The notes under the pieces were generated by a model. That model did not search any database. It was not told the origin of the DNA and was given only the letters and a program-made list of their open reading frames with translations. The translations under genes and the position numbers were made by a program. From the NCBI GenBank assembly GCA_023205875.1, contig CP060754.1, forward strand, positions 310,001 to 374,000: 64,000 nucleotides of DNA, read 5' to 3'. This stretch comes from Chloropicon primus. Its lineage: Eukaryota > Chlorophyta > Chloropicophyceae > Chloropicales > Chloropicaceae. This document shows, piece by piece, positions 1-64,000 of the stretch (position 1 is its first letter; each line of letters opens with the position of its first letter).

Positions 1-2279
1 AGGAGGAGTATCTCGGGGAAGAGCTGGAAGACGACGTCATTTTCGATGGGGGCTACCGCCTGTCCTCTGATCGGTACAACGAGTTATTTGATTACCAGAG
101 GACGGGGGTGAAGTGGCTGTGGGAGCTGCACAATCAGGGGGCAGGGGGTATACTTGGGGACGACATGGGTCTCGGGAAGACCGTGCAAGTGATTTCATTC
201 CTTGAAGGTCTCCTGAAAAGTGGAATGTACGACACGTCAATAATCGTATGTCCCGTGACTCTCATGTCACACTGGGCAAGGGAATTCAGGAGGTGGGCTC
301 CTATGTTCAAAGTCTTCATCCTGCACGACAGTTTCTTCAAAACCAATGCGCTGAAGGAGAGCCAGAAGAGGGGGTCCATGCAGTTCCGGGTGATCAACGC
401 TGCTTTGAAGTCGAGCAGGGGCATTCTCATCACCTCGTACGAGCAACTTCGGCTGAAGCAGGAGCACCTCTTGTGCTTTCAGTGGGGCTACGCAATCCTG
501 GACGAGGGCCACAAGATACGCAACCCAAATATCGAGCTTACCCTCGTCTGTAAGCAGCTGTCCACCCCTCACAGGATTGTCCTTACGGGCGCGCCGATAC
601 AGAACAGACTCGTTGAGATATGGTCCTTGTTTGACTTCGTCTTTCCGGGAAAGCTGGGAACTTTGCCGGTCTTCACCTCCCAGTTTTCGGTGCCGATACA
701 GATGGGCGGCTATGCTCACGCCTCAAAGCTTCAGATCACCACGGCATACAAGTGCGCTTTGATCCTCCGGGACCTGATAAGCCCGTACCTCCTGAGGCGT
801 AAGAAAGTGGATGTCAACATCAATCTCCCAAAAAAATCGGAGCACGTTCTGTTCTGCCTGCTTGGCGAGGAGCAGCTTGATTTGTACAGGGACTACCTGT
901 CCTCTCACGACTGTGCGTCGATCATGGAAGGGAAGATCGATCCCCTCGCGGGAATAGATACGATGAAGAAAATTTGTAATCACCCAGACCTCCTTGATTT
1001 GAACACGGAGTGCGTGACTGAGTACGGGGATCCGCAAAGGTCGGGCAAGCTCCAAGTCCTGATAAAAGTGCTCGAAAAGTGGTGCTGCGATGGACACAAA
1101 GTCCTCGTGTTCTCCCAGACGAGGCAGATGCTCAATATTATCGAACACGCCGTGCAGAAGATGGACTACAGGCACTTGAGGATGGATGGCACAACTGCGA
1201 TTCAGAGGAGGCAGCAGCTCGTGGATACCTTCAACGAGACGGAGGACATCAAAATATTTTGCTTGACCACCCGGGTTGGTGGCCTGGGCTTGAACCTGAC
1301 CGGGGCAGACAGGGTGATTCTGTACGACCCGGATTGGAACCCGTCCACCGATCTTCAGGCTCAAGAACGTTCGTGGCGGATCGGTCAGCAGAATGAGGTC
1401 GTGGTTTACAGATTGGTGACGAGCGGGACGATCGAGGAGAAGATATACAATCGCCAGATATTCAAGCAGTTTCTCACCAGTAAAGTGCTGGAGGACCCGA
1501 AGCAGAGGCGAGCCTTCCAGAACGAGGACATCCGCGAGTTGTTCGTCCTGGGGGACGAATACAAGGAGGGAAACAGCAACCTGAAGGAGATCACGAACAT
1601 TGAAGCACAGCTGATGCCCGACGAGATTGTAAAGGATGAGGATGGCGCAGGCTCTGGAGCGGCGAAGGAGTCGGTGATCTTGCAATCTCTCATGGAGGGA
1701 GATGTCGTCTCAAAGGCCCTGTGTCACGAAAAGATCATGACGGCGGACACTTCGGCGCCTCCGAGTTACGACCAGAAGGCGTCGGAGATTGCTCGCAGGG
1801 CAGCGGAGCTCATGAAGAAATCGCAAAGAGACTGCGCCTTGCACGCCGTTTCAACTCCCACTTGGACGGGCAACTCTGGGTCCGCAGGAGCCCCAAGGCT
1901 CGGCAGCGCAAAGTCTCCAGGAGTCCCGAGGTTCGGCAGCGCAAAGTCCTCCTCCACCAGGCGGTTTGGTGGGCCAGTGGGCATAGCTGGCATTGGCGGC
2001 GAGGTCTTGACGTCAAAGGAACTGGTTGAGCACATAAGGAAGAGGGATAGGGACGTGGCCGAGTACCAGGGCGAGGGAGAGGCCTTGGCAAAATCCCTTT
2101 TGGATGACGTCATCATTTACTTCAAAGGCAGAGGCGCATCCGCTGTCACGGAGGACATCGTGGAGCACTTTGACTACCTGGAGAAGGCCAAGTCCAGGCT
2201 ATTCAAGCAGGTTCTCAAGCAAGCTGCAAAGTTCAGCAGTGCCGAAGGTCTCTGGACGTTAAGGAGGGAATTCTTGTAA
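1..2279 (+). CDS. ERCC6: CSB/ERCC6-type SNF2 ATPase, 5'-truncated by window edge
   Basis: This is a SNF2-family DNA-dependent ATPase of the Cockayne syndrome B (Rad26) type, which remodels stalled RNA polymerase II and starts transcription-coupled repair in the nucleus. The frame is open from base 3 with no start codon, so the N-terminus lies outside the window. Visible motifs are GDDMGLGKT (Walker A, about 155-180), DEGH (motif II, about 505), LTGAPIQN (motif III), and in lobe 2 FCLTTRVGGLGLNLTGADR and RSWRIGQ. The stretch reading YRLSSDRYNELFDYQRTGVK just before motif I is typical of CSB rather than of other SNF2 groups. After the helicase core there is a GSAKS-repeated linker (about 1880-1970) and a helical C-terminal segment that may match the CSB C-terminal winged-helix/ubiquitin-binding part. 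The subfamily call is confident; the C-terminal domain is inferred. Confidence 0.93.
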   Translation, partial: EEYLGEELEDDVIFDGGYRLSSDRYNELFDYQRTGVKWLWELHNQGAGGILGDDMGLGKTVQVISFLEGLLKSGMYDTSIIVCPVTLMSHWAREFRRWAPMFKVFILHDSFFKTNALKESQKRGSMQFRVINAALKSSRGILITSYEQLRLKQEHLLCFQWGYAILDEGHKIRNPNIELTLVCKQLSTPHRIVLTGAPIQNRLVEIWSLFDFVFPGKLGTLPVFTSQFSVPIQMGGYAHASKLQITTAYKCALILRDLISPYLLRRKKVDVNINLPKKSEHVLFCLLGEEQLDLYRDYLSSHDCASIMEGKIDPLAGIDTMKKICNHPDLLDLNTECVTEYGDPQRSGKLQVLIKVLEKWCCDGHKVLVFSQTRQMLNIIEHAVQKMDYRHLRMDGTTAIQRRQQLVDTFNETEDIKIFCLTTRVGGLGLNLTGADRVILYDPDWNPSTDLQAQERSWRIGQQNEVVVYRLVTSGTIEEKIYNRQIFKQFLTSKVLEDPKQRRAFQNEDIRELFVLGDEYKEGNSNLKEITNIEAQLMPDEIVKDEDGAGSGAAKESVILQSLMEGDVVSKALCHEKIMTADTSAPPSYDQKASEIARRAAELMKKSQRDCALHAVSTPTWTGNSGSAGAPRLGSAKSPGVPRFGSAKSSSTRRFGGPVGIAGIGGEVLTSKELVEHIRKRDRDVAEYQGEGEALAKSLLDDVIIYFKGRGASAVTEDIVEHFDYLEKAKSRLFKQVLKQAAKFSSAEGLWTLRREFL

Positions 2280-2613
2280 ACAAAATTATGTAATGAATAT
2301 GAATAATGATATATAAATTAGGTTTATATAAATTAGATATCTATTTATCTATATATTTTCGTGCTTTTCGTGCTTTTCGTGCTTTTCCTGCCATCTTCTG
2401 CTCTGGCCACGTTGGAATGAGGAAGGGGAAGGCTACGGAGGGTTCAGGCAAGGGTTACTGGGTTCGTGCGGAGGCTCACCCCGTGGCCCGGTTGGTTTGT
2501 CTCTGCAGGGGAGCGAAAGAAGGAGCGGCGGCGGACCCGTTTTGTAGCTTTTTCGCTGTCCTGGGAACAAAATACGACAAAAATAGATAAGCACACAAAA
2601 GATAAGGACCAAA
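2280..2613. other. intergenic: 3' end of CSB gene and Ca2+-ATPase promoter
   Basis: AT-rich gap without a convincing gene. It begins with an AT-rich tail likely to hold the CSB 3' processing signals (TGTAA at the stop and a TATAAATTA-type duplication near 2310-2335) and includes a short tandem repeat. The downstream half is presumably the promoter and leader of the Ca2+-ATPase. Confidence 0.6.
2356..2387. repeat. 9-bp tandem repeat (GTGCTTTTC)
   Basis: Three exact copies of GTGCTTTTC at 2361-2387, preceded by a partial copy (TTTTC). It is a small microsatellite-like tract between two genes with no assigned role. Confidence 0.85.
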
Positions 2614-5600
2614 ATGGCAGCCTATGAGGTGCCCGCGGACCCGGGACCTTCCGGTGAGGAGGACCGCCCAAGACCCAGGTCAGCGTCCCAGTCCCAGAGG
2701 AACAAGGATAACTGGAAGAAAGCCGTCCTTGTACTCAACGCTGCACGCCGCTTCCGAGAAGCCGGAGGCAGGAAATCAAACAAGGCAGTCAAGGAAGGCG
2801 ATGCCGAGGCCCCGGCGATAAAAACTCCACGGAGTTCTCAGGATCTCAAGGAGGTCATGGACATTGAGCTGGGCTATGACTACACCATAAGCCCGGAGGA
2901 GCTCGTGGACCTTCTTACCCTTCCCACGGACATAGAAAACTTGAAGAGGTACGGCACAAGTGCAGACATTGCTAGGAAGCTCAAGGTGAACACGGCGTGT
3001 GGCGTGGAAACAAAGGAGGTGCAAAAGCGCCTGGACTACTTTGGCAGCAACGTCATACCCGATCCGCCCCACAAAAAGTTCTTGGCTTACGTTTGGGACG
3101 CTTGCCAGGACGTTACGCTTATTATCCTCATGTTCTGCGCCGTGGCCTCCCTCATCGCCGGGCTAGCAGCGGAGGGGGTGGAGGAGGGCTGGTATGACGG
3201 AGTTGGAATTTCCGTTGCCATCGTCGCGGTGATCATGATAACAGCTGTCCAGGACTACAGGCAAGACTTGCAGTTCAGGGAGCTTGACGCAAAGACGAAG
3301 GACATCATCCTTCACGTCACCAGAGATGGAAGCGCAAGTGAAATCTCGATCACCCAGCTCGTTGTGGGCGACATTGTGAACCTCTCGACAGGTGACCAGA
3401 TCCCAGCAGACGGTCTGGTGCTGAGCTCGCAAGCCCTTGAGGTGGATGAGTCCAGCATGACGGGGGAGAGTGACCTGGTGAAGAAAGATAAGCTCAAGAA
3501 TCCCTTCCTGCTCTCTGGAACGAAGGTTACTGATGGTTACGGTTCGATGTTGGTCACTGGCGTTGGGGTGAACACCGAGTGGGGCAAGTTGATGTGTGTG
3601 GACTCAGCTGCAAACGAGAAGGCGTTGGAGAGGCTGGACGAACAGTTCGCGAACAAAGAGATCTCCGAGGAGGAGTACAAGGATAAGAAGGAAGAAATGG
3701 GCGCCACCGAGCAAGAGACCCCTCTTCAGATTCGCTTGAACGACATGGCCACAAAAATTGGAAAGGGGGGACTCACTGTAGCGATACTGGTTCTCCTCGT
3801 GAGAATTGCCAAATTTCTTGTGTACAAATACGGCAGCGGGAATGAAAACTACGGCCACGGGAAGAGCGATAGCGAACTTCTTGTCCACGACATATCAATA
3901 GCAGTGACGATCGTTGTAGTCGCAGTGCCGGAAGGATTGCCCTTGGCAGTCACCCTGAGTCTGGCCTACTCCATGCAGAAGATGTATAGTGACAACAGCC
4001 TGGTGAGGAGGCTGAAGGCTTGCGAGGCCATGGGTGGTGCAACGAACATCTGCAGCGATAAGACTGGAACCCTCACAACGAACCGCATGACGGTAGTCCA
4101 GGTCTGGCTGGCCAATCAGCTGTTCAAGGACCAGGAGAAAGACTGCAGTGATGTGAAGGAGAAGGTCCCGGAGAAGATTCTCAAGGATAGCATCGCTTCG
4201 ATCTGCCTCAACTCTGAGGTGCAGGTGAGCAAAAACGAAGATGGGTCGCCTCTCTACACGGGCAAGGCTACCGAGATCGCCCTTGTGAAGTACGCCCTGC
4301 AGCTGGGTGCCAACTTGGACGAGGTGCGCGAGGAGTTCAAGGTCGTGAAAGTGGAGCCCTTCAACTCAGCGAAGAAGAAGATGGGAACGCTGTGTCAGAG
4401 GAAGGACGGCAAGTACTTTGTTTTCTGGAAGGGTGCGTCTGAGATCGTTCTTGACGATTGCGCCTTCCTTGCCTACCCAGGCGACAGCAAGAAAAAGCTG
4501 AGCGAGGCCACCAAAGAGGAGGTGAAGGGAATCATTCAAGGCATGGCCGAGAACAGTCTGCGCACTATTTGTGTGTCGTACAAGGAAGTTAAACCCGACT
4601 TCATGAAGAAGTTCGACGTCGAGAGTGACGACATACCAAGCAATGGCCTGACCTGCTTGAGCATTGCGGGGATCAAGGACCCGTGCAGACCCGGTGTTCC
4701 CGAGGCGGTGAAGAAGTGCCAGCACGCAGGAATCGTAGTAAGGATGATCACGGGAGATAACATCACCACCGCCAAGGCCATCGCCAGGGAGTGCAACATT
4801 CTCACGGAGGATGGGCTCGCTATCGAGGGCAAGGAGTTCAGGGCGATGTCCTACGCAGAGAGGATCAAGAAATTCGGTCCAAAGCTGGAGAAGATGCAGG
4901 TCATGGCCAGGTCCTCCCCAACCGACAAGTTCGACCTTGTTCACATGCTGAAAACTCTGGACGAGGTCGTGGCTGTGACTGGCGACGGAACAAACGATGC
5001 GAGGGCGCTGCGCGAGGCAGACATTGGCTGCTCCATGGGAATCACGGGCACGGAAGTGGCCAAGCAAAGCAGCGACATCGTTATCTTGGACGACAACTTC
5101 ACCACGATCGTGACGATGGTGAGGTGGGGAAGGTGCATCTACAACAACATCCAGAAGTTCCTCGCTTTCCAGCTTACGGTGAACGTGGTGGCCCTCTCCA
5201 TTAACTTTGTGGGCGCCGTTGTGCCGGGAGCGGAACCGCCATTCAGCCCCGTGCAGCTGCTTTGGGTGAACATGATCATGGACAGCATGGGGGCCCTCGC
5301 CCTCGGAACTGAGGATCCAACCGAGTCTCTTATGGACAACAAGCCTTATGGAAGGCACGACCCTCTCGTGACCCCAATTATGTGGAGAAATATCTTGGGC
5401 CAGGCCGCTTTCCAGCTCATCGTGCTGTTCATCTTCCTCTTTGAGGGAGACAAGCTCTTTAATTTGGACAAGGACATCGACCACGAGCTCACGATACTGA
5501 ATACGATCATCTTCAACTGCTTCGTGTTCTGCCAGATCTTCAACGAGATGAACGCGAGGGACATGGAGAAGCTGAACGTCTTTGAGAGCTTCTTTACGAA

Positions 5601-5931
5601 CCAGCTGTTCCTCTTCATCATCGTCATTTCGTGCGTGTTCCAGGTCATCATCGTGGAGTTCTTCGGCCAGGGAGCGTCCGTGGCGTCCCTCAGCTGGCAG
5701 CAGTGGCTCATCAGCGTCGGCATAGCCTCTATCACCATCCCCATGGGCATTGTGATCAAGCTCTTGCCTGTCGGGGAGAAGGGTCCTTGGACCTTGTACC
5801 AGGAGTGGACCGACGAAGGACAGGACAGAAGCTACCTCGAGAAGAGGCTGGCGGACGTGGAGAACGAGCTGAGCCAGCTGAAGGAGAAGCTGGCCCAGGT
5901 CCTCTCTCTCCAGGGATCGAAGAAGGTGTGA
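2614..5931 (+). CDS. plasma-membrane-type (P2B) Ca2+-transporting ATPase
   Basis: A 1105-residue P-type ATPase that exports Ca2+ from the cytosol, with H+ counter-transport in this family. Seen in order: a basic N-terminal region, actuator motif TGES, the transmembrane-4 motif PEGLP (about residue 440), the phosphorylation site DKTGTLT (about 480), KGASE in the nucleotide-binding domain, and the hinge TGDGTND (about 790), then several C-terminal membrane helices. The last 30 residues form a heptad-rich coiled coil. The PEGLP motif, overall layout and length fit PMCA/ACA pumps. Oddity: the residue after TGDGTNDA is Arg where the family almost always has Pro (DARAL for DAPAL). The start is the first in-frame ATG, in good context (AAAATGG). 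Whether calmodulin binds the N- or C-terminus cannot be told from sequence. Confidence 0.95.
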   Translation: MAAYEVPADPGPSGEEDRPRPRSASQSQRNKDNWKKAVLVLNAARRFREAGGRKSNKAVKEGDAEAPAIKTPRSSQDLKEVMDIELGYDYTISPEELVDLLTLPTDIENLKRYGTSADIARKLKVNTACGVETKEVQKRLDYFGSNVIPDPPHKKFLAYVWDACQDVTLIILMFCAVASLIAGLAAEGVEEGWYDGVGISVAIVAVIMITAVQDYRQDLQFRELDAKTKDIILHVTRDGSASEISITQLVVGDIVNLSTGDQIPADGLVLSSQALEVDESSMTGESDLVKKDKLKNPFLLSGTKVTDGYGSMLVTGVGVNTEWGKLMCVDSAANEKALERLDEQFANKEISEEEYKDKKEEMGATEQETPLQIRLNDMATKIGKGGLTVAILVLLVRIAKFLVYKYGSGNENYGHGKSDSELLVHDISIAVTIVVVAVPEGLPLAVTLSLAYSMQKMYSDNSLVRRLKACEAMGGATNICSDKTGTLTTNRMTVVQVWLANQLFKDQEKDCSDVKEKVPEKILKDSIASICLNSEVQVSKNEDGSPLYTGKATEIALVKYALQLGANLDEVREEFKVVKVEPFNSAKKKMGTLCQRKDGKYFVFWKGASEIVLDDCAFLAYPGDSKKKLSEATKEEVKGIIQGMAENSLRTICVSYKEVKPDFMKKFDVESDDIPSNGLTCLSIAGIKDPCRPGVPEAVKKCQHAGIVVRMITGDNITTAKAIARECNILTEDGLAIEGKEFRAMSYAERIKKFGPKLEKMQVMARSSPTDKFDLVHMLKTLDEVVAVTGDGTNDARALREADIGCSMGITGTEVAKQSSDIVILDDNFTTIVTMVRWGRCIYNNIQKFLAFQLTVNVVALSINFVGAVVPGAEPPFSPVQLLWVNMIMDSMGALALGTEDPTESLMDNKPYGRHDPLVTPIMWRNILGQAAFQLIVLFIFLFEGDKLFNLDKDIDHELTILNTIIFNCFVFCQIFNEMNARDMEKLNVFESFFTNQLFLFIIVISCVFQVIIVEFFGQGASVASLSWQQWLISVGIASITIPMGIVIKLLPVGEKGPWTLYQEWTDEGQDRSYLEKRLADVENELSQLKEKLAQVLSLQGSKKV

Positions 5932-6040
5932 GAGGCACGGAGGAAGAGGGTTTACAAACGCGGAAAATTAATATACACAAACAAACAAACAAAATAAAGC
6001 CTCTTTTCTTCTCCAGAGCTCCTCCTCGCTCTCCACCTCC

Positions 6041-6382
6041 TCACCCCACGTAGGAGATCGAGACGAAGAAGAGAAACACGCATGCGACGCAGTAGTCCGC
6101 GAACACTTTCTCCAGATTGCCCAGTTTGTCCGCTCCCTCCGTCTGAGTCACGTCTATTTGCATTCTGAAGCACACCGTGAGCACGGCGAAGCCCAAGGTG
6201 CAGAAGAAGCCGCCCAGGAAAGCGTTGTAGGGAAAGCTTCCGAACAGGTTCATGTAAGCGAACTGCAGCGCGGCGACCGTGAGGGCGTACAATATGAAGC
6301 AGTCCACGATCTTCAGCAGCTTCGGCGTCTTCGAGTACTCTCGCGAGAACACCTGCACGATCTCCTTGAGATCGCCCAACAT
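6041..6382 (-). CDS. DAD1: DAD1/OST2 subunit of oligosaccharyltransferase
   Basis: A 113-residue membrane protein matching DAD1 along its whole length, including the family signatures FGSFPYNAFLGGF and the C-terminal FADY...FFVSISYVG. It is a subunit of the ER oligosaccharyltransferase that transfers the lipid-linked glycan to Asn in N-glycosylation. It has three hydrophobic segments and the usual family length (110-115 residues). It is convergent with the Ca2+-ATPase gene (about 110 bp between stops) and divergent from RPL38. There is no intron. Confidence 0.95.
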   Translation of the reverse strand: MLGDLKEIVQVFSREYSKTPKLLKIVDCFILYALTVAALQFAYMNLFGSFPYNAFLGGFFCTLGFAVLTVCFRMQIDVTQTEGADKLGNLEKVFADYCVACVFLFFVSISYVG

Positions 6383-6767
6383 ACTTGTCCCCCTGAAGTG
6401 TCACCACACGCGTCTCCCCCGTTCCCAAGCCTCCTCCACGGCACGCACGCGCACGCACGCAAAAAGAAGAGGAAGCAGAGAGCACCGCGTCCCTCCCTCC
6501 GTCCAAGTGGCACCTCCGGTACCGGACTTCGTCGACGACTGTCTCGCCCCCCAGCAAGCGCGCTGAGCACAAAAGGAAACCTTCCAAAAACCCTGCTCAC
6601 TATAGGTGTACACAATATTGCATCGATTCATACCAAATTCTTCGATTGTAGAAAACCCGTCTTTTCTTTTTGCGCCGCCAGAAGGAGGAGAAGGAGAAAG
6701 AGAGCCGAGAAGAGAGCAGCAAAGGGAGGAGGACAAGCGGCGCAGAGTGCACGAGACGATAGCAAAG
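6383..6767. promoter_or_regulatory. divergent promoter region of DAD1 and RPL38
   Basis: A 385-bp gap between two divergent starts. It contains an AT-richer patch at about 6600-6660 and a purine-rich GGAGAAGGAGAAAGAG leader just before the RPL38 start. No further gene is visible. The shared promoter role is inferred from the arrangement. Confidence 0.5.
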
Positions 6768-7461
6768 ATGGTGAGTACGAGGGCTTGAGAGAGGGGCGGG
6801 TGGGGTGGGGGTCGCGAGAAAGATGGGCGGACTTCGGAGGGGCGTTGCCGAGCGGCGCGAGAGCCTTTGGCAGGCGAGAGGCGTTCGCCCGTGGGGGGGC
6901 TTTGGCTTGCGGGTCTGGGTTGATGGACGGGGCACGCTTCGCGCGGCGGTGCTTCTTGCCCTAGTTCGTCAGGCAGACCCCGAGGCGGCGGACCTCCGAA
7001 GGTATCGCGTCGTCGAAGTGCCTTGGTCGCGCACCCGGCGCTTGCGTGCGCGCGCTTGGGTCTTTGGCCGAGGCATTCCCCCCCGTCGAGAAAGGTTTCT
7101 CGACCCCCCTGCTCGCCAAGGCGAAGCGCGCCCCGTTGGTGCCTCCACAAGAGCGCGGACCCCCCCTCTTCGGAATGATTTGCGCGGCTTCGCCGGAACT
7201 CGAAAGCTGACCCAACTTGTTTTCCTCCCCTTCTTCTTTCCTCCTCGTCTGCAGCCAAAGCAAATTCACGAAATCAAGGACTTCCTGTTGACGGCCCGTA
7301 GAAAGGATGCCCGCTCCGTGAAGATCAAGAAGACCGGAGACGTCACCAAGTTCAAGGTTCGCTGCTCCAAGTACCTGTACACCTTGTGCGTTACCGACTC
7401 CGACAAGGCCGATAAGTTGAAGCAGTCTCTGCCTCCAGGACTTCACGTTCAGGATCTCTAA
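6768..7461 (+). CDS. RPL38: 60S ribosomal protein eL38 (two exons)
   Basis: A small basic protein of the large ribosomal subunit. Exon 1 is just the ATG (6768-6770), followed by a GTGAGT donor. The intron is 6771-7254, ending CTGCAG after a pyrimidine-rich tract. Exon 2 is 7255-7461. The joined product has 69 residues beginning [20 protein letters not shown] and containing KIKKT...[12 protein letters not shown], the eL38 signature, at exactly the family length. A start-codon-only first exon is typical of many eukaryotic ribosomal protein genes and may hold intronic regulatory signals. At 484 bp, the intron is long for this window. Confidence 0.95.
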
Positions 7462-7920
7462 GCACGCAACACATTATTGTGCGCACGGGACCTTGTTAGA
7501 ATAGAAAAAAAATGCTTTATTAAATCAGCTGAGCTTTATTGACGAAGTTTAGTTTTGTTCAACGCGCGCGTGCCCGGTCTCCTCCGGCGGTCTCCCGAAG
7601 AGGCCTCCGCCTCGAAAGCGCCGGGGTCTCTCGTGGACCCCCTCCCCGATCTTGGTCGCAAGCCCTCTCGTCGTCTCACAAAGCTCTCAGCCACTCTCTC
7701 TCCCGTCCCATGCACCCCCCTCTGTCTCCGCCCTCTTCCCCGAGCCGCGACTCTCGTGTTCCCTGGCCCTCCCTCCCTTTCCGATCTCCGCAAAAAGCAA
7801 GCGAGTTTTCATCGGGGGAGGCCAAGGTGCGGAGAGAGAGAGACACGCAATCGAGGCAGAGGGCGTACAACTCGCGGTTTCGAGTCCTTGGGGGCCTTTC
7901 GCAGCACAGCTTAGGTAAAG
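7462..7920. other. intergenic: RPL38 3' end and MAPK promoter/leader
   Basis: A 459-bp gap. An A-rich stretch at about 7503-7530 lies in the RPL38 3' end. The rest is C/T-rich sequence leading to the MAPK start. No conserved coding or RNA gene was recognised. Confidence 0.5.
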
Positions 7921-9018
7921 ATGAGGGGGGAGACGAACGGGGGCGTGGAAAGCACCACTGCTTCAGGGAAACGCGTGTTCCGGTTTTGGCACCACGACTT
8001 TGAGGTGGACCAAAAGTACGAGCCTTTGAGGCCCATTGGTCGCGGGGCCTACGGCATGGTCTGCGCCGCAAAGGACTTGGAGACGGGGCAGAAGTGTGCC
8101 GTGAAGAAGATAACCAACGCGTTTGACAACAAGGTGGACGCCCTTCGGACTCTGAGGGAGATCAAGATACTCAGGCACCTCAAGGACCACGAGAACATAA
8201 TCATTATGCTGGACATCATGAAACCCGTCAGCAGGGATAAGTTCGAGGACGTTTACCTCGTCAGCGAGCTCATGGACACGGACCTCCACCAGGTCATTAG
8301 GTCCCCGCAAAAGCTTTCTGACGACCACATTCAGTACTTTGTGTACCAAATTCTGAGGGGTTTGAAGTACATTCACTCCGCGAACGTGCTTCACCGCGAC
8401 CTCAAGCCCAGCAACCTCCTCCTGAACGCTTCCTGCGACCTCAAGATCTGCGACTTTGGCCTTGCAAGGACCAAGAACGAGGAGGGGTTCATGACAGAGT
8501 ATGTGGTGACGCGCTGGTACCGGGCTCCAGAGCTCCTGCTTTCCTGCGAGGACAGCAAAAGCGAGTACTCGAGCGCGATTGATATGTGGTCCGTCGGCTG
8601 CATCTTCGCGGAGCTCCTGGGGAGGAAGCCCCTCTTCCCCGGGAAGGACTACTTCCACCAGCTCAAGCTCATCATGCAGGTCCTTGGCAAGCCCTGCAAG
8701 GAGGACCTCCACTTTGTGACGAGTGACAAGGTTCGGACTTACATAGAGACCCTGAACATAGAGAACCCCGATAGCATAGACAAGAAGTTCACGGACATCA
8801 ACCCGCTGGCGGTCGACCTGTGCAAGAAGATGCTGCAGTTCAACCCGGGGAAGCGGATCACGGTGGAGGAGGCTCTGAGCCACCCGTACTTGCAGTCGCT
8901 CCACAGCCTGAACACGGAGCCAACTTCCATGGCAGAGTTTTCCTTCGACTTTGATGACGCGGACCTCAGCCTCGAGACGATACAGGAGATGGTTTACGAC
9001 GAGATAATGAGCTTGTAA
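7921..9018 (+). CDS. mitogen-activated protein kinase (TEY class)
   Basis: A 365-residue Ser/Thr kinase of the ERK/plant MAPK type, acting at the end of a phosphorylation cascade. Visible: glycine loop GRGAYGMV (about residue 40), catalytic loop [14 protein letters not shown] (about 155), DFGLAR, and the activation loop [14 protein letters not shown] with the dual-phosphorylation TEY motif (about 193). The C-terminus has the L16-like extension after the conserved kinase core. Length and TEY motif match plant group A-C and animal ERK kinases; upstream kinase and substrates cannot be inferred. It is a single exon. The 3' flank carries a GCT/GTT-rich simple repeat (about 9030-9115). Confidence 0.96.
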
Positions 9019-9173
9019 CAATAGAGTTTTACTACTGCTGCTGCTGCTGCTATGTTGTTTTTGTTCGTTTTTGTCGTTGTTGTTGTCGCTGCTGCGCTTC
9101 TCTTGCTGCGTTTGCTTTCCTTTATTTTTTCCTCTCCTCTCCGCCTTGGTGCACCCTGGAACGTCCAAGCCAG

Positions 9174-9956
9174 CTATAAGAGCGTGAAGGACTTTGCAAC
9201 GAACAGGAGCTTGTCCTTCATGATGGGCCACCTCCTCTCGTTCGCCCCTGTGGTGATGGTGTACAACTTACCCTTCTGCACGCCCAGAACAGTCAGCGAG
9301 TGCCTCGTGAAGTTCTTCGCCTTGGCCGTGTATTCGATCGTGTAGTACTTGAGCCCCTCGTTCTCCCTCTCCTCGGCGCTCAGCACCGTCCCTTCCTGCG
9401 TCGGGGGAACCAAGACCTGCTTCACGAGCGTGTTCGCCAACGGCTTGACTTCTCCGTACTCCGTGATGGACTCCTTGTTCGTGGGCAGAATCTCGAGGGA
9501 AAGGCTCTCGAGGGGCTCGATGATGTCCTTCACCGTCACCTCGGCGCCGTCCACGGAGACTTCCTGCCACCCGAACGGGTACAGGAAGGCGTATCCCTTC
9601 TGGACGTTCTTCACCGCCGAGTACCCCGCGGGAATCTTGGCCTGCGCCTCCCCCCCCGCAACCGTGGCGCTGGCGCTCATGGCCAGGAGGGACAGGGCCT
9701 GCCTCCTCGTGAAGTCGCTCTCCTCGCTAGCCATCGCCCTGTTGTTGGACTCCTCCCCCTCGTGCGCGCGTGGGACCAACGCCCCGCCCCTCTCGCTGCC
9801 ATGCCTCCGCGCGCTCGACCTCTCGCCCACCAACCCAGACCTCCTCGCGGCACCGCTGCTCGCGGTCCTCAACGATCTCGACGTCGCGGCCGTGCTCCTC
9901 ATCCTTGTCACCACGGGAACGGGAACTCCTCTCCTTCTCTCGCTCGCTCTCTCCAA
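9174..9956 (-). CDS. PPL1: PsbP-like thylakoid lumen protein (PPL1 type)
   Basis: A 260-residue plastid protein. An Arg/Ser-rich transit-like leader is followed by a twin-arginine lumenal signal (TRRQALSLLAMSA then AxA-type cleavage near GGEAQA, about residues 83-106), so it should be exported by the Tat pathway into the thylakoid lumen. The mature part is a PsbP domain. Segments such as VKDIIEPLESLSLEILPTNK and TITTGANERRWPIMKDKL match PsbP-like protein 1, a paralogue linked to photosystem II repair, more closely than PsbP itself. There is one exon. The first ATG may be upstream of the true start, but the leader needs most of this length. The PPL1 assignment rests on remembered family sequence, not an alignment. 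Confidence 0.88.
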   Translation of the reverse strand: MERASERRRGVPVPVVTRMRSTAATSRSLRTASSGAARRSGLVGERSSARRHGSERGGALVPRAHEGEESNNRAMASEESDFTRRQALSLLAMSASATVAGGEAQAKIPAGYSAVKNVQKGYAFLYPFGWQEVSVDGAEVTVKDIIEPLESLSLEILPTNKESITEYGEVKPLANTLVKQVLVPPTQEGTVLSAEERENEGLKYYTIEYTAKAKNFTRHSLTVLGVQKGKLYTITTGANERRWPIMKDKLLFVAKSFTLL

Positions 9957-9967
9957 TTAGCGCATGC

Positions 9968-10003
9968 AATTTGTGGCCCACATGCATATGTGGGCCACAA
10001 ATT
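9968..10003. repeat. perfect 36-nt inverted repeat upstream of PPL1
   Basis: Two perfect 16-nt arms (AATTTGTGGCCCACAT and its reverse complement) flank a 4-nt GCAT spacer, 11 bp beyond the PPL1 start codon. Each arm contains GGCCCA/TGGGCC, resembling plant site II promoter elements. It could be a dimeric transcription-factor site, a leader hairpin, or the terminator side of the SOD gene. The role is inferred. Confidence 0.9.
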
Positions 10004-10176
10004 AAGTGAAGGGGGGGAGGGAGGGACACAGAGCCCTGGTTGCGATTGATGTACTACATTTGAACCGAACTATTTCTTCTTGCTAGTTTGTGATGCACCA
10101 GGCTACTTATGGCCTCCCCTCTCTCCGAGGCTCGAGGAATCGCTTGAGATCCGTCCTCCGCACGACGCGGGCCGGC

Positions 10177-11127
10177 CTAGGTGGCCGCGTTGTACCTCTC
10201 CTCGACGTCCTTCCAGTTCACCACCTCGAAGAAGTTCGAGAGGTAATCAGGCCTCTTGTTCTTGTACTGGAGGTAGTAGGCGTGCTCCCAGACGTCCACG
10301 CCTAAAAGAGGCACGTAGTTTCCTTGGGTCACGAGCGGGTCCTGGAAACCGGCGAGGGAGAGGAGGGAAAACGTTAGCAAAGGGGGGGGGAAGGCTGAGG
10401 GCGGATCGCGGGCGAGGGACTCACCTGGTTGCTCGTGGTGGTGACGAAGATGTTGTCCTTGGCGGGGTCGTAGGCCAACCAGCCCCAGCCAGACCCCTGG
10501 ACGCCAGCGGCCATCGCACTCATCTTGGTCTCAAGCGCTTCGAGGCTTCCGAAGGTCTCGTCGATCTTCTTGCCGAGGGCCCCGCTAGGCGGGGCGTAAT
10601 CGCTCTTGGGGCACATGTTCTTCCAGAAGATGGAGTGGTTCACCTGGGAGAGGGAAGTTGGAGTCGCCGTGTCAGGATTTGGCAAGAGAAGAGGAGAAGA
10701 AAGCGCAGGAACTCACGTGTCCACCTCCGTTGAACTTGATGGCCTGCTGAATCGAGATCAGGGAGGCGTAGTCGCCCTTCTGCTCGAAGTCCGCCTGCTT
10801 CTCCAGCAACCCGTTGAAGTTCTTCACGTAGGTTCCGTGGTGCATCTGGTGGTGAAGCTATCACGCGAGCGGTCCGAACGAGAGAAGAAGGAAGAAAGCA
10901 TCGATGCGATTGTCAGCACAAAGGGCCGCTCGAAGGGCGTGCGACCAGACTCGCGCCCTCACCTTCATGATATCGCCGCTGATGTAAGGCTCGAGGGCGC
11001 CGTAATCGTATGGCAGGTCAGGAAGTGGGACTGCAGACGCCTTGGCCCTGACACTCCTGACGCCCCTAACCCCTTTGGCGACCTTCATCGTCCCGCCCTT
11101 CGCAATGTTCGCCCTCATGGTGCTCAT
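10177..11127 (-). CDS. manganese superoxide dismutase (four exons)
   Basis: This enzyme dismutates superoxide to H2O2 and O2. Exons on the minus strand are 11127-10963, 10857-10717, 10643-10425 and 10341-10177, all joined at GT-AG borders with frame kept, giving 229 residues. The Mn/Fe-SOD metal ligands sit in [17 protein letters not shown] and [13 protein letters not shown]. The second-shell Gln in TSNQDPL, together with GSGWGWL, indicates the Mn rather than Fe type. The first 30 residues are Arg/Lys-rich without acids, resembling a mitochondrial presequence; a plastid location cannot be excluded. It is the most intron-rich gene in the window. Its start is divergent from the DUF2301 gene. 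Confidence 0.92.
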
Positions 11128-11330
11128 CCTTCTCGGCCCTCTGTATCCGTCGCCAACAACGTGAACGTGAACGTGAACGAGTACTCGACTCGACTCGACT
11201 TCGACTTCGATTGCTCTTCCCTTTTTTCACACAAAAAAATATCCTCGGACCTTCGACCTTATCCGAAGAGGTCCTCCACCTCCCCTTCGAAGATTTCCGA
11301 AGAATTTCTTGATTAGATTAGCAGGGGACC
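11128..11330. promoter_or_regulatory. divergent promoter of MnSOD and DUF2301 gene with short tandem repeats
   Basis: A 203-bp gap between divergent starts. At about 11158-11215 it carries stacked micro-repeats: GTGAAC (about three copies), ACTCG (three) and ACTTCG (two). An AT-rich block follows at about 11220-11240. Confidence 0.55.
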
Positions 11331-12158
11331 TTGCGCATGGCCGTGCTGCGAGGGTTGGCCACGAAGGCGGGTGCTCCTGCGCGCCGGCCCCCCCGTAGGA
11401 GGCCGTCGCCGTCGTCGTTGTCGTCGCCGTCGTCGCGGCCTCCTGCAGATTTTCGCTTTCGGTTGGGGAGCAGCACGCGGGAGCGAGTGTTCGAGGGCCA
11501 GTTCGGGGCGTGGCGAGTCGAGAAGGAGGACGAGGACGAGGTGTTCGCGTACAGGCTCGGCCTGAACGTGTGCGCGGCGTCCTTCGGCTTGCTGATCCCT
11601 GCGAGCTTGCTGGCCCCTGCGAGCTTGCCCGGAAGGGACGCGGTGCTGAACGCGGCGTACACGGTCGGCTCCCTCGGTTTTGGGACCAGCTTGTACTTCA
11701 TCCACATCTACATCACTCCGGCGAAGCGGTTCCTGCAAGGCCTTTTTCTCGCGGGCGCCCTCGGCTCCCTGTTCGTTCTCTCGAGGGACGGCTTCGGCTC
11801 GGTCCCGGGCTACGTCGTCGAGCACCCCGGTTCCGTTTGGTTTGTGGGCCCCCTCTTTGCCTCCATCACGGGCGTTGGGTTCAAAGAAGGGGTCTGCTAC
11901 CAGAAGAGGGAGGCTTTTGCCCTGGCCGCTCTCACGCCCCTCCTCTTGCTGACTCACCTGACCCGAGCCTTTGGGGAGAACTCTCCCGCAGTGGAAGCGG
12001 GCCTCTGCTCGATCTGGTCCGCGACCTTCCTCTCCTTCGCCCTCTCCAAGTGGAGCCAGCCGGTCCACGAGGACATTGGAGACAAGTCCGTCTTCACCTT
12101 CATGAAGCTGCCCGAGAAGGAGCAGCAGCGGATCCTCAAGTCCAGGAACGAGCTTTGA
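11331..12158 (+). CDS. DUF2301 integral membrane protein, probably plastid
   Basis: A 275-residue protein with an Arg/Pro/Ser-rich leader of about 50 residues and then about seven hydrophobic segments. The sequences FAYRLGLNVCA and FVGPLFASITGVGFKEGVCY match the DUF2301 family shared by cyanobacteria and plant plastids; the molecular function of that family is unknown. The presence of a transit-like leader on a cyanobacterial-type core suggests a plastid membrane protein, by inference. A short internal duplication (IPASLLAPASL) is present. The gene is convergent with the next gene on the minus strand (about 80 bp between stops). Confidence 0.75.
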   Translation: MRMAVLRGLATKAGAPARRPPRRRPSPSSLSSPSSRPPADFRFRLGSSTRERVFEGQFGAWRVEKEDEDEVFAYRLGLNVCAASFGLLIPASLLAPASLPGRDAVLNAAYTVGSLGFGTSLYFIHIYITPAKRFLQGLFLAGALGSLFVLSRDGFGSVPGYVVEHPGSVWFVGPLFASITGVGFKEGVCYQKREAFALAALTPLLLLTHLTRAFGENSPAVEAGLCSIWSATFLSFALSKWSQPVHEDIGDKSVFTFMKLPEKEQQRILKSRNEL

Positions 12159-12237
12159 CATGGCGGCTCAACAAGTGCACACGTAGAAGGATATATGTAC
12201 AATAACACAACAATGAGAGGAACGGCGCCGGGCGCGC

Positions 12238-13425
12238 CTAAACGCTCGTGCCCTCGAGTAACCATCCATGTAAATCTAACAGAATGCCGTAAGCCTGCGC
12301 CGGGAAGGGTTTGGGTTGGACCAGGGAGTCAGGCGCGGCGTCCTCCGCTAGCAGGACGTTGGTTCTCAGGCAGTCCACGATCTTGTTTGCCTCGCACCTG
12401 ATGGATTCCATGACCCCCAGGTGCTTCTCCACCATGCGGGAAAACTTGCACGACTCGGAGCTCGCGAAGCTTTCGGCGATCGACTCGATCATTTGAAATC
12501 TCGACGACGAGTCTGCCGGGAGCCCCGCCTTCTCCAAGGCCGCCACGTCCTCCCTCATGCAGGAAAGGACCCCGGACATGGTCGCGGCGGACTCCCTGAC
12601 GCTCGTGATGGCACTGCTCTCTCTGAGGTACTCGGCGGCCGAGTGGCATATCGCCTGCACGTTCTCGTGGGACTCCGAGTGAACATCCCAGAACTCTGGC
12701 CATCTCAGGTCCTTGCCGTAGAGCAGCTTGAGCAACTGAAGCTGCTCGCTCACCAAAGACTTTCTTCTCTCCCTTTGCCTTCGATCGCTTCCCCCCATTC
12801 TTGCCAAGGTCGCGAGCTCCCACTTGGATTTGATGTACTGGTTCGTGACCTCCGCCCGGCCCGGGTCGGCGCGGTCGCCCGTGATCCAGTTCCTGTGCTT
12901 CTTCCTCAGCCTTCCTCTGTTATTCCCACCGGCCTCCGCGGAGTTTGTCTCCGGCCGGGGCGCCGACCTCAGCTGGGTCTCCAGCGCCTTCAGCTGACCC
13001 GCCTTGAACCTCTGGTACGCCTCCCGGCCCACCAGCCTGGCCTGCGTCTCCGCGACTTCCTCGAAACTGAGCTCGTTGCAAGGCCTCAATCCCAGCAAGG
13101 TCCTGTACCTGCTATTGACCACGACGGGGAAGGAGCAGTGCCGGCAAGGGAAGCCGGGGACTTCCTTCTCGCGCCAATCCACCGAAACGTTCACCAGGTT
13201 GCCGCAGCAGTCGCACAAGACCACGTCAGCCCCGCAGCAGTCCCACTTCAGGCCGACGTGCCCTTCCCCTCGCGATGAGGAGGGTTGGCCCCCTCTTTCC
13301 ACGCCCCCCTCTTCTCGGACTTCGCTCCAGACCTCTTTCAGGGGTTCCAGGGGCCGCCGTCCGCCCCCTCCCTGTCCCTCCTGCGAGGCCGCACCGCACT
13401 CGCAGGCCTCGTACTCGATCTCCAT
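12238..13425 (-). CDS. uncharacterised protein with a Cys-rich zinc-ribbon-like module
   Basis: I do not recognise this 395-residue protein. The start is taken at 13425 (MEIEYEACECG) because a longer reading would run into the divergent CWC27 coding region. Residues about 60-105 hold Cys pairs (WDCCG, CDCCGN, FPCRHC) spaced like a two-knuckle zinc ribbon. The rest is mainly alpha-helical, basic in the middle (NRGRLRKKHRNW) and helical at the C-terminus with two Arg/Ser-rich segments. There is no signal peptide or membrane segment. Only 97 bp separate its start from CWC27, so they may share a promoter. A nucleic-acid-related role would be a guess. Confidence 0.7.
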   Translation of the reverse strand: MEIEYEACECGAASQEGQGGGGRRPLEPLKEVWSEVREEGGVERGGQPSSSRGEGHVGLKWDCCGADVVLCDCCGNLVNVSVDWREKEVPGFPCRHCSFPVVVNSRYRTLLGLRPCNELSFEEVAETQARLVGREAYQRFKAGQLKALETQLRSAPRPETNSAEAGGNNRGRLRKKHRNWITGDRADPGRAEVTNQYIKSKWELATLARMGGSDRRQRERRKSLVSEQLQLLKLLYGKDLRWPEFWDVHSESHENVQAICHSAAEYLRESSAITSVRESAATMSGVLSCMREDVAALEKAGLPADSSSRFQMIESIAESFASSESCKFSRMVEKHLGVMESIRCEANKIVDCLRTNVLLAEDAAPDSLVQPKPFPAQAYGILLDLHGWLLEGTSV

Positions 13426-13522
13426 CTTTTGTGCGCTCTCTCCCTCGGTCTGACAGCCCCCCACAGGTTCAAAACAAAACTTCGCCGGGAAGGGGAGGAG
13501 GCGGAGGCAGACGAGGAGGAGA

Positions 13523-15050
13523 ATGTCGAGCGTGTACACGTTAGAGCCGGCGACGAGGGGGAAGGTGGTGGTCAAGACCTCGCTTGGGGCCCTTGACGTG
13601 GAGCTGTTCTCGAAGGAAGCGCCCAAGGCGTGCCGGAACTTCGTGCAGCTGTGTCTTGAAGGCTACTATGAGAAGACAGTGTTCCACCGGGTCATCAAGG
13701 ACTTTATGGTCCAGGGGGGGGATCCGACGGGCACGGGGGGGGGGGGAGTCAATCTACGGCGGCCCCTTCGAGGACGAGTTTCACTCTCGACTTCAGTTCC
13801 GGCGGCGAGCCCTGGTGGCTTGCGCCAACGAGGCGGACAGGCCGAACTCCAACGGGAGCCAGTTTTTCATCACCCTCGGCAGGTGCGACTGGCTCACGAA
13901 GAAGAACACGATATTCGGCTCGGTCACCGGGGACACCGTGTACAACCTGATGAAGTTCAACGAGCTCGAGGTCGACGGCGACGACAGGCCCGAGGACCCG
14001 CCCCACGTCGTCGGGACCGAGGTGGTGTGGAATCCCTTCGACGACATTGTGCCACGGCACGTGGAGGCCGCGGCGTCGGAGGCCGAGGCTCCCAGGGTCA
14101 GGGACGACAGGGGCCGCGTGAGGAACAAGAACCTCCTGTCCTTTGGGGCGGACGAGGAGTACGAGGACGAGGACGAGGGCGGGCCGGCGTTCGCTCTCAA
14201 GAAGGACTTGAGGAGTCCCCAGGTGGTGGCGGGGGCGCCGGCGAGCGAGGTCCGGGGGAATGCCGGCGAGCCTCGGCCGCCTGCGCGGGCCTCGGGAGGA
14301 CTAGGAGGCCTGGGGGGGTCGGGAATCCGGCCGAGGGAGGCAAAAAAGGCGGACTTGAGCAGCGCGACGCTGGAGCAAAACATGGTGAGCCGGCTGAACT
14401 CGCTTCGGAGGGAGCTCAAGGACGACGCCGCTGCGGCAGACGTTGCGACGACCGCTGGGGCGGTGCCGGAGAGAAGCACGGGGGGGCTCGGGGGCAAACC
14501 GGAACCCGCCAAGACGAAGAAGAAGCTGTCCCTGAGGAAGGCCTTGGGCATGAAGCTCTCCAGGCAGCAGGACCAGCACGAGGACTCGTCGGAGGCGAGG
14601 AGGCGCAGTCTGAAGAGGAAGAGCATGGCGAGCGGGAACAGGGAGAAGGCGACCCTGGCCAGGCTCAGCAAGTTCACGGCCGGCCTCAGGAAGGCGGAGG
14701 CGGCAGCCACCGCCGAGGAGGAGGAGGAGGAGGGCAGGGAAAGGATGCTGCCGGCGGCCTGGCGCGTGGACGACTACCTGGACGGCAGCGGCGACGACGG
14801 CGACGACGACCTGAGGTCCCACGTCCTCTTCTTCAAGGTGGCCGATCTCGCCGAAGCGGGCAAGGCCAGCATGGTTCGGAGGGACAACGTCGACGACTAC
14901 ACGGTCTTGGATCCCCTGCTGGAGAAGGGAAAGGGCAAAGGCGGGGGCAAGGACCGCCGGCACAAGCGCCGGCACCACACCCACCACCGCGGAAGCGACG
15001 GAAGAAGGCACCATCGCAGCAGTGGCCGCCACGAGGGAGGCGGCCGTTAA
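13523..15050 (+). CDS. CWC27: CWC27-type spliceosomal cyclophilin, frame broken in a 12-G run
   Basis: A peptidyl-prolyl isomerase-like cyclophilin of the spliceosome (CWC27/SDCCAG10), usually catalytically weak. The first frame encodes the N-terminus (LGALDVELFSKEAPKACRNF, HRVIKDFMVQGGDPTGTG). The rest of the cyclophilin fold (ESIYGGPFEDEFHSRL, NSNGSQFFITLGRCDWL, GDTVYNL) and the long charged C-terminal tail continue in another frame. The switch falls in a run of 12 G at 13735-13746, one base too long for a continuous frame. With eleven G the frame would encode about 508 residues, a normal CWC27 length. A homopolymer base-call error is the simplest explanation. The tail contains acidic and Lys/Arg-rich tracts and DDYTVLDP near the end, like other CWC27 proteins. 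Confidence 0.88.
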
Positions 15051-15208
15051 AAAATTATTCGCTCGAGGGAGCTGACGCTTCCTCTCTCTCTATCTCTCTC
15101 TCTCTCCTGGAAGGAAGGGGGAACTCCCAACTCCTTTTGCCTTCTTCTTCTTGCGATTCGATTCGATTACAGATCAATATATCGGTTACACACACAATCT
15201 CCCCTCCC

Positions 15209-15250
<42 letters not shown>

Positions 15251-15400
15251 CCACGCACTCTCCCGCAAGAAGCCTTGAAGTGTGTTCACGTGCGTGCTGA
15301 CGGCGGAGATCCCGGTTTTCCCGCGCGCTCAGGGCTGTGCCGGAGGAAACGGACGAGGAGGAGAAGGCCTGCAAGCCGCGGCACACGGGGGCGAAGGTCT
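15051..15400. other. intergenic region rich in CT repeats upstream of GMP synthase
   Basis: A 350-bp gap dominated by pyrimidine microsatellite. CT runs lie at about 15079-15107 and 15195-15253 on the plus strand. No gene is visible. It likely holds the CWC27 3' end and the GMP synthase promoter. Confidence 0.6.
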
Positions 15401-17312
15401 ATGGGACTCGAACAGGGGAGCATGGGCGGGCCGAAACAGGTCCTCGACCGCGAAGGTGCGTCCTCTTCTTTTCAGACTTTGTTTTTTTTTTGGTGGGAAA
15501 ACGAAAACGAGTCGGGTCTGTCTGACATCACGTTGCTCGCTCGCTCTTTTCTCTCCTGCACTCTGTCTCTTCCCAGCGGTCGTGATACTGGACTACGGGT
15601 CGCAGTACACCCAACTCATCACGCGAAGGTGTCGGGAGCTGTCGATCTTCTCCGAGATCGTCCCGGGGGACACGACTCTGGTAAGCGCCCTGCCCCTTCT
15701 CGCGCTCGCTTTCCCAGGAAGGAAGAGCCCCAACCCCCGCCCCTCTCGAAACAGAAACTGAACGCGCGCGTCGTCCGCTTGCTCCACCTCGCCCTTCTCC
15801 GTCGGCCTGTCTTTCTGTCGCTCGTTTGCTTCTTTGGCGCAGGAGAGGATCAAGGAGGACGCGCCTCGCGTGGTGATCTTGTCTGGGGGCCCGAACTCGG
15901 TGCACGTCGAGGGGGCACCCAAGGTGCCGGAAGGGCTCTTCGAGTACTGCAAGGAGAACCACGTCCCGGTGCTCGGAATATGTTACGGCATGCAGCTCAT
16001 GGTGCAAACCCTCGGGGGGAGCGTCTCCTGCGCCTTCAAGGGCGAGGGGGGGGAGTACGGCCACACGTCAATCGCGACGAAGAGCTCGAGACTCTTCCAG
16101 GCCGACGAGGAGCAGACCGTGTGGATGTCTCACGGGGACGAGACGAAGACGCTTCCGGAGGGCTTCTCCGTCGTGGGAACCTCCCCAAAGGGCACGATCG
16201 TCGCCATTGAGAATCCAGGCATCGGGTTCTACGGCCTGCAGTACCATCCCGAGGTCATGCACACCGAGAAGGGCATGGAGACCCTCAGCCACTTCCTCTT
16301 CAAGATCGCGGGCCTCAAGGGGAGCTGGAGCATGCAGAACGTCTTCGACGAGCAGGTAAGGTTGATCCACAGCAAGGTTGGGCCGGGGGACCACGTGATC
16401 TGTGCCTTGTCCGGCGGAGTCGACTCCGCGGTCGCGGCGACCATGGTCCACAAGGCGATCGGAGATCGCCTGCACTGCGTCTTCGTCGACAACGGGTTGT
16501 TGAGGTACAAGGAGCGAGAGAGGGTGATGGACACCTTTGAGAAGCACCTGCACTTGCCAGTGACGTGCATCGACGCGTCGGAGCGGATGCTGACGAGGCT
16601 GAAGGGCCTGGCAGATCCCGAGACCAAGAGGAAGGCCATCGGCGAGCTTTTCATCCGTGTGTTCGAGGAGTTTGCGGGCGTGCTCGAAGCCAAGATCGGC
16701 TCCAAGCCCAGGTTTTTGGTGCAGGGCACCCTCTACCCAGATGTCATCGAAAGCTGCCCCCCACCCGGAACCAACTTGAAGCACAGCCACATGATCAAGA
16801 GCCACCACAACGTCGGGGGTTTGCCCGAAGACCTCAAGTTCGAGCTCATCGAGCCGCTCAGGTGGCTTTTCAAGGACGAGGTCAGGAAAATCGGTGCGCT
16901 GATGGGTGTGCCAAAGCAATTCTTGAGCAGGCACCCTTTCCCTGGGCCAGGGCTGGCTGTCAGGATTTTGGGGGATGTCACCGTGGGCAGCGCCTTGGAG
17001 GTGCTCCGGCTCGCGGACGAGATTTACACCAGCACCATCCGGGAGTTTGGCTTGTATGACGACATTTGGCAAGCCTTCGCAGTCTTCCTTCCGGTCAAGT
17101 CAGTTGGAGTCCAGGGGGATCAGAGGACGCATTCCCACGTGATTGCTTTGAGGGCGGTGTGCAGCGCGGATGGAATGACAGCGGATTGGTACCCCTTTGA
17201 CGGGAAGTTTCTCAAAGAGGTCTCGTCCAGGATCTGCAACAAAGTGAAGAGCGTGAACAGGGTGGTGTACGACATCACGTCCAAACCACCGGGAACCATA
17301 GAGTGGGAATAA
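15401..17312 (+). CDS. GMPS: GMP synthase (glutamine-hydrolysing), three exons
   Basis: This enzyme converts XMP to GMP using ATP and glutamine, the last step of guanine nucleotide synthesis. Exons 15401-15455, 15577-15680 and 15843-17312 join at GT-AG borders to give 542 residues. The N-terminal class I glutamine amidotransferase domain shows [17 protein letters not shown] and the catalytic-Cys motif GICYGMQ (about residue 100). The ATP-pyrophosphatase domain has the P-loop [11 protein letters not shown] (about 242). The C-terminal dimerisation domain has [12 protein letters not shown] and ends PPGTIEWE, the conserved GuaA terminus. A second ATG at 15422 is an alternative start. TGTAA at 17370 may be its polyadenylation signal. 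Confidence 0.95.
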
Positions 17313-17414
17313 CTTTACCTTTGGATGGCTCGCTTTGCAACCATTTTTTTTGGCACAAGCGCGCGCGTGTGTAAAATTTTTGATACATGCATCAAGACAA
17401 CATTAAATGAAGAC

Positions 17415-19091
17415 CTACTGAAGAGCAGCGGCAATGGCGTCCTTCACAGATTTCACGGGCACGACACGTATGCCCTCGACCTTTGGAGCACCTTGCTGGC
17501 TGTGAGGCACTACAACGCGTTGGAAACCCACTTTTTGGGCCTCGATGACTCTCCTCTCCAGCTGACCCACAGCTCTCAGCTCGCCCCCCAAGCCGATTTC
17601 GCCGACGAGGGCAGTCCCGGGGGCGATTTTCTTATCAAGGTACGACGACACGATTGCCATCAACACGGCCAGGTCGGCCGCCGGCTCCCTGATTTTAAAC
17701 CCGCCCGTTACGTTCAGAAAGAGACTTGTCCCTCCCACGAAGATACCTGCGTGCTTGCTCAGGACAGCGAGAAGCATGAAAAGCCTGTTGTAGTTGACTC
17801 CGTTGGCGCTCCTGATGTACTTTTGGTTCTCCCCTCCCTGAATTTCGCTGCACAGGGCCTGAATTTCGACCAAAAGCGGCCTCGTTCCTTCCATTGTGAT
17901 GGCGACTGCCGGATAGCTCAAGCCGTTTGCCGTGGACTCCGCAAAGAAGATGCTCGGGTCGAGCACGGGCTTGAGGCCATTGGGGGCCATTTTGAACACC
18001 CCAACCTCGTCTGTCGCTCCGTAACGGTTTTTCGTGGTCCTCAAGAGCCGGTGGTGCTCAAACCTCTCGCCCTCAAGGTACAAGACAACATCGACCAAGT
18101 GCTCCAACATCTTCGGACCCGCAAGCTCCCTGCTTTTCGTCACATGTCCTATAACAAACGTCGCAATGCTGTAGAGCTTGGCCGCCTGCAGCAGAGCCGT
18201 GGCGCACTCGCGTATCTGGCTTTGTGAGCCGGCCGCCCCCTTGGCTTGAGCCAAGTAAACCGTCTGTATGGAGTCGATCACCACGGCAGCAGGTTTCAGC
18301 CGCCCCATACAAGCAAGAATCTCCTCCAAATTCGTCGCGCTGTACAGGTAGAGCCCAGACTGCTGGGAGTCCACCTCCAGCCGGCTGGCTCGGAGTGCGA
18401 GCTGTTGCGTGCTCTCCTCTCCGGAGACGTACAGAACGCACTTGTTCTCCTTGTCCCCGTTGCCCTCCTGAGAAAGCAAGCCCGCGATTTGCAGCAGCAA
18501 GGTGCTTTTTCCCACCCCGGGATCACCCCCGACCAGCACCATGGAGCCAGGAACGAGCCCCCCGCCCAGAACGCGCCCGAATTCCGCTCCCTCCTCCTCC
18601 GCGAATCTCAACCTGAACTCGTTGTCGTCCTTGACGCTGACGTCCTTGAGGAGCTTTGGACCCTCTTCCGGAGCGACCCAAGCCAGCTTCGACCTCTCGC
18701 TCGAGGAGACGTGGGACTCCGCAACAGACGACATTCCCGCGATGGCCTGAACCCCCGCACCACCTCCCAAGCCGGGGTCCGGAGCTTTCGCCACCCTCAA
18801 CTGCTTCAGGGTGTTCCAGTTGCCACAGCTCGGGCATTTGCCGTGCCACTGAGCGAAGTCCTCCCCGCAGTCCTCGCACACGTAGATGGTCTTCGACTTT
18901 TTCTTGTCCTGGCTTCCGCTGTAGGCCCTCACGCCCACCACTCTCCTCGCCCCGAACCCAACGGCCGACTCCAGACCACGCAGCCCAGCAGGGCTCTTGC
19001 CCCCCACGACGAAAGGCCGGCAGAGAGCTCTCTTCCGCAGAAGACCCCCGTGGTAGAGTCTGCCCCAAACCCTGAGGTTGCACCGCATCAT
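17415..19091 (-). CDS. RADA: organellar RadA/Sms-type recombination ATPase
   Basis: A bacterial-type RadA: a RecA-like ATPase and DnaB-like helicase that drives branch migration in homologous recombination. The 558 residues start with an Arg-rich presequence (RVVGVRAYSGS suggests mitochondrial import; plastid is possible). Next comes a C4 zinc finger (CEDC...CPSC, residues 72-89), Walker A GGDPGVGKST (about 190), the RadA signature KNRYGATDEVG (about 352) and a C-terminal Lon-protease-like domain (YLDKKIAPGTALVGEIGLGG region). No other in-frame ATG precedes the zinc finger, so the MMRC start is required. That ATG shares its A with the TGA of the upstream VMA21 gene, suggesting co-transcription. 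Confidence 0.94.
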   Translation of the reverse strand: MMRCNLRVWGRLYHGGLLRKRALCRPFVVGGKSPAGLRGLESAVGFGARRVVGVRAYSGSQDKKKSKTIYVCEDCGEDFAQWHGKCPSCGNWNTLKQLRVAKAPDPGLGGGAGVQAIAGMSSVAESHVSSSERSKLAWVAPEEGPKLLKDVSVKDDNEFRLRFAEEEGAEFGRVLGGGLVPGSMVLVGGDPGVGKSTLLLQIAGLLSQEGNGDKENKCVLYVSGEESTQQLALRASRLEVDSQQSGLYLYSATNLEEILACMGRLKPAAVVIDSIQTVYLAQAKGAAGSQSQIRECATALLQAAKLYSIATFVIGHVTKSRELAGPKMLEHLVDVVLYLEGERFEHHRLLRTTKNRYGATDEVGVFKMAPNGLKPVLDPSIFFAESTANGLSYPAVAITMEGTRPLLVEIQALCSEIQGGENQKYIRSANGVNYNRLFMLLAVLSKHAGIFVGGTSLFLNVTGGFKIREPAADLAVLMAIVSSYLDKKIAPGTALVGEIGLGGELRAVGQLERRVIEAQKVGFQRVVVPHSQQGAPKVEGIRVVPVKSVKDAIAAALQ

Positions 19092-19321
19092 CAGTCCCTC
19101 TTTCCCTCCCTGTCCGCAGGCTTCTCCCTGAACGCTTGCACAATGTAGGCCAAGACCACAAGGTTGACCGCAATTACCGCGGCGTAGGCGTACGCCTGAG
19201 GCTTCTCCGCCGTGTCTTCGATGCTAAGGGATGTGCAGACGTAGTATAACACCGCCGGGACCATCCACATGCACACGGAGTACAACACCAGCTTCTTCAG
19301 CACCTTCCCCTGGTCCTCCAT
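19091..19321 (-). CDS. VMA21: VMA21-type V-ATPase assembly chaperone
   Basis: A 76-residue protein with two hydrophobic segments, matching VMA21, the ER chaperone for assembly of the V-ATPase membrane sector. The second segment and tail (NLVVLAYIVQAFRE...) closely resemble the yeast VMA21 tail, and the C-terminus is charged (EGKRD), where other members carry a dilysine-type ER retrieval signal. The start is placed at MEDQGKVLKK (19321), which gives the family's usual length; an upstream ATG would add 19 residues. Its TGA overlaps the RadA ATG by one base (19091) on the same strand. Its target complex is also represented in this window by V-ATPase c''. Confidence 0.88.
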   Translation of the reverse strand: MEDQGKVLKKLVLYSVCMWMVPAVLYYVCTSLSIEDTAEKPQAYAYAAVIAVNLVVLAYIVQAFREKPADREGKRD

Positions 19322-19748
19322 CTCCTCCCCTTCAAGTCCTTCAGTCCCCCTTGATTTTTTCCATATGGAAAAGATCAAGATTCAAATCCCATCGTCCCAT
19401 GGAAAGGTTGCGAAGAACGCGGGAAACGAGAGTGGCCTTGGGAGGAGCGAAGCGAAGGAGCGTCTCTGTACGGAGACGGATGGACGCATGGAGTGAGGGA
19501 GCGTGGCTCTAGTCTCGGTGACGGCCCATCTTGCGGCAGTTCTGCAGGACTGGTATTGGTGTATTGGTGTATTGGTGTATTAGTGTATTGGTCCCACCCC
19601 ACCCCCACCGGTTGGGACGGACGAGACGAGACGCAGGGCTGCGGGTGGCGTGGGCGAGGAAGTGGGAGGGCGTCTGAACCTCGAGGAGCGGGCCGGAGGT
19701 TAATGCTTCTTTCTCGAAGATAGCAGTGGCTTCTGAGGCGCGACTGCT
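19322..19748. promoter_or_regulatory. divergent promoter region of VMA21-RadA and KATNIP
   Basis: A 427-bp gap between divergent starts. It includes the 8-bp minisatellite at 19553-19592. No gene or RNA gene was recognised. Confidence 0.5.
19553..19592. repeat. 8-bp minisatellite (GTATTGGT, five copies)
   Basis: Five adjacent copies of GTATTGGT, the fourth with one G-to-A change, inside a divergent promoter region. Copy number is likely to be variable among strains. Confidence 0.9.
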
Positions 19749-22700
19749 ATGGCAAGGCCGAGAAGGAGGCACTGGGCGCGACCACTGGTCTCGGAAGACC
19801 GAGGAGGGAAAGCCCTCAAAAGCTATGCCCCGCGTTTCAAAAACTCTTGCTTTGGTGGGGACGTGGAGAGTGAGAAGGAGTACTACCAGGAGAAGCTGCA
19901 GGACATGGATGTGTCCTCAGAGCTGGTGTGGGTCGGAGAGAAGGGGAGTGAGAAGAAAGGCTTCGGTTCCAGAGACGGACAGCGCGAGTTGTTTGCAGAC
20001 ATAGGCGAGCTGGTGCTGAGGCCAAACCAAGTCACGGTGGCGACCTCGACAACGATGCCCGAGGAGAACTCGGCGTGCGGTGGGAGGTCGGAAGGCTGCC
20101 CCAGCACGTCCCTCAGCTCGCCCGCGGAGGGCAGTGACAGAGAGAGCAAGGGCTCAAACTTGAAGGAGAAGCTGAAGAAAAACCTGCAGCGCCTCAAGAG
20201 GCGGAGCAGGCTCACGTCGGCGAACAAGAGCAAGCCGCGGCAATCCAAGGGTGATGGACTGTGGGTCGACAACGGGTTAGACATCGCTCCGGGATCGTCG
20301 AAGGCGATCGAGGAGGGGAAAGAGGAGGACGCCGGTGACGACGATGTGTACAGCGACAGCTTTGAGTCTTTTGACTCTGAAAGTCCTTCAGAGGAGGAGG
20401 AGGAGGACGGCGACGATGACGACGACGCGTTTTCGCTGCTCGGAAGTGGCAGTGATGTCTGCTGCTATGACGTGGGTGCGCTCGAAGACGTGGAGCCAGG
20501 GAGTGCAAAGAAGACGGCTGGCTCTGCCCCAGTAGTAGAAGAAAGGAAAGAGGGAAGTGAGGGCAGCAGGGAGGAGGAGGGTCGTCCCGCCATGGACACC
20601 TTCGGGGCCTCCACTATGTTTCGCGAGCTGCCTGAGGCAATGGACGACTTGAGCTACGACGATCTTATTGGGGAGTACATCGATGGCCTTGAGACAGAAG
20701 ACACGCTGATCTTGGAGGACGAGAACTCACAAGAGAATCAAAGCGTGGATTTCAAAGGGTCTTTGCCTGCCGTGGCAGAAAGTGATTCCACGCCGCAGGG
20801 CAGCAAAGGAACAAAAGTCGGAGCCGATCTTGCGGGCCGTGGCGAAAGGAGAATGCCACTCAATAGCTTGGAGTCCTTCTGCAACACAGAAGTGCTTCAC
20901 CGAGAGGTAGAGCCAAAGGCTGCCCAAGTCGCGTCAACTAAAGAGAGCAGCAGGGCTGAAGAAGAAGCCGAGGTCGAGCGGTGCATCCCCGTTCTACCGT
21001 CTGGACTGGTTCTGAGGGTAGTCGTTCACTCAAACTGGGGCGACAAGGACTTTGTGGGCCTGAACGGGATCGAAATCTTCGACGAAGACGGACATATCGT
21101 GTGCTTCTCGTCGCAGAAGAGGCAGGTTGCGCTGCAGAGCGAGGATGGTCAGGACCATCCTGAGGCACGCTTCTCGAGTTTGGAGAAGCTGACGGACGGA
21201 AACAATTTGACTTGCGACGAGTCTCACATTTGGCTGCTGCCCTTCAACCAGGAGACCAAACCAAGCATCGTGTTCAGCTTCTCAGGCCGCACCTCAATCG
21301 GAGCGATTAGGATCTGGAACTACAATAAGAGCAGGATACATTCGCACCGGGGGGCGAAGAAAGTGGAGCTGATTCTAGACGACACACGCATCTTTCACGG
21401 GGACGTGCAGAAGGCCCCTGGGATCGCCAGCGAGGCGTGGAAAGGGGCAGAGACCATCTTGTTCACAACCAATGAGGAGACGTTCAAAAACATAGAATTG
21501 TTCGATGCCAAGTACTCTTCTGTGCTGAAGGTGCCAGCCACAGAAATCGAGCGCTCGACGAAGTCTTTGGTTCTGCCCCCAATAGAGATGGTGGAGCTGG
21601 AGGAAGACAACCTGGACCTGGATGATTCTTGCCTCCTGCGCATGGGCGTTCTTGATGCACGGGACACCGACGCTTGTGAAGAAGAAAAACGCAAGCCTCT
21701 CAGCGTGAAAGAGCTTGTCATTGAGGTCGTCAGCACGTGGGGAGACGAGTTCTACGTGGGTCTAGCTGGTTTGGAATTGCTGGACGACAAGGGGTGTCCG
21801 ATGGAGATCACGATGGATCATTTGACCGCAGAGCCGTTAGACCTGAACGTGATGCCGGAATCGTGCACCGCGGACGACCGAACCCTCGACAAGCTGCTCA
21901 ATGGCAACAACGTCACCACGGACGACATCAACATGTGGCTTGCGCCCCTGGACTGGGAGGACCAAGCAAACACAATCTCCATCGACTTGAAGTCTCGAAG
22001 AAAGGTGTCTGGCCTCCGGCTTTGGAACTACAACAAGAGCCTTGAGGATACCCTGAGGGGTGTGAAGTGCGTCAAAATTTATGCCGACGGAAAGATGGTG
22101 TCGCCCGCATGTGGCCACCTTATTCCCAAAGCCCCCGGGGTCTCCTCGTTCGACTTCTCGTACACGATCACCTTCGACAGGGAGGGGGGGTCGCGGGGCT
22201 CCGAAGCGGGTGGGGGCAACCCCGAATCCGCGCTTTGGCTCAGCGCCTTGCCAAGCGGCGCAGGGGCAAAGATAGCCGCTTGCCGGTCGCAGAGGCCCAA
22301 TCGTGCGATCAAGCAGGGCTGGGAGGTCCCGATACTGCCTTGCGGCTTCGTCTTCAAGCTCGAGCTCTTCAGCACGTGGGGGGACCCCCACTACATCGGT
22401 CTGACCGGCATTGAGATCGTGGATGCCCTCTCTGGCTCGGTCCTCGTGCCGGCGGCCTCCGTGGCAGCGGAGCCGAGGGGCGTGTGCGAGCTGGAGGGCA
22501 TGGAGAAGGACGTGAGGCTCCCCTCCAGGCTCACTGACGGCCACAACAAGGCGGAGGAGGTCGCGCACTGCTGGCTCGCTCCCTACAGCGAGTCCTCCCC
22601 GAACCTCATCACCATCTACGTCAGCAGGCCGATCGTCTTGGCCGCCGTGCGGATCTGGAACTACGCCAAGACGCCCTCCAGGGGGGCCAAGGACTTCCAC

Positions 22701-22958
22701 ATGTACCTTGACGACAACCTCATCTTTGACGGGGTGCTGCAAAAGTACCACGCCGGCCTCGGCGAGGACTACCACCAGGCCCTGCTCTTCACCAGGAAGG
22801 ACGACCTGGTCCGCCTCGAGTCGGAGTACACCTCCGAGCCCGGCGACATCGACCCGGCGGAGGTGATCTTCACGAACAACAACCAGGTCGTCAGGGGCAA
22901 AGCGGAGACGAGGGCCAGGGACCTCGGCCCAAGACCCGTCACCAGCGTCGTCCTCTAA
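19749..22958 (+). CDS. KATNIP: katanin-interacting protein homologue (KATNIP/KIAA0556), ciliary
   Basis: A 1069-residue homologue of KATNIP, a basal-body/axoneme protein that binds katanin and microtubules and is mutated in Joubert syndrome. The first 400 residues are charged and disordered, with acidic tracts. Three DUF4457 modules follow, each with the signature of aliphatic residues then S[NT]WGD..YVGL.G.E: HSNWGDKDFVGLNGIEI (about 427), VSTWGDEFYVGLAGLEL (about 657) and FSTWGDPHYIGLTGIEI (about 875). Each is followed by a segment ending in IWNYNKS/IWNYAKT. It is a single exon. It supports a flagellate stage in this alga. It is divergent from VMA21 and nearly abuts (31 bp) the convergent glycosyltransferase fragment. 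Confidence 0.9.
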   Translation: MARPRRRHWARPLVSEDRGGKALKSYAPRFKNSCFGGDVESEKEYYQEKLQDMDVSSELVWVGEKGSEKKGFGSRDGQRELFADIGELVLRPNQVTVATSTTMPEENSACGGRSEGCPSTSLSSPAEGSDRESKGSNLKEKLKKNLQRLKRRSRLTSANKSKPRQSKGDGLWVDNGLDIAPGSSKAIEEGKEEDAGDDDVYSDSFESFDSESPSEEEEEDGDDDDDAFSLLGSGSDVCCYDVGALEDVEPGSAKKTAGSAPVVEERKEGSEGSREEEGRPAMDTFGASTMFRELPEAMDDLSYDDLIGEYIDGLETEDTLILEDENSQENQSVDFKGSLPAVAESDSTPQGSKGTKVGADLAGRGERRMPLNSLESFCNTEVLHREVEPKAAQVASTKESSRAEEEAEVERCIPVLPSGLVLRVVVHSNWGDKDFVGLNGIEIFDEDGHIVCFSSQKRQVALQSEDGQDHPEARFSSLEKLTDGNNLTCDESHIWLLPFNQETKPSIVFSFSGRTSIGAIRIWNYNKSRIHSHRGAKKVELILDDTRIFHGDVQKAPGIASEAWKGAETILFTTNEETFKNIELFDAKYSSVLKVPATEIERSTKSLVLPPIEMVELEEDNLDLDDSCLLRMGVLDARDTDACEEEKRKPLSVKELVIEVVSTWGDEFYVGLAGLELLDDKGCPMEITMDHLTAEPLDLNVMPESCTADDRTLDKLLNGNNVTTDDINMWLAPLDWEDQANTISIDLKSRRKVSGLRLWNYNKSLEDTLRGVKCVKIYADGKMVSPACGHLIPKAPGVSSFDFSYTITFDREGGSRGSEAGGGNPESALWLSALPSGAGAKIAACRSQRPNRAIKQGWEVPILPCGFVFKLELFSTWGDPHYIGLTGIEIVDALSGSVLVPAASVAAEPRGVCELEGMEKDVRLPSRLTDGHNKAEEVAHCWLAPYSESSPNLITIYVSRPIVLAAVRIWNYAKTPSRGAKDFHMYLDDNLIFDGVLQKYHAGLGEDYHQALLFTRKDDLVRLESEYTSEPGDIDPAEVIFTNNNQVVRGKAETRARDLGPRPVTSVVL

Positions 22959-22989
22959 ACAACATTCCACCCGTAACCGATGTTTATTC

Positions 22990-23337
22990 TTATTCGTATA
23001 TTCTGTCCTGGTTCTGGCCCACGATGCTGTTGGCGACCTCCCAAGTCGTGTCAGAGGAAGCGTCATCCACTATGATGAGCTCCCAGAACTGAAATGTTTG
23101 CTTGAAGACGCTGTCCACGGTCTCCTGCAGCAGGCTCCCCTGATTGTACGCCGCGATCACGACGGAGAAAAACACGCTCTCACCGTCAGGCAACGCCTCG
23201 TCGAACTTGGGCGTCTCCTTGGTCTCGAGGATCCCCTTGGACTTGGGAAAGAGTATGAACGGATCTAAAGTGCCTTGATCGAGTGCCTCCACCTCGGCAG
23301 CCTTCTCCCGCTTCTCCAGGGGCTTGTCCGCCACCAC
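22990..23337 (-). pseudogene. N-terminal fragment of a family 2 glycosyltransferase
   Basis: The frame encodes a well-conserved start of a GT-A fold family 2 glycosyltransferase: FFSVVIAAYNQGSLLQETVD then WELIIVDDASSDTTWE. It stops about 20 residues later with two nearby TAA codons, before the DxD and acceptor-binding regions that the fold needs. Only 31 bp separate its end from the KATNIP stop. The reading frame stays open upstream to beyond 23400 (KLRPFLRWKIFRKGTPVVEV) but contains no ATG before it enters the SUCLG1 5' region. I therefore read it as a truncated gene copy. A short expressed protein or an unseen upstream exon remains possible. Confidence 0.55.
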
Positions 23338-23449
23338 CTCGACTACCGGAGTCCCCTTTCTAAATATCTTCCACCTCAGAAAAGGGCGGAGCTTTTTTGA
23401 GAGGAAGGGCGGAGAGCTTGTTTGAAGACTTCTTGTGCGGTGTGCAAAG

Positions 23450-24790
23450 ATGGCGACGTTCGGGCGGCAAATGTCGACGTAAGTGACCCATCGCCTCAGC
23501 GTTCCGGTCGAATGCCCCGTGCATGCCTCTCCCCCCCCTTGTTTCCTGGCTCGCGAGCGCGGGCGTCATGGGGTTTCCAATCGCATTCCAAGCCCTAGCC
23601 CGGCTTGCCTTGTTCGTGCTTGAAAGCGCTGCGATCTCGCGGCTCGAGGGAATTCTCTTTCGCTCTCGTCGCGCGCTTCTGCTGTCCCGTGCCTTCGCTG
23701 ACGACGCTTCTTGTTCGTTTCTCAGGGTGTTGAAGAGGGCACTTTGGGCTGATGTTTCGGTCCTCGGTGTTGCCCGCAGCATGTCGGGCGAGGTAAGAGA
23801 GACTCCGCTGCCCACGCCGCGCCCCCGTTTCTCGGCGGACTTGCGCTTGGTGCTGACAATCGAATTTTCGTCTCTTTGTTGTGCCACCAGGCGTACAATC
23901 CTGCAGTCTTTGTGGACAAGAACACCAAGGTTATCTGCCAGGGGTTTACAGGAAAGACGGGAACCTTCCACTCGGAGCAGGCGATAGCCTACGGAACGAA
24001 CATGGTGGGCGGTGTGAACCCAAAGAAGGGCGGCTCGACTCACCTCGGACTCCCGGTGTTCAAAAGCGTGGCAGAGGCGAAGGAGGAGACAGGCTGCAAC
24101 GCCTCAGTAATTTATGTCCCCCCTCCGTTCGCCGCGGCGGCCTGCCTGGAAGCTATCGAGGCCGAGATTGACTTGGTGGTGTGCATCACGGAGGGCATTC
24201 CTCAGCACGACATGGTGAAGGTCAAGAGCGCCCTGATGCAGCAGAGCAAGACGAGGATGATCGGCCCAAACTGCCCAGGAATCATCAAGCCTGGGGAGTG
24301 CAAGATAGGCATCATGCCCGGCTACATCCATACCCCAGGAAGGATCGGAGTCGTCTCCCGAAGTGGAACCCTCACGTACGAGGCCGTGTTCCAGACCACC
24401 AACGAGGGCTTGGGCCAGTCCACCGTTGTTGGCATCGGCGGAGACCCCTTCAACGGGACGAACTTCATCGACTGCCTCGAGAAGTTTGTGAAGGACCCCC
24501 AGACCGAGGGCATCATCATGATCGGAGAGATCGGAGGAAGCGCCGAGGAGGAAGCCGCGGAGTTCATCAGGGCCTCGGGCACTGACAAGCCCGTGGTCTC
24601 CTTCATCGCGGGTCTCACGGCCCCACCAGGAAGGAGGATGGGCCACGCCGGTGCAATCATCTCCGGAGGCAAGGGAACCGCGACCGACAAGATCAAGGCC
24701 CTCGAGGCCGTCGGTGCCACCGTCGTTCAGTCCCCAGCAGTCATGGGTGTAGCCATGAAGAAGCTTTTCGAGGAGCGTGGCTTGTTGTGA
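23450..24790 (+). CDS. SUCLG1: succinyl-CoA ligase alpha subunit, mitochondrial, three exons
   Basis: The alpha subunit of succinyl-CoA synthetase, the substrate-level phosphorylation step of the TCA cycle in mitochondria. Exons 23450-23478, 23726-23792 and 23891-24790 join at GT-AG borders (introns 247 and 98 bp) to give 331 residues. The two short first exons encode the leader (MATFGRQMS...[12 protein letters not shown]). The CoA-binding domain has [14 protein letters not shown]. The ligase domain has [20 protein letters not shown] and the phospho-histidine loop [18 protein letters not shown]. The length is typical. The next gene starts only 158 bp downstream on the same strand. Confidence 0.96.
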
Positions 24791-24948
24791 ATCAGTTCTT
24801 AAAGCAACATTTCAACCCATTCTTAAAAACAACAACTTATTGGTATTCATTGCCCCTCTTCCTCTTCACAGTCTCAAAATCTCGGCTGTCAGCGAAGCAG
24901 ACAGACAGTGCCACCTCAAGGAAGAGGGGGGAGAGTCAGCACGCAAAC

Positions 24949-27027
24949 ATGTTCGCCAAGCTGACGAGTTTGGTTACGGGGACGTCCCTCCCGTTCACCC
25001 TCGGGGAGGACAAGGGGACGGCTTGGAACTGGTGGACGCTCCACGACGCGACGTGGAAAGCGGACGGAACGAACGTGTCGGTGTTCAAGGCCGTCATTTC
25101 CCTCTCGGACGACGCCAAGTTGAACTTGGCGAGGAACAGCTTGAAGAGGCTCAGGGGCCTGAAGCACCCGAGCATCGTGAGCTTCAAAGACTCTCTTGAA
25201 TCGGCTGACCGGTCGAACGTGACGTTTTACATCGTAACCGAGCGAGTCATGACACTTGCTTCCTTTCTCGCCATGGACGAGATGCAGGGAAACACTTCGG
25301 AGGTCCTGGCGTGGGGTTTGAGGGCTGTGGTGAGCGGCATAAGCTTTCTGACGAACGAATGCAAGCTCGTGTACGGCAGCCTTTGCTACAACTCCGTGTT
25401 CGTGTCCCACACTCTGGACTGGAAGCTGGGAATTTTCGACCTCCTCAGCGAGCACGCTGGCATGGACAAGGCCATGGACCCTCAACCTTTTGTGCAAGGC
25501 CTCCCGTTGGTCAGCGCGCAATACCTTCCGGGGGAGGTGCACAAAAAAGAGTGGCAACTGGTGAAGGATGGGCCCGCGTGGGGCATCGATGCCTGGGGCC
25601 TGGGCTGCTTCATGCAGGAGCTCTTCAAAGGAAGCACGATGGCAGCGGTCTCCGAGCTCAGGGATCTGCAATCAATCCCAAAAGGCCTCCAAGGCGATTA
25701 TCAGCGGCTATTAAGCTCCCAGCCGCACAAGCGACTCAATCCGGCGCAGCTGCTTCAGAGGAACTCGTTCTTCAGAACCAAGTTGAGTGACATTGTGGTC
25801 TTTCTGGACAACCTCCTCCTGAAGGAGGAAGTGGAGAGAAACAGATTCTTTAGAAGCCTCAAGCAAGCTCTGCGGTCTTTGCCTAGCTTCTTGATCCAGA
25901 GGAAGATTTTGCCTGCCTGCCTCTCCGTGGTGGAGTTCGGGAACGTGTCTACGCCGGCGCTGCAGGCTATCCTTGATTTGGTGGAGTGCGTGGGCGACGA
26001 AAAGTACTTTGAGACTGGCGTCCTCCCTTTCATCCTGAAGTTGCTGGCGTCTCCGGACGTCTCCGTGAGACTGCTGCTGCTGCAGAGCGTGGAAAAATTC
26101 ATCACATTGCTCTCAGCAACAACAATCGAGAAGCAGTTCTACCCAGCAATGCAATCGTACTTCAAGGATCCGGACCCCAGAATCAGGGACCAGACAATCA
26201 AGTGCATGAGCCTTTTGGCCCCCAAAATGAACCAAAAGATCCTGAACTCGTCTCTGCTCCAGCACTTGGCGCAGCTGCAGAGGGATCCGGAGGCTGCGAT
26301 CAGGACCAACACGACTGTGCTGATTTCCAAAATTTCACAGTTTTTGGGCGAAGCCTCTTGCAAGAGGATTCTCCTGAACGCTTTCACGAGAGTTCTGAAT
26401 GACCCAGTGGCGACAGTGAGAAACGCTGGAATTCTGGCGCTGAAAGAGACGAGTCAGTATTATAGCGAAGAGGACATCGCAAGGAAGCTGATACCCACAC
26501 TGGCTCCGTTGGTCACGGACCCGGACCCAAGCATAAGTGTGAGCAGTTTCCAGTGCCTCGAAAAGAATTTCGAGGTTTTGAAGAATTACAACAAGAAGAG
26601 GGAAACGGAGTTGGCCTCGGCTCCACCTGAACCTGCTGCCCCACCAAATCCCTCGCAGGGTAACGGCAACAGCGCGGAAACCTTCAACATGGATGCCCCT
26701 CTCGTGGATGAGTGGCGACCAGAAGCCGAGGACAACAACCTGGTCCTTGGTGACGATGGGGGCTGGGACGATGATGGGCTGGAGGATATGTTGCAGGGCC
26801 AAGAGAGCACCACGAACCCCCTGTCGGGGTTGGATGACAGTGTGAGCCAACAGATGAGCGAGCTCATGGGAGGAGGATCAGGCGGGAGCAACACAAGGAG
26901 CGGTGCACCGATGGGGAGGAAGCACCTGTCTCCTCCTCGGAAACCCAGCAAGAAGCCAATGAAGCTCGGTGCGACGAAAAGGGCGACGAAGAGCGACGAT
27001 GCCTGGGGGGACTTGCTCAACGACTAG
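24949..27027 (+). CDS. SCYL1: SCYL1-like pseudokinase with HEAT repeats
   Basis: A 692-residue SCY1-like (N-terminal kinase-like) protein that in animals binds COPI coats and tRNA-export factors. The start is the ATG at 24949 (MFAKLTSLVTGTSLPFTLGE); a longer frame upstream is only open leader. Residues about 25-300 form a kinase-like domain lacking the HRD and DFG motifs (KLVYGSLCYNSVFVS and LGIFDLL stand in), so it is predicted inactive. Residues about 330-560 are HEAT repeats (DPDPRIRDQTIKCMSLLAPK, DPVATVRNAGILALKETSQY). The tail is disordered and ends with KPMKLGATKRATK, similar to the KLGAKK-type motif of plant and animal SCYL1, then DDAWGDLLND. Confidence 0.9.
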   Translation: MFAKLTSLVTGTSLPFTLGEDKGTAWNWWTLHDATWKADGTNVSVFKAVISLSDDAKLNLARNSLKRLRGLKHPSIVSFKDSLESADRSNVTFYIVTERVMTLASFLAMDEMQGNTSEVLAWGLRAVVSGISFLTNECKLVYGSLCYNSVFVSHTLDWKLGIFDLLSEHAGMDKAMDPQPFVQGLPLVSAQYLPGEVHKKEWQLVKDGPAWGIDAWGLGCFMQELFKGSTMAAVSELRDLQSIPKGLQGDYQRLLSSQPHKRLNPAQLLQRNSFFRTKLSDIVVFLDNLLLKEEVERNRFFRSLKQALRSLPSFLIQRKILPACLSVVEFGNVSTPALQAILDLVECVGDEKYFETGVLPFILKLLASPDVSVRLLLLQSVEKFITLLSATTIEKQFYPAMQSYFKDPDPRIRDQTIKCMSLLAPKMNQKILNSSLLQHLAQLQRDPEAAIRTNTTVLISKISQFLGEASCKRILLNAFTRVLNDPVATVRNAGILALKETSQYYSEEDIARKLIPTLAPLVTDPDPSISVSSFQCLEKNFEVLKNYNKKRETELASAPPEPAAPPNPSQGNGNSAETFNMDAPLVDEWRPEAEDNNLVLGDDGGWDDDGLEDMLQGQESTTNPLSGLDDSVSQQMSELMGGGSGGSNTRSGAPMGRKHLSPPRKPSKKPMKLGATKRATKSDDAWGDLLND

Positions 27028-27092
27028 GTTCAAGAGAGGTCAAAGGTTTTTCGTATGTATTACAATTTTTTTTTCGTTTCCCGTGAAAACGC

Positions 27093-27755
27093 CTATGCTT
27101 TGAAGACAGCGGAGGCTGAGATAATGATGGCCACGATGACCCCAAAGAGACCCAGGGCACTACCGAAGATCTCTATCACTAGAATTTTCACGAAGAGTGT
27201 TGAGTTCTGCGCGTCTGCCAGCGCACAGCTGCTCCCGACAATGCCCACGCAGATCCCACACACCAGGTTGGACAGGCCCACGCACAGACCCGAGCCAAAA
27301 ACTGCATACCCAGCCTTTAGTATTCCCACGCTCCACTCCCCGTCAGAGCCTATGGGCACGTCCTCCACTTTCGTCTGTAGGATGATGGCGGTGATTACGC
27401 CGTAGATGGCCGCAGCCTCGCAAAAGATGACACTGATCAGGTTCTTGCTCGTTATCCGAGGCGCCTTCACGGCCGCACCCACTAAACTACTGCCCGTCAA
27501 GAAGATGCCCCTGCGCGCGCGTTCCGGGGAAGTGAAGTGAAGAGGGAGAGAGCGACAACAATGAGGTCAGTTCCCTTGCTCGAACTTTTCACGAACGCGC
27601 GCGCCGAGCAAGCGTCCGTCGGCTTGGCCTCTCCTTCTCACTTACCACGCAGCCCCAGCAACGGAGAGTCCGATCGCCAACGCACAACCCAGGGAAGCCC
27701 ACATGTACGGGCTGATGTGCCTGAACACGAGACCCATGTACTCGTAGTCCACCAT
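27093..27755 (-). CDS. VMA16: V-type H+-ATPase proteolipid subunit c'' (two exons)
   Basis: A rotor-ring proteolipid of the V-ATPase membrane sector, moving protons through vacuolar/endomembranes. Exons 27755-27646 and 27510-27093 join across a 135-bp intron within codon TG|G, giving 175 residues. Exon 1 supplies the first helix ([20 protein letters not shown]). Exon 2 has [20 protein letters not shown] with the proton-carrying Glu, and [20 protein letters not shown] plus [15 protein letters not shown]. These identify c'' (ATP6V0B/VMA16) rather than c. A TTACA (TGTAA on the minus strand) at 27060 fits its polyadenylation signal. It is divergent from eIF5B. Confidence 0.95.
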
Positions 27756-28070
27756 GGTTCACAGGTATTTCTCTCTTCGTTCGCTTCCTCACTCCTACGT
27801 CCAAGCGCGTGCCCGCGCACACACACGCACACACCAGCCAACCAAACAACACCACCGAGAGCAAACGATTCCAAAGACCGCCTCGTCACCTCTCCGTTCT
27901 ATCTCTTCCCTGCGCTCAACAACACACGAGAAAGGAACTCCTTTCGCTCTCTCTTCTCTTCTCTCTCAACCCTCGCTCGCGCCTTCGCGTCGCGTAGTAA
28001 TTTTCGCCCGGCCCTGGGAGAGAGGAGAGGAGGGGAACTGGCGGCGAAGAGAAGGAGGGCGTGTGTGACG
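27756..28070. promoter_or_regulatory. divergent promoter of V-ATPase c'' and eIF5B
   Basis: A 315-bp gap between divergent starts with CA-rich (about 27815-27855) and CTCT-rich (about 27945-27970) stretches. The eIF5B frame is open through it, but no conserved protein sequence is seen before 28071, so I treat it as leader/promoter. Confidence 0.5.
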
Positions 28071-31000
28071 ATGGGCAAGAAGAACAAGAAGGGAAAGAAG
28101 AAGGCGCAGGACCTTGACGACTACCCTGACTACGACGATGACCTGGATCCTTTAAAGGGCGGAGGCGAGGCCGGGGAGGCTACGGACGGGAACGGTGACG
28201 GAGGAGAGGAGGACGAGGGGGCTGTGGAGCCACCGAAACCAGTGGCAGGGAAGAAGAAGGGGAAGAAGGGGAAGAAGGGGAAGAAGCAGCAAGTCAAGTT
28301 CGACGATAGCGACAGCGACGATGACTTCGATCCTTTGAAGAGCAAGCCGGCGGGTGGATTCGCCGCGCTCGGGGCGGGAGACGACTCCGATGAGGAAGCC
28401 GAGGAGGCGAGCTCCGAGGAAGAGGAGGAGACAGGTGGCAAGTCAAAGGGAGCCTCGGGCTTCGCTGCGCTGATGGGCGACGACGACGATGAGGACGAAG
28501 AGTCGGAGGAGGACGAGCCGGTCGTGAAGAAGTCCAGTGGCTTCGCCGCTCTCATGGCGGACGGGGACGAGGACGAGTCGGAGGAGGAGGAGGAGGAGGA
28601 GGAGGAGGATGAGCCGGTCGTGAAGAAGTCCAGTGGTTTCGCCGCTCTCATGGCGGACGAGGGCGAGGAGGAGGAGGAAGAGGAGGAGGAGGAGGAGCCA
28701 GACATGGCCAAACCAAGTGGCTTCGCCGCACTGACTTTGCTGGGGGGAGGGAGTGAGAGCGAGAGTGAGAGCGACCAAGACACAGACAGCGAGAGCGGTG
28801 AAGAGGCCGTGCTTCCTATTACTGGAAAGGTGCTGTCGACGGAGGACCACCCGAATGCAGACAAGCTGAAAGTTGTCGAGATTGATGCAGGGGATCGCAC
28901 GTATCAGATCGTTACGAGCGCAAAGAACGTGAAGAAGGGGAGGAGAGTCGCCTTGGCCCGTCCGGGCTGTGTCACCTGGGGAACCGGGATCAAGATAGAG
29001 AAGACCGAAATGAGGGGGATGGAGAGTGAGGGAATGGTTTTGTCGACCCTTGATCTTGGCTGGGAGACCGAGAAGAGCAAGAAGGCAGCGATCTTGCCCA
29101 AGAAGTGGAAGGCAGGCCACGAGGTGCCCAGAGAGATGCCAGAAGAAATGAAAGAGGACGGTGGAGTGGACCTCAGTGTGTTCGAAACGGGGAAGAAGAA
29201 GAAGAAGTCGAAGAAGGACAAGACCAAGGATTCTGATGCGGCGGAAGAGGAAGGCAGCCCAGATGAGGTGGACTTGAGCGCTTTCGGAAAGAAGAAGAAA
29301 AAGTCAAAGAAGAGCAAGGGAGGGGATTCTGAGATTTCCATGGAGAAGCTCTCTCTCGAGGAAAAGGAGGCTCCCAGCCCAGTGGAAGACGCCAAGCCCC
29401 CTCCTCCTGCTGAGAAGGAAGAAAGCGCCCCGGCCTTCGATGCATCCGCTTTTGCAACCAAAGGGAAAAAGAAGAAGAACAAGAAGAAGAACAAGAAGGA
29501 GCCGCAGCCTGCAGACGACTTGGATGACATCGATGCGATTCTTGCTCAGCTTGATGGGCCAGCCCCGGTCACAGAGGAGGCCAAGCCTGAGCCTGCCCCC
29601 GAGGAAGCAAAGCCAGAAGAGCCTGCTGAGGAAGAAGAGCCTAAAGCTCTCACCGCGAATCAGAAGAAGAAGCTCAAGAAGAAGCAGAAGGAAGCGGAGA
29701 GAAAGGCTCGGTTGGCAGCAGGCGAGGTTGATGAAAGTGAAACCAAATCCCCTGCCAAGGGCAAGAAGGGAGGCAAGCCAGTGTCTGCTGCTGTGAAGAA
29801 GATGCAGGAGGAACTGGAAAAGAGAAAGCAAATGGAAGAAGAGCAGGCGAGGCTGGAGGAAGAGCAGAGGAAGAAAGAGGAAGAGGAGGAAGCACAGCGT
29901 CTTGAGGAGGAAAGAATCAAAGAAGAAAAGAGGAAGCTGAAGAAGGAGAAGGAGCGACTGAAGAAGGAGAAGGCGAGGAAGGAAGGTAAATTGCTCACGG
30001 GCAAGGCCAAGGAGGAGGCAAAACGCCTTGCGGCCATGAGGGAGCAGATGCTTCGCCAAGCCGGCATCCTGCCCGATTCTGCTGAAGCAGAAGGCGGCGT
30101 GCGGAAGAAGGTTGTGTATGAAAAGAAGAAGAAGCGCCCCGCTCCAGCTGCAAAGCAGGAAGAGGTTAAAAAGGTGGAAGAGGAAAAGAAAGAGGAGGAA
30201 GTACCAGCCAAAGCAGAGGAGGAGGTGGTTGAGGAGACTGCCGTTGAGGAAGAACCTGTCGGGGACTGGGACGAGGTTGACTGGGAGGAGAAAGCAGATG
30301 AGAAATCCAGCTCTGCGGCACAAGCTGGCGCAAACGACGAGGCCGAGGACGACGATGAAGACAGCGATGAGTATTCGGAGTCGGACCTTGACAGTGACGA
30401 AGAGCTTGAGAGAAGGATCGAAGCCGCCCGTGAAAAACGACATGAGCGTCAAAGGGAGGCCATGAAGAACAGGTCTCCAGACCACCTTAGATCTCCAATC
30501 TGCTGTATTCTTGGGCACGTTGACACAGGAAAGACAAAGCTGTTGGACAAGATCAGGGGAACAAATGTGCAAGACGGCGAAGCTGGTGGTATCACACAAC
30601 AGATAGGTGCCACCTATATCCCGGGTAAAGAGATTGCCACGAGGACCGAGTGCCTTGGAGATAAGCAGATGAAAGGATCGAAGTTGCCGGGATTACTCGT
30701 CATTGATACTCCTGGTCACGAGTCTTTCACTAACCTGAGGTCGAGGGGAAGTGGTCTCTGTGACATTGCTATCCTTGTCGTGGATATCATGCACGGCCTG
30801 GAGCAGCAGACTATCGAATCTTTGAACATGTTGAAGATGAGGAAGACGCCATTCATCATTGCTCTCAACAAGGTTGACCGCATGTATGATTGGAAACCCA
30901 TACCAAATGGCGGATTCAGAGAAACGCTTGCATCGCAGGGAGACCACGTCCAGCAGGAATTCAAGAAGCGCTACAACGATGCAGTATTGGCTCTGAACCA

Positions 31001-32273
31001 GGAGGGAATGAACGTTGCTCTGTACTGGGAGAATCCTGATATCAAATCTTACGTCTCTATCGTTCCTACGTCTGCTATCACGGGAGAAGGAATTCCAGAC
31101 ATTCTCAATTTGTTGGTGACGCTCACTCAGCAGATGATGGTCGAAAGGCTCATGCACACGGAATACCTCCAGTGCACTGTATTGGAAGTCAAGCAGATCG
31201 AAGGTTTGGGAACAACAATTGATGTGATTCTCATCAATGGAACCCTGCGTGAGACGGACACGATCGTCGTCTGTGGTCTTGGAGGTCCCATCGTCACGCC
31301 AGTGCGCGCCCTTCTGACGCCTCACCCCATGAGAGAGATGAGAGTGAAGGGTTCCTACTTGCACCACAAGGAAATAGAAGCTGCCCAGGGTGTCAAAATC
31401 TGTGCAAACGACTTGGAAGGAGCTTTGGCTGGAACTCCGCTGTTTGTCCTGGGCCCAGAGGACGACGAGGAAGATCTCAAGGACGAAGTCGTCTCGGACG
31501 TCCAGAGCATTTTGGGCCAAGTCGACAAGAGTGGAGAAGGCGTGTGCGTTCAGGCGTCTACCCTTGGTTCCTTGGAAGCTTTGCTGGAATTCTTGAAGTC
31601 TCCAGATGTGAGGATCCCAGTCTCGGGGATTTCAATCGGCCCCGTCCACAAGAGAGATGTCATGAAGGCGAGTATCATGCTTGAGAGGAAGAAGGAGTAC
31701 GCGGTTATTCTTGCCTTTGATGTCGATGTGTCCAGGGAAGCTCGGGAGATGGCCAAGGAGCTCGACATCAAGATTTTCACGGCGGACATTATTTACCACC
31801 TTTTCGACCAGTTCACCGCGTACATGAAGAAGGTCAAGGAGGACAGGAAGAAAGAAGTGGCCCTGGATGCCACTTTCCCTTGCGTTCTCAAGATTTTGCC
31901 AACTTGCATCTTCAACAAGAAGGATCCCATTGTCCTGGGTGTTGAGGTCCTCGGTGGCATCGCAAAGGTTGGCTCTCCCTTGTGTGTCCCGACACAAGAC
32001 TTTGTCGAGATAGGAAGGATCGCTTCGCTGGAGAAGAACCACAAAGCTGTTGACAAAGCGTACGTGGGTGACTCGGTTGCCATGAAAGTGAACAGCACAA
32101 CTGCCCTGGAAGCTTCTAGGATGTACGGAAGGCACTTCGATCACACGGACGAGCTGGTGAGCAGGATCAGCAGGCATTCCATCGACTTGCTCAAGGAGAA
32201 CTACCGAGATGAGTTGACAAAGGAGGACTGGCAGCTCGTGCTGAAGCTCAAGCACCTGTTCCAAATCCAGTGA
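28071..32273 (+). CDS. EIF5B: translation initiation factor eIF5B with an inserted tRNA-binding (EMAPII/Arc1-type) domain
   Basis: A 1400-residue GTPase that joins the 60S subunit in the last step of initiation. The start is [11 protein letters not shown] at 28071. The acidic N-terminal region has five GFAAL-containing repeats (about residues 95-225). Residues about 248-332 then form a complete tRNA-binding OB-fold domain ([48 protein letters not shown]), the type found in PheRS-beta, MetRS and Arc1p. Several [14 protein letters not shown]-type Lys repeats and a long Lys/Glu coiled tract follow. The catalytic part is canonical: G1 [16 protein letters not shown], switch [15 protein letters not shown]3 [16 protein letters not shown]4 NKVDR, then domains II-IV. 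To my knowledge eIF5B does not normally carry a tRNA-binding domain; the frame is continuous, so the fusion looks real. Confidence 0.95.
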
Positions 32274-32315
32274 GCCTTATTTAAACAACAGTCATTACAA
32301 AAAAATTTTGTAACA

Positions 32316-33812
32316 TTAAGCAGGATTGACTTTTTGCTCCAGCAGGAGAGGCTTGTCGTCGCAGCAGATCGCGTAGACGACCGCGGCGCCAATGTACATC
32401 AATGCTGTGATCTGAAAGACGCTGGTGAAGGACCCTGTCTTCTCCAAGATGAACCCGGATATGGATACGCTCAAGATCCCGGCGAACGAGCCCAGGGTGT
32501 TGCTCAGCCCAAAAAGCTTTCCCGCGCTCTGCTCGGCGACGTCGGACATGTTGGCCACGAAGCCGGCCTGGCCAAGGGCCTTCAGGCCAAGGGCCACCAT
32601 GAAGAGAGGCACCGCAACCTCCAACCTGTTTCCCATCGGGTGAGAGATGACGAGGAGGGTCGACGCCGTTCCCAGGAACGACGTGCACTGCAAGGCCTTC
32701 CTGGCGTTCTTCACGGCCATCCCCCTTCGGATCAGGTAGTCCGCGAGGACTCCCGCGAGCGAGCTGCAGATCGCCATCACCAACCAAGGCAAGAGGGAGA
32801 AGATGCTCGATTTCGCGAGGTCCAGGGAGAACTGCCTGTTGAAGTAGGTCGGCAGCCAGCTCAGGTAGATGAAGTAGCCCCAGTGGTTCACGAAGTTGGC
32901 CAGGAAGATGGCCCAGGTGGACGCGCTGGACAAGAGCCGGGATATCGGGATGGCCCCGCCCTTGGCCCCCCCGCCGTCGCCCCTCCCCGAGGGGGAGTCC
33001 GGCACGGTGGACTGCCAGAAGAGCAGCACCGGCAGACCCAGCAGGCCGAAGGCGTAGAAGATCGACCGCCACCCGAAGTTCGCGATGAGGAAGGGCGACA
33101 GCAGCAGGCCCAAAATGTTTCCCGAGTGGAATCCCGCGAAGGATATTCCCAGGGCGGTGGCCCGCCTCTCGGCCCTCACGTTCTTCCCGATGAGGTTGTT
33201 CATGGACGGCAGGGCGACCCCCTCGCCCAGCCCAACGAGCGCCCTGGTCAGAAGGAGCGGGCCCTGGCCCAGCCCGGCCGCGACGGGGGTGAGAGCGGTC
33301 GCCACGGAGAACCACGCCACGCTAACCGCCATGACGACCTTTCCCCCGAAGGCGTCCGCGAGGATGCCTCCGAGGAGCTGCGTCCCCATGTACCCCCACA
33401 GGAAGGCGCTCTGGACCACGCCCGACACCGTGTCCGACCAGCCGAACTCGGCAGCCGCTTTGAGGACCGCTATGCTCATGCAGATGCGACAGATGTTGCA
33501 CAGCAGCAGGCTGCAGGCCGTGGGCATCGCGATCGAGAACAGGGAAGAGGGGGCGTCCCGCCTCGCCCCGCTCTCGGCCGACTCCAAGGCCCGGAGGGCG
33601 GGCGGACCCCGCCCAGGAGAAGGCTGCTCGCGGCGAGTGCATTGACGACGAAAACACCGTCGTCGTGGAGGATCTCGTCGACCAAGAGACCGAGAGGAGA
33701 GCCGACGAGAAGAAGAGAGCCGACCGGCCTCCCTGATCCCGGGCGAGAATCTGCGCGAGCCGTGGCGAGACCCCGGCCTCGCGAGGGGCCTGGGTCTGTC
33801 CACAGTCACCAT
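32316..33812 (-). CDS. plastid PHT4/SLC17-like anion (phosphate) transporter, MFS
   Basis: A 498-residue major facilitator with about 12 hydrophobic segments. The first 90 residues are Arg/Ser/Pro-rich, resembling a plastid transit peptide. Motifs such as SAFLWGYMGTQLLGGILADA, RALVGLGEGVALPSMNNLIG, GWRSIFYAFGLLG and HWGYFIYLSWLPTYFNRQFS are those of the anion transporter (ANTR/PHT4) group related to animal SLC17 Na+/phosphate carriers. Phosphate or a related anion across a plastid envelope or thylakoid membrane is the likely substrate, inferred from family. It is convergent with eIF5B; the two stops are only 42 bp apart. It is divergent from CP12. Confidence 0.88.
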   Translation of the reverse strand: MVTVDRPRPLARPGSRHGSRRFSPGIREAGRLSSSRRLSSRSLGRRDPPRRRCFRRQCTRREQPSPGRGPPALRALESAESGARRDAPSSLFSIAMPTACSLLLCNICRICMSIAVLKAAAEFGWSDTVSGVVQSAFLWGYMGTQLLGGILADAFGGKVVMAVSVAWFSVATALTPVAAGLGQGPLLLTRALVGLGEGVALPSMNNLIGKNVRAERRATALGISFAGFHSGNILGLLLSPFLIANFGWRSIFYAFGLLGLPVLLFWQSTVPDSPSGRGDGGGAKGGAIPISRLLSSASTWAIFLANFVNHWGYFIYLSWLPTYFNRQFSLDLAKSSIFSLLPWLVMAICSSLAGVLADYLIRRGMAVKNARKALQCTSFLGTASTLLVISHPMGNRLEVAVPLFMVALGLKALGQAGFVANMSDVAEQSAGKLFGLSNTLGSFAGILSVSISGFILEKTGSFTSVFQITALMYIGAAVVYAICCDDKPLLLEQKVNPA

Positions 33813-34170
33813 CTCCCTCTTCGATTAGAGCTCAACCTCAAGCCCAGGCACGACGGCCTCGTCCGTCGAGCGCCGAGTGCCGTGCGCCGAAAGGGACGGC
33901 CCAGCACAACCAACCGCCAAGGTCCAGAGCGATCGACCCCGTCGTCGGGGTAACGATACAACGACGACAACGACGACAACGAACCCGAGCAAAGCAAAGA
34001 CAATCCTATCTATTCTAAACCCAAATACCCAAGTATTACACCAAATATTGAACTAAGATATTTCAGAGAGGGCGAGGCAGATAAGATCTCTGACTCTGAG
34101 GAGAGGAGAGAGAGAGAGAGCGGGTGACGACGACGACGAGGAACGGAACGAGAACCAAAGGTACGAAAGG
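33813..34170. promoter_or_regulatory. divergent promoter of the plastid anion transporter and CP12
   Basis: A 358-bp gap between two plastid-protein genes transcribed away from each other. It contains an ACGACGACAACG micro-repeat (about 33955-33980) and an AT-rich block (about 34010-34070). Co-regulation is a possibility, not shown. Confidence 0.5.
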
Positions 34171-34709
34171 ATGAACGCGGGAAGAGTGAGCAGGGCTGTT
34201 GGGGTGAGGGGCGTGAGGGCGAGTGCTTCTGCACGCGTGGCGCGCGTCACCGTGTCGAGGCGAGCGGTCTTGCTCAGGTCGAAGGCTTCGGATATGTCCG
34301 ACGCGCTGGAGAAGGCGATCGAGGAGGCCAAGGAGACCTGCGAGGACGACCCAAAGAAGGCCGACTGCGCCGTGGCTTGGGATAACGTAAGTGGTTGGAG
34401 AGCGCACGCGCGCACGAACTCCCGCCGGACCGTCGAGGCGGCTTTTCCCCGCGCCTCTGCGTGTGCGTTCGTTTCTTTTCCGCCGAACGAAAGAAACAAA
34501 TATCTTTTTCCTTCTCCCCGAACGAGCGGCCTGACCCTCCTGCCCTTGACCCTCCCCCTCTGCCTTCGCGCTGCTGCTGCGACTTTGCTCAGGTCGAGGA
34601 GATCTCTGCCGAGATCTCCCACAAGAAGTCGGCCAAGAAGGTCGACCCCCTGGAGGACTTCTGCGACGACAATCCAGAGGCCGATGAGTGCAGGGTGTAC
34701 GAGGACTGA
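34171..34709 (+). CDS. CP12: CP12 Calvin-cycle regulatory protein (two exons)
   Basis: CP12 is a small disordered plastid protein that binds GAPDH and phosphoribulokinase in the dark, using two redox-switched disulfides. Exons 34171-34386 and 34593-34709 (intron 206 bp) give 110 residues. A transit-like leader (about 40 residues, Arg/Val/Ser-rich) precedes the mature protein. The N-terminal Cys pair lies in ETCEDDPKKADCAVAWD, next to the conserved CAVAWD-VEE core (PRK-binding side). The C-terminal pair is FCDDNPEADEC and the end is RVYED, matching the GAPDH-binding tail. Both disulfide pairs are intact. It is divergent from the anion transporter. Confidence 0.96.
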
Positions 34710-34819
34710 GCGTTGTTGTCGTGCGGCTTGCAAGCGCCGAGCAATCTTCTATTTTTGCTGGAATCAAAAAGTTACAATTTGTGATTCTTATCCGAGGTTA
34801 AGAATTCCCTCTCGCTTCC

Positions 34820-37126
34820 TCACCAGTCGTCGTCCTCGGAGTCGTCCTCAAAGTCGTCCTCCTCGCTGTCCGTGCCTTCCATCGCGAGCCTCCTGGCCTT
34901 GGCCTTCTCATAAATAGCGGCCACCGTCATCATGGTGTCGTCCTTCTCCTCCTCCTCAGGGATCTCCTCGATGACGTTCAGGGTGCTGCTGGGCTTGCCC
35001 AGCCCCTTGGGCGTGAAGGACGTGGTCATCTTCCTCAGAGCAAACTGACCGCCCTTGATCTTGTTCAGCATGTCGTCCCTAGCCTCGAGCTTCTTTGGCG
35101 CCTTGGCCGGCGTCTTCTGGAGGTTCTTGTGCCTGGCCTTGATCATGCTCGCGAGATCGCCCGAGTCCGCGCTCACGGAAACCTTCTTCTTGAAGGCCGA
35201 CGGGGTCTTCTTAAGCGCAGACTTCAATCCGCCCGCGCTCGGCACCGGCGGAGGCACCACTGGTGGAGGCCCTCCGGCGGGCGGCGGCGGTGAGGGTGCT
35301 CCCGCGGCAGGCGCTGGAGGTGGTGGCGGTGGAGGCGGTGGGGGGGGTGCCGCGCTTGGAGGCGGCGGTGGCGGTGGGGGTGCCATGGTGGGCGGTGGAA
35401 CAGGAACAGAGGCCGGCATCACGTGCACAGAAGGCGCAGGCGCCCGAAGGGGCTGCATTGGTACTTGCTGTGCTGCTTGTACCGGGGCTTGGGCATAGTG
35501 CAATGCCTGGGGCTGCTGCTGCGGCGGCATGTATACCTGTTGTTGTTGTGGCGGTTGTGGTGCAGCGTATTGCTGCTGTTGGGGTGTGTAGTGGACAGGT
35601 TGCTGCTGCTGCAGAGAAAGCGGAGCTTGCATTCCTTGTTGTGGCTGTTGTTGGTATTGTGGTTGTGGCATGTGTTGTTGGTGCCCCTGGAAAAGGTGCT
35701 GGGGTGGGGGTGGGGGAGACCTTGTCGCCTGGTGTCCCTGCTGCTGCGGGCTCTGCTGGGCTATCGTCAGCAGCTGGTTCGGATAGGTCTGGTAGACCAC
35801 CTGTTGCCCCCCGACCTCCTTGACAGGCGTGAAGAAGCTGTCCGGCAGCACCCTCTCCGTGGGGCTTCGGTTCGGCTGCGCTTGTGTAATATACATGTAG
35901 TGGGTGTCCACCGCCGGGTTTGCAGCCTGGGGCGAGACAGGACCATGAGGCGTCCTGCCCGACACTGTGGCTTGCCTCTCCGTCTGCATGGTCGTGAGGT
36001 TGTTCCTGGGGGGGTGAGACAGGAGCACGTGGTCGACGCTCTGGCTCTGAGAATAATTCACACGGCTTTGGAACGCGTAAGGCTTCGGGCTCGTCACGAC
36101 CGGCGTGTGAGTCCTTCCGGCCATCTTCTCAAGGAGATGTGCCGGTGGCGGTGGAGGCCTCGCCGTGGGCCTGGCCACTGGCTGCTGCACCACCTGGATG
36201 GGTGTGTGCACAATGTTCTGAACCGGCATGTACTGCAGAGCCGCGGCCTGGAGAGTCTCCTCCACAGGCTGGGGCTCTTGCTCTTCCGCCTGCTCTTGCT
36301 CTTTCACCTGCTCGTCCTCTGGCTCCTGCTCGGACTCCAACATCTGGGTCTCCTCTTCCGTTGCATCTTCCCCCCCTGCCATCTCCTCCTGCTTGTCCGC
36401 CACCGAGTGCTTCGCTATCGACTTGATTTTCGTTGTCATCAAGGACAACCCGATCATCGAGTACCTTCGCCTGGTGCTTCTGTGCACCTTCCCGATAGAG
36501 CCTTCGATGACACTTCCCCGCTTTCCGAGCCTGTCTCCCGGAGACATTCTTTCCCTTCTCAGTCTCCTCTTTTCCCGTCTGGCTGCGTGAATTCTCTCGG
36601 CCTCCTCCATTTCCTGGATCGCAAAGGCTCTCATGCAATACTTCGGGTCTGAGAAGCGCTTGAGCGCCTCCTTGTCCTCCTCTGTCTTCGCATAAGGTTT
36701 CAGCAGATGCAGGGGCGGCAGTTTCTCGCATTTGTTTCTGTCCTCGTCAATGAATTCCGGCCTGCTCCGTGCCGTGATGAAGTTCGTCTCCTTGCCGACT
36801 CTTTGAGGGAAGCTGGCGTGCCACTCGATCAGCGGATTGGTGATGAACTCCGAAACCCCCTGGGACTGCACGGTGTCCACGCACTCGTCCACCTGTGGCG
36901 AGAGTTCGCTGCACTTTTGGCTCAAATCCTCGACCCTCTTGTCTACCCTCTCTATCTCGGTCTTGACCCCGTCGAAGATTTCGACGGCGTATTCGGAGAA
37001 GTCCGCCATCTGCCTCAGAAGGCCTGTCAGGTAAGCCATCGAGAAGTGAGCAGACACATCGTGGGGCGAGTTGAGGTCCGCCTTCTCGTAGATTGGCTTG
37101 CACTCCAGCCCAAAAGCCCTCTCCAT
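34820..37126 (-). CDS. SCAR: SCAR/WAVE homologue, activator of the Arp2/3 complex
   Basis: A 768-residue protein with the layout of SCAR/WAVE, which nucleates branched actin through Arp2/3. Residues about 1-210 resemble the Scar homology domain (helical, ending with a basic region RREKRRLRRERMSPGDRLG). The middle is Gln/Pro-rich and includes long polyproline runs (about 575-640), the usual profilin/SH3 region. Two WH2-like motifs follow (DLASMIKARHKNLQKT, about 655; DDMLNKIKGGQFALRKM, about 685), then a strongly acidic end finishing in DDSEDDDW, where the terminal Trp is the Arp2/3-binding residue of VCA domains. Residue positions are approximate. TTACA at 34773 fits its polyadenylation signal. 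Confidence 0.88.
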   Translation of the reverse strand: MERAFGLECKPIYEKADLNSPHDVSAHFSMAYLTGLLRQMADFSEYAVEIFDGVKTEIERVDKRVEDLSQKCSELSPQVDECVDTVQSQGVSEFITNPLIEWHASFPQRVGKETNFITARSRPEFIDEDRNKCEKLPPLHLLKPYAKTEEDKEALKRFSDPKYCMRAFAIQEMEEAERIHAARREKRRLRRERMSPGDRLGKRGSVIEGSIGKVHRSTRRRYSMIGLSLMTTKIKSIAKHSVADKQEEMAGGEDATEEETQMLESEQEPEDEQVKEQEQAEEQEPQPVEETLQAAALQYMPVQNIVHTPIQVVQQPVARPTARPPPPPAHLLEKMAGRTHTPVVTSPKPYAFQSRVNYSQSQSVDHVLLSHPPRNNLTTMQTERQATVSGRTPHGPVSPQAANPAVDTHYMYITQAQPNRSPTERVLPDSFFTPVKEVGGQQVVYQTYPNQLLTIAQQSPQQQGHQATRSPPPPPQHLFQGHQQHMPQPQYQQQPQQGMQAPLSLQQQQPVHYTPQQQQYAAPQPPQQQQVYMPPQQQPQALHYAQAPVQAAQQVPMQPLRAPAPSVHVMPASVPVPPPTMAPPPPPPPPSAAPPPPPPPPPPPAPAAGAPSPPPPAGGPPPVVPPPVPSAGGLKSALKKTPSAFKKKVSVSADSGDLASMIKARHKNLQKTPAKAPKKLEARDDMLNKIKGGQFALRKMTTSFTPKGLGKPSSTLNVIEEIPEEEEKDDTMMTVAAIYEKAKARRLAMEGTDSEEDDFEDDSEDDDW

Positions 37127-37608
37127 GACGTCTTTATCCTCCCAGTCTAGCGCTCGCCTTTCCCAAGAAGGCGGAACAAAGCTTCTGTCGCCTCAACTGG
37201 AGACCTCTCCCCAGCCCAGCCCTGTACTACACGACAAGTGTCCGTTCTCCGCCAACCACCTGTAACCAATACATGTATGCTTCCAACTCTTCTCCTCCCT
37301 TCCTCGTCCAACGAAACTGGGCCTGAATTCCCCTGGCTCTCTCCGACAATCACACGGTCGCGACGCAAACCCTCTTCCCCCCGTCACGCGCAGGGCGAAA
37401 CAGACACAGACGCAGACCCGTCCCTCCGTCGTAGTAGCGCTCTCGTCCCTCGCCTGAAGGTGAAGGCGCCTCGCCAAGTCAAAACTGGCGTTTGAAAAGA
37501 GAGATTAGAACGGAGGAGGCCCGGCTTGGGGAAGGGGAGACGCGGGAGGAGCACCGTGTCGTGTCGGGTCGGGTCGTGTTTCGCGTCCATCCGTTCGGCG
37601 AGAGCGTC
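37127..37608. other. divergent intergenic region of SCAR and an unknown gene
   Basis: A 482-bp gap between a minus-strand start and a plus-strand start. The frame of the downstream gene is open from 37492, but the added 39 residues look like leader sequence. No other gene was recognised. Confidence 0.45.
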
Positions 37609-38706
37609 ATGGACCTTCACCTCTTTCTCGAAGCCCAGAATTGGATCAGCGCGGTCGAAGAGAGGCCAGAGGTGGGAAGACCAGTGTGATTTCATATGAT
37701 TTGATTTGATTTCTGTTTGTGTTTCAAAAAGTCTTCGCCGTCGCCTTTGTCTCTCACCGCGTGCTGACAGGTGCTCTGCCCTTTTCTTTGCTCCGCGACC
37801 CAGGCCTTGGACACGATCTTTCGAGGGAGCGCGAGTTTCCACGTGAGCCTGGAGGAGAACTACAAGGAGAAGAGCGCGAACGAGCTGAAGGGAGCACTCG
37901 CTCCGGACGCCGTGTTCGTGAAGCTCAGGTGGGATCGCGCGAGCTCCTTGGAGGTTCCGTGCACCATCTACCTCTGCGCCAAATTGTCGCAGGCTAGCGT
38001 GGGGGCTGACGGAAACGACGGTGAGGCGGTTTACATAGAATTCAAGGGAAAGTTGTTTCTGCTTGCTCGGCGCACGATACGGTACGTCGTGTCCTCCCGC
38101 CCGCAACCGCGCCCGTCGCGCTCCCCGAGGAAGGGCAAGGGGCCCTCCGCCTCCCCGAGGAAAGGAGGCCGGCCGAGAGAGGAGAAATTGGCGAGCATCA
38201 TATTCGAGGGAATCACGCTGAACTTGGTGGAGAGCGAAAGCAGTGGCCGACCGGGGAGCTTTCAGCGGCTGATCAGCACCCTGGTGGACTGGGCGGCGGG
38301 TGGTGATGAGGGGGCTCGTCTAAGCACGCGGAAGAGAGGAAGGCGCCCTGGTTCGAAACGCGTGAATGGTTTCGCGGGACCCTTGCTGGCAAGGTGGCTG
38401 GACGTCATGGACTCGGCGGTGGAGTTGATCGAGGAGGGAAAGCCAAAGCCAGAGGAGTTGAATTCTTTCGTGTCCTCTGTGATCAGTCACAGGGGGGGCG
38501 CGGGAGGGGCGCCCCCGGCACTTGGCGAAGGAGGGGACTTGGGTGACACGCAGGAGCACGAGGAGTGGGAGACCAAGTTCGAGGGCTTTGAGGGGGACCA
38601 CGAAAAGATGACAAAATTTTTGGAAGACCATGTGGCTTTGCAAAGGGTGAAGGAAGCTACGAGGCACGACCTCCTTGTCGCGTCCCTTGCCTCCGCACCC
38701 GGCTAA
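37609..38706 (+). CDS. uncharacterised 321-residue protein (two exons)
   Basis: I do not recognise this protein. Exon 1 (37609-37671) encodes MDLHLFLEAQNWISAVEERP. A 132-bp intron (GTGGGA...CCCAG) leads to exon 2 (37804-38706), with frame kept. The first half is mixed alpha/beta and well folded in composition (TIFRGSASFHVSLEENYKEK, FVKLRWDRASSLEVPCTIYL). A basic Pro/Ser/Arg linker (SPRKGKGPSASPRKGGRP) separates it from a helical C-terminal half with acidic tail. There is no signal peptide or membrane helix. An ATG at 37492 would add 39 residues that look untranslated. It sits upstream of DRC4 on the same strand, 302 bp away. Confidence 0.65.
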
Positions 38707-39008
38707 ACCCCCTTGCGTCCTCGTGTATTGTATTTGTACCCTTGTCATTGCCTCTGCCCCTACTTTTCCATTCTCTTCCTCGGATCCGCTTTTTTCCAAT
38801 TTGCAGGATGATCCGCTTGATGGCCACGCAAAAAGGCCCGTTGACTCTCTCGTCTTTGATTTCGCCTCTCTTCTTCTTTCTTGACCCATTCCGCATTACG
38901 ATTAAGGTTTTCCCCCAAATGGGTCCGAAGACGACGGGGGCAGCAGGATTTCGAACAACACAGGTCTTGGCACCGGAGGCACCGGAGGGGCGACCAGAGG
39001 AGACCGCC
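38707..39008. other. intergenic, probable DRC4 promoter
   Basis: A 302-bp gap between two same-strand genes, C/T-rich in its first half. No motif or gene was recognised. Confidence 0.45.
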
Positions 39009-40723
39009 ATGGGGAAGAAAGGAGGAGCGAAGAAGGTGAGGAAAGGGGAAGAGGGAACAAGGAAGGGGGAGAGGAAGGCGGAGGGGTCGTCTTTGGTCGT
39101 GGAGGCTCTCTTGGAACCTGAAGAAACGACTTCGAATGCGGCGGACTGCGCGCACAGGGGGGAGGCCAATTGTGATGGGTGTGAGACTGACTTTGAGTTG
39201 TTTCCCTTTCTTGCGCGCGAGCAGGCGAAGAAGAAGTCCTCGGGAGGAGGAGAGGGCGGAGATGGAGGAAACTTGGACGAGCTTCAAGAGAAGCTCACCA
39301 ACCTCCAGTCGGACAAAGTTAACGAGGAGAAACTTCGTAACTATGTCCAGCTCGAGAGAGTAAGTCTTTCCCCCTACTTATTCTGCTTCGAGGCCCTCGT
39401 CGGGGTGCCCAGCGGCTTTCGTGTCGACCCCGCGTGAACCTAACTTTTTCTTTTTTCCCCGACTTGCAGGATAAAATCCATAGCTTCTGGGAGATCACCA
39501 AGCAGGAGTTGGACGATGTCAAGGCCGAGCTCAGGAACAAGGACCGCGAGATGGAGGAGCTCGAGGAGCGTCACCAGGTGGAGATCAAGGTGTACAAACA
39601 GAAAGTGAAGCATCTGCTGTACGAGCATCAGAACAACATCTCTACACTCAAGGCCGACGGAGAGCTTGCCTTGAAGAAACAGCAGGACGACTTCCTGAAG
39701 AGGGACTCCGAGCTCCAAAAGGACAAGAGGTCGCTCAAGCAGGAGCTCAAGGAGAAGGAGCTTGCCAACGAGCACTTTGTGAGGCAGCTCAAGCTCGAGC
39801 ACGCCAAGGAGATCACGAAGCTGAGGCAGGAGTTCGAGCTCCAGGCGCGCGAGCTGCAGCAAAAGTACGAGAAAAAGATGAAGATCCTCAGAGACGACCT
39901 CGAATTGAGGCGAAAGCAGGAGATTCACGAGATAGAGGAGAGGAAAAACACCCACATCAACGAGCTGATGAAGAAGCACGAAAGGGCCTTCTCGGAGATC
40001 AAGAACTATTACAACGATATCACACACAATAACTTGGACTTGATCAAGACCTTGAAGGAGGACGTTGCCGATATGAAGAAGAGGGAGGCTGCCAGCGACA
40101 AGCTCATGCACGAGATTCTGCAGGACAAGAAGAGCCTTTCGGAGCCCCTGGCGAGAACGAAGAAGGAGAACGAGTCCCTCAAGCACGCTCTGGCGAACTA
40201 CGAGAAGGACAAGGTCTCCCTCATCCACACAAAGGCGAGGCTGTCCGATACGGAGAAGCAGCTGCGTAACTTGGAGTGGGAGCACGAGGTCTTCGAGCAG
40301 AAGTTCCACGAGGTGGAGAAGGAGAGGGACGATCTGTACCAGAAGTTCGAGCACTCGATATACGACGTGCAGCAGAAGAGCGGCCTCAAGAGCGCCATGC
40401 TCGAGAAGAAGGTCGAGATCATGCAGGAGGAGATCGAGAAGAAGGACGCCCAGATTGGTCAGGTGCTGGCCGCTTCCAACCTTGACCCAGCCACGGTAGC
40501 CCAGGTGAGCAAGAAGGTGGAAGAGGAGCTGGAGAAGAAGAACAGGGTCATCAAGGCCCTTCAGTACGACGTGGCCAAGGTGTCCAAGGCGCACAACGAC
40601 CTCATTAGAGTCTACGAGGCGAAGCTCGCAGAGTTCGGTGTTCCGGTGGAGGAGCTGGGCTTCAGACCGCTCATGACGAACACATCCACTGCGCCAGCGG
40701 GTCTCGTGGTCTCCGGCTCGTGA
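39009..40723 (+). CDS. DRC4: DRC4/GAS8 subunit of the nexin-dynein regulatory complex (three exons)
   Basis: DRC4 (GAS8, Chlamydomonas PF2) is a coiled-coil core subunit of the N-DRC that links outer doublets in motile cilia. Exons 39009-39035, 39225-39359 and 39470-40723 join at GT-AG borders to give 471 residues, close to the usual 470-480. It is almost all coiled coil after a Lys/Gly-rich start (MGKKGGAKK). Diagnostic stretches include FWEITKQELDDVKAELRNKD, VKHLLYEHQNNISTLKADGE, FSEIKNYYNDITHNNLDLIK and SNLDPATVAQVSKKVEEELE. Together with KATNIP it argues for a motile 9+2 flagellum. TGTAA at 40823 is the likely polyadenylation signal. Confidence 0.95.
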
Positions 40724-40842
40724 TCCCCTTGGCTCATGACGTAGGCCCGAGGTGGCGGCCTCGGTTGCAAGCCGCTTGCTCCCCGGGGGGACCTCGCCCC
40801 GAAGAAAAATTCACAAAATGTTTGTAACTATATCAAATTATC

Positions 40843-41477
40843 TTAATACCTTCCGGCGAAAGTTCCAGCGTCTCTCTCCTCGTTCCACTTTTCCAGCCAG
40901 ATGCTTGGGCACATGGAGCGGTAAGCCTTCTGGAAGAACTTGCAGTCCTCGGCGTCCTCGCCCTTCTCGGCTGCACACTTGTGGAACTCGTTGTACCTAG
41001 TGTAGCAGTGACGCGCCTGATTTGTCGTCGTGAACCTAGGATCGTAAGGCGTCGTTCCCAATTTGACCTCGACCGCTGGCTCCTCCTCCTCGGCCTCCTC
41101 CTCCTGCCGCGCGAAACAAAATTGAAGCGAAAGGCAACGGTTAGCGAAACGAATGGGGACCAGGAAAAAGTGCGTCTTTGAGCCGTTCTTTCTTTCTTCA
41201 ATTGGAGGGACTGGGGCGGGGGCTTGAGAAGCAGCCAGGGCAGCTCGAGGCAGAAGCGCGGCCCTCCACTCAATTGCCCTCCCAAGCCTCCCGAACCCCA
41301 CCAACAACAACTCTTTTGTTTTCTCCCCTCTCGAGGTGGTGGGATACCTCTCCCCTCCTCGCGTGTCGCGGTACCCACCTGTGCCTCGGCCTCCTCGACG
41401 GCCTCCTCCTCGACAGGCTCCGCCACAGCCTCCTCCTCGCAGTGCACTGCCTTTCCGAAGATCCACTCCAACACCAT
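40843..41477 (-). CDS. COX6B: cytochrome c oxidase subunit 6B (two exons) with acidic N-terminal extension
   Basis: A small intermembrane-space subunit of respiratory complex IV. Exons 41477-41379 and 41103-40843 (intron 275 bp) give 119 residues. The C-terminal 80 residues are the COX6B twin-Cys fold: YDPRFTTTNQARHCYTRYNE, FHKC, CKFFQKAYRSMCPSIWLEKW, ending AGTFAGRY, with Cys pairs spaced CX9C and CX10C as expected. The first 45 residues, split over both exons, are Glu-rich (EEEAVAEPVEEEAVEEAEAQ), as in plant long-form COX6b proteins. It is divergent from the aldolase gene. Confidence 0.95.
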
Positions 41478-41844
41478 CGCTCCCGCTTTGTTCTTTCTCG
41501 TCTCTACAACTCCACGCGCTCGCTCCCTTCGTCTGGCTTCTCCTAGCCGTCGTCGACGACTAACCCTACCCCTACTCGTCCTTCCTCCTCGTACACCCAA
41601 ACAACACGAGTGTACCAGGAATGGCTGAGAGGAGATCTCTGTCTTGTCTGCAGGACTCGGAGGACTGGTTGAGGACGACGACCGACGAGGACGACGACGG
41701 ACCGACGAGGACGACGATTTGCTCGACGAAGCTACGCCTGACGACCTTTCGACAGATAAACTCTCTTGGTCAGGTCGGTGCCTCGCTTGGGCAAGAACGG
41801 TCATCGAGAGAGATACGATACGACACACGGCACGATAGGAGAAG
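41478..41844. promoter_or_regulatory. divergent promoter of COX6B and plastid aldolase
   Basis: A 367-bp gap between divergent starts with an imperfect GAGGACGACGA-type repeat (about 41660-41720). No gene or RNA gene was recognised. Confidence 0.5.
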
Positions 41845-43068
41845 ATGGAGGTGATGAGCGCGAGCGCGAGGAGGGTGGTGGGCAAGTCGGGGAGGTCGAG
41901 GTCGGGGGCGGGCCAGAGGGGTGGAGCGAGGTGCCGATCCTCCGCGCGGGGGGTAGGAGCGGGTTTGATGGCGTGCCACGGTGGAGCGCACCTGTCGGAG
42001 TCGAACAAGGCGGAGCTCGAGAGGATTGCGGGTCTCATCGCGACCCCTGGGAAGGGCATCACCGCCTGCGATGAGGGTCCCGGCACGATTGGGGGCCGGT
42101 TCGAGGCCGTGGGCCTCCAGAACTCCGAGGAGGCTCGCCGGTCCTACCGCCAGATGCTCTTCGAGACGGAGGGGTCGGCGGACTACTTGTGTGGAGCGAT
42201 CTTGGACCCGGAGACCCTGTACCAGCGCTCGTCCACGGACGGGGCCCTCTTCCCGGAGAAGCTTAGCGCCCTTGGGGTCGTTCCAGGCGTCAAGCCCCAC
42301 CTGAAGGTGTACTCCTTGCCTGGCCAGGGCGGGGCCACGGTGATGCAGGGGCTGGACAGCTTGGCGGCGAGGTGCGAGGAGTATGCCGAGGCTGGAGCCA
42401 AGTTCGCGAAGTGGAGGAGCCCCCTCGAGATCGACGTGACCGCGGGGCAGCCGTCCTCGCTCACCATCCAGACCAACATGGACGACCTGGCCAGGTACGC
42501 CCTCATTTGCCAGGACAACGGCTTGATGCCTATCGTGGAGCCTGATATTTCTCTCAAGGGCTGCCATGACTTGGAGACCGCGGTTATGGTGAACGTGCAG
42601 GTCCAGAGCGCCTTGTACAAGGCCATGCTCGACCACGGGGTCTTCATGGAGGGGGCGACGCTGAAGCCCAATATCGTGAACCCCGGCCTGGACTGCGAAA
42701 AGTCTTACACCGTGGAGGAGATCGCAAAGGCGAACATCGACGTCCTGAACCGATGTTTCCCGTGTGCAATGAAGGGCGCGAACTTCTTGTCCGGCGGCCA
42801 ATCCCTCGCCGACGCCTCCGCGAGGCTGAGCATGATGAACCAGATGAAGGGCACGAGCCCTTGGAACTTGTCGTTCTCCTGGAGCGCGGCGTTGCAGCTG
42901 CCTCTCCTCGACCTCGCCAGGGAGACAAAGACCCTTTGCCTCGACGAGATGTCGGCCCTGTACCTCGAGGAGCTCAAGATAGCCGGAGCCGCTGCCAGGG
43001 GAGAGTACACTCCAAAAGGAAACGAGGGCGCCCACGTGCCAAAGCAAAAAGTAGTTGTGAACGCATAA
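41845..43068 (+). CDS. FBA: class I fructose-bisphosphate aldolase, plastid
   Basis: A 407-residue class I (Schiff-base) aldolase acting in the Calvin cycle and glycolysis, with an Arg/Ser/Ala-rich transit-like leader of about 45 residues. Catalytic residues are in place by alignment from memory: Asp in ITACDEGPGT, Lys in AKFAKWR, Glu in PIVEPDI and the Schiff-base Lys in ATLKPNIVNPG; FLSGGQS is also present. Compared with common plastid aldolases, the first motif (ADES) reads CDEG, the loop after VVPGVK is changed, and the C-terminus (KQKVVVNA) lacks the terminal Tyr used by classical enzymes. It looks functional but divergent. The SRPBCC gene starts 103 bp downstream on the same strand. Confidence 0.93.
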   Translation: MEVMSASARRVVGKSGRSRSGAGQRGGARCRSSARGVGAGLMACHGGAHLSESNKAELERIAGLIATPGKGITACDEGPGTIGGRFEAVGLQNSEEARRSYRQMLFETEGSADYLCGAILDPETLYQRSSTDGALFPEKLSALGVVPGVKPHLKVYSLPGQGGATVMQGLDSLAARCEEYAEAGAKFAKWRSPLEIDVTAGQPSSLTIQTNMDDLARYALICQDNGLMPIVEPDISLKGCHDLETAVMVNVQVQSALYKAMLDHGVFMEGATLKPNIVNPGLDCEKSYTVEEIAKANIDVLNRCFPCAMKGANFLSGGQSLADASARLSMMNQMKGTSPWNLSFSWSAALQLPLLDLARETKTLCLDEMSALYLEELKIAGAAARGEYTPKGNEGAHVPKQKVVVNA

Positions 43069-43171
43069 AAATTTTCATCCAAGTCATCGCCCTCCATCCG
43101 CAATCCGCAATCCGTTCACACACGACGGCCCCAGTTCACCCCCGGAACTCTCGCGACGAGGAGGAGATAAG

Positions 43172-43978
43172 ATGGCGAAGGCGTTGCACTCGTTCGACGG
43201 GACGGGACGGGTGAGGGTTCCCGCGGCTAGGTCGGGGCTGGGCCCTCCCTCGTGCTCCTCGCGAGGATGGACGGCGCTCGGGAGGCATTACGGAGCCACC
43301 CGGACGTGTCGGCGGGTTCCCGCTCCACGGACTCTGGCTCTGGGTTCTACCGAGAACGAGGAAGTGGGGTCTCTGGAGGAAAGGCACGAAAGGGACGAGA
43401 AGCTGAAGGCCGCAGTCGGTGACTTCCCGGAGTCGGTCACCGTCTCGGTGACTTCCCTCCCGAGCCGGAACCTGCGGGAGCTCGTGGCCTCGACGCACAT
43501 CAACGCGCCGGCGAATATGGTTTGGGATACTCTCACGAGCTACGAGACCTTGCACGAGTTCATTCCGGGTCTGGCGGTGAACGAGTGCGTGGAGCGCACG
43601 GAGCGCGGAGCGACGTTGCTTCAGATAGGGGAGGCGAACACTGCTGTTGGGTTTAGGTTCAAGGCGAAGGTTCTGCTAAAGATTGAGGAGCACGTGAACG
43701 GGGTGAACGAGGGCCACAAGTTCAGGCGGGAGACGGAGGAGGGGAGGGTGAGGGACATCACTTTCGACCAGCTGGAAGGCGATTTCAGGGAGTACGAGGG
43801 CACTTGGAAGATTCTCGGCGGTGATTTGGAAGAGTCGTGCAAGCTCGTGTACATGCTTCGAGTGAAACCACAGCCTTGGCTCCCCGTGTCCTTGGTCATG
43901 ATGAAGGTGAGCCAGGAGGTGAAGGTCAACTTGGCTTGCGTTCGCATGCAGGCAGAGGCCACGAAGGTTCAGGTGTGA
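43172..43978 (+). CDS. plastid SRPBCC (polyketide cyclase/START-like) protein
   Basis: A 268-residue protein with a plastid-type leader (basic, about 65 residues) and a C-terminal SRPBCC/Bet v1-like hydrophobic-ligand fold of the COQ10/polyketide-cyclase type. Visible signature: HINAPANMVWDTLTSYETLH (N-terminal strand-helix), then FEGTW-like EYEGTWKILGG and LRVKPQPWLPVSLVMMKV. Plant plastid homologues exist but their ligand is unknown. It follows the aldolase gene closely in the same direction, so read-through or shared transcription is possible. Confidence 0.8.
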   Translation: MAKALHSFDGTGRVRVPAARSGLGPPSCSSRGWTALGRHYGATRTCRRVPAPRTLALGSTENEEVGSLEERHERDEKLKAAVGDFPESVTVSVTSLPSRNLRELVASTHINAPANMVWDTLTSYETLHEFIPGLAVNECVERTERGATLLQIGEANTAVGFRFKAKVLLKIEEHVNGVNEGHKFRRETEEGRVRDITFDQLEGDFREYEGTWKILGGDLEESCKLVYMLRVKPQPWLPVSLVMMKVSQEVKVNLACVRMQAEATKVQV

Positions 43979-44078
43979 TTTAAAAAAAAAAAAAAGCTAA
44001 GATTAAAAGCTTGTACGAGAAAATCTTAAAACTGCTTGCCAAGTCGCATTCCCACGACACTCACTTCTCTCCCTTGCC

Positions 44079-45719
<1,641 letters not shown>

Positions 45720-47228
45720 CTACGACGTGGCCTCCGCCTTCTTGGGCTGGACGGAGGCGTTCGGTTGCATGCCCAGCACGGCCCCGCTGTTGTTGTTGTT
45801 ATTATTGTTGTTGTTGTTGTTGTTGTTATTGAAGACGGGTAGGCTGGATCCCAGGACCTGGAGCGCGGGCAAGTTTTTCACGTTGTTCGCGTTCCCCAGC
45901 TGGGCGGAGGCCTGGCTCAGGAACTGGGCCGCTGCCGCTGCCGCTTGGGAGTCGCTCCCCTGCCCCTGGGGCATCGCCTGCGGGGGAATGGCCGGCATCC
46001 CGCCGCTAAATTGTGCTAAAGCTGGGGCGAACTGCGCCAGGGGGTTCTCGGGGACCCCGGCGTTGGCCCCGGCGTTGGCCAGCGCGGCCAGCGTGGCCGG
46101 CTGGGCGGCCATCTGCATCATCATCTGCGGCATCAGAGCCGGCTGGGCGGCCATCTGCATCACCATCTGCTGCGGAAGGTTGGCCACCTGGCCCACGGCC
46201 CCGGCCTGAGGCCCCAAGGCCGCCATCTGCATCATCATCTGAGCCTGCTGCGGCAGGCTCCCCGCGGCGTTCAAACCCCCCGCTTGCGGATTAAGGGCCG
46301 CCAGGGCGTCCACTCCCCCCTTTCCACCGCCCTGCGGCAGTCCCTGGGGGTAGCCAAGGAGGGACAGGAGCGCGGGATTCGGCATCAGAACCTGGTTTTT
46401 CAGGCCGTCCTCCGTCTGGAGCCCGAGGGGGGGCGCTTGCTGCCCCACGTCGTTCTGCCCCTGCACCTTCGCGTCCGCGGGCTGTTGCTGCTGCTGCTGC
46501 TGCTGCTGTTGGAGGAGGTTCTGGGGGTCCAGCGGCAGTTGGAGACCCGCTGGAAGCCCCCCGGCCGTGATGTTCATCCCCATCGTCTGCATCAGGCTCG
46601 CTTGTTGCATTCTCTGGTGGTAGTAAATCAGGTGGGCAATGTACACGTGGTTGGCGCACCGCTTCAGGGACTTCACCGGGGCCCGTGGGTTCTGTTGCTG
46701 AAGGTTCGGCTGGGGCGCCATGCTGGTGGGCGTGAAGTTGGCCTGCTGCCAGGCCATCATCTGAGAGTACAAGTTCTGGCTGAACGCCGGGTGGGGGAGT
46801 CCCTGGGGCCAAGGGTTTCCTGGGACGCCTGCCCCGAACTTGGCGCCCTCCTGCTTCACCCCGGCCTTGTTCACGCCGAAGCCCCCCTTTCCGTTGGCGA
46901 AGACGTCCTTCTTGCCGTTCTTCGCGCTCTTCCTCATGTCGTGCTCCTCCTTCTTCCCCCTTCCTCTCTTGTTGAGCTCCGAGTTGGGCGCCTCGTCCCC
47001 GTCCAGGTCGGGGCTGCCCGCGAGGTTGGCCAGGTCGAAGAGCGCTTCAGCCACCTCCTTCTCCTTGTCGCTCGCCGCCTTCGTGAGCCTCCTCTCCGGG
47101 CTCCTCTTGTTCAAGTTGTTCATCTTCCCCTTCATCCTGTTCTTCGTCTCGATGGGGTCCGGCCTCTTCACGGCCGTGCGAGCCCGCTTGGGGATGGTCG
47201 CCGGCAAGCTCTCGCCGTCCCCCGACAT
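45720..47228 (-). CDS. Gln/Met/Asn-rich nuclear-type protein with a TIME FOR COFFEE-like motif
   Basis: A 502-residue, mostly disordered protein. The start is taken at 47228 (MSGDGESLPATIPKRARTAV); an ATG 33 bp upstream is possible. The N-terminus has basic nuclear-localisation-like stretches (PKRARTAVKRP, NKRGRGKKEE). The single ordered motif is SLKRCANHVYIAHLIYYHQR (about residue 185), which resembles the RCATH-YIA block of the plant clock/metabolism protein TIME FOR COFFEE (from memory; uncertain). The remainder is rich in Gln, Met, Ala and Pro. It has a ten-Gln run encoded by CAG/CAA and a 14-Asn run near the end (bases 45789-45830 on the plus strand are GTT/ATT repeats). The low-complexity tracts suggest a transcriptional or RNP co-factor. 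Confidence 0.7.
   Translation of the reverse strand: MSGDGESLPATIPKRARTAVKRPDPIETKNRMKGKMNNLNKRSPERRLTKAASDKEKEVAEALFDLANLAGSPDLDGDEAPNSELNKRGRGKKEEHDMRKSAKNGKKDVFANGKGGFGVNKAGVKQEGAKFGAGVPGNPWPQGLPHPAFSQNLYSQMMAWQQANFTPTSMAPQPNLQQQNPRAPVKSLKRCANHVYIAHLIYYHQRMQQASLMQTMGMNITAGGLPAGLQLPLDPQNLLQQQQQQQQQQPADAKVQGQNDVGQQAPPLGLQTEDGLKNQVLMPNPALLSLLGYPQGLPQGGGKGGVDALAALNPQAGGLNAAGSLPQQAQMMMQMAALGPQAGAVGQVANLPQQMVMQMAAQPALMPQMMMQMAAQPATLAALANAGANAGVPENPLAQFAPALAQFSGGMPAIPPQAMPQGQGSDSQAAAAAAQFLSQASAQLGNANNVKNLPALQVLGSSLPVFNNNNNNNNNNNNNNSGAVLGMQPNASVQPKKAEATS
45789..45830. repeat. GTT/ATT trinucleotide microsatellite encoding poly-Asn
   Basis: A run of TTG/TTA-type triplets read on the minus strand as AAC/AAT codons, giving 14 consecutive Asn. 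It lies inside the preceding coding region and is likely to vary in length among strains. Confidence 0.9.
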
Positions 47229-48558
47229 GCTCTCTTCGCGCGCGCGTGCGGTCGGTCGCAAAGGTGTCTCCCTCGGAGAGTCTCAGGCAAAAGAGCGCGC
47301 GCGGGTTCCCCTGCTTCCTCTCTCGACCGAAAGCTGCGGGAAGCTAACAAAAAAAAAAGTTCGGATAACTGGGACTCACGCCTCACGCGAGCGGCGATTG
47401 CTTCTTCTCTCGGTACAGTACTCGCTCCAAGCTCCGCGCTGAGCCATAATAGTCTGCGCGCGAACGAGGCGGGGGCCAGAGGGTGTCAGAGCCGCGATCG
47501 CATTACAGAGGGAAACAGGCGGGTGCTCGGGGGACGGGCGAGAACCGTCGGGTCAGGGAAACGGGCGGGCCCCGGCCCCGGGGGCGTGCGCCAGGGGCGC
47601 GCCAGGGCGGTCGGAATCCCCCGACGCGGCCGAGCGCGCGGACTCACCTTTCAACGTCTCCTCCACGGGCTCGGGCGACTCAAGAACCCACCCGGATGCG
47701 CAGCGCGCTCGCCTACTCGCCCTCGCAAGGCTCGTGCCGAGGTCTCCCCCACTGTGCCTCCCCAGAGGGTAAGGCGCGCGAAGGTCTCCCAAGGGCCTCC
47801 GCAGGCGTGCTCGCGGGCCGTCCTCGACCTCAGCGGGGATCCAGAAGCCGCTTGCGTCTGCTCAACCCCACCTCAACCAATGCCAAAGCCTCCCTGCGCT
47901 ACCTCCGCACGACAAGCTCCCTCCCTCGCAAGGCTCAAGTCCAGCGTCCCTCGCTCGCTCGCTCTCCTCGGCCTCTAGTCCCCCGGTGCTTGACATGCGA
48001 GTTTCTACACGAGGGGCAGACCCCCCACCCAAATCTCAAAATCCCCCGACGCTCGATCTAAAACAGATAACACCGCGTTTCTACTGGGCTCGGGATAGAA
48101 AGGCCTCGGGGATAGAAAAAGAGGTTTCCTCGTTGGCTCCTCGGGAAAGAGGGGAAGAGGAAGAGGAAGAGGAAGAAGATATTAAGGGGCAGGCGAAAGC
48201 GGACAGGGGGCTCGAGCTCATCCCCACCAAGCTCAGTCTCCCGGGCAGGGAACGCACGTGATGAAACTCTCATCTTTCGGCGAATGACAAAGTAGATCGA
48301 TCGTTCGATCGAAACAATCCAGGGTTCTTTATTTTCGGCCTCCTCTCTCTCTTGGTCTCTCTCTCGGTCTCTCTCTACTCTGGCAACCACAACATTGTTG
48401 TCCTGTGGTTTTCGACAGCGTGTGGATTCACCACGTCACCACCACCGTGGCCATGTGTGACGGACGGACGCTCTTTCGTTTTGGGAAAACTTCATCCTCC
48501 TCTTTTTCGTTGAGGAAAAGGTAAAGGTCGTCGGTCGATCAATCGATCGATCACGACA
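47229..48558. other. 1.33-kb gene-poor stretch between divergent genes
   Basis: The longest gap in the window, between the Gln-rich gene (minus) and the FAM185A-like gene (plus). It is GC-rich in its first two thirds with many Arg/Pro-biased open frames and no recognisable protein. Its right end has CGATCGATC-type repeats (about 48295-48312 and 48530-48553) and a CTCTCGGTCTCT run (about 48340-48375). It could hold long leaders with introns or a non-coding RNA; nothing decisive is seen. Confidence 0.5.
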
Positions 48559-49671
48559 ATGATCCTCGCGACGACGGCGATGCTGCTGCGCTGCGGGCAG
48601 TTGGCTCGGGGGGTCGCCTCCGCCGCGGGGCGGCCGCCCTGGAGCACTCGGGTCGCCCCGGTGCCGCCCAACACCCTGGTGGACGTCCTGGGCGCCCCGT
48701 CCGGGGACGTGAGCGTGGGGAACGGGGACCACGACGCGGTCGAGCTCTCCCTCGACGACGCCCCGGGCACCGCCCCGGATCCCAGGGTCTCGATCGGGCG
48801 CCAGGCCGGGGACGCGAGCGGGAAGCTCGGGCCCCTCGTCCGGTGCCGCTTCCCGCCGGCGTCCTCGCCAGGATCACCCCAGCAGCTGAGAGCCAGGATC
48901 CCGGAGCGGTACTGCTCGCTCAGGCTCCGCGCCCCCGGGGGAGGGGCCTCGGTCGAGGGCGTCGCGGAGGCGGGCCTGGACCTGAGGGCGAGGGACGCCG
49001 CGAGGGTCCGGTCGGTCAGGGGGAGCGTGGTATCGATCGAGAGCGAGCGGGGGGACGTGGTCGCGGACAGCGTGTCCGGGTCGGACCTGAGCCTCCGGGC
49101 GACCCGGGGCCTGGTGGAGGCCAAGAAGGTGGTGGGCTTGCTGGTGAGGGTCTCCGCGGCCAAGGGGGCGTCCCTGAGGTCCCTGTACGCCGAGGAGGCC
49201 TCGGTGGAGAGCGAGGGGGGCGACGTGGCCCTCGGGAACGCGGGCTGCCGGTCCCTCCTCGTGAACGCGGGCGGAGGGGCCGTCAAGGTGGACGGGGTCT
49301 CCGGCAACTTGAGGGTGGCGGGAGGCAAGGCCTGCAGCGTCAACCTGAGTAGGGACTGCAAGAAAGTGGAGATCCTCGGCGTGGAGGGGGAGGTCCGAGT
49401 CACCGCGGAGCCGGGAAGGAGGATCAAGTGCTCGATAGACGCCGAGGCGGTGGCCTTCGGGGAGGGGGTGACGCTCGACGAGGACGGGTCCTTCATCACG
49501 GTGGAGGGCGAGATGGGCGCGAGGGCCCCGAGGCTGGAGGGCGAGGACGGCGCCGAGGAGGCGGATAGGGAGCTGGCGGTGACCTCGCCGAAGGCCAAGG
49601 TCGTCGTCTCGGGCAGCTCGTGGCTGACGGACATCCTGAAGAAGAGGGGAGTTCCAACGAGAAAAGAGTGA
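48559..49671 (+). CDS. FAM185A-like (DUF4097-type) beta-solenoid protein
   Basis: A 370-residue protein whose body is built from short repeating beta strands with alternating small and aliphatic residues (SVVSIESERGDVVADSVSGS, EASVESEGGDVALGNAGC, GAVKVDGVSGNLRVAGGK). This pattern is typical of the DUF4097 right-handed beta-solenoid and of FAM185A, a conserved eukaryotic protein of unknown role. It begins with a hydrophobic/basic leader (MILATTAMLLRCGQLARGVA), suggesting a mitochondrial or plastid location. There is one exon. The assignment rests on repeat pattern rather than a single motif. Confidence 0.65.
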   Translation: MILATTAMLLRCGQLARGVASAAGRPPWSTRVAPVPPNTLVDVLGAPSGDVSVGNGDHDAVELSLDDAPGTAPDPRVSIGRQAGDASGKLGPLVRCRFPPASSPGSPQQLRARIPERYCSLRLRAPGGGASVEGVAEAGLDLRARDAARVRSVRGSVVSIESERGDVVADSVSGSDLSLRATRGLVEAKKVVGLLVRVSAAKGASLRSLYAEEASVESEGGDVALGNAGCRSLLVNAGGGAVKVDGVSGNLRVAGGKACSVNLSRDCKKVEILGVEGEVRVTAEPGRRIKCSIDAEAVAFGEGVTLDEDGSFITVEGEMGARAPRLEGEDGAEEADRELAVTSPKAKVVVSGSSWLTDILKKRGVPTRKE

Positions 49672-49800
49672 GCTGAAAAAAGAAGAATTGTGAACGTCTG
49701 CTCTTGGGTTACTACCGAAACCTCCTCGTGCTGTGCTGTAATTTAATTCGATCTCTACAACGCCCACGCTCTTGCTCGTCCTGTGCTCGCATCACCCTGC

Positions 49801-50997
49801 TCACGAGAGGGGCTTGAAGACGCTGATGGACGCGCGCCTGTTGGGGGTCTTGCCGTCAAGCTCCCAGCCCTTGGTCTTGGCCTTGGACGCCGTCTTCTCC
49901 TTCTGCACGACCTCCTTGGACATGTCGATGCAACTCTTCCTTCTGATCTTCCCCCTGGAACCCTGCTTGGACTTCCCACCCGGATCCAGGACGTCCATGA
50001 TCGACCCTCGCCTCCCGTGCCTGTTGTGGGCACCCGTGGCGTCGTCCACCTTGAACAGGTCGTTCCTCTTGGAGCTCGCGAAGGCGGCGCCCTTTCCAGA
50101 GCCCGGCGTGTGGCCGGCGGACTTTCCCATGAAATCTTTCGTGGACTTTCCCACTTCCTTCCTCGGCGTCACCCCCGTCCCTAGAACAGAGTTGCGCCTG
50201 TTCTTCTCTATCCTCTCCCTCGTCTCGGGCGACATCGCCTTGTGCTTCAGGGCCACGCGCTTCATGAACCTCTCCATCTCCTTCCTTCTCATCGCGATCT
50301 CGATGTCTTCCGGGATCTTCGGGGAGTTGTCCTCCGTGCTCCTGGCGGAGACGGACGAGGCCGGAGAGTAGTCCTCCGTGCCAGACTCCATCTTCTGGTT
50401 CTCAGGGGTGACGTAACCCTGCTCCATCAGGAGGGCCTCCATGGAGCCCGGAGAGCTGTTGCCAGACTTTGGCGTGCCCATTGCGTTTCTGTACCTTGCC
50501 GTTCGTGGGGAGACGGTGGTGGTGCGCGCGAACTCAGGTACCAAGTCTCCTTCGTCCTTGTCGTCGTCCACAACTTCGCCTTTGAGCAAAGATGGGAAAC
50601 TTTGTGGGGTGAGGGGGTCGTACGATCTGCTTCTGCCTCCTTCCTCGGTCTCCCGTATCAGCTGCTTTATCGGACCGGTCAAGTTGTCCGCAGACTCGAG
50701 TATCTTTTGCAGTTGCTCGTCGAGGGTGTCCGAATCGCAAAGCTTGTTCTGCCTCGCGCGCCAAACAAGGGACACAAAAGGAATTGAAGAGGAAACCCGA
50801 CAACGAAAACGTCGATTCGGTCAGTCAGCCCATTCGGCCCCAGGGCACAAGAAGGAGGACGCGTGCCCTCTCCGCCCCCCTCCCCCGATCCGTGAGTCTT
50901 GGCGCGGGAGCCAAGCGAAAACAGCCAAGCCCTCACTCACCTGAAGCAGTTGTCTCGCGATTTCAACGTATCGTGGTTGCGGGTTCTCCAAGTTCAT
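49801..50997 (-). CDS. uncharacterised basic protein with four RRxS motifs (two exons)
   Basis: A 334-residue protein I do not recognise. Exon 1 (50997-50941) encodes MNLENPQPRYVEIARQLLQ. A 192-bp GT-AG intron leads to exon 2 (50748-49801), with frame kept. After a helical N-terminus (about 60 residues) the protein is disordered, Ser/Lys/Arg-rich and contains four consensus sites for basophilic kinases such as PKA: RRNSV, RRGSI, RRKSC and RRASI, the last near the C-terminus. It has proline-directed TP/SP sites as well (TPQS, SPRT, TPRK). It may be a phosphoprotein scaffold. There is no signal peptide or membrane segment. Confidence 0.65.
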
Positions 50998-51491
50998 TCG
51001 AGCATGGTTCTCCCACCCTCGTCGTCCAATAATCCTGTTTCCTGCCTGCGCGTGCCTGCGTGCCTCTCTGTGTGTTGTGCCTCTCTCGCCCGTCCCTCGT
51101 CCCTGTTTCGAGCCACCGCCTACCCAAGCCGCGAGTGATCTGGTGATGGTACCAATTTTACGGGGACTCGTTTCCCAAAAATCCCAGTCCACAGTCCCTT
51201 CACCACCACATCCATGAAGGGACAAGAAAGGAAAGAGAGAGAGGAAGAGAGGAAGAGAGGAAAGAGAGAGGGAGAACCAGGCTGTTTCAAGACCAGCCTA
51301 CCACACCACCAAATCATCTCTCTCATCCCCCCGGAGCCAGGAGAGGATTCCTTTCCCTCTTCCTTTTTTCAAGTGTGGTTTGAAAATTCAGACATTTCCG
51401 ATGCTGGCGGATGTTCAAAACGAAGGGGGAGGGGAGCGACAGTCGACAGAGGTGGTCGTCAGGGAAACCGAACGAGGCAAGAGGGAGAGGT
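50998..51491. promoter_or_regulatory. divergent region with purine-rich repeat, upstream of the PITH gene
   Basis: A 494-bp gap between divergent starts. It carries a GA/GGA-rich tract (about 51216-51272), AT-poor sequence on the left, and a short leader to the PITH start. No gene was recognised. Confidence 0.5.
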
Positions 51492-52109
51492 ATGACGGCG
51501 GAAGTGAAGGGGCAGCAGGACCTTGTGGACCTGATAGAGTGGAACTCTGTGGAGGTGCTGAACCAAAGCAGCGGTCACCCTTGGGTGAACGCCGTGAAGA
51601 AGGGGTACAGGGATGATCCGGGCCTCTACCTGGAGAGCGACTGCGACGAGCAGCTGCTGATCTACTTGCCTTTCACGCAGCAGGTGAAGCTCCATTCGCT
51701 TCTGATCCAGGGGCCAGAGAGGGAGACGGCGCCGTCAGCCATCAAGGTCTTCGTGAACCGAAGCTCCGTTGGGTTCGACGAGGCCGAGAGCGAGGTGGGC
51801 ACCCAAACCCTTGAGCTGGAGTCGGACGACGTGCTCGAAGGAAAGCCGGTGGCTCTCAAGTACGTCAAGTTTCAGAAAGTTCAGAGCGTCACCGTATTTA
51901 TCAGTTCGAACTTCGACGACGAGGATGGTGAGTAGTAGCAGTGCAGCGTTCGCTTCTTGTGGTTGTGTACGCCCCGAAGTTCGTCTCGTTCCTGACTTTC
52001 CCCCTTTCGCTCCTGTTTCCCAGTGACCAAACTCTCGAAGCTCGTCCTGTTCGGCACCCCCCAGTTCACCACTAACATGGGGGAGTGGGAGAAAGCCTGT
52101 AAGACCTGA
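51492..52109 (+). CDS. PITHD1: PITH-domain protein (PITHD1/TXNL1-C type), two exons
   Basis: A 173-residue protein that is essentially one PITH domain, the proteasome-interacting module at the C-terminus of TXNL1 and alone in PITHD1. Exons 51492-51927 and 52024-52109 join across a 96-bp intron (codon G|TG). Signature stretches: DLVDLIEWNSVEVLNQSS, YLESDCDEQLLIYLPFTQQV, LKYVKFQKVQSVTVFISSNF and FGTPQFTTNMGEWEKACKT. There is no thioredoxin domain, so it resembles PITHD1 rather than TXNL1. A short perfect hairpin lies just after the stop and TGTAA at 52261 may be its polyadenylation signal. Confidence 0.92.
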
Positions 52110-52364
52110 GGCTAAAGCTAGCCACCTGCAGCAGGTGGCTTGAAGCAAACACCCAGCGGCGGGGGGCGGGTGCCTCGATGACGGCCTTTGAACTCAAAGC
52201 AGACGCAAGCAGAGGCCAGAAAAACCAAACCGCATCAGTGTGCCCTCCCGCTCAACTCCTTGTAATATTATTATGCACAACTTGTGCACCTTCTCACACC
52301 AGCTAAAAAGAATATTTGATATTCATAAAAAGGATTGTAGTTGCTTATTGTTCAAGTGCTCTGT
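52110..52364. other. convergent 3' region between the PITH gene and the giant gene
   Basis: A 255-bp gap shared by two convergent genes. It contains the 21-nt hairpin at 52120 and an AT-rich stretch with TGTAA (52261) and AATATTATTATG. No gene was recognised. Confidence 0.5.
52120..52140. repeat. 21-nt perfect hairpin after the PITH stop codon
   Basis: AGCCACCTGC, one A, and GCAGGTGGCT: two perfect 10-nt arms 10 bp after the PITH TGA. In RNA it would form a strong stem. Its role, if any, in 3' processing is unknown. Confidence 0.85.
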
Positions 52365-55300
52365 TTACAAATCCACGTGGTAGTTGTACAGGTTGTTGTG
52401 GAACTCGCCCTTTCCGTGGCCTCCAAAGAGAGCTATTTTATCAGTGCCAAAAGAAGCGCCCGCAGAGTCGTACCTCTGCAGCCCTGCCTCGTTGTCAGAA
52501 GGCAAAATCAAGGCCGTCCATGCTTTCTTTTCGGCGTCAAAGACGTAAGCGTCGCCCAACTCGGTGCCCATGTCCGCCCCGCCAGCCCCGCCAACGACGA
52601 CAATGTGGCTACCGAAAGCAACACCGACACCGCTGTGCCTCTCTGGAGGAAGGACCGATGGGAACGATATGGCATCGCTAGGGTCCATGACGTAACTCTC
52701 CCCGAAGTTAGTCCTGCGAGGACCAACCAAAGTCCATTTGGAGGACTTGAAGTCAAAGGACCACAGCTCCGTGGTCAGCTTCTCGCTGTCGTGCAAGTAT
52801 CCACCGTAGATGTACATCTTGTCCCCAGACACCACAGCTACGTGGCCAAACCGAGGACCCATGCCCTCAGAGGTTGGCATAACATTCCAAGTCTGAAGCT
52901 TGAAGTCGTACTTCCAGAAGTCACCCTGTGGGTCCGGCGATCTCCCTCCATAAATGTACATGCAGTCCTCGTGCACGACTGCGCTGTGATCGTATCGGCC
53001 CAAGGAAGAGCTCATGTTCTTCACGGGAATGAAGCTCCAGGCGTCCGCAGCAAAGTCGTACTTCCACAGATCGCTATAGAAGTAGGCTGACCTCTCTCCT
53101 CCGAAGATGTACATGCTGTCGCCATAGACCACGGAGGCGTGAGCTTGACGCTTTGGTGGGGGACTGCTGAGTCCAACCGACTCCCAACCGGCGTCAGGGC
53201 TGTACGAAACGGCGTCTTCTCCGCCCATCTGGACAGACACGGCTGGATCGTAGGAGGTTGCGATGATGGTATCATAGTAACCCACGGAACCCTTGGAGCT
53301 TCCAGCAGCGGTGGTGCCTCTGATGAAAATCTTGTCAAGATCTGTCGCTGCGGTTTCCGCGGTGAGCTGCCCATCCACATACATCTTCAGGTTGGTGTCA
53401 TCATCCACGAGGTAGAATTCGTTAAACCCGAATTTCCTGGACGAGGCGCCTGCCTTCCAAGGCGAGGAGTACGCGTACTTGCTTGGGTTGGACGAAGAGT
53501 AGACGCCAATGGCGCTTCCTGCGCTTGACTCGACCTTCGAACCACCGAGGGCAGTGCATGCCTCGAAGTCGGGGGACAAGAAGTGGATTCCCTCGCAAAG
53601 GGTGTCGAAGAAGTAGTACTTCAGCCTGAACTTCGTGAGGTTACTGGTAACCGTCTTGATCGACCCTCCGATCGTGTTCTCTGCGTCGACCTTCAAGGAC
53701 TTTGATCCAGTCACGGAAACGTCAGAGGAGGTTGTGAATCCAGAGATGTCACCGGCCGTGGCACAAGTATCGGTCTCCAGAGTGAATGTTTCCGGCAGGG
53801 TGTCTCCCTCAAAGTCTTCGAAATACTCGAACATGCTTGTGCTTGGAGTCGAGGACTTCTTGTGGTTTCCATAGTACATGTAGAATTCATCCTGAGCGGA
53901 CGTCAGAGATACGTAAATAGTCGTGCTTGTCGTGCCGCAGCCGGAGACACCACTTGGAGCCATGAAGTACTGAAGCTCGCTGCCTTCCTTGGAGTGGAAG
54001 AGAACGTCGCTGCAATCGGGCTTGAGCTTTCCGTCTTGGATCATTCCGTGCGTGTCCAGGTCAAATTCAACGATGTAATCGGTCGTCTTGCCTGTCACCT
54101 TGATGGTTCTCCTGTATTTCCAGTCATCGTCGGCATTCGTGCTCTTCCACTTCCACGTGTCACCGGCGTAACTACCCTGGTGGGTTGCGCCACCAAAGAC
54201 GTAAAGATCTCCGTTAGAAGGACGGGACTCCATGCTGTGCTCAAAACGCGTCACAGGCTTGTTGCCGTACGTGATAGCTTCCCTCAAAGCTGGCTTGGCC
54301 ACATTTATGACGGTAGGGAAGCCCTCCATGATAGCTTCGTCGACGTACAAGGCGAGGTAGTAAGATCCCGCAGAAGGATAGGTAACCGTGAACTTGTAGG
54401 TTTGCCCGGCTTCCTTCTCCACAGACACCTTTGCTGCATATGCCTGTCCATTCAAATCAGTGGCACTGTACTGGAAGCTGGAGGAGTAGTCCTTCGTTCC
54501 CACCATTGGGTTCCCGAAGGCATCCTTGGGCTCCACAACAATGGTCGTCGGAACTCCAGCCTCGGCCGCAGTCAGGTGTCCAGAGACAGCAGACTCCTTG
54601 GCCGAGATTGCGCCTGGAGCAATCGCGATGGTCGAGTCCACAAAGGTCGAGGCCCCTGAAGTGATCTTCAACTGGCCATCACCGGCATGTGAAGGAGTGT
54701 AAGAGAACATGTAAACGTCTCCAAACCTACCGCAAGGCTCGCCGTCGCCAGAGAAAGTACTGGTCACTGGCAGAGCAGCTGGCGTTGTCACGGCAATGTG
54801 TCCACACTCGGCTGCCACGGACGTGTCCAAGTAACCAGCGAACGAGATTTGGGAGGTCAGCGCAAGGTCTGCTGGAGGAGCGTATCCTGGGTATCCGCAT
54901 ACATCGCTGACGGTCGCGGCAAACACCTTGGTCTCTCCAGCCACTGCAGAACCCATGCTCCATGCGGAGCAATCCCCGCTAGTCTTGAGAGCTGCAGGCA
55001 ACTTGCCTTGAATGCTTGCGCTGTAGGGGCACTCTGGGGTGTCCAGCTTGAACTTTCCAACATTAGTCGGCGCAGTGTCAGTGGACCAACCCGATGTGGA
55101 GGACGAGGAGCAAACCGCATTCACGGCAAGGGAGCGGGCCCTTCCCTTGCAGATGTTCCCGAAGACTGCCGTAGACGCGGTCACGGCGCACGATTCCTTG
55201 TTCAAGCAAGCGGCCTCAACAACAGAGTTAGATGTCGAGGAGACGCAATCAGCCTGGTAGTTGCCGCAGCCTCCTTCGTTCTCACCAAAGTTGGCGTACA

Positions 55301-58300
55301 AGATCTCAGTGATCTTTGTCCCAGTAGGGCACTTGAGGGAGATCGCCTTGTTCTCGGTCGCCTTGTCGCAAACGAGACCAATAACGCCATCGTTGTTGTG
55401 CTTGGAGGAGTCCTTCGTGAGGTGACTGTAACCTTCGTTGAACCTGTAGTAGGCGACGAGGTGGTCATCCACAGCCTTGACGTTCTGAGGGCAGAGCGAA
55501 GTACCCTGAGGGTCAGCAAGGACAGCGGAGTGGATCATAACGTTGTCAATGAGTCCCTTGAAGTACTTTCCAACATGCACGGCCTGAGAGGAACGCTTCT
55601 GGTACTTTGGCTCCTCATCGTCGAAGCTTTTCGTGGCAAGCAAGGTTCCGTCCATGAAGAGCTGGAACTTTGTGCCGTCGTACGTCACACTCAGATGAGC
55701 CCAGGAAGAGGCAGAAAGTGTTACCTCAGACTTTGCGATCCTGAACGTCTCAGAGCCAACGTAAACACCTGCTTCGAGGTTGTACTTCTCTCCGCTGATC
55801 GCGAGAAGAGCGAACCAATACCCCTTTCCGGAGTGTTCCGACTGCTTTGACACAATGTACTCCTTTGCGTAACCTGACGTTCCCGTCTTCTTGACGAAAG
55901 CAGAGATGGTGAAGGAATCGGTGAGGTCCAACTCGTCAGAGTCCGCAAAGGTCGCGTACGTCGAGTCTCCCGAAAGAGACAGCGAAGACCCCTCCTTCAC
56001 GTCAACGCAGAACTTGCAGTCGCCTCCAGTCGCAGGCTTGCCGAGCGAACAGTACTCCGTGGAAGACTGAGATCCCCCCTTGCAGGTGTATCCGCCGTAC
56101 TGGCATACGGAAAAGTTCGAGGCGGTGACCCCCATCCTGTACTGGCCCGTCACCGGAGCGTTGTACGTCACAGAGTAAGTGCCGTCCATGTTATCCGTCG
56201 TGGATCCAGCAAAAGGCACTGGGCCCTCGAAGCTGACTTGTGGCTCGTCCAAATCACACCCGGAAGTTCTCAGGTTTCCGTACTTGTCGACAGTTTGGAG
56301 AGTATAGGTAACAGGGACGCCCGCAAAGGATGTCTCAGTTTCCTTGATTCCAAGAAGATCAGTGTCGTCAAAGATGTAAGACGCAGGGCCCGTGATGAAT
56401 GGCTGCACGTAGGTCTTGTACCCGCCCGACTGGATGTCAACACCGTTCAGCTTCGCGTAAACCTTGTAGTATCCCGCATCCTGCAAAGTGATGTTCGCCA
56501 GGTAGGATCCGTCGCCAAGATCAGTGATTCCGTCACCGACGTTCAGAATCTTCATTTCCGTGTGGACATGGAGGGGTCCGATAATCTCGATGGTGAATCC
56601 GTCGCCTCCAGACTTCATCTTCGAGCCGCACTTATCGTGTGCCGCAATCGTGACAAGGCCACACTGTCCAGCGATCATTCTAGTCAATGCGGTCCCGATA
56701 ACCTTAGTTGTCGCACTCGAGGCTTTGTAGTGCCCACAGACGTTTGGGACCCAAGCCGGCTTCACGAGGGTAGCATCCAAGAAATGGTCGGAAGCGACGT
56801 TGTCGGCGTAAGTACCCGTGCCCTCGTTCAGGGAAAGATACACGCTAAGATCAGAGTCGGTCCTTGGCAAGCACTCGGTGATGGGCTTCATCTCTGCGGT
56901 GGTCGCAACGGCCTTGTTGTAGACAGCGAAATCGTACAAAAGTCCACTGAATCCGCCACCCACAACGAAGTCACCGTCGGTTGGCACAATCATGGCCTCC
57001 CTGCTGAAGACTTTTTGCTCCGTGAGGACACCGTTCACAAAGAAGGACATCGTCTTTCCGTCATAGGAAACGGCAACGTGTTGCCACTCGTCCTTGAGAA
57101 CGAGAGATTTCAAGGACTTGTGCTCGCGGTAGATGCAAACCCCACTACAAGCACAGTCTGTTGACGGCTCCACGACGTTGAAGCTTGCGGACAAGCTTCC
57201 GTCGTTCACGCTGAAGTCAATCGCGTCGTCCTGGGAGGAGATGGACAACAGGCCAGACACCTTGTCGGGCTTGATCCAAGCTCCAATGGTGATTGGTCCT
57301 GTTCCTGCCCTGAGATTTTCTGACGGAATGACCTGCCTTGGCACGGCACTGCCACTGGAAGAGTATTCCAACTTGAGAGAGGCGTCTCCTGACTTGTCGG
57401 TGTACAAGATCTCAATCGCGTGCCAGCCCGCAGACAAGTCCATGGTGCCACTCAAGGCTCTCGCAGTGCCAGCATAGTCAGGGTCCTGGATAACAACGCT
57501 GTCAGCGACAGAGAGCGTGACACCATCGTCAGCCGTGACGTAGAAGGTGTAAAGAGAATCTACGGGGGCGTAAACGTAGCCAGAAGCGTTGAAGGACCAG
57601 ATCTCGTCATTGAAGTTGTTGGTTCCCCAGGTCAAATCGATCTTGCTGGCGATGTAGTTGTAATCCTTCGCACCGCCGTAGACTTGTGCAAGCAGGCCCT
57701 TTGCTCCCGCGGGAGTACCGCCTGAAGAGAAAGGAACGGTGACGGTAGTCTCCGAAGCTTCACCGAGGGACAGAGCATAGCCATCGGTATCGTAGAGCAT
57801 GACCACTTCGGTCTCACTGAGCTCTCTGTCGTAGATCCAAACGTCGTCCACGACAATCTTTTGACGCCCGCTGATCTTTCCGGTGTCAAAGAATTCCGTG
57901 ATCACGTTAGAGTAAGCGGAAGCACCGTTCACAAGGACGCCATTCACGTAAGTCTTTTCCTTGGTTCCTGCGACAAACTTCCATGCGTTTGGAACAACTT
58001 CAGCGTGTGACTTTCCAGACTCGGCAAGGCAGCCAGGGTACCCGATGGTGTCCTCGAACACCTCCTGGGCAGAGCAAGTCGTGGGGAAATCCTCTTCCCC
58101 GAACATGACCCACATGGCCAAGAATTTAGAAGACGCGGAGCAGGCCTGCATGTCGAGGGAGGCGCTGTTAGAGAGCTCGTACGCGGCCTTTTCGATCCCA
58201 TTCCTGTTGTTTGTCTGCGTGACGTTGCCGCTGGTAGCGGCGTCGTTTCCGTTGCCAGACACATCCTTCAAGCCACCCGCGAGTGGGAACCAGCAGGTGA

Positions 58301-61300
58301 GACCACTATGGACGTCGTCCACGCTGAGCGTCTTGGAGAACTTGTTCTCGTAGGTGTAGGACGTTGCGTAGGGCTGGGCAGGCGACGAGCACTTGTAGTC
58401 ATCGTGCTGCTGGACCGTCAAAGGCTTCGTGACGTACTGGCCGTGGGAGATCGTGTCGTTTCCACTTGAGGTGGCCAGAGTCACTTCAATGAGCATGTCG
58501 CTCACGTACTTGCTGATCACGTTCTGCTCGGTTGATGACTCAAAGTACACCTTAGTCTTTTCCGCGAAGTTCACACCCTCAATGGTGATCGTGTTGCCAC
58601 CCCTGAGAGGACCAACCGCGGCACCGGCGTGAGATCCCATGCCAGAGCTGACCTTCGTCACCGCCGATGGGAACCAAGGCAAGCCAGCGTAAGCGTACGA
58701 GGCGTGGGTGTCGTCCGAGCCCACGAAAGAGTGGGCAGTCGTGTCATAGGTCGTCTCCGACGAAGCAGAGAAGGTTCCCTTGACGCTTCCTACAACATCT
58801 GTCGCAAACTTGGCGGATGCCGGGTTGTTGAAGTTGAAGTGAGACACCAGGCTTGGAACCGCATTGAACGTATCATAGCACTTCACAGATGCCATCTCAG
58901 TCTCCGTCAACGCCCTGTCGTAAACACGGACTTCGTCCATGAGTCCGTCAAAGTACTCCTTAGGGTACATGAGGTCGTCCATGTCCATTCCCATCACAAA
59001 GAAGCCAGTGCCATCAGACTTTGGCCTGCAAGTGGTAGAGAAAGAAGCTTTTTTGACCCCGTCCAGATACAGGGAACCCTCGTTGGTGCCCGAGATGGTG
59101 ACCATGACATGGTACCACTTGTTCACGTCCACTTCGAGGTTCTGCCCCTGAGCATCCTTCATGGCGACGTCATAGATACAGTCGTCATAGTAGTAGAAGA
59201 CACCCTTGGCCCCGTCGCTCTTGAACTGCAGCAGACCCGCGTTCAAAACGGAGGAGGGCACCTTGGATCCAAAGGACAGGAGTCCCTGAATTCCAACCTT
59301 GGCCCTTGGATACACCCAAGCACCGAAAGAATACTCGGTTCCCGTCAACTTCTCTGCCACGGCATTGGCCTCGACGTAGTCCTTGGTCAGGTAACGGTCA
59401 GAGCATCGGACCGACGCAGACAGCCACTTGCCCTCCGAAGGACAAGGGTCCCCGAAAACGGAGGTCTTCGCAGGGACAGAGCACGAAGTCTTCCCGAGGC
59501 AATAGTTTTCAACGATGTCCTGGGTAAAGTGAGGGGCTTGGTCGGTATCGGAGTGGCAACCCGCGGCAGTCTCGTAAGTCGAGAAGTCAAACTCGTTGGT
59601 GGATGTGGTTCCATCGCAGTTCGTAACGCCCTCGTTGTTTCCCTTGGTTGGCCTTCCGAAGCTAGCGAACTCAACCATGTCAATTCTCAAACCAGATGGG
59701 CAAGTCATGGTCAGGGTCTGGTCCTCGTCCGCGCTTCCGCCGACGACCTTGGAGGACTTCACGACATCCCCCTCGAAATCCAGAACCGAGTCCCTGTAAG
59801 TGATCTCTGCACTGCCGAGCGCTGTTGGGTTTCCAGCCTGCATCGTGGCCATGCCAGGCATATCCGTGGAGGGAAGAGGACAGGTCACAGACGTTCCGCT
59901 AACGTAAGTAGCGGCCGTGGTGACTGTGGTCGTCCCCTTGCTGCTCGGCATGGCAAAGACGCATTGCAAGGACTTTGTCTTTGCGACATTGAAGCCAGTC
60001 ACGGTAGCGATCTTCGAGTCGCTCGTCAACGCGCTTTCCTTCACGTCCACCTCCTTCAGCGTCAGTGGCTCCCAAGGTGCCTCGATGAGGGACACCTTCG
60101 CGCCCTTGATGTAAGCCGCCTTGAAACTGTTTGCCTTGGAAGCCTCTGGAACACTGGTGACAGCAGGCTCCACGGTATACTTTCCGCTCGAATCCCCGGT
60201 ATTGGCGTTGAATCTGTAGTAAGCAAAGACGTCACTAAGAGCTTGCCCGGTCAACCTGGATGTCCAGTCGCTGCTGTAGTTCGGTGTCGCAAAGATACGG
60301 ACTTCGTCCACAAACCCGTTGAAGGATCTGCCCAAGGTGACCGCGCTGCCCTCGCACTCCATACCACCGACGAAAAACCTTCCGCCGGCAACGGGAAGAC
60401 CAGGAACTCTGATGTCTCCTGCCAGCTTGGCTCCGTCAACGGCAAGCGAGGCCTTCATTGTGATTCCCTTTGCCAAGCCCGTGTCAGGATAGACGAGATC
60501 AGAGGCGACCTCCGTCACCATTTCACGTGGCTCCACAGAAATCTCAAAGTAGTGCCACTCGTCGACCGTCACCGTGGTGCCAACCTTGGTCACGTTGCTG
60601 AAGTCAAGGTCACCGTACGGGGTGTCTGGCAAGTCACTCTGGAGGTACACTTGTCCATTCTGGTACATGGCGCAGATCTGGCTCTTGGTCGAGGTCGTCA
60701 AGTCGCAAGCTTCCGCAAAGCAAGCAAGGACTCCCTCGGAACCTGTCATGAGCGATGCTGGATAGAACCAAGCTCCAAAGGTAACGCCCGTGTTGTTCAG
60801 GCCCGAGGAGATGTTGTCGATGTAAACGTAGTCGTTCGAGGCAGAGAAGCTCATAGCAGCTTCCTTTGCTTCCACAGGAGTCGGGACTGCCAAGAAGGAC
60901 GGGGTGATGCTGCAAGATGGCAGAGCATGGTTAGAAACTGCGAGCGAGTACTCTGCTGGGTTGGCAAAACCAGTTGACTTGCACGCAATCTCGTCGTAGT
61001 TCTTGAAGACCGCGTCGATCACCTCATCGTCCTGTTTGCATTTGAGGAAAGCTGACGGGGCAAAACCAAATCCGTAGACGGTGACATCGTCGTAGCCATC
61101 AAAAGGAATGTTCTGGTCCCTCAAATAGTCGTAATACTCCCCGCACGTGCTTGGGGAAGGCAGGGGGTAAGAGAAGGCGGAGTTCGGTCCGAAACCAAGG
61201 TTTTGGGACTGGAACTGCAGCCTCGCATTCGTATCGTACCCAATTGTCGTCGAAGCACACGTGCTCGTGATTGGCCTCTTGGCAGAGAAGGACGGAGCAA

Positions 61301-64000
61301 GGAACGGCGTGGTTGTGAACTTCAACGTCGGGGTTCCAGTCACGGGACCGTCACTTCCAACGGTGTTGGAGACGACCGCAACATTGTTTCCTACGAGGGA
61401 TTCGTCGTTGAACTCGTAGTACACGATCTTGTCCTTGTTCGCCTCCTCCCCTCCGCCAACCGCAGAATTGAAACCGTAACCAGAGTCAGCCATTCCATCT
61501 GCGTTTCTGTTTACGGAGTACTTGCCCCACATGTAAAATTCGATTTCGCACGTCGTGAGGACCTTGCTCCATACAGAGAACTCGTCGTACATGGCAGTCA
61601 TCGTACCCTTGGCCCCAAGGAGAATATCCGTAGTGGTTGCAAGGTCCACGCCCGCGGCGGTGCCCTCGACGTTGCCATCGATCGTCAGCACAGCATCTCC
61701 ACCGCTCGTGAAAGAGAGGGAGACGTAGGCCCACGAGCCTACTGACAAGGCCTTGTTGCTCGTGATGAAAGTCGCTCCAACGCTGCTTATCAGCTTCAAA
61801 TGACCTGAAGAGGAGAGCTTCACCTCGAAGAGCTTGCCAGATTCACCAGACATGGCATAATTATCGTAGAAACCAAATACGCTTGGCTCCGTGCTGAATG
61901 TGACGTCCTCTGGATGCACCCAGAAGCCGACCGTGCCACCCGAAGTGAGCTTGTTGGCCACCTCGGCAATCACACTGTCCTTGGAGGTGTCCAAACTCAA
62001 CGCAATTTCCATCTGGTACAGAGGAACGTACAGCGATTCCATGGCGCCGCCGTTGGAGACCTTCACAAGGCTCGCGGAAGCTTCTTTCGAGCCAGGAGCA
62101 ACGCACTTGATGGTCTCTTCATCCTCGAACGTGGCTCTCACCACGTGATCTCCGATGTGGCACTTGAGATACTGCGATTTAGCGAAGTTGTCGCCCTTCA
62201 CCGTGACTTCTGTTCCTCCGTTGACGTGGACCACCCCCGGCGATGCCTTGTGTGGGCACGCAGCAATAGTAGGCGATGGCAGGAAGGCGAACTGAATGCT
62301 TCCCGACGTGCAGTCGGTCTGGCACGCTTGTCCGTTGTGACTTCCCGTCTCATCACCCACAGTTTGACCTTTGGCATCAAAGGCAAGGGTGGAGATGTCC
62401 TGCTTGCTGGCGGCCTTGTGCGCCGCGTAATCGTTGAACTTGTAGTACGCCACAAGGCCAGTCTCCGAGCTCGCGGCCAGGGGCGTGAACACCTTCGTGG
62501 ACAGCTCCGTGGCACTGAGGCCCCTGGAATACACGAAGACTTCGTTGATGTACCCAGTGAAGGGGTTCGACGAGGTGTACGAGCCCATGAAGAAGAAGCC
62601 AGTAGCTCCAGTGTTCGAGGCCAGCACAGTCCCCACGCTCAAGGCTTTGCCGGTGCTCGACGTGCCCAAGTTCAAAGCCGTGTTCCTGTGGTAGTTTCTG
62701 GAAGTAGAGGAGAAAGACAACTTCTCCGCGCCGTCCAAGTAGAGGGAAACCGTTCCGTCCGTCTCAATGGTGAAGGCGGCGTGGTGCCAGGTGTTTGTGC
62801 AGAAAATTGGATCCGTAGACAAGTCAATGCCCTGGGCGTCATCCACGTACTGCAAAGAGTAGAAGGACCCGCCGTCCTGCACGGTGTGCCCGTCATTGTA
62901 AACCTCCGGGGTGAACTTCACCCAGTTCAACTGATGGACAATGTGCTTGGTTCCCCCCGAATCCTCGTAGCCGGCGGTAAGCAATGGCATGCTCGCAGCC
63001 GCGTCGTCCTTTGGCAAGAACCACGCGCCCATGGTGACACCGCAGTCCTTGTCAAGAGAGTTGACCACCGCGGGAACGTTGACGTGGGAACCTCCACTCA
63101 TCGAGAGGACGCTGTCCGTGACAACGATCTTGTAGCACCTCTCATCTATGGTTGCCGGCACACCCAAGGTCATCGCATAGTCTATCGCCGTTGTCTTGGC
63201 ATTCTTTGCCATCCAGCACAGCTCGTAGGTGCACTCCTGGCCACTCTTTGGGGTCCAACTGAACGTCTTTCTGAAAGGATCGCCGTTGATGGCGGTCGAG
63301 TCAGTCAGGGTGGCTCCTTCAGGAAGGCTTCCCTGCGAGAGGTAGATGCTGATAGGACCGAATCCTCCGGCCTGCTTGGCATCCAAATCGAACTCAACCT
63401 TGTTCCCCGGCGAGACGTAGAAAGTCGTTCCATTCGCAGGCGTGGGCCCAGCAAAGTTGGTCATTCCCGTCAAGCCGGTTCGGTCGTCTCTCCAGTAGAC
63501 AGCGTCGTCTGTGGAGAGCATGATATCGATGCAACGGAACTTGGAAGTCACGTAATTGTCGTAGGCGTAGAAGCACACCGAAAGCTTGTCCGGCCTTGGA
63601 TCCGTCGTCTGAGTATCCGTGTTCTTCAAGCCCCAAGTGAATTGACGCTTGACGGACTTTCCATCAGACCCGACGCGCTCGTGGCTGCCAAGAACCATGT
63701 TGTACGGGCAAGTCGTCTCCGAAGTCGCCTCGGCAGCCGTGCAAGCCGCATTCGTCGTTCCGGGGACCGTGAAGCTGTCTCCCGTGTAAAGGCTTGATCC
63801 ATAGATGAAGAGCTCGGTGCAGTCATCGTTGTCCTTAGCAACAAGGTTGAAAGACACCTCTTGTCCCTTCTTTGCCTGAACCACAGCGTTGTTGTTCGCG
63901 TTCACGTTGCAGGGAGTCTTGCCGTCCAATCCGTTCGTTCCGCACTCTGCCTCGTCCACCCAGACAGGGGCAGTGTTATACTTGCAGGAAGAGATCGCGG
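52365..64000 (-). CDS. giant extracellular-type multidomain protein (LamG, IPT, SUEL lectin, PA14, filamin, DUF2341, Kelch), N-terminus beyond window
   Basis: A single uninterrupted frame of more than 11.6 kb (over 3870 residues), open to the window edge, so the N-terminus and signal peptide are not seen. Modules in order, numbered from base 63959 and approximate: seven concanavalin/LamG-like domains (first GGSHVNVPAVVN...GYINEVFVYSRG, about 286-480; others at 650, 1035, 1523, 1886, 2220 and 2660); IPT/TIG folds (about 560, 953, 1773); SUEL-type galactose-binding lectins (about 1415-1518, with SFGRP...CLGKTSCSVPA, and 2873-2951); a PA14 domain (about 2090-2216, TFYVTADDGVTLSVADSVVI); filamin-type repeats (about 2453-2596 and 3100-3223); DUF2341 (about 3281-3381); and Kelch repeats at the C-terminus (MYIFGGER, MYIYGGRS, MYIYGGYL, to FHNNLYNYHVDL). 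No membrane helix was noticed in this part. Likely a secreted or cell-surface adhesion/matrix protein; function inferred from modules only. Confidence 0.85.
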   Translation of the reverse strand, partial: AISSCKYNTAPVWVDEAECGTNGLDGKTPCNVNANNNAVVQAKKGQEVSFNLVAKDNDDCTELFIYGSSLYTGDSFTVPGTTNAACTAAEATSETTCPYNMVLGSHERVGSDGKSVKRQFTWGLKNTDTQTTDPRPDKLSVCFYAYDNYVTSKFRCIDIMLSTDDAVYWRDDRTGLTGMTNFAGPTPANGTTFYVSPGNKVEFDLDAKQAGGFGPISIYLSQGSLPEGATLTDSTAINGDPFRKTFSWTPKSGQECTYELCWMAKNAKTTAIDYAMTLGVPATIDERCYKIVVTDSVLSMSGGSHVNVPAVVNSLDKDCGVTMGAWFLPKDDAAASMPLLTAGYEDSGGTKHIVHQLNWVKFTPEVYNDGHTVQDGGSFYSLQYVDDAQGIDLSTDPIFCTNTWHHAAFTIETDGTVSLYLDGAEKLSFSSTSRNYHRNTALNLGTSSTGKALSVGTVLASNTGATGFFFMGSYTSSNPFTGYINEVFVYSRGLSATELSTKVFTPLAASSETGLVAYYKFNDYAAHKAASKQDISTLAFDAKGQTVGDETGSHNGQACQTDCTSGSIQFAFLPSPTIAACPHKASPGVVHVNGGTEVTVKGDNFAKSQYLKCHIGDHVVRATFEDEETIKCVAPGSKEASASLVKVSNGGAMESLYVPLYQMEIALSLDTSKDSVIAEVANKLTSGGTVGFWVHPEDVTFSTEPSVFGFYDNYAMSGESGKLFEVKLSSSGHLKLISSVGATFITSNKALSVGSWAYVSLSFTSGGDAVLTIDGNVEGTAAGVDLATTTDILLGAKGTMTAMYDEFSVWSKVLTTCEIEFYMWGKYSVNRNADGMADSGYGFNSAVGGGEEANKDKIVYYEFNDESLVGNNVAVVSNTVGSDGPVTGTPTLKFTTTPFLAPSFSAKRPITSTCASTTIGYDTNARLQFQSQNLGFGPNSAFSYPLPSPSTCGEYYDYLRDQNIPFDGYDDVTVYGFGFAPSAFLKCKQDDEVIDAVFKNYDEIACKSTGFANPAEYSLAVSNHALPSCSITPSFLAVPTPVEAKEAAMSFSASNDYVYIDNISSGLNNTGVTFGAWFYPASLMTGSEGVLACFAEACDLTTSTKSQICAMYQNGQVYLQSDLPDTPYGDLDFSNVTKVGTTVTVDEWHYFEISVEPREMVTEVASDLVYPDTGLAKGITMKASLAVDGAKLAGDIRVPGLPVAGGRFFVGGMECEGSAVTLGRSFNGFVDEVRIFATPNYSSDWTSRLTGQALSDVFAYYRFNANTGDSSGKYTVEPAVTSVPEASKANSFKAAYIKGAKVSLIEAPWEPLTLKEVDVKESALTSDSKIATVTGFNVAKTKSLQCVFAMPSSKGTTTVTTAATYVSGTSVTCPLPSTDMPGMATMQAGNPTALGSAEITYRDSVLDFEGDVVKSSKVVGGSADEDQTLTMTCPSGLRIDMVEFASFGRPTKGNNEGVTNCDGTTSTNEFDFSTYETAAGCHSDTDQAPHFTQDIVENYCLGKTSCSVPAKTSVFGDPCPSEGKWLSASVRCSDRYLTKDYVEANAVAEKLTGTEYSFGAWVYPRAKVGIQGLLSFGSKVPSSVLNAGLLQFKSDGAKGVFYYYDDCIYDVAMKDAQGQNLEVDVNKWYHVMVTISGTNEGSLYLDGVKKASFSTTCRPKSDGTGFFVMGMDMDDLMYPKEYFDGLMDEVRVYDRALTETEMASVKCYDTFNAVPSLVSHFNFNNPASAKFATDVVGSVKGTFSASSETTYDTTAHSFVGSDDTHASYAYAGLPWFPSAVTKVSSGMGSHAGAAVGPLRGGNTITIEGVNFAEKTKVYFESSTEQNVISKYVSDMLIEVTLATSSGNDTISHGQYVTKPLTVQQHDDYKCSSPAQPYATSYTYENKFSKTLSVDDVHSGLTCWFPLAGGLKDVSGNGNDAATSGNVTQTNNRNGIEKAAYELSNSASLDMQACSASSKFLAMWVMFGEEDFPTTCSAQEVFEDTIGYPGCLAESGKSHAEVVPNAWKFVAGTKEKTYVNGVLVNGASAYSNVITEFFDTGKISGRQKIVVDDVWIYDRELSETEVVMLYDTDGYALSLGEASETTVTVPFSSGGTPAGAKGLLAQVYGGAKDYNYIASKIDLTWGTNNFNDEIWSFNASGYVYAPVDSLYTFYVTADDGVTLSVADSVVIQDPDYAGTARALSGTMDLSAGWHAIEILYTDKSGDASLKLEYSSSGSAVPRQVIPSENLRAGTGPITIGAWIKPDKVSGLLSISSQDDAIDFSVNDGSLSASFNVVEPSTDCACSGVCIYREHKSLKSLVLKDEWQHVAVSYDGKTMSFFVNGVLTEQKVFSREAMIVPTDGDFVVGGGFSGLLYDFAVYNKAVATTAEMKPITECLPRTDSDLSVYLSLNEGTGTYADNVASDHFLDATLVKPAWVPNVCGHYKASSATTKVIGTALTRMIAGQCGLVTIAAHDKCGSKMKSGGDGFTIEIIGPLHVHTEMKILNVGDGITDLGDGSYLANITLQDAGYYKVYAKLNGVDIQSGGYKTYVQPFITGPASYIFDDTDLLGIKETETSFAGVPVTYTLQTVDKYGNLRTSGCDLDEPQVSFEGPVPFAGSTTDNMDGTYSVTYNAPVTGQYRMGVTASNFSVCQYGGYTCKGGSQSSTEYCSLGKPATGGDCKFCVDVKEGSSLSLSGDSTYATFADSDELDLTDSFTISAFVKKTGTSGYAKEYIVSKQSEHSGKGYWFALLAISGEKYNLEAGVYVGSETFRIAKSEVTLSASSWAHLSVTYDGTKFQLFMDGTLLATKSFDDEEPKYQKRSSQAVHVGKYFKGLIDNVMIHSAVLADPQGTSLCPQNVKAVDDHLVAYYRFNEGYSHLTKDSSKHNNDGVIGLVCDKATENKAISLKCPTGTKITEILYANFGENEGGCGNYQADCVSSTSNSVVEAACLNKESCAVTASTAVFGNICKGRARSLAVNAVCSSSSTSGWSTDTAPTNVGKFKLDTPECPYSASIQGKLPAALKTSGDCSAWSMGSAVAGETKVFAATVSDVCGYPGYAPPADLALTSQISFAGYLDTSVAAECGHIAVTTPAALPVTSTFSGDGEPCGRFGDVYMFSYTPSHAGDGQLKITSGASTFVDSTIAIAPGAISAKESAVSGHLTAAEAGVPTTIVVEPKDAFGNPMVGTKDYSSSFQYSATDLNGQAYAAKVSVEKEAGQTYKFTVTYPSAGSYYLALYVDEAIMEGFPTVINVAKPALREAITYGNKPVTRFEHSMESRPSNGDLYVFGGATHQGSYAGDTWKWKSTNADDDWKYRRTIKVTGKTTDYIVEFDLDTHGMIQDGKLKPDCSDVLFHSKEGSELQYFMAPSGVSGCGTTSTTIYVSLTSAQDEFYMYYGNHKKSSTPSTSMFEYFEDFEGDTLPETFTLETDTCATAGDISGFTTSSDVSVTGSKSLKVDAENTIGGSIKTVTSNLTKFRLKYYFFDTLCEGIHFLSPDFEACTALGGSKVESSAGSAIGVYSSSNPSKYAYSSPWKAGASSRKFGFNEFYLVDDDTNLKMYVDGQLTAETAATDLDKIFIRGTTAAGSSKGSVGYYDTIIATSYDPAVSVQMGGEDAVSYSPDAGWESVGLSSPPPKRQAHASVVYGDSMYIFGGERSAYFYSDLWKYDFAADAWSFIPVKNMSSSLGRYDHSAVVHEDCMYIYGGRSPDPQGDFWKYDFKLQTWNVMPTSEGMGPRFGHVAVVSGDKMYIYGGYLHDSEKLTTELWSFDFKSSKWTLVGPRRTNFGESYVMDPSDAISFPSVLPPERHSGVGVAFGSHIVVVGGAGGADMGTELGDAYVFDAEKKAWTALILPSDNEAGLQRYDSAGASFGTDKIALFGGHGKGEFHNNLYNYHVDL

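Follow-up and report, generated by a model that had tools for sequence, protein, structure and literature searches.

The translation initiation factor eIF5B of the green alga Chloropicon primus carries, within its N-terminal extension, a complete OB-fold of the tRNA_bind family. The domain is of the bacterial PheRS-beta B2/YtpR type, and the fusion is spread across Chlorophyta and Closterium, not peculiar to the C. primus lineage. We favour, at somewhat better than an even chance, the reading that this is an ancient green-lineage eIF5B with a captured PheRS-beta-type B2 domain, which would now serve as a tethered grip on the tRNA 3' end. The architecture is already catalogued by machine, as PF01588 on green-algal eIF5B, and is a real, ancient and under-described variant of the factor.

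Among the open reading frames of the window (the whole stretch of DNA that was analysed, 64,000 nucleotides, with a GC content of about 58%), eIF5B is a single intron-free frame of 1400 aa, running from the ATG at 28071 to the stop codon at 32271-32273. It is the only full-length eIF5B match in the alga's own genome (20 contigs, 17,584,162 bases), the others being partial and far weaker. The NCBIfam model NF003078 scores 616.8 bits on the protein against a cut-off of 468, and the Pfam domains follow one another in the order GTP_EFTU, domain II, IF-2 domain III (aa 1138-1248) and domain IV, which is the GTPase set of eIF5B/IF2. GTP_EFTU, IF-2 and D4 exceed their own cut-offs, and GTP_EFTU_D2 (aa 1047-1122) lies slightly below, with 29.9 bits against 30.3. 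The protein is thus like the rest of the eIF5B/IF2 family in having all four parts in a single copy, and unlike the sampled land-plant eIF5Bs in having a structured tRNA_bind OB-fold in its N-terminal extension. To our knowledge, neither yeast nor human eIF5B carries such a domain.

The segment ahead of the OB-fold, aa 1-247, is probably disordered, judging by its composition. Its five [SG]GFAAL motifs stand amid runs of Glu and Asp (window 28353-28733). A looser GFAAL-type motif upstream of the GTPase was found in 26 of 36 domain-bearing eIF5Bs versus 9 of 85 others, and [SG]GFAAL may function in docking, as a short linear motif. The OB-fold is joined to the GTPase core by a charged linker some 450 residues long. 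The features are collected in Table 1.

Table 1 Features of the eIF5B gene of C. primus, with positions in the window.
Feature	Position	Strand	Basis or remark
eIF5B coding sequence	28071..32273	+	1400 aa, unbroken frame, single copy
Acidic N-terminal segment, aa 1-247, net charge -59, five [SG]GFAAL motifs	28071..28811	+	Charge, motif count
In-frame minisatellite, 96-base unit, 2.2 copies, coding for acidic SGFAALM repeats	28491..28697	+	Repeat analysis
tRNA_bind OB-fold, aa 251-350, PheRS-beta B2/YtpR subtype	28821..29120	+	PF01588, model, sequence and fold comparison
D264-K265-L266, L12 loop	28860..28868	+	Aligned to Trbp111 E32-K33 (tC75-binding)
M314-R315-G316-x-x-S319-x-G321-M322, L45 loop	29010..29036	+	Aligned to Trbp111 I77-F78-G79-S82-G84-M85
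W331, tryptophan characteristic of the eIF5B form	29061..29063	+	W in 34/35 eIF5B and 0/140 PheRS-beta rows
Long charged low-complexity linker, aa 354-805, OB-fold to GTPase core	29130..30485	+	Sequence, composition
GTP-binding domain PF00009, aa 809-1020	30495..31130	+	Pfam
Domain IV, PF14578 GTP_EFTU_D4, aa 1270-1344	31878..32102	+	Pfam

The original prediction had recognized, within one continuous eIF5B frame, a complete tRNA-binding domain of the EMAPII/Arc1/PheRS-beta kind, and both the frame and the domain proved real. PF01588 matches as a full domain well above its cut-off of 27 (64.8 bits, E 8.1e-18, profile positions 3-95 of 96), although the extent first given, 28810..29065, misses its last 55 or so bases. 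PF01588 also matches 20 of 20 aligned eIF5B domains, the predicted model of the OB-fold has a pLDDT of 95.6, and the fold is the EMAPII-like OB-fold of PF01588. As to subtype, only the PheRS-beta part of the proposed type stood: the domain scores 109 bits as PheRS-beta versus 21-30 bits as EMAPII/Arc1, and PheRS-beta/YtpR is its top match by sequence and by fold. The EMAPII/Arc1 subtype was rejected on these profile scores and the fold.

Comparison with the known carriers of the fold sets the eIF5B form apart in several ways. Unlike bacterial PheT, it has the B2 stretch alone, housed in a translation GTPase, and the B3/4, B5, core and FDX-ACB families (PF03483, PF03484, PF17759, PF03147) are absent among the Pfam families of the protein; W331 and T282 stand where PheRS-beta mostly has Leu/Ile and Cys. 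Unlike YtpR (3bu2, 9a77), a small free-standing bacterial protein, it is fused to eIF5B and stays below the YtpR NCBIfam equivalog cut-off of 100 (67.9 bits for P0001, 83.9 for P0117, 85.0 for P0059). It resembles Trbp111, Arc1p and EMAPII in fold class and in most residues of the 3'-CA pocket, but it is clearly more distant from them, has a PheRS-beta-like extra stretch preceding the L45 loop and lacks R75 and K73 of Trbp111. A query with aa 225-365 returned 38 proteins, namely two eIF5Bs with PF01588 (P0002 and P0003) and 36 proteins with the PheRS-beta domain set. Two weak, separate tRNA_bind relatives were also seen as small frames on IMG/VR viral contigs, one of 112 aa with 74.9 bits (L087, 3001-3243) and one of 99 aa with 45.9 bits (L088, 3001-3222).

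When the GTPase core was used as query, 7991 candidates were scored and 6190 passed; the distribution given here is that among the best 120 and does not extend to red algae, glaucophytes, further streptophyte algae or most organisms other than plants. Precomputed annotation places PF01588 on 33 of these best 120 of 6190 eIF5Bs, and our custom domain profile finds it on 35 (36 of 121 with the window). The 36 carriers are the window, the 33 annotated proteins, and P0047 and P0048, both of which are without the domain start. In the remaining 85 of the best 120, no domain remnant was detected by the custom profile at E 1e-3, and 14 of these are shorter than 1150 aa and possibly truncated at the N-terminus. 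Carriers named by source among the best 120 include those of Myrmecia, Auxenochlorella, Trebouxia, Parachlorella, Coccomyxa, Elliptochloris, Symbiochloris, Volvox and Closterium, and many others are metagenome proteins; the carrier P0095 is presumably from Botryococcus, going by its identifier. PF01588 upstream of the GTPase is thus present in many green-algal eIF5Bs, and the idea that C. primus and its lineage are special in this respect did not survive, with 35 carriers across green algae among the best 120 of 6190. The stated absence from plants was borne out, as the domain was found in none of the named land-plant eIF5Bs among the best 120 of 6190.

In a tree of the core (67 rows), both green branches contain carriers: two of them, Closterium and P0057, group with P0099 (99/91), and all others fall among chlorophytes. 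P0099, a streptophyte-algal protein of 1726 aa whose identifier SM000001S04473 we take to be that of Spirogloea, is without the domain. So is the land-plant clade in 18 of 18 rows, seven of them named by source, with 17 of at least 1167 aa and one of 802; we also take P0101 from its identifier to be Ginkgo. As labelled, presence and absence on this tree require 10 changes. The chlorophyte-side rows without the domain number 11 and are all merely 779-1131 aa long, and in the nine whose N-termini were read, the protein starts downstream of the domain site or with unrelated sequence, so these short rows are not readable as losses. P0066 and P0072 start with sequence of their own. P0064 (Elliptochloris) diverges from the other carriers over the latter half of the domain, which may reflect a gene-model error. 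A query with the P0058 region returned 11 proteins, all green-algal where named, and is too insensitive for claims of absence because many known carriers were missed.

In trees with bacterial PheRS-beta, built from 110 alignment columns and with bootstraps that had not converged, the domains of eIF5B group together as a single clade, both with 20 rows (100/99) and with 19 rows (100/99). The 19-row tree included the best 30 of 53 alphaproteobacterial, the best 20 of 50 gammaproteobacterial and 28 of 55 cyanobacterial matches with 20 others, and P0063 was left out of it as a long branch. That all sampled copies fall in one clade points to a probably single early acquisition, before the chlorophyte-streptophyte split, with later loss in land plants and P0099. 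Capture on one green side followed by transfer to the other is a possible alternative, although the eIF5B core of Closterium is itself streptophyte by the tree.

The donor was surveyed in evenly drawn genomes of 58 alphaproteobacteria, 56 members of the gammaproteobacterial class and 59 of the cyanobacterial phylum. Profile scores, taken as the best match per genome and including fragments and the low scores of other proteins (31-34 bits), had a median of 106.3 and a best of 132.6 bits in alphaproteobacteria (53 of 58 genomes), 105.65 and 118 bits in the gammaproteobacterial class (50 of 56), and 89.2 and 108.2 bits in the cyanobacterial phylum (55 of 59), whose set is rich in small, low-scoring genomes. 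Scores of at least 119 were reached in nine of the 53 alphaproteobacterial matches and nowhere else, and the nine best of the three sampled groups were all alphaproteobacterial. The difference between alphaproteobacteria and cyanobacteria holds when only cyanobacteria above 85 bits are compared (p about 1e-5), and that between alpha- and gammaproteobacteria is marginal (p 0.04). The best tree unites the eIF5B clade with neither alphaproteobacterial nor cyanobacterial PheRS-beta, and over 110 columns the AU test rejects no grouping (alpha 0.30, gamma 0.313, cyano 0.193). A cyanobacterial, that is plastid, donor is unsupported, with scores lower than those of alphaproteobacteria and an AU p of 0.193 that does not reject it, and by score a plastid source would rank least likely of the three.

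Recognition of the tRNA 3' end by this OB-fold family was reported only in 2024 (PMC11286949). According to that paper, the Trbp111 OB-fold holds the terminal C75-A76 through E32/K33 of loop L12 and K73, R75, I77, F78, S82 and M85 of loop L45. The substitution R75A leaves almost no binding, and K33A, S82A, M85A and F78A come next. In Arc1p, R274 occupies the place of Trbp111 F78, and its change to alanine costs up to 9-fold. Arc1p has no arginine at the R75 position (V271) and binds still, but it touches the body of the tRNA as well (PMC11286949).

The window residues aligned to this pocket are D264-K265, E310, T312, M314, R315, S319 and M322. Among the 36 carriers, near-identical rows included, position 265 is K/R in 33 of 33, position 314 is hydrophobic in 35 of 36, position 315, the place of Arc1p R274, is R/K in 35 of 36, S319 is kept in 35 of 35 and M322 in 34 of 35; a less redundant set of 24 rows likewise shows no variation at S319 and G321. 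The equivalents of Trbp111 R75 (position 312) and K73 (position 310) are R and K, respectively, in one of 36 each. The pocket follows the pattern of Arc1p and not that of Trbp111, and R75 is not class-defining because Arc1p lacks the arginine too. Some of the conserved pocket positions may owe their retention to the fold. Right after the domain there are lysine runs, such as aa 375-382, in a stretch (aa 354-470) that is neutral overall, and these runs could supply an Arc1p-like second tRNA contact.

In the mechanism that we propose, the otherwise unconserved N-extension of cytosolic eIF5B would have captured a bacterial PheRS-beta-type B2 OB-fold, most simply in a single event early in green-lineage history. 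Its L12 and L45 loops would capture the 3' terminal CA of tRNA and raise the tRNA concentration around eIF5B, which on the ribosome would chiefly mean Met-tRNAi. The OB-fold could then hand Met-tRNAi to domain IV at the opposite end of the protein, which in e/aIF5B grips initiator tRNA by its methionylated CCA end (PMC7531240), or it could alternatively keep eIF5B on initiation complexes. Loss would have followed on the line to land plants, and one streptophyte-algal sequence of full length would have lost the domain as well. The extra tRNA contact envisaged in the original prediction is plausible because most known tRNA-contact residues are kept, so its direction stands, and the binding itself is what we infer. 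From the kept pocket to tRNA binding, from there to initiator tRNA and from there to help in initiation, by recruitment or subunit joining, each step is weaker than the one before, and specificity for the initiator is unsupported because the family grips tRNA 3' ends in general. A bolder form of the proposal, which we regard as doubtful, is a two-handed eIF5B. Its second, independent 3'-CCA grip, a PheRS-beta fragment of possibly alphaproteobacterial or mitochondrial source, would let eIF5B itself pick up or carry initiator tRNA, in the manner of bacterial IF2, and support initiation when eIF2 is limiting, and land plants would have dropped the grip.

Several observations speak against a tRNA grip. 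The equivalent of R75, the most harmful loss in Trbp111, is nearly always gone together with that of K73, and Arc1p, which binds without the arginine, does so while also touching the body of the tRNA. Overall the domain has no basic character, its median net charge being -3 in 24 eIF5B rows and -2 in 140 PheRS-beta rows, and at columns 310, 313 and 327, which are basic in PheRS-beta, eIF5B mostly has non-basic residues. Yeast and land plants cope without the domain. The loss of the two Trbp111 residues and the slightly negative charge would also suit a protein-docking module, for the multi-synthetase complex, MetRS or a ribosomal protein, in which tRNA binding has gone and W331, nearly constant in eIF5B and absent from the PheRS-beta rows, marks the interface. 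This reading is unlikely, if a serious competitor, as the 3'-CA pocket hardly varies at its S, M and K/R positions, beyond what docking alone would need, although several of them are perhaps related to the fold.

Less probable still is that the OB-fold, through binding of tRNA 3' ends, senses or scavenges deacylated tRNA, or acts as a chaperone or localiser, and slows initiation when charging is low instead of assisting initiator tRNA. It would agree with the account of Trbp111, which takes the 3' end of tRNA and neither its elbow nor its anticodon, and whose accommodation of aminoacylated ends is merely speculated on by the authors (PMC11286949). Against it, eIF5B acts on the ribosome, and there the tRNA in the P site carries its amino acid.

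The conservation of the region bears on whether the domain has any function. In the protein-level comparison with two metagenomic relatives, P0002 and P0003, 91 and 86 of the 100 residues of the domain (aa 251-350) are identical without gaps, the preceding aa 1-250 are 62% and 60% identical, the linker (aa 366-780) 68% and 75%, and the eIF5B core 94% and 94% (about 93-94%). The OB-fold thus evolves nearly as slowly as the core, within a fast-changing extension, and the best reading of these identities is that purifying selection maintains it in green algae. According to a review, the N-domain of eukaryotic eIF5B shows little conservation and yeast can do without it (PMC7531240); another paper describes the N-terminal region as non-essential, residues 587-1220 being fully functional (PMC6208778). 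That yeast can spare its N-domain would suit a captured fragment that sits in the disordered extension as a functionless, neutral passenger, and sampled land plants, moreover, are without the domain. The identity of 86-91% in the domain against 60-75% in its flanks and the retention of pocket residues across green algae make such a passenger very improbable. A chimera of assembly or gene model in the C. primus genome, for which nothing was found in favour except that repetitive flanking sequence can cause misassembly, is practically out of the question, as the window frame is open from end to end and the fusion recurs in 35 of 120 listed relatives from independent assemblies of several sources (including JGI, ENA, NCBI, EukProt and TARA) and in a protein of an MMETSP transcriptome (P0116). 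Bacterial contamination was likewise rejected, since the domain shares one reading frame with eIF5B and the window groups with other algal eIF5Bs in the core tree.

Returning to the proposed tRNA grip, its closest parallels are synthetases such as MetRS and human TyrRS, to which tRNA_bind is fused for extra tRNA affinity (PMC11286949). The eIF5B fusion is like these in joining the OB-fold to a tRNA-handling protein and unlike them in that the partner is an initiation GTPase. In the open-access literature, preprints excluded, we found no paper on eIF5B joined with tRNA_bind or PF01588, and in the open-access literature no earlier account of an initiation GTPase as a tRNA_bind fusion partner; a match for eIF5B and EMAPII was, in its available text, a review treating both separately. 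Wide cataloguing had been named beforehand as grounds for giving up the finding, and of this the machine annotation exists (33 of the best 120) and no paper was found.

eIF5B/IF2 is among the few initiation factors common to all domains of life, and an extension described as dispensable in yeast (PMC7531240) here houses a conserved structured module. A PheRS-beta-type fragment survives inside the nuclear gene of an unrelated factor. If tRNA is bound, green algae with the domain and land plants without it would be a natural experiment on the route of initiator tRNA to eIF5B, and would also inform initiation that bypasses eIF2.

Four other frames of the window surround the gene. Upstream on the + strand, the frame at 24787-27027 has a weak protein-kinase match (24.7 bits against a cut-off of 31.7) followed by HEAT repeats, a layout that to us resembles SCY1-like pseudokinases. 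The frame at 27093-27500 on the - strand lies head to head with the eIF5B gene and resembles a V-ATPase proteolipid subunit c. Further downstream, at 34820-37126 on the - strand, a proline-rich frame of 768 aa ends in an acidic C-terminal tail; Pfam at E 1e-3 gives no match for it, and its N-terminus strikes us as reminiscent of SCAR/WAVE proteins. Directly downstream of eIF5B and tail to tail with it, an MFS_1 transporter frame (157 bits) occupies 32316-33812 on the - strand.
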